From Gammaproteobacteria bacterium (GTDB taxonomy: Bacteria; Pseudomonadota; Gammaproteobacteria; Halothiobacillales; Halothiobacillaceae): a stretch of 16,703 bases of DNA. A model generated the notes under the pieces. The model did not search any database, had not been told where the DNA came from, and saw only the letters and a program-made list of their open reading frames with translations. Made by a program: the position numbers and the translations under genes. This document shows, one piece after another, positions 1-16,703 of this stretch (position 1 is its first letter; each line of letters begins with the position of its first letter). The DNA lies in contig JARJMX020000023.1 in NCBI GenBank assembly GCA_029335925.2, positions 1 to 16,703 of the forward strand. Reading direction: 5' to 3'.

Positions 1-476
1 CCGTCTACGTCGCCGCCATCGTCACATGTGTATACGACACACTCTATCAACTGCTCGACACGGTAGTCGCGCTCCTCCACCGCGCCCACCGCCCGCCGCA
101 GGGCCTCAGCCATACCCATGCCGCGAGGGGTCGCCCCGAGCACGCAGAACGCCGCATCGCCTGCGCCGCGCTCGGCCAGGGCGCCCACCGCCTCGGCGTG
201 GGCCTTCTTCCAGCCTTTCAGGTCGAGTTCGCGGGCTTGCCCGAGGCCCACCAGCAGCACGCGCTCCGCAGTGATACCGGGCAGCGTCGGCAGCAGCAGG
301 GTCTGGCCGCCTTTGCCTTCGAGGTCACCGCGCTTGAGGATCTGGCTGATCTGGCCACCACTGGCCTCATCCAAAGCCTGGGCGGAGGGGGTGAGCTTGC
401 GCCCCTCGAACACGCCGACTACGACGCAGGCGCTTTTGATAGAGGCGGCCGAGCCGCTCTTGATGCCGAATTCCAC
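1..476 (-). CDS. pepA: Leucyl aminopeptidase (cytosol aminopeptidase PepA), N-terminal part only
   Basis: PepA is a cytosolic, hexameric, dizinc M17 aminopeptidase that trims peptides; in some bacteria it also binds DNA. Only the N-terminal non-catalytic domain is inside the window: it opens VEFGIKSGS, then ACVVVGVFEGRKLTP, LKRGDLEGKGGQTLLLP and ERVLLVGLGQ, which follow the E. coli PepA N-terminus closely. The catalytic zinc domain lies beyond the left edge. The start is GTG (474-476), preceded on the minus strand by a GAGGA ribosome-binding site about 8 bases away; family members start MEF at the same point. Residues encoded by about 1-42 come from adapter-like sequence, so the credible coding part is 43-476. 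It is divergent from pyrG. Confidence 0.9.
   Translation of the reverse strand, partial: MEFGIKSGSAASIKSACVVVGVFEGRKLTPSAQALDEASGGQISQILKRGDLEGKGGQTLLLPTLPGITAERVLLVGLGQARELDLKGWKKAHAEAVGALAERGAGDAAFCVLGATPRGMGMAEALRRAVGAVEERDYRVEQLIECVVYTCDDGGDVD
10..42 (+). other. Degraded Nextera-type sequencing adapter at the contig edge
   Basis: Aligned without gaps to the Illumina Nextera Read 1 transposase adapter (33 bases, recalled from memory), this stretch agrees at 26 of 33 positions. The mosaic-end half (21-42) agrees at 18 of 22, and six of the seven mismatches are a change to C. The pepA reading frame on the minus strand stays open here, but its protein stops resembling PepA just where the adapter begins. 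I infer unremoved, low-quality adapter at a contig end, with genuine sequence starting at about 43. Confidence 0.8.
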
Positions 477-512
477 GCTGTTTATCCTCGTTCCAACGGT
501 GCAAAGTGCATC

Positions 513-541
513 ATCATAAAGCTTCTTTTCGCCGCTTTCAT
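513..541 (-). promoter_or_regulatory. Candidate sigma-70 promoter for pepA
   Basis: On the minus strand ATGAAA (536-541) and TATGAT (513-518) are separated by exactly 17 bases, each matching consensus in four and five of six positions. It lies 37 bases before the pepA GTG. Found by eye, so tentative. Confidence 0.4.
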
Positions 542-568
542 ACCCCATCCCGTGGGGCGGGCCACGGA

Positions 569-597
569 TTGAGCGGGGGGGGCGTTTAAGGTATTCT
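569..597 (+). promoter_or_regulatory. Candidate sigma-70 promoter for pyrG
   Basis: TTGAGC (569-574) and TATTCT (592-597) are separated by 17 bases that include a run of G, 56 bases before the pyrG ATG. Four of six consensus matches in each box. The pepA-pyrG gap (477-653) holds nothing else that I recognise. Confidence 0.4.
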
Positions 598-647
598 GCA
601 ATTCCTTCAGGGGCGCGAGTTCTTGATGCCCTGCCTACGGCTTCTGA

Positions 648-3115
<2,468 letters not shown>

Positions 3116-3154
3116 TTTCAGGTCGTTAACGAATATTCATACGCAGCTGGTTGA

Positions 3155-4486
<1,332 letters not shown>

Positions 4487-4528
4487 GTCCGCGTGTGAGC
4501 CGCGCCGACGGGAATGGGCCCACCCTGC

Positions 4529-4552
4529 AACGCCGCCTTCGTGCGGCGTTTT
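4529..4552 (+). terminator. Intrinsic terminator after eno
   Basis: An 8-bp perfect stem AACGCCGC / GCGGCGTT (4529-4536 with 4543-4550) closes a six-base loop and runs into a short TTTT. The T-run is short, so readthrough into ftsB is possible. Confidence 0.65.
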
Positions 4553-4562
4553 GCTATGCGGA

Positions 4563-4585
4563 TGCCGGCCCATGCCTGGCCGGCA
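4563..4585 (+). repeat. GC-rich inverted repeat between eno and ftsB
   Basis: TGCCGGCC (4563-4570) and GGCCGGCA (4578-4585) are perfect 8-bp arms around a seven-base loop. No T-run follows, so this is not an obvious terminator. It lies directly after the eno terminator. Confidence 0.6.
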
Positions 4586-4611
4586 CCTTTCGGGGTTACC
4601 CTCGGCGATTC

Positions 4612-4634
4612 CCGATCCGTTCCCGACGGATCGG
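4612..4634 (+). promoter_or_regulatory. Stem-loop in the ftsB leader
   Basis: CCGATCCGT (4612-4620) and ACGGATCGG (4626-4634) form a perfect 9-bp stem with a five-base loop. It ends four bases before the GAAGG ribosome-binding site of ftsB. In RNA it could affect ftsB translation, and in DNA it could be an operator. Function is inference. Confidence 0.5.
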
Positions 4635-4646
4635 TGGTGAAGGCTG

Positions 4647-4934
4647 ATGCTGCGCTGGCTCGTATTGCTGCTCGCTATGCTCTTTATTTGGCTGCAATAC
4701 CGCCTGTGGCTGGGCGATGGGAGCTGGTCGCGGGCTGAGGCGGCGCGGATTGCGCTCGAGAAGCAGCTGGCGGAGAACGAACGCTTGCAGCAGCGCAACG
4801 CGGCACTCGAGGCTGAAGTGCTCGATCTGAAGACCGGGCTTGAAGCCATCGAGGAGCGCGCACGCTCCGATCTTGGCCTGGTCAAGCAGGGCGATACCTA
4901 TTTTCAGATCATTGATGAATCCAGCAAGAACTGA
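4647..4934 (+). CDS. ftsB: Cell division protein FtsB
   Basis: Bitopic inner-membrane protein that joins FtsL and FtsQ in the divisome and helps activate septal peptidoglycan synthesis. The 95 residues show the expected plan: a very short cytoplasmic start, one membrane helix (about 3-21, rich in L, V, W), then a periplasmic coiled coil (about 30-70, with heptad leucines and many A, E and Q) and a short tail containing DTYFQI. Length is close to the E. coli protein (103). The ATG has a GAAGG site upstream. The gene overlaps ispD by 20 bases, the usual ftsB-ispD arrangement of gammaproteobacteria. Confidence 0.93.
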   Translation: MLRWLVLLLAMLFIWLQYRLWLGDGSWSRAEAARIALEKQLAENERLQQRNAALEAEVLDLKTGLEAIEERARSDLGLVKQGDTYFQIIDESSKN

Positions 4935-5628
4935 CGGCGACCTGTGGGTGGTCATCCCTGCCGCGGGACTGGGTACGCGGATGGCCGCCGACCGCCCCAA
5001 GCAATACCTAATGTTGGCGGGGCGCACGGTGCTCGAACATACCCTGGCCTGTTTCGCCGAGCATCCCCGGGTGCGTGGCATCGTGCTCGCCATTGCCCTC
5101 GATGACCCGTTCTGGCCTGATCTTCTGCTCGATGTTGAGTTGCCCGTCCATATCGTCCCGGGAGGAGAGGAGCGCGCCCAGTCGGTGCTCAACGCCCTCG
5201 ATTTGTTGGCTGCGCTCGGTCAGCCCTCCGACTGGGTGCTGGTGCACGATGCGGCTCGTCCCAACCTTGCGCGGCAGGATCTTGACCGCCTGGTGGCTGA
5301 GGTGGAGCAGGATGCGGTAGGTGGTATCCTGGCCGTGCCGGTGCGGGATACCATGAAGCGCGCGGATGGCACAGGGCGCATCGCCCACACCGAGCCACGC
5401 GAAAGGCTGTGGCATGCCCTCACCCCGCAGATGTTCCGCCTTGGGCTGTTGCGCGATACCCTGCGGCGCGCGCTGGAGGCGGGGGTGAGGATCACCGACG
5501 AGGCCTCCGCGCTCGAATATGCAGGCTTGCACCCGCTGCTGGTCGAGGGGCGGGCGGACAACATCAAGATCACCCGGCCAGAGGATTTGGAGCTGGCGGA
5601 GTTCTTCCTGACCCGGAGGCAGAGATGA
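4915..5628 (+). CDS. ispD: 2-C-methyl-D-erythritol 4-phosphate cytidylyltransferase
   Basis: Third step of the MEP isoprenoid pathway: joins CTP and 2-C-methylerythritol 4-phosphate to give CDP-methylerythritol. The 237-residue protein has the nucleotide-binding IPAAGLGTRM with the downstream RPKQY (residues 14-31) and VHDAARPN (110-117), the family hallmarks. The ATG at 4915 lies inside ftsB and gives the normal length (E. coli 236). An upstream in-frame ATG at 4840 would add 25 residues unlike the family. The ribosome-binding site is weak, consistent with coupling to ftsB. The ATGA overlap at 5625 couples it to ispF, the next-but-one enzyme of the pathway. Confidence 0.96.
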   Translation: MNPARTDGDLWVVIPAAGLGTRMAADRPKQYLMLAGRTVLEHTLACFAEHPRVRGIVLAIALDDPFWPDLLLDVELPVHIVPGGEERAQSVLNALDLLAALGQPSDWVLVHDAARPNLARQDLDRLVAEVEQDAVGGILAVPVRDTMKRADGTGRIAHTEPRERLWHALTPQMFRLGLLRDTLRRALEAGVRITDEASALEYAGLHPLLVEGRADNIKITRPEDLELAEFFLTRRQR

Positions 5629-6122
5629 ACCTGCGGATTGGCCAAGGTGTGGATGTGCACACCTTCACCGACGGTGACCACATTACCCTCGGCGGGGTGC
5701 ATATCCCTCATACGCATGGCCTCAAGGCCCACTCCGATGGCGACGTGCTTATCCATGCCCTGTGCGATGCACTGCTCGGTGCGCTGGCCTTGGGCGACAT
5801 CGGCCACCATTTCCCCGACAACGATCCCGCCTACAAGGGCATCGACAGCCGCATCCTGCTGCGCCGGGTGATGGAGGAGCTGCGCAGCCGCGGCTTTCGG
5901 GTGGTCAACGCCGACATGACGATCCTCGCCGAGTCGCCCCGCCTGGCCCCCCACATCGATGCGATGCGTGCCGTGCTCGCCGGTGACATGGGCGTGGGTC
6001 TGGACCGGGTCAATATCAAGGCCACGACCAACGAGGGCATGGGCTATGTCGGGCGCCGGGAGGGTATCCTGGCCTATGCTACCGTGCTGGTGAGTCAAGG
6101 CGCGGCGGGCGAGGGCGCATGA
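5625..6122 (+). CDS. ispF: 2-C-methyl-D-erythritol 2,4-cyclodiphosphate synthase
   Basis: Cyclises CDP-methylerythritol 2-phosphate to methylerythritol 2,4-cyclodiphosphate with release of CMP, in the MEP pathway; a trimer with one zinc per active site. Zinc ligands are visible as D10 and H12 in GQGVDVH and H44 in DVLIHALCDAL; GDIGHHFPDND (58-68) and the C-terminal KATTNEGMGYVGR are also conserved. The 165 residues slightly exceed E. coli (159). The ATG at 5625 overlaps the ispD stop and has GGAGG upstream. The open frame extends further 5' but those residues lie antisense-like within ispD and do not match the family. Confidence 0.97.
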   Translation: MNLRIGQGVDVHTFTDGDHITLGGVHIPHTHGLKAHSDGDVLIHALCDALLGALALGDIGHHFPDNDPAYKGIDSRILLRRVMEELRSRGFRVVNADMTILAESPRLAPHIDAMRAVLAGDMGVGLDRVNIKATTNEGMGYVGRREGILAYATVLVSQGAAGEGA

Positions 6123-6287
6123 TGCACGGTGATGGTGCACGGGCGGTTCTCCCAGGCGGGGAGGACAGTTTTTATCCAACCATTGAAATAAAAATATTAA
6201 TCAAACGGTGGGATGCTGGATGCTTCTTACATACATGCCAGCAACGCTTGCAAGTGTGGCATGGTGCCGTTGACTCCTCCTGTATTG
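6123..6287 (+). other. Gene-free AT-rich stretch after ispF; possible small RNA or long 3' UTR
   Basis: About 165 bases with no convincing gene. It holds an inverted repeat TGCAC / GTGCA near 6123-6139, then a stretch rich in A and T (about 6168-6205) that stands out from the GC-rich surroundings. Next come arms ATGCCA / TGGCAT (about 6235-6262) around a loop with CTTGCAAG, and then the terminator at 6288. An AT-rich start, a structured middle and a strong terminator are what a small RNA gene would show, but I found no good -35/-10 pair and recognise no known family. Confidence 0.3.
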
Positions 6288-6311
6288 GCGCACCTCTGGT
6301 GCGCTTTTTTT
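6288..6311 (+). terminator. Strong intrinsic terminator
   Basis: Perfect 7-bp stem GCGCACC / GGTGCGC (6288-6294 with 6298-6304), a TCT loop, and seven T directly after. It ends the ispF transcript or a short RNA encoded in the preceding AT-rich gap. Confidence 0.85.
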
Positions 6312-6326
6312 GTTAGGGAAACACCC

Positions 6327-6571
6327 ATGGTCGATCCGCTACAAGCACCACGCGGCGGACGATCACGCGCTTCCTCGCTGTTATCATCATCGCCGTGTCG
6401 ATCGAGGGCCTGCTGCTAATGTTCAAGTCCGCCATGGGTGCAGCCGACCATCTGATGGAAGCCGCCTCTGTCCTGCTGTCTGCGGTGATCCTGACCGTGG
6501 GGCTGTATGTCTATCTCGGCGCGCGGGCAGAGGCCCAGCCGCTTGCGATCAACTGCCACAAGGGAAAGTGA
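6327..6571 (+). CDS. Small two-helix membrane protein with apparent frameshift
   Basis: I do not recognise the family. The ATG at 6327 has a good AGGGAA ribosome-binding site seven bases upstream, but its frame closes within about 30 codons. From about 6353 a second frame, offset by two, encodes a coherent membrane protein. It has ITRFLAVIIIAVSIEGLLLM as helix one, then a polar AADHLMEA turn, then SVLLSAVILTVGLYVYLGAR as helix two and a basic tail ending CHKGK. It stops at 6569-6571, two bases before nagZ. A single indel near 6353-6362 would join them. Otherwise translation starts at GTG 6395 (58 residues) or another non-ATG codon. It could be a real gene, a sequence error or early decay. Confidence 0.45.
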
Positions 6572-6573
6572 GG

Positions 6574-7593
6574 ATGCAGATCAATGGGCCCCTGATGGTC
6601 GATCTCGCCGGGACACGCCTGGCTTTTGATGAGGCCGAGCGCCTGCGTCATCCCTTGGTGGGGGGGGTGATCCTGTTCGCACGCAACTACGAGCACCCGG
6701 ACCAGCTGCGCGCGCTGGTGGGGGAAATTCGCGCCGTCCGTCCAGAGATCATCATCGCGGTCGACCACGAAGGTGGACGGGTGCAGCGCTTTCGCGAGGG
6801 CTTCACCCGCATCCCGCCGGCGGCGCGGCTGGGCGCGCTGTACGATGCAGACCCGCACGCCGCGGTGAAGCTTGCGCGCGATTGGGCCTGGCTGCTGGCT
6901 GCTGAGTTGCGCGCCTTGGACATCGACCTAAGCTTTGCCCCGGTGCTGGACCTTGGCGGGCCACGCTCCCGCGTGATCGGTGACCGTGCCCTGCACCCTG
7001 ATCCCGCCGCCATAGCTACCCTGGGCCAAGCCTGGATGGAGGGCATGCGCGAGGCAGGCATGGCGGCGGTGGGCAAACACTATCCCGGCCACGGTTCGGT
7101 GGCGGAGGATTCGCATCACGAATGTCCAGTCGATCAGCGTACCCTGGCCGAGATCGAGGCGCTGGATCTTAGGCCGTTCCGCGCCCTGATCGCGGCGGGC
7201 CTGTCGGCAGTGATGATGGCCCACGTCGTCTATCCGGCGGTGGATGAACGGCCGGCCGGCTTCTCGCCGCGCTGGGTGCACGACATCCTGCGCGTACGGC
7301 ACGGCTTCGGGGGGGTGGTCTTCACCGACGACCTGAGCATGGCCGCCGCCGCCACGGTGGCCGATCCCGTCGAGCGCGCGCGCCTGGCGCTCGCTGCGGG
7401 CTGCGATATGCTGCTGGTCTGCAACCGTCCCGAGGATGCCGCGGCGGTGCTCGATGGGCTTGGTGAGGTGCATGATCCTGCTCGCTCAGCACGCCTGATG
7501 GGTTTGCGTGCCCGGGGCCGGGTTGACTTAGAGGAATTGCGCTCCATGCCCCGCTTTCGCCAAACCGCCGCTACAATGGCGGCCATGCTGTGA
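6574..7593 (+). CDS. nagZ: Beta-N-acetylhexosaminidase NagZ
   Basis: Cytosolic family 3 glycoside hydrolase that removes N-acetylglucosamine from GlcNAc-anhydromuropeptides during peptidoglycan recycling; in several gammaproteobacteria its product signals AmpC induction. The 340 residues fit the family (E. coli 341). Visible are VDHEGGRVQRF (63-73), the loop KHYPGHG (168-174) followed by DSH (179-181), which carries the acid/base histidine of NagZ enzymes, and FTDDLSM (250-256) with the nucleophilic aspartate. The ATG at 6574 is chosen because GTGAGG precedes it closely and the protein begins just before LMVDLAG. The frame is open further upstream, but that part is the shadow of the small membrane gene. 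It is followed after 16 bases by hpt. Confidence 0.96.
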   Translation: MQINGPLMVDLAGTRLAFDEAERLRHPLVGGVILFARNYEHPDQLRALVGEIRAVRPEIIIAVDHEGGRVQRFREGFTRIPPAARLGALYDADPHAAVKLARDWAWLLAAELRALDIDLSFAPVLDLGGPRSRVIGDRALHPDPAAIATLGQAWMEGMREAGMAAVGKHYPGHGSVAEDSHHECPVDQRTLAEIEALDLRPFRALIAAGLSAVMMAHVVYPAVDERPAGFSPRWVHDILRVRHGFGGVVFTDDLSMAAAATVADPVERARLALAAGCDMLLVCNRPEDAAAVLDGLGEVHDPARSARLMGLRARGRVDLEELRSMPRFRQTAATMAAML

Positions 7594-7609
7594 ACAGAGG
7601 GAGCCCATC

Positions 7610-8161
7610 ATGCAAGCTGCTGAACTGAATGCCCTGCGCGAGCGGGCCGAATGCGTGGTAGATAAGGGCTCAATGGAGGCAGCCTATGATCGTCTGGCCA
7701 CGGCCATCCGCGTCGATCTGGCAGAGCGGATACCGCTGGTGTTGGTGGTGATGACCGGGGGGGTGATCGCGGCGGGCAAACTGCTGCCGCGATTGGATTT
7801 TCCGCTGGAGCTTGACTACCTGCACGCTACTCGCTATGGCGAGGCGACCCGCGGCGGTGAGTTGCGCTGGCTGGCCCGTCCGCGCCACTCCCTGGCGGGT
7901 CGTCATGTGCTCATCATCGACGATATCTTCGATGAGGGGGTGACCCTCAAGGCTATGGTCGAGGCCTGTCATCTGGAGGGAGCAGCCAGTGTGCGCTGTG
8001 CGGTGGCGGTCAATAAATGCCACTCGCGCAAGGTTGAGGGCTTCCTTCCGGACTATATCGGCGTCGAGGCGCCGGATCGCTTCCTTGTGGGGGAGGGCAT
8101 GGACTACCGCGGCTATTTCCGCAACTTGAACGGTATCTATGCCTTACCAGATAGCTTATGA
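7610..8161 (+). CDS. hpt: Hypoxanthine-guanine phosphoribosyltransferase
   Basis: Type I phosphoribosyltransferase that attaches PRPP ribose phosphate to hypoxanthine or guanine, recovering purine bases. The PRPP-binding signature VLIIDDIFDEGVTL is at residues 100-113 and the MTGGVIAAG loop is at 48-56. At 183 residues the length fits. The ATG at 7610 has GAGGGAG upstream. The stop overlaps the next gene (ATGA at 8158). Neighbours support purine salvage: a methylthioinosine phosphorylase two genes later releases hypoxanthine, which this enzyme can recapture. Base specificity (hypoxanthine, guanine or xanthine) cannot be settled from sequence alone. Confidence 0.9.
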   Translation: MQAAELNALRERAECVVDKGSMEAAYDRLATAIRVDLAERIPLVLVVMTGGVIAAGKLLPRLDFPLELDYLHATRYGEATRGGELRWLARPRHSLAGRHVLIIDDIFDEGVTLKAMVEACHLEGAASVRCAVAVNKCHSRKVEGFLPDYIGVEAPDRFLVGEGMDYRGYFRNLNGIYALPDSL

Positions 8162-9051
8162 ACCGGGCATGCATTGGTCTTGCATTGGGTGGCGGTGCGG
8201 CGCGCGGTTGGTCACACATAGCCGTTTTGCGTGAGTTGGAGCTCAAAGGGATCCGACCAGGGGTGGTTGCAGGTACCTCGATTGGGGCTCTCGTTGGGGC
8301 AGCCTATGCCTTGGGCCGCCTGGGTGCGTTGGAGGTGTGGGTGCGCGCCATGCGCTGGCCCAATCTGGCCGGATATTTCGATATCCGCCTTGAGGGTGGT
8401 CTGATTGCAGGAGAGCGGCTGATGGCGGCCCTGGCGGAGCTGATTGGTGATGCCAATTTTGCTGATTGTCATATCCCCTTCGCTGCCGTGGCGACCGACC
8501 TTGAAACCGGCCAGGAGCGCTGGCTGCGTGAGGGAAGGGTGCTCGACGCCGTGCGCGCCTCCATCGCCATGCCCATTTTGTTCAGCCCAGTACGCCATGA
8601 GGATACCTGGTTGGTGGATGGTGGTTTGGTCAATCCCGTGCCTGTCTCGCTGTGTCGTGCCATGGGCGCAGGACAGGTTATTGCCGTCGATCTGCTCAGT
8701 GATGCCCTAGAGCGTGAAACTTTGAAGCCAGCCTCGAGCATCCCGGAGAAAGGCTTGTTCGGCCGTGTCCGGCGTGCGATGACGGCATGGCTTGGGCGCG
8801 GGGATGGCGTGGGGATGCCCTCCATCCTCGATGTCATGGGTCGGAGCGTCAATATCATGCAGCTGCGCATTGGCCGATCGCGCTTGGCAGGCGATCCGCC
8901 TGATATCTTGTTGATGCCGCGTATGCCAGAGATCGGCCTTTTGGACTTTCATCGCGCCGAAGAGGCCATGCAGGCTGGCCGTCAGGCGGTCGATCGCGCA
9001 AGTTCAGCGCTTCATCTTTTGATCCGGGATAGTCAACCAACAACGGAGTAG
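8158..9051 (+). CDS. Patatin-like phospholipase (RssA-like)
   Basis: A serine acyl hydrolase of the patatin family with a Ser-Asp dyad. All catalytic features are visible in 297 residues: oxyanion loop GGGAARG (11-17), nucleophile elbow GTSIG with S41 (39-43), and DGG with D154 (154-156). It has no signal peptide, so it should act in the cytosol or at the inner membrane. It resembles E. coli RssA, whose physiological substrate is not established. It is coupled to hpt by ATGA and ends six bases before the phosphorylase gene, so it is clearly part of the salvage operon, though its link to that pathway is unknown. Confidence 0.92.
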   Translation: MNRACIGLALGGGAARGWSHIAVLRELELKGIRPGVVAGTSIGALVGAAYALGRLGALEVWVRAMRWPNLAGYFDIRLEGGLIAGERLMAALAELIGDANFADCHIPFAAVATDLETGQERWLREGRVLDAVRASIAMPILFSPVRHEDTWLVDGGLVNPVPVSLCRAMGAGQVIAVDLLSDALERETLKPASSIPEKGLFGRVRRAMTAWLGRGDGVGMPSILDVMGRSVNIMQLRIGRSRLAGDPPDILLMPRMPEIGLLDFHRAEEAMQAGRQAVDRASSALHLLIRDSQPTTE

Positions 9052-9057
9052 AGAACG

Positions 9058-9813
9058 ATGAACCTTTTGGCCATCATTGGTGGCACGGGGCTTGGCAGCC
9101 TGAAAAACCTGGAAATCACCCGCCATCAGGTGGTCAATACGCCTTATGGCGAGCCCTCTGGCCCGCTGACCTTTGGCACCCTCGGCGGCAGCGAGGTGGT
9201 CTTTTTCGCCCGTCATGGCTATGCCCATCGCATCCCGCCGCACGAGATCAATTATCGTGCCAACCTGTGGGCGCTGAAGGAAGTCGGGGTCAAGGAGATC
9301 GTTTCAGTCGCCGCCGTGGGGGGCATCACCCCGCACATGAGGCCGGCGGTATTGGCCGTGCCGGACCAGATCATCGACTATACCTATGGCCGCAAGCAGA
9401 CCTTTTTCGAAGGCGAGCTTGAGAGCGTCACTCACATCGACTTCAGCCATCCTTACAGCGCCTCCGTGCGTGGTGCGCTGCTCGACAGTGCGCGCGCGGT
9501 CGGGATAGAGGTGGTGGATGGCGGCACCTACGGCTGCACCCAGGGGCCGCGGCTGGAAACCATTGCCGAGATCCGCCGCATGGAGCGGGATGGCTGCGAT
9601 CTGGTCGGCATGACCGGCATGCCGGAGGCCGCCCTGGCGCGCGAATTGGGGCTGGAGTATGCCCATCTCGCGGTGGTCGCCAACTGGGCGGCGGGCAAGA
9701 ACGGCGAGGAAAAAATCACCATGGAGGCGATCGACCGCACGCTCAAGGAAGGTATGCACAAGGTGCGCCTGATCCTCCAGCAACTGCTTGAGCGCCGCGC
9801 CGCCTCCCAGTGA
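9058..9813 (+). CDS. S-methyl-5'-thioinosine phosphorylase (MTAP/PNP family)
   Basis: Phosphorolyses methylthioinosine, formed by deamination of methylthioadenosine from polyamine or homoserine lactone synthesis, to hypoxanthine and methylthioribose 1-phosphate. The 251 residues contain the family 2 nucleoside phosphorylase marks: IIGGTGLG (6-13), phosphate site RHGYAHRIPPHEINYRAN (52-69), YGCTQGPRLET and DLVGMTGMPEA. The position two genes after nagZ-hpt mirrors the Pseudomonas aeruginosa locus where nagZ lies beside the characterised methylthioinosine phosphorylase, which favours this substrate over methylthioadenosine. The ATG at 9058 has GGAGTAGAG upstream. Confidence 0.88.
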   Translation: MNLLAIIGGTGLGSLKNLEITRHQVVNTPYGEPSGPLTFGTLGGSEVVFFARHGYAHRIPPHEINYRANLWALKEVGVKEIVSVAAVGGITPHMRPAVLAVPDQIIDYTYGRKQTFFEGELESVTHIDFSHPYSASVRGALLDSARAVGIEVVDGGTYGCTQGPRLETIAEIRRMERDGCDLVGMTGMPEAALARELGLEYAHLAVVANWAAGKNGEEKITMEAIDRTLKEGMHKVRLILQQLLERRAASQ

Positions 9814-10180
9814 ACGACACCCTTGGTGGGATGGGGGATTTCTCCAATGAGCGTTGCGATGGGCTACCTTCACGGTAAGGGTTTCGTGCCATCGTCCGGA
9901 GGATGTCGTCATGCTTTATACCTTCCTGTACGCCCGCCTGCTCTGAGTTCACCCTGATGCGCACGAGGCCACAGGTGATGGCCCGGTGCATGAGGTGGTG
10001 AGGCGCTGGCCTATATCCGCGTGCATGTCTGCGGTGAGCATGCCTCCTGGCGCGACGTGACGCCGGAGGAGTTCATCACGAACGTGGACGTCGCCTCTGA
10101 GCCGACGCAGATCAACGACTACCTGCGGCTCGACTGGGCGCTGGTGGTCACCGACAAGATGAGCCTTGAGCAGTTGAGTC

Positions 10181-10202
10181 CCTGCTGCCGAAGGCAGCTA
10201 GG
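10181..10202. repeat. Short hairpin in the gene-free stretch
   Basis: GCTGCC-GAA-GGCAGC forms a perfect 6-bp stem, extended by CCT with AGG across a one-base bulge. No T-run follows on either strand, so terminator function is doubtful. Confidence 0.5.
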
Positions 10203-10306
10203 CAACGATGAAGCCAGGAAAGACGAGGTTGGAGCTATGTGCGGTTGCCCATCGATCGGTATGAAAACCTGGCAGGCCGAGAGCGGCAGGTACGGCGAGG
10301 CCTACG

Positions 10307-10339
10307 GGCGGACCTCCGTGAGGATTCAATCCGTCCGCC
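10307..10339. repeat. Inverted repeat before the moeB 3' end
   Basis: GGCGGAC (10307-10313) and GTCCGCC (10333-10339) are perfect 7-bp arms, with a small GGAT / ATCC stem nested between them. Located 35 bases beyond the moeB stop, it could mark the end of the moeB transcript, but there is no T-run on the minus strand. Confidence 0.45.
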
Positions 10340-10373
10340 TGCAGACCTCCTACGTGTCCTGAGTCTTGCCTGT

Positions 10374-11120
10374 TTAGCGTTGCGCGCACACCGGGCAGCT
10401 TGGGTCGCGCTTGAGCTTGAGGGTGCGCAGATCGAAGGTCAACGCATCAAACAGCAGCAGGCGGCCGATGAGCGGCTCGCCAAGACCAAGCAGCACCTTG
10501 ATCGCTTCCAACGCCTGCAAGGTGCCAAGACTGCCCACCACCGGGGCGAGAATGCCGTTGCGGGTGCAGGTTTCCAGTTCTTCGCCGTCCTCGCGGTAGA
10601 GGCAGTGGTAGCAGGGGCTTTCGTCCTTGCGCGTGTCGAACACCGAGAGCTGCCCCTCCAGGCGGATCGCCGCCGCCGACACCAGCGGTTTGCGCTCCGC
10701 CACGCAGGCGCGGTTGATGGCGTGGCGGGCGGTGAAGTTGTCGGTGCAGTCGAGCACCACGCCTGCCGAGCGCACCGCGATGCGCAGCGCGTCCTCGTCC
10801 AGCGGCCCGGGCAGGGCGTCGATGCGCACGTCCGGGTTGAGGGCAGCGAGGTTGTCGCGCGCCGATTCGATCTTGGGGCGGCCCACATCGGTTGTGCGGT
10901 GCACGATTTGGCGCTGCAGGTTGGAGAGATCGACGGTGTCGAAATCAACCAAGGTCAGGTGCCCGACCCCTGCGGCGGCGAGGTACAGGCTTGCGGGGGA
11001 ACCGAGCCCGCCGAGGCCGACGATCAGAGCGTGGCTTTCGAGCAGGCGCTCCTGGCCTTCATAGTCGATCTGCGGCAGGAGGATCTGCCGGCTGTAGCGC
11101 GTCAGTTGTTGGTCGTTCAT
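10374..11120 (-). CDS. moeB: Molybdopterin-synthase adenylyltransferase MoeB (ThiF/HesA family)
   Basis: An E1-like enzyme that adenylates the C-terminal glycine of a ubiquitin-like sulfur carrier, MoaD for molybdopterin or ThiS for thiazole. The 248 residues show the ATP site GLGGLGSP (35-42), the RYSRQ N-terminus, DCTDNF (124-129), the catalytic-type cysteine C185 in ETCTRNG, and zinc pairs C170-x2-C173 and C242-x2-C245, all at E. coli MoeB spacing (249 residues). MoeB and ThiF are hard to tell apart by motif and no moa or thi gene is nearby, so the carrier is uncertain. Its ATG overlaps the stop of the upstream small gene as TGATG. Confidence 0.88.
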   Translation of the reverse strand: MNDQQLTRYSRQILLPQIDYEGQERLLESHALIVGLGGLGSPASLYLAAAGVGHLTLVDFDTVDLSNLQRQIVHRTTDVGRPKIESARDNLAALNPDVRIDALPGPLDEDALRIAVRSAGVVLDCTDNFTARHAINRACVAERKPLVSAAAIRLEGQLSVFDTRKDESPCYHCLYREDGEELETCTRNGILAPVVGSLGTLQALEAIKVLLGLGEPLIGRLLLFDALTFDLRTLKLKRDPSCPVCAQR

Positions 11121-11509
11121 CAGGGTTCAAAGGTAGCGGTCCCAGGCGTCGCCGTTGTGGGCCTGTCCTTTGTCATGGCGGGCATGGATATGGGCGGCTG
11201 GCTTGCGTATGCCTCCGGTGGGCTGATCGACAGCCGCAGGGTTTCGCGCTGGGCGTCCTCGGAATAGAAAGCCAGCGCATAGCGCAGCTTGGACCACAGG
11301 CTGGCGTCCAGGTGCAGGCCCCAGCTTTCCAGGATCTGCAGAATGCCGCACCAGGCCGATGGCACGCAGGTCATAGCGGTAGAGTAGGGCGACTCTGCCA
11401 TCAGCACGCCGGGAATCTCGCCCAGCATCAGCGCGGCCTTGGCTGTCAGCCCAGGATGTGGGCCGCGCAAGCGGATCTCGCGGGTCTTGATGAAATTGCC
11501 GGCATCCAT
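11120..11509 (-). CDS. Small hypothetical protein (possible HMA-like fold) with apparent frame changes
   Basis: The 129-residue frame begins MDAGNFIKTREIRLRGPHPGLTAK and continues LMLGEIPGVLMAES. Later it gives ILQILESWGLHLD and LWSKLRYALAFYSEDAQRE. These pieces recall, from memory, a ~100-130 residue hypothetical family of sulfur-oxidising proteobacteria with a ferredoxin-like, metal-associated shape. Between the pieces, the frame offset by two reads ALLYRYDLRAIGLV, which fits that family better than the annotated frame. The offset frame also gives a better tail ending GDAWDRYL, with stop at 11127-11129. Three frame changes are thus suggested, so the gene is either decaying or affected by errors. 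It is coupled to moeB. Function unknown. Confidence 0.45.
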   Translation of the reverse strand: MDAGNFIKTREIRLRGPHPGLTAKAALMLGEIPGVLMAESPYSTAMTCVPSAWCGILQILESWGLHLDASLWSKLRYALAFYSEDAQRETLRLSISPPEAYASQPPISMPAMTKDRPTTATPGTATFEP

Positions 11510-11577
11510 GCGGTGAAGAGTAGCCCGAGTCTTGTCATGTGCAAATCCTGCCGACGCAAAGCATCCGGAAAAGTTCG

Positions 11578-11613
11578 TTGTATCCTATGCGAAAAAACGA
11601 ATATGTTTTCCCC
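11578..11613 (+). promoter_or_regulatory. Candidate arsR promoter/operator
   Basis: TTGTAT (11578-11583) and TATGTT (11602-11607) are 18 bases apart, placing the expected transcription start at or next to the arsR ATG (11614). The 11-base string TATGTTTTCCC (11602-11612) recurs before the GAPDH gene (14745-14755). An ArsR operator overlapping the -10 region is plausible. No Shine-Dalgarno sequence is present, which suggests a leaderless transcript. Confidence 0.4.
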
Positions 11614-11979
11614 ATGGAACTTGAAAGCCATACCTTCTTCCATGCTCTAAGCGACCCCACCCGCCTCCGTTGTCTGGCTATGTTGCATGCCCAGGGCGAG
11701 CTATGCGTGTGCGATCTTACCCGGGCGCTGGGACTGTCGCAGCCCAAAATTTCCCGCCATCTGGCGCTGCTGCGCGATCTTCACATCGTCAAGGCGCGCC
11801 GGGAGGGGGTGTGGATGCATTACCATCTACACCCGGACCTGCCGGGGTGGATGCGTGAGGTCCTGCGGCTGGCCCTCGAGGCCTTCCTGATCTCGCCCCA
11901 GGGGCTGGCTGACCAGGCAGCTCTTCGCGGCAGAGTGGGGGCTTGTGAGGGCCTGGCGGCGCTGGCTGCTGAGGGCTGA
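11614..11979 (+). CDS. arsR: ArsR-family arsenic-responsive transcriptional repressor
   Basis: A winged-helix SmtB/ArsR repressor of 121 residues, expected to leave DNA when arsenite or a trivalent organoarsenical binds. The start MELESHTFFHALSDPTRLR is typical. ELCVCDL (29-35) at the start of the recognition region supplies the As(III) cysteines C31 and C33. The third cysteine of the plasmid R773 protein (CVCDLC) is a threonine here, and in R773 that cysteine is dispensable. The helix-turn-helix reads ALGLSQPKISRHLALLRD (38-55), almost identical to classical ArsR. In-frame ATG 11587 and GTG 11539 lie upstream, but 11614 fits the family. It lies opposite the permease operon and probably controls this island. 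Confidence 0.92.
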   Translation: MELESHTFFHALSDPTRLRCLAMLHAQGELCVCDLTRALGLSQPKISRHLALLRDLHIVKARREGVWMHYHLHPDLPGWMREVLRLALEAFLISPQGLADQAALRGRVGACEGLAALAAEG

Positions 11980-11991
11980 GGCGGTTCGCCG

Positions 11992-12015
11992 GGCTTGGGT
12001 AGGGTTACCCCAGCC
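11992..12015. terminator. Hairpin between convergent arsR and the thioredoxin-like gene
   Basis: GGCT-T-GGGT pairs with ACCC-C-AGCC (one mismatch) around AGGGTT, in the 25-base gap and overlapping the thioredoxin-like stop codon. Without a T-run it is weak as an intrinsic terminator, but it is the only candidate shared by both converging transcripts. Confidence 0.35.
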
Positions 12016-12238
12016 AGGCTTCGATCTTGGCCCGGTCGGGTATTCCGCCTGCATGCACTACCTGGCCGTCCACCACCACGCCGGGGGTAGACATGACGCC
12101 GTGGCGCATGATCTCGGCGATGTCCTCGACCTTTTCCAGCTTGACCTCTACGCCCTTGGCCTGGGCGGTCTCTTCGATCATCCGGTAGACGGTCTTGCAG
12201 CTTGCGCAGCCGCTGCCTAGGACTTTGATATGCTTCAT
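12005..12238 (-). CDS. Thioredoxin-like redox-active disulfide protein
   Basis: A 77-residue single-domain thioredoxin-fold protein of the small archaeal/bacterial redox-active disulfide type (TIGR00412-like). The active-site CASC (C11, C14) follows a first strand KHIKVLGSG, and the cis-proline loop is MSTPGVVVDG (P52). No signal peptide, so cytosolic. It is the last gene of the permease run, 14 bases after the Cys-Cys protein, with GAGGG as ribosome-binding site. Small thioredoxins of this type often accompany DUF318 permeases. A role in reducing a metalloid or passing a thiol-bound species to the permease is inference. Confidence 0.85.
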   Translation of the reverse strand: MKHIKVLGSGCASCKTVYRMIEETAQAKGVEVKLEKVEDIAEIMRHGVMSTPGVVVDGQVVHAGGIPDRAKIEAWLG

Positions 12239-12252
12239 TGTCCGTTTCCCTC

Positions 12253-12543
12253 TCAGTTGCAGCAGGTATTGGTGCCGCAGCAGCCGTGCCCGGGCAGGGT
12301 GGCCGCAGCGGGGGTGGTGCCGAGCTTTTTGAGCATGCGTGTATCCACCCGCTCGTCGAACAGTTGGTTCGCCTCATCGCGCACATTGCGTGCGAGCTTG
12401 ATCGTTTGGGCAATGTGCTCCGCCGGTACGCCTTGCGCGGCGAGCCGTTCCATCAGGCAGACGTCGCCGCCCGGATGGTTGCTGGCTACGCGTGCGGCCA
12501 GTGTGATCAAATCGAGAATGGAGTCATGCAGACCGTTACTCAT
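12253..12543 (-). CDS. Uncharacterised 96-residue protein with C-terminal Cys-Cys pairs
   Basis: I do not recognise a named family. Residues 1-75 look helical and soluble (DSILDLITLAARVA, AQTIKLARNVRDEANQLFDE) with one cysteine, C29. Then a flexible TTPAAATLPGHG linker leads to a tail CCGTNTCCN with C88-C89 and C94-C95. Paired cysteines spaced like this recall the C-terminal pairs of the arsenite chaperone ArsD, but the rest does not look like ArsD. The ATG (12541-12543) overlaps the stop of the permease gene, so the two are translationally coupled, and the thioredoxin-like gene follows. I infer a thiol metalloid-binding partner of the permease. This is not demonstrated. Confidence 0.8.
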   Translation of the reverse strand: MSNGLHDSILDLITLAARVASNHPGGDVCLMERLAAQGVPAEHIAQTIKLARNVRDEANQLFDERVDTRMLKKLGTTPAAATLPGHGCCGTNTCCN

Positions 12544-13502
12544 AGGGTATGCCTTAGGGTGTTGAACAGGACCCCGACCAGAATGAAGGCCAGGGCGAGA
12601 TAGGCAGCGAACAGGCCGAGCAGCGGCCACTTCACCACCTTGCGCAGGATGATCATCTCCGGCAGCGAGAGCGCGGCGACGGCCATCATGAACGCGAGTA
12701 CGGTGCCGATGGGGACGCCCTTACCGAGCAGGGCCTCGGCTATGGCGATGACCCCGACCGCATCCGAATACAGGGGAATGCCGAGAAGTACCGCGCCGAT
12801 CACCGAAAGCAGACCACCGTCGCCGGTGAAGCGGGCGAGCAGGTCCATCGGCACATAGCCGTGGATCAGCGCGCCCACACCGACACCGAGCAGGACGAAC
12901 TTCCACAGCCGACCGACGATCTCCTTGACCTGACTGACCGCATAAGTGTGACGTCCGCGCAGGCTTTGGTCGGGCTTGGGTAGGGTGGCTTCACCCATGC
13001 GGATCTGCCAGACATAGCCCTCTACCCAGCGCTCGGGACGGAAGCGCTCCAGCACAAAGCCACCGACAAAGGCGACCGTCAGGCCCGCGAGGACATACAT
13101 CAGGGTCAGCTTCCAGCCGATCACCGAGGCAAGCACGATCACGGCCACCTCATTGATCATCGGGCTGGCGATCAGGAAGGAGAGGGTCACACCGAGCGGG
13201 ATGCCAGCCTCGACAAAGCCGATGAACAGCGGCACCGAGGAGCAGGAGCAGAAGGGCGTCACCGCGCCGAGACCGACGGCCAGAAAGCGCGAAGAGAGGT
13301 TGCCGCGATGGCGCAGGAATTCGCGCACCCGCTCCGGGCTGAGCATCCCGCGCAGCCAGCCCATGATGTAAATGACCAGGGTCAGCAGCACCAGGATCTT
13401 GGTCACGTCCATGACAAAGAAGTGCAGGGCGGCGCCCAGCGGCTGTTCCGCCGCCAGGCCTAGGGCGCGGTAGACGAGAAGATCGGCTAGCGGGTCGAAC
13501 AT
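12540..13502 (-). CDS. ArsP-like permease (DUF318 / ArsP_1 family)
   Basis: A 320-residue inner-membrane protein. ArsP, the best known member, exports trivalent methyl and aromatic arsenicals, and other members of this broad family have unknown substrates. About eight hydrophobic helices are visible. The hallmark TPFCSCSSVPLFIGF (82-96), with C85 and C87, is followed by GVTLSFLIASPMINEVA (104-120), and the second half repeats a related pattern, GIPLYSDAVGVIAIAEAL (241-258). The loop around 153-195 is basic and soluble. The ATG at 13500-13502 has GAGGA upstream. The gene overlaps the Cys-Cys gene by ATGA. Neighbouring arsR, ars-type GAPDH and ArsJ support an arsenic role. Substrate not proven. 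Confidence 0.88.
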   Translation of the reverse strand: MFDPLADLLVYRALGLAAEQPLGAALHFFVMDVTKILVLLTLVIYIMGWLRGMLSPERVREFLRHRGNLSSRFLAVGLGAVTPFCSCSSVPLFIGFVEAGIPLGVTLSFLIASPMINEVAVIVLASVIGWKLTLMYVLAGLTVAFVGGFVLERFRPERWVEGYVWQIRMGEATLPKPDQSLRGRHTYAVSQVKEIVGRLWKFVLLGVGVGALIHGYVPMDLLARFTGDGGLLSVIGAVLLGIPLYSDAVGVIAIAEALLGKGVPIGTVLAFMMAVAALSLPEMIILRKVVKWPLLGLFAAYLALAFILVGVLFNTLRHTL

Positions 13503-13745
13503 ATCAGGTCCTCGCAGGAGGAGTTGCTGCCGAACGACGGTGGCAGGGTGGCGTGGCGGATGTTGAAGCGCTCCCCCAACCCGGTCTGGGCGGTATCACC
13601 CAGCAGCACCAGCGCGCCGAACCACCCGCCCGCCACCGCCTCGACGGCAGCAAAGCCGAGGGTCAGTCCAAAACGCGCGGGCAGGGATGCCTTTATGCGT
13701 GTGCGCATGATGGCCATGATGCCCGTGCGCGTGGTCGTGGGCCAT
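13487..13745 (-). pseudogene. Remnant of a CDF cation efflux transporter (internally deleted and frameshifted)
   Basis: Four bases after the stop of the lactamase-fold gene an ATG (13743-13745) opens MAHDHAHGHHGHHAHTHK, the His-rich head of a CzcD/DmeF-type cation diffusion facilitator. Near 13680 the frame shifts and the other frame reads RFGLTLGFAAVEAVAGGWF then LVLLGD, a normal first membrane helix. It then jumps to LGERFNIRHATLPP, which resembles the last strand of a CDF C-terminal domain (typically RF-I-HAT-Q). About 200 residues between these ends are missing, including the metal-binding membrane core. The piece ends at the permease start. I infer a deletion derivative of a once complete metal exporter, unlikely to transport. 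Confidence 0.62.
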
Positions 13746-13748
13746 GGC

Positions 13749-14675
13749 TTACTGACCCTCGAATTGCAGGTAGGTGCGGCTCATCACCGTCTTGTGCCAG
13801 GTGTCGTAATGCTTGAGGTGCTTGAACTGAGGCATGTCGGCATATTTGGCAATCACCTCATCCAGCGGCTCCATATTCTGCGCGGCCTTGCCGATCACAT
13901 TGACCAGGAAGTCGTAATAGTCGCCGGTATCCCGCTTGGCCTTGGCCAGGTCGCATACCTCACCATGGCCGGGGATGATCTTCGCCGGGTTAAGCTTTAC
14001 CAACTCCTGCCAGGCGGCCCAGGCACTCTTGACGCTGGAGGTGTCGTGCACGCCCAGCATGCGGTCGACATAGACTAAATCGCCGGTCACAGCCACCTTC
14101 TGCCTTGGCAGCCAGACCATGGTGTCGTGCGGGAAGTGGGCATTGGTTTCAATGACCTCCAGGGTCTCTCCCCCCAGGGTGAGGGTGGTGCGCGCCTCGT
14201 GCAGCAGGCGGCTGGCATGGACGGGCTTGGTGCCCTCAAAGCGGTCCTTCAATACCTTGGATAGGGCATCCATCTGTCCTGCGGCGACCTTTTTCTGGGT
14301 CTCCACCGTCCCGGCGAAGGCGATGATCTCCGCACCCTTGGCGGCAAAATAGCCATTGCCCAGCCAGCGGTGGTCCTGGCTGCCGGTGTTGATCACCCAC
14401 TTGATTGGCGCTTTGGTGACGCCTGCCACGGTCTTCTCGATCCGCTCGGCGCCCTTGTAGCTTGCGCCGGAGTCGATCAGGATCACGCCGTCCTTGGTGA
14501 CGATAAAGGCCTGGTTGTTGTTCAGACCGTCGTTCTCATAGGTGCGATCGTCGATCGGGCCGACGATGGCGTAGACGTTGTCAACCACCTTGGAGACCTT
14601 GAGTGCCTCCTCGGCGAGGGTGGTGCCGACGGTGGCAAGGAAGAGCGATGCACTGACAAGAAGGCCTTTGAGCAT
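13749..14675 (-). CDS. Exported metallo-beta-lactamase-fold protein with altered metal motif
   Basis: 308 residues with an N-terminal signal peptide (LKGLLVSASLFLATVGTTLA, cleavage near A21) and a lactamase fold: ILIDSG (65-70), VINTGSQDHRWLGN (94-107), NAHFPHDTMVWLP (178-190), VTGDLVY (197-203) and IPGHGEV (234-240). The usual HxHxDH motif is replaced by TGSQDH, so the first two zinc histidines are absent, while D101, H102, H180 or H183, D199 and H237 remain. That would leave one metal site largely intact. It is first in the permease run and divergent from the GAPDH gene. Substrate unknown; a periplasmic hydrolase or binding protein linked to metalloid stress is inference. Confidence 0.82.
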   Translation of the reverse strand: MLKGLLVSASLFLATVGTTLAEEALKVSKVVDNVYAIVGPIDDRTYENDGLNNNQAFIVTKDGVILIDSGASYKGAERIEKTVAGVTKAPIKWVINTGSQDHRWLGNGYFAAKGAEIIAFAGTVETQKKVAAGQMDALSKVLKDRFEGTKPVHASRLLHEARTTLTLGGETLEVIETNAHFPHDTMVWLPRQKVAVTGDLVYVDRMLGVHDTSSVKSAWAAWQELVKLNPAKIIPGHGEVCDLAKAKRDTGDYYDFLVNVIGKAAQNMEPLDEVIAKYADMPQFKHLKHYDTWHKTVMSRTYLQFEGQ

Positions 14676-14710
14676 AGTGTCACCTTGAGGAGAGGGAGGG
14701 CTGCTCCGTC

Positions 14711-14738
14711 ATGATATATACATCATCATATATTACAA
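14711..14738 (-). promoter_or_regulatory. Candidate promoter with inverted-repeat operator for the lactamase-fold/permease operon
   Basis: On the minus strand TTGTAA (14733-14738) and TATCAT (14711-14716) are 16 bases apart, 36 bases before the gene start. The spacer holds ATATAT arms about eight bases apart (14714-14733), a layout common for ArsR/SmtB operators between -35 and -10. This AT-rich block contrasts sharply with its surroundings. Tentative. Confidence 0.45.
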
Positions 14739-14744
14739 ATATCG

Positions 14745-14777
14745 TATGTTTTCCCGGCAGGCAGGGTCTGCCTGTCC
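14745..14777 (+). promoter_or_regulatory. Shared 11-base element and leader hairpin before the GAPDH gene
   Basis: TATGTTTTCCC (14745-14755) is identical to 11602-11612 before arsR and may contain the -10 box. It is followed by CAGGCAG-GGT-CTGCCTG, a perfect 7-bp stem (14758-14774), in what would be the 5' leader. The GAPDH start has its own GAGG site downstream. Regulation by ArsR is inference. Confidence 0.4.
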
Positions 14778-14802
14778 CCACTGTTAGACTGAGGTCCACA
14801 TC

Positions 14803-15807
14803 ATGAGCATCCGTGTTGCCATCAATGGCTTTGGGCGTATGGGCCGTCTCGGCTTGCGCGCCGCCTGGGACAACCCTTCCTTCGAAATCGTCCACATCAA
14901 CGAGATTAGTGCGGATGCGGCCGCGCTCGCGCACCTACTCAAATATGACTCGGTGCATGGCCGTTGGGGGCGAGAGGTGCGCGCCGAGGATGGCGCGCTC
15001 GTGGTGGATGGTCGGCGGGTGGGTTACAGCATGGAAAAGGACCCGGCCAAGATCGACTGGGCCGGCCTTGGCGTGGATATCGTGGTCGAGTCCACCGGCA
15101 AGCTGCGGACGATCGAGCAAATCCAGCCCCACTTCGAGCGCGGGGCGAAGAAAGTGGTGGTGGCGGCACCGGTGAAGGGCGCACTCAATATCGTCATGGG
15201 GGTGAACGATCATCTGTATGATCCCGCCGCGCATCACCTCGTCACCGCCGCCTCCTGCACCACCAACTGTCTGGCCCCCCTAGTCAAGGTCATGCATGAG
15301 CACATTGGCATCCTCCATGGCACCATGACCACCCTGCACGATCTGACTAATACCCAGTCCATCCTCGATCGGGGGCACAAGGACCTGCGCCGTGCCCGTG
15401 CCAGCGGTCTCTCGCTCATTCCCACCACCACCGGCTCGGCCAAGGCCATCGGCGAGATCTTTCCTGAGCTCAATGGCAAGCTGAACGGTCACGCCGTGCG
15501 CGTGCCTTTGGCGAATGCCTCGCTGACCGACTTCGTGTTCGAGGCGGCACGTCCAACGACGGTCGAAGAGGTCAATGGTTTGCTCAAGGCGGCGGCCGAA
15601 GGGGAGCTGGCAGGCATTTTGGGCTACGAAACGCTGCCCCTGGTTTCCGTCGACTTCAAGGATGATCCGCGTTCGTCCATCGTCGATGCCCTCTCCACCT
15701 TGGTCATCGATGGCACCCAGGTGAAGGTCATGGCCTGGTATGACAACGAGTGGGGCTATGCCAACCGTATGATGGAACTGGTGGCGAAGGTGGCGCGGGG
15801 GATGTAA
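14803..15807 (+). CDS. gap: Arsenic-island glyceraldehyde-3-phosphate dehydrogenase (ArsJ partner)
   Basis: NAD-dependent dehydrogenase of 334 residues. With arsenate in place of phosphate, such enzymes form unstable 1-arseno-3-phosphoglycerate, which ArsJ exports; that pair is described in Pseudomonas aeruginosa ars operons. Visible are the NAD-binding INGFGRMGR (7-15), the catalytic C151 in [10 protein letters not shown] with H178 in TLHDLTNTQ, and [11 protein letters not shown] near the end. The arsJ gene directly downstream and the divergent arsenic genes identify it as the dedicated ars copy rather than the glycolytic one. The ATG has GAGG eight bases upstream. A terminator-like hairpin separates it from arsJ by 95 bases. 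Confidence 0.93.
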
Positions 15808-15855
15808 CCCCTTTGCAAGGGCGTTGCCCTGCGAGTGAGCCTCACCCCAATCCCT

Positions 15856-15889
15856 CCTCTCCCGCGTATGGGAGAGGGGCGGTTTTTTT
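15856..15889 (+). terminator. Terminator-like hairpin between gap and arsJ, possibly a dispersed repeat
   Basis: CCTCTCCC and GGGAGAGG (15856-15863 with 15870-15877) pair perfectly around GCGTAT, followed by GGCGG and seven T. The whole block, starting CTCACCCCAATCCCTCC, resembles an intergenic terminator-like repeat seen in many proteobacterial genomes (from memory). The five bases between stem and T-run may make termination partial. Confidence 0.65.
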
Positions 15890-15902
15890 GAGGATCATGT
15901 TC

Positions 15903-16703
15903 ATGAACGCTGATCTGCGCAACTACGCCATCGTCACCGGCAACTACTGGGCCTTCACCCTCACTGATGGGGCCCTGCGCATGCTGGTGGTGCTGCATTT
16001 CCATCAGCTCGGCTACACGCCGCTCGAGATCGCTATGCTGTTCCTCTTCTATGAGGTGTTCGGCATCGTCACCAATGCGGTGGGCGGGTGGCTTGCGGCG
16101 CGCATCGGTGTGAACCGCACCATGCAGATGGGCACGGCGCTTCAGATCGTCGCCCTCGGGATGTTGCTGGCGCCGGCAGCCTGGCTGACGGTGCCTTACG
16201 TGATGGCCGCGCAGGCACTGTCCGGCATCGCCAAGGACCTCAACAAGATGAGCGCCAAGTCCTCGGTCAAGCTGGTGGCCGGGGAGGGCAGCCTGTTCAG
16301 GTGGGTGGCGGTGCTGACTGGCTCGAAGAACGCACTCAAGGGTGTGGGTTTCTTCCTCGGTGGCCTACTTTTGGCGGTGCTCGGCTTCCACGGCGCGCTG
16401 TGGACACTGATCGCCCTGCTGCTCGTGGGTCTGGTCATCACCCTCGTTTTGCCAAGCGGGCTTGGCATGGTGAAGGGCAAGCCGAAGTTTGCCCAGGTGT
16501 TCTCCAACACCCCGGCGATCAACTGGCTGGCCGGGGCGCGTTTCTTTCTGTTCGGCGCGCGCGACGTGTGGTTCGTGGTCGGCCTGCCGGTCTACCTCTC
16601 CGGCGTGCTCGGCTGGGGGTTTGCCGAGGTCGGCGGCTTCCTTGCCCTCTGGGTGATTGGCTACGGTATCGTCAAGGCCGCTACGCCCGGCCTGTGGAGA
16701 AAG
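15903..16703 (+). CDS. arsJ: ArsJ, organoarsenical (1-arseno-3-phosphoglycerate) efflux MFS transporter, C-terminus cut
   Basis: Major facilitator family exporter that removes 1-arseno-3-phosphoglycerate made by the neighbouring dehydrogenase, giving arsenate resistance. The 267 residues in the window run to the right edge without a stop. A complete protein is about 410, so roughly the last third is missing. The start MNADLRNYAIVTGNYWAFTLTDGALRMLV is characteristic of ArsJ. Several membrane helices follow, with the conserved loop GIAKDLNKMSAKSSVK between them. The ATG at 15903 is preferred to the in-frame ATG at 15897, because GAGGA lies eight bases before it and only two before the other. 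Confidence 0.94.
   Translation, partial: MNADLRNYAIVTGNYWAFTLTDGALRMLVVLHFHQLGYTPLEIAMLFLFYEVFGIVTNAVGGWLAARIGVNRTMQMGTALQIVALGMLLAPAAWLTVPYVMAAQALSGIAKDLNKMSAKSSVKLVAGEGSLFRWVAVLTGSKNALKGVGFFLGGLLLAVLGFHGALWTLIALLLVGLVITLVLPSGLGMVKGKPKFAQVFSNTPAINWLAGARFFLFGARDVWFVVGLPVYLSGVLGWGFAEVGGFLALWVIGYGIVKAATPGLWRK

Follow-up and report, generated by a model that had tools for sequence, protein, structure and literature searches.

The question raised by this locus is what a 96-residue protein with paired cysteines at its C-terminus does between an ArsP-type permease and a thioredoxin-like protein, and how it relates to arsenic-handling proteins already described. The window (the whole stretch of DNA analysed, 16,703 nucleotides) contains the following features.

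11539..11979, plus strand: ArsR/SmtB-type metalloregulator, convergent with the thioredoxin gene (Pfam and NCBIfam models)
12005..12238, minus strand: thioredoxin-fold CxxC protein of the MTH895/ArsE family (TIGR00412, 95.3 bits, cut-off 62)
12253..12543, minus strand: CC-tail protein, 96 aa, AhpD/CMD-like helical body, flexible linker and C-terminal CC-x4-CC (sequence, AlphaFold model, family conservation)
12259..12282, minus strand: codons of the tail motif CCGTNTCC, residues 88-95 (sequence; motif kept across the family)
12540..12543, minus strand: ATGA overlap of permease stop and CC-tail protein start (sequence)
12540..13502, minus strand: ArsP_1 (DUF318) permease, 320 aa (PF03773, E 1.9e-67, 227.9 bits, cut-off 32.3)
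13487..13717, minus strand: remnant of a CDF cation-transporter gene, middle missing, between hydrolase and permease (two ends match the CDF of locus L019)
13749..14675, minus strand: SoxH-like metallo-beta-lactamase-fold hydrolase, first gene of the run (Pfam and NCBIfam models)
14803..15807, plus strand: ArsJ-associated glyceraldehyde-3-phosphate dehydrogenase, divergent from the hydrolase gene (NF033735, 543 bits, cut-off 450)
15903..16703, plus strand: ArsJ organoarsenical efflux transporter, start approximate, running past the window end (NF033734, 420.8 bits, cut-off 400)

The reading frame of the CC-tail protein, read from ATG, ends in GHGCCGTNTCCN, the closing residues of the same 96-residue frame also being given as GCCGTNTCCN. 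The original prediction had described a small helical protein with a cysteine-pair tail on a flexible linker, translationally coupled to an ArsP-like permease and followed by a CxxC thioredoxin-like protein, and this description was confirmed. The AlphaFold model of the protein (mean pLDDT 87.7) has helices at residues 7-20, 27-36 and 41-74, and a last block of ten residues with a pLDDT of about 50; this low-confidence tail is presumably flexible. Coupling to the permease is by the ATGA overlap, and 14 nt separate the CC-tail gene from the thioredoxin gene downstream. Against NCBIfam, the permease reached no equivalog cut-off, its only matches, SaoE and the SO_0444 Cu/Zn transporter, both falling below. 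A scan of 11400-14900 for promoters and terminators gave signals no more frequent than in shuffled sequence, a repeat scan gave only short inverted pairs, and no ArsM scored above cut-off in the window's genome (92% complete). At L019, from the same genus, a CDF gene occupies the place held by the CDF remnant in the window.

The tail is kept across the family. Of 101 loci, 99 have CC at the very C-terminus or one residue short of it, and in 98 the last 60 residues contain two CC pairs (99 of 104 with three later loci). The five that lack two pairs are L024, L058, L059, L208 and L209, and the tails of L059, L208 and L209 read CGC...CC. The CC-x4-CC form singled out by the original prediction was present in all ten near relatives, the window protein included, but it is a local form: the family norm is a spacing of 8 between the pairs, as in CCTPTxSGxSCC (90 of the 98 loci with two pairs). 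Counts on profile matches (127 of 128 listed proteins) are biased because the profiles contained the tail, and loci found through the body are the fairer check. All 80 loci located through two body peptides, with a full-length sequence used afterwards to confirm and rank them, have two CC pairs, and a body-only profile run over all available locus ORFs gave 107 distinct matches, 99 of them with two pairs. The background rate of a C-terminal CC...CC was 1 in 554 neighbour proteins outside nine labelled clusters, that one being an ArsI. The two-pair tail is not a product of chance.

Some members carry three CC pairs (L057, L060, L061, L062) or four (L063, L064), as might be expected if the arm were a passive, metallothionein-like thiol buffer that soaks up soft metalloids. 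However, 88 of 101 members have only 5 or 6 cysteines, and both the body and the non-cysteine spacer TPTxSGxS are conserved, features that a buffer would not need. We consider a buffer improbable. In a separate observation, L206 (1453-1590) and L210 (6024-6161; G643) have a very short frame that passes from the family's body start almost directly into the ACC end, possibly a shrunken relic.

The CC-tail protein is assigned to no family in Pfam, NCBIfam or PADLOC, which agrees with the proposal that it was an undescribed candidate. Library matches to CbbQ_C, TFIIB, RicT, PRK10593 and DrmC (E 0.009 or above) and PDB sequence matches to PheRS and chitinase (E 1.5 or above) were taken as chance. 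A single-sequence search returned 10 proteins, the query counted, with Halothiobacillaceae MAGs as the nearest named relatives; divergent members were recovered by a genome search of relatives. With an 11-sequence profile, at least 911 proteins matched at E≤1 (7993 candidates scored), and among the 120 matches listed of these 911, all had E 2e-23 or better and none had a precomputed Pfam domain. A second, wider profile (A5) matched at least 36 proteins at E≤1e-5.

When each species was represented by a single genome, scanning gave 183 relatives. Titles among the best 80 of the 183, which were kept, included Thiobacillus (20), Sulfuricella (9), Hydrogenophilales (5), Sideroxydans (3) and Sulfuriferula (2), many others being titled only Betaproteobacteria, Proteobacteria or Pseudomonadota bacterium. 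Sulfur oxidation is a trait of several of these genera. The class genome sample had a match at E≤0.01 in 25 of 369 genomes, 16 of these at 3e-20 or better, the window's included, and the phylum sample had a match at E≤1e-5 in 5 of 398, two of the five lying outside the class. Viral scans with the near-relative alignment A1 and with A3 found no family member, and a genome scan with A1 gave no match.

A single plasmid among 72,556 was positive, pSCD of Sulfuricella denitrificans, on which the gene order is ArsR, rhodanese, ArsC, ACR3, GDCCVxC protein, permease, CC-tail protein, arsenite methyltransferase, two hypotheticals, thioredoxin and ArsC. In this record, the only annotated one for a plasmid, the CC-tail protein is called a 'hypothetical protein'. 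The GDCCVxC-domain (seleno)protein gene between ACR3 and permease (L213, 5707-5925) encodes another small cysteine protein of the same operon. Among the open-licence papers retrieved, no title or visible abstract opening describes a protein of this kind. The CC-tail proteins are a conserved family of ars operons, unnamed in the libraries searched.

The body of the protein is an AhpD/CMD-type helical domain without CxxC, and the CC-tail protein has the fold of PF02627. The window protein itself had no CMD match at E≤1. Within the family, L065 (32.2 bits) and L024 (23.7 bits) exceed the PF02627 cut-off of 23, L023 (20.4), L057 (18.8) and P0103 (14.2) stay under it, and P0088 and P0037 have no CMD match at E≤0.1. 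By alignment register, the redox CxxC would fall at residues 23-26, where the window protein reads HPGG. The motif is absent from all 22 aligned members; a cysteine stands at its first place in 9 of them and at its second in none. CMD proteins free of CxxC also exist outside the family (4 of 15 aligned). The only cysteine ahead of the tail in the window protein is residue 29. The family thus differs from AhpD/CMD proteins in that it lacks CxxC, has gained the CC...CC arm and is tied to ars operons. Judged by its name, NF041537 (ArsM_AhpD_UU), a selenoprotein fusion of arsenite methyltransferase and AhpD, likewise links an AhpD domain with arsenic handling; its ArsM part alone was matched, by the ArsM of L074.

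Two further genes touch on this relationship. At L065 (5971-6312), a second copy in one genome has kept the CC pairs and has a clear CMD score and no ars neighbours, a possible bridge to ordinary AhpD proteins. At L064 (4079-4417, minus strand), a few genes away from an ArsP-CC-thioredoxin module and on the other strand, there is an ordinary CMD-like gene whose CxxC is intact.

ArsD is a well-established arsenic metallochaperone of thioredoxin-like fold. Membership of the CC-tail protein in this family was rejected, as it had no match to PF06953 or NF033727 at E≤1, and the earlier remark that the pairs recall ArsD and the body does not was correct. Both are small proteins of ars operons, and the CC-tail protein has C-terminal vicinal pairs of the ArsD type (CC-x4-CC, residues 88-95), as R773 ArsD has at Cys112-113 and Cys119-120. 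The chaperone site of R773 ArsD is Cys12/13/18, its C-terminal pairs are linked to regulation, and such pairs are given as absent from Bacillus CDB3 ArsD (PMC4562236). The CC-tail protein, in contrast, has an all-helical model without the N-terminal cysteine triad, so that the Cys12/13/18 site in a thioredoxin-like fold is missing from it. It goes with ArsP or ACR3, and the annotation of the single annotated operon (pSCD) lists no ArsA. In its proposed role it resembles a metalloid escort; it is not ArsD, and it is a relative of AhpD without the redox motif.

The regulatory link of the R773 pairs suggests another role, in which the CC pairs would sense arsenicals and gate the permease or a repressor, as the ArsD pairs are linked to repression. 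A CC also occurs in the last 30 residues of ArsR proteins from these loci; the first ArsR cluster has it in 15 of 35 proteins, the second in all 15. Yet no DNA-binding domain model scored above cut-off for the window protein, an ArsR is already present in 82 of 104 loci, and the CC-tail gene is coupled to the permease. A sensing or regulatory partner is quite unlikely.

In order to describe the operon context, genes around the family loci were counted by tblastn. Two entries of a set of 103, L066 and L067, were left out because they are ordinary CMD proteins (20.7 and 23.8 bits) without ars neighbours; L068 and L069 contained no family member, and L210 was excluded as a 35-bit fragment. The 104 family loci had ArsP in 97, thioredoxin in 95, ArsR in 82, ArsC in 77, ACR3 in 74, a metallo-beta-lactamase-fold protein in 41 and ArsM in 39, followed by CDF (17), ArsI (10), ArsB (8) and ArsJ (5). 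Neighbourhood clustering placed ArsP in 91 of 103 loci. ArsP and thioredoxin occur together at 92 of 104 loci, and many of the loci are larger ars operons, often with ArsR-ArsC-ACR3. At 90 of 104 loci, a same-strand ArsP gene has its end no more than 150 bp upstream of the CC-tail gene; where a permease was called just upstream, the two genes overlap by 4 nt in 45 of 88 cases and by any length in 48. Relatives of the SoxH-like hydrolase of the window (13749-14675) account for the count of 41 above.

Since many of the loci stem from close relatives, a broad sample was drawn, consisting of 19 loci spread over 18 genomes that carry 16 family labels, which we chose among the strong matches of the class and phylum samples, the window excluded. 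ArsP and thioredoxin were both present in 18 of these 19 loci, a further diagnostic ars gene in 11 and ArsM in 1; the only locus without ars genes was the second copy at L065. Around 14 ordinary CMD loci used as a control, no gene of the query set lay within 1.5 kb, a distance within which family loci had ArsP in 96 of 104 cases and thioredoxin in 92. The family does co-occur with DUF318 permeases, linkage to ars genes recurs across lineages, and the homologues are not a set that lies away from arsenic genes and lacks the cysteine pairs. The ArsM link is restricted to a clade.

An ars gene besides the permease (ACR3, ArsC, ArsM, ArsB or ArsJ) is present at 91 of 104 loci, and ArsP or any of these at 103 of 104. 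At 13 of the 104 loci, and 8 of 19 in the broad sample, none of the five was found in the stretch covered, and at those loci arsenic therefore rests on the ArsP_1 and ArsR-type genes alone. Such loci, together with the sub-threshold SaoE and Cu/Zn transporter matches of the window's permease, would be in line with an ArsP_1 permease that transports not arsenic but a different thiophilic species (antimony, selenium, tellurium or a copper/zinc-like ion). Against this stand the 91 loci with a diagnostic gene and the many ArsR-ArsC-ACR3 operons, and we regard a non-arsenic cargo as highly improbable.

Arms similar to that of the CC-tail protein were found on other proteins of the same operons. A C-terminal CC...CC arm is present on 20 of 67 thioredoxin neighbours (for example GGGGCCGGCC and SCCGCCGKE), and one ArsI passes the same test (139.4 bits with the ArsI model, cut-off 116). 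An N-terminal CC...CC was seen in 12 of 31 ArsM. No C-terminal CC...CC was found among 91 ArsP, 88 ArsC, 59 ACR3, 36 metallo-beta-lactamase-fold, 50 ArsR-type and 16 CDF proteins. The thioredoxin of L171, a permease locus without CC-tail protein, carries SSCCPADDNCC. As side observations, ArsI-like C-As lyase homologues in operons with the CC protein (L081, L082, L085, L108, L123) have long cysteine-rich C-terminal tails in five of five cases, and at L108 (7769-8194, plus strand) a partial ArsM ORF, the gene being in two pieces, ends in CCTPIPSGKSCC, the same CCTPxxSGKSCC tail as in CC proteins. At L174 (829-1467, minus strand), a locus without CC-tail protein, one protein comprises a hydrophobic segment, probably a membrane segment, successive CC pairs and a thioredoxin of TIGR00412, next to an ArsP-type permease.

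Taken together, the place in the operon, the conserved arm, the missing CxxC, the fold and the similar arms on operon partners are observations that fit an accessory escort, a role we put forward tentatively, at slightly less than an even chance. The AhpD/CMD-type domain without redox CxxC would serve as a docking body, and the flexible C-terminal arm with its two vicinal pairs would capture trivalent arsenicals (arsenite and/or methylarsenite) and offer them to the ArsP-type permease translated together with the protein, with ACR3 as the recipient at loci lacking ArsP. The ArsE-type thioredoxin of the operon would keep the thiols of the arm reduced. Vicinal thiols bind arsenite strongly and Campylobacter ArsP exports methylarsenite and trivalent roxarsone, not arsenite (PMC6205960). 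From this binding and export, and from the ArsD pairs, we infer an arm that catches arsenicals near the pump; metalloid binding, docking, hand-off and reduction by thioredoxin are all inferred. Co-evolution of arsM and arsP has been stated (PMC11653729). Methylarsenite as the specific cargo was not adopted because ArsM is clade-restricted.

Service in thiol chemistry is the main rival to the escort role. The tail would then work with thioredoxin as a dithiol/disulfide relay, either in support of the methyltransferase or to reduce pentavalent (methyl)arsenicals for export. In favour of this, the body is similar to the redox fold of AhpD, an ArsM gene begins no more than 150 bp downstream at 35 of 104 loci, and thioredoxin is both frequent at the loci and, in 20 of 67 cases, armed in a similar way. 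Against a redox or donor function, none of the 22 aligned members has CxxC, ArsM is found at one broad-sample locus and is lacking above cut-off in the window's genome, and the constant neighbour is the permease, not the methyltransferase. We consider this reading rather unlikely.

The escort role may be put in a bolder form, which seems possible and somewhat doubtful: the CC-tail protein would be a second, ArsD-independent escort, a redox-dead adaptor of AhpD fold whose swinging double-dithiol arm takes up trivalent (methyl)arsenicals and loads ArsP or ACR3, and the arm would be a portable module also found on thioredoxin, ArsI and others. Known ArsP/DUF318 systems share the Pfam family of the permease, whereas here an extra escort-like gene lies between permease and thioredoxin, the permease substrate being putative. 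The family is widespread, has no library name, lies beside arsenical pumps and has a fold other than that of ArsD. Its description would give a name to a recurring 'hypothetical protein' of ars operons and would make the receipt of cargo by an ArsP-type permease directly testable.

The original prediction of a three-gene module stood as far as the frequent company of ArsP and thioredoxin is concerned, but the module is not strict. Relatives of the permease gave 48 matches in 46 of 369 class genomes, the window included, and the best 30 of these 48 loci had the CC-tail protein in 13 and lacked it in 17, two of the latter (L167, L173) reaching contig ends. On a permease tree of the 30 loci, presence of the CC-tail protein needs 11 changes, at least 5 of them forced by well-supported branches, and the trait showed no stronger clustering than randomised labels did (443 of 500 shuffles scored as low); the bootstrap had not converged. 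The CC-tail protein is therefore an optional part, repeatedly gained or lost. Thioredoxin was present at 13 of 13 permease loci with the CC-tail protein versus 12 of 17 without, an excess that is suggestive only. At L019, L079 and L101, the CC-tail gene is the neighbour of ACR3 and the stretch covered showed no ArsP; at L079 and L101 that stretch ends soon after the CC-tail gene. At L209 the order is ArsP, thioredoxin, CC protein. Just downstream of an ArsP-type permease at L047 (G324 C219, 7675-7782) lies a family fragment with an internal stop, a decayed copy that fits repeated loss.
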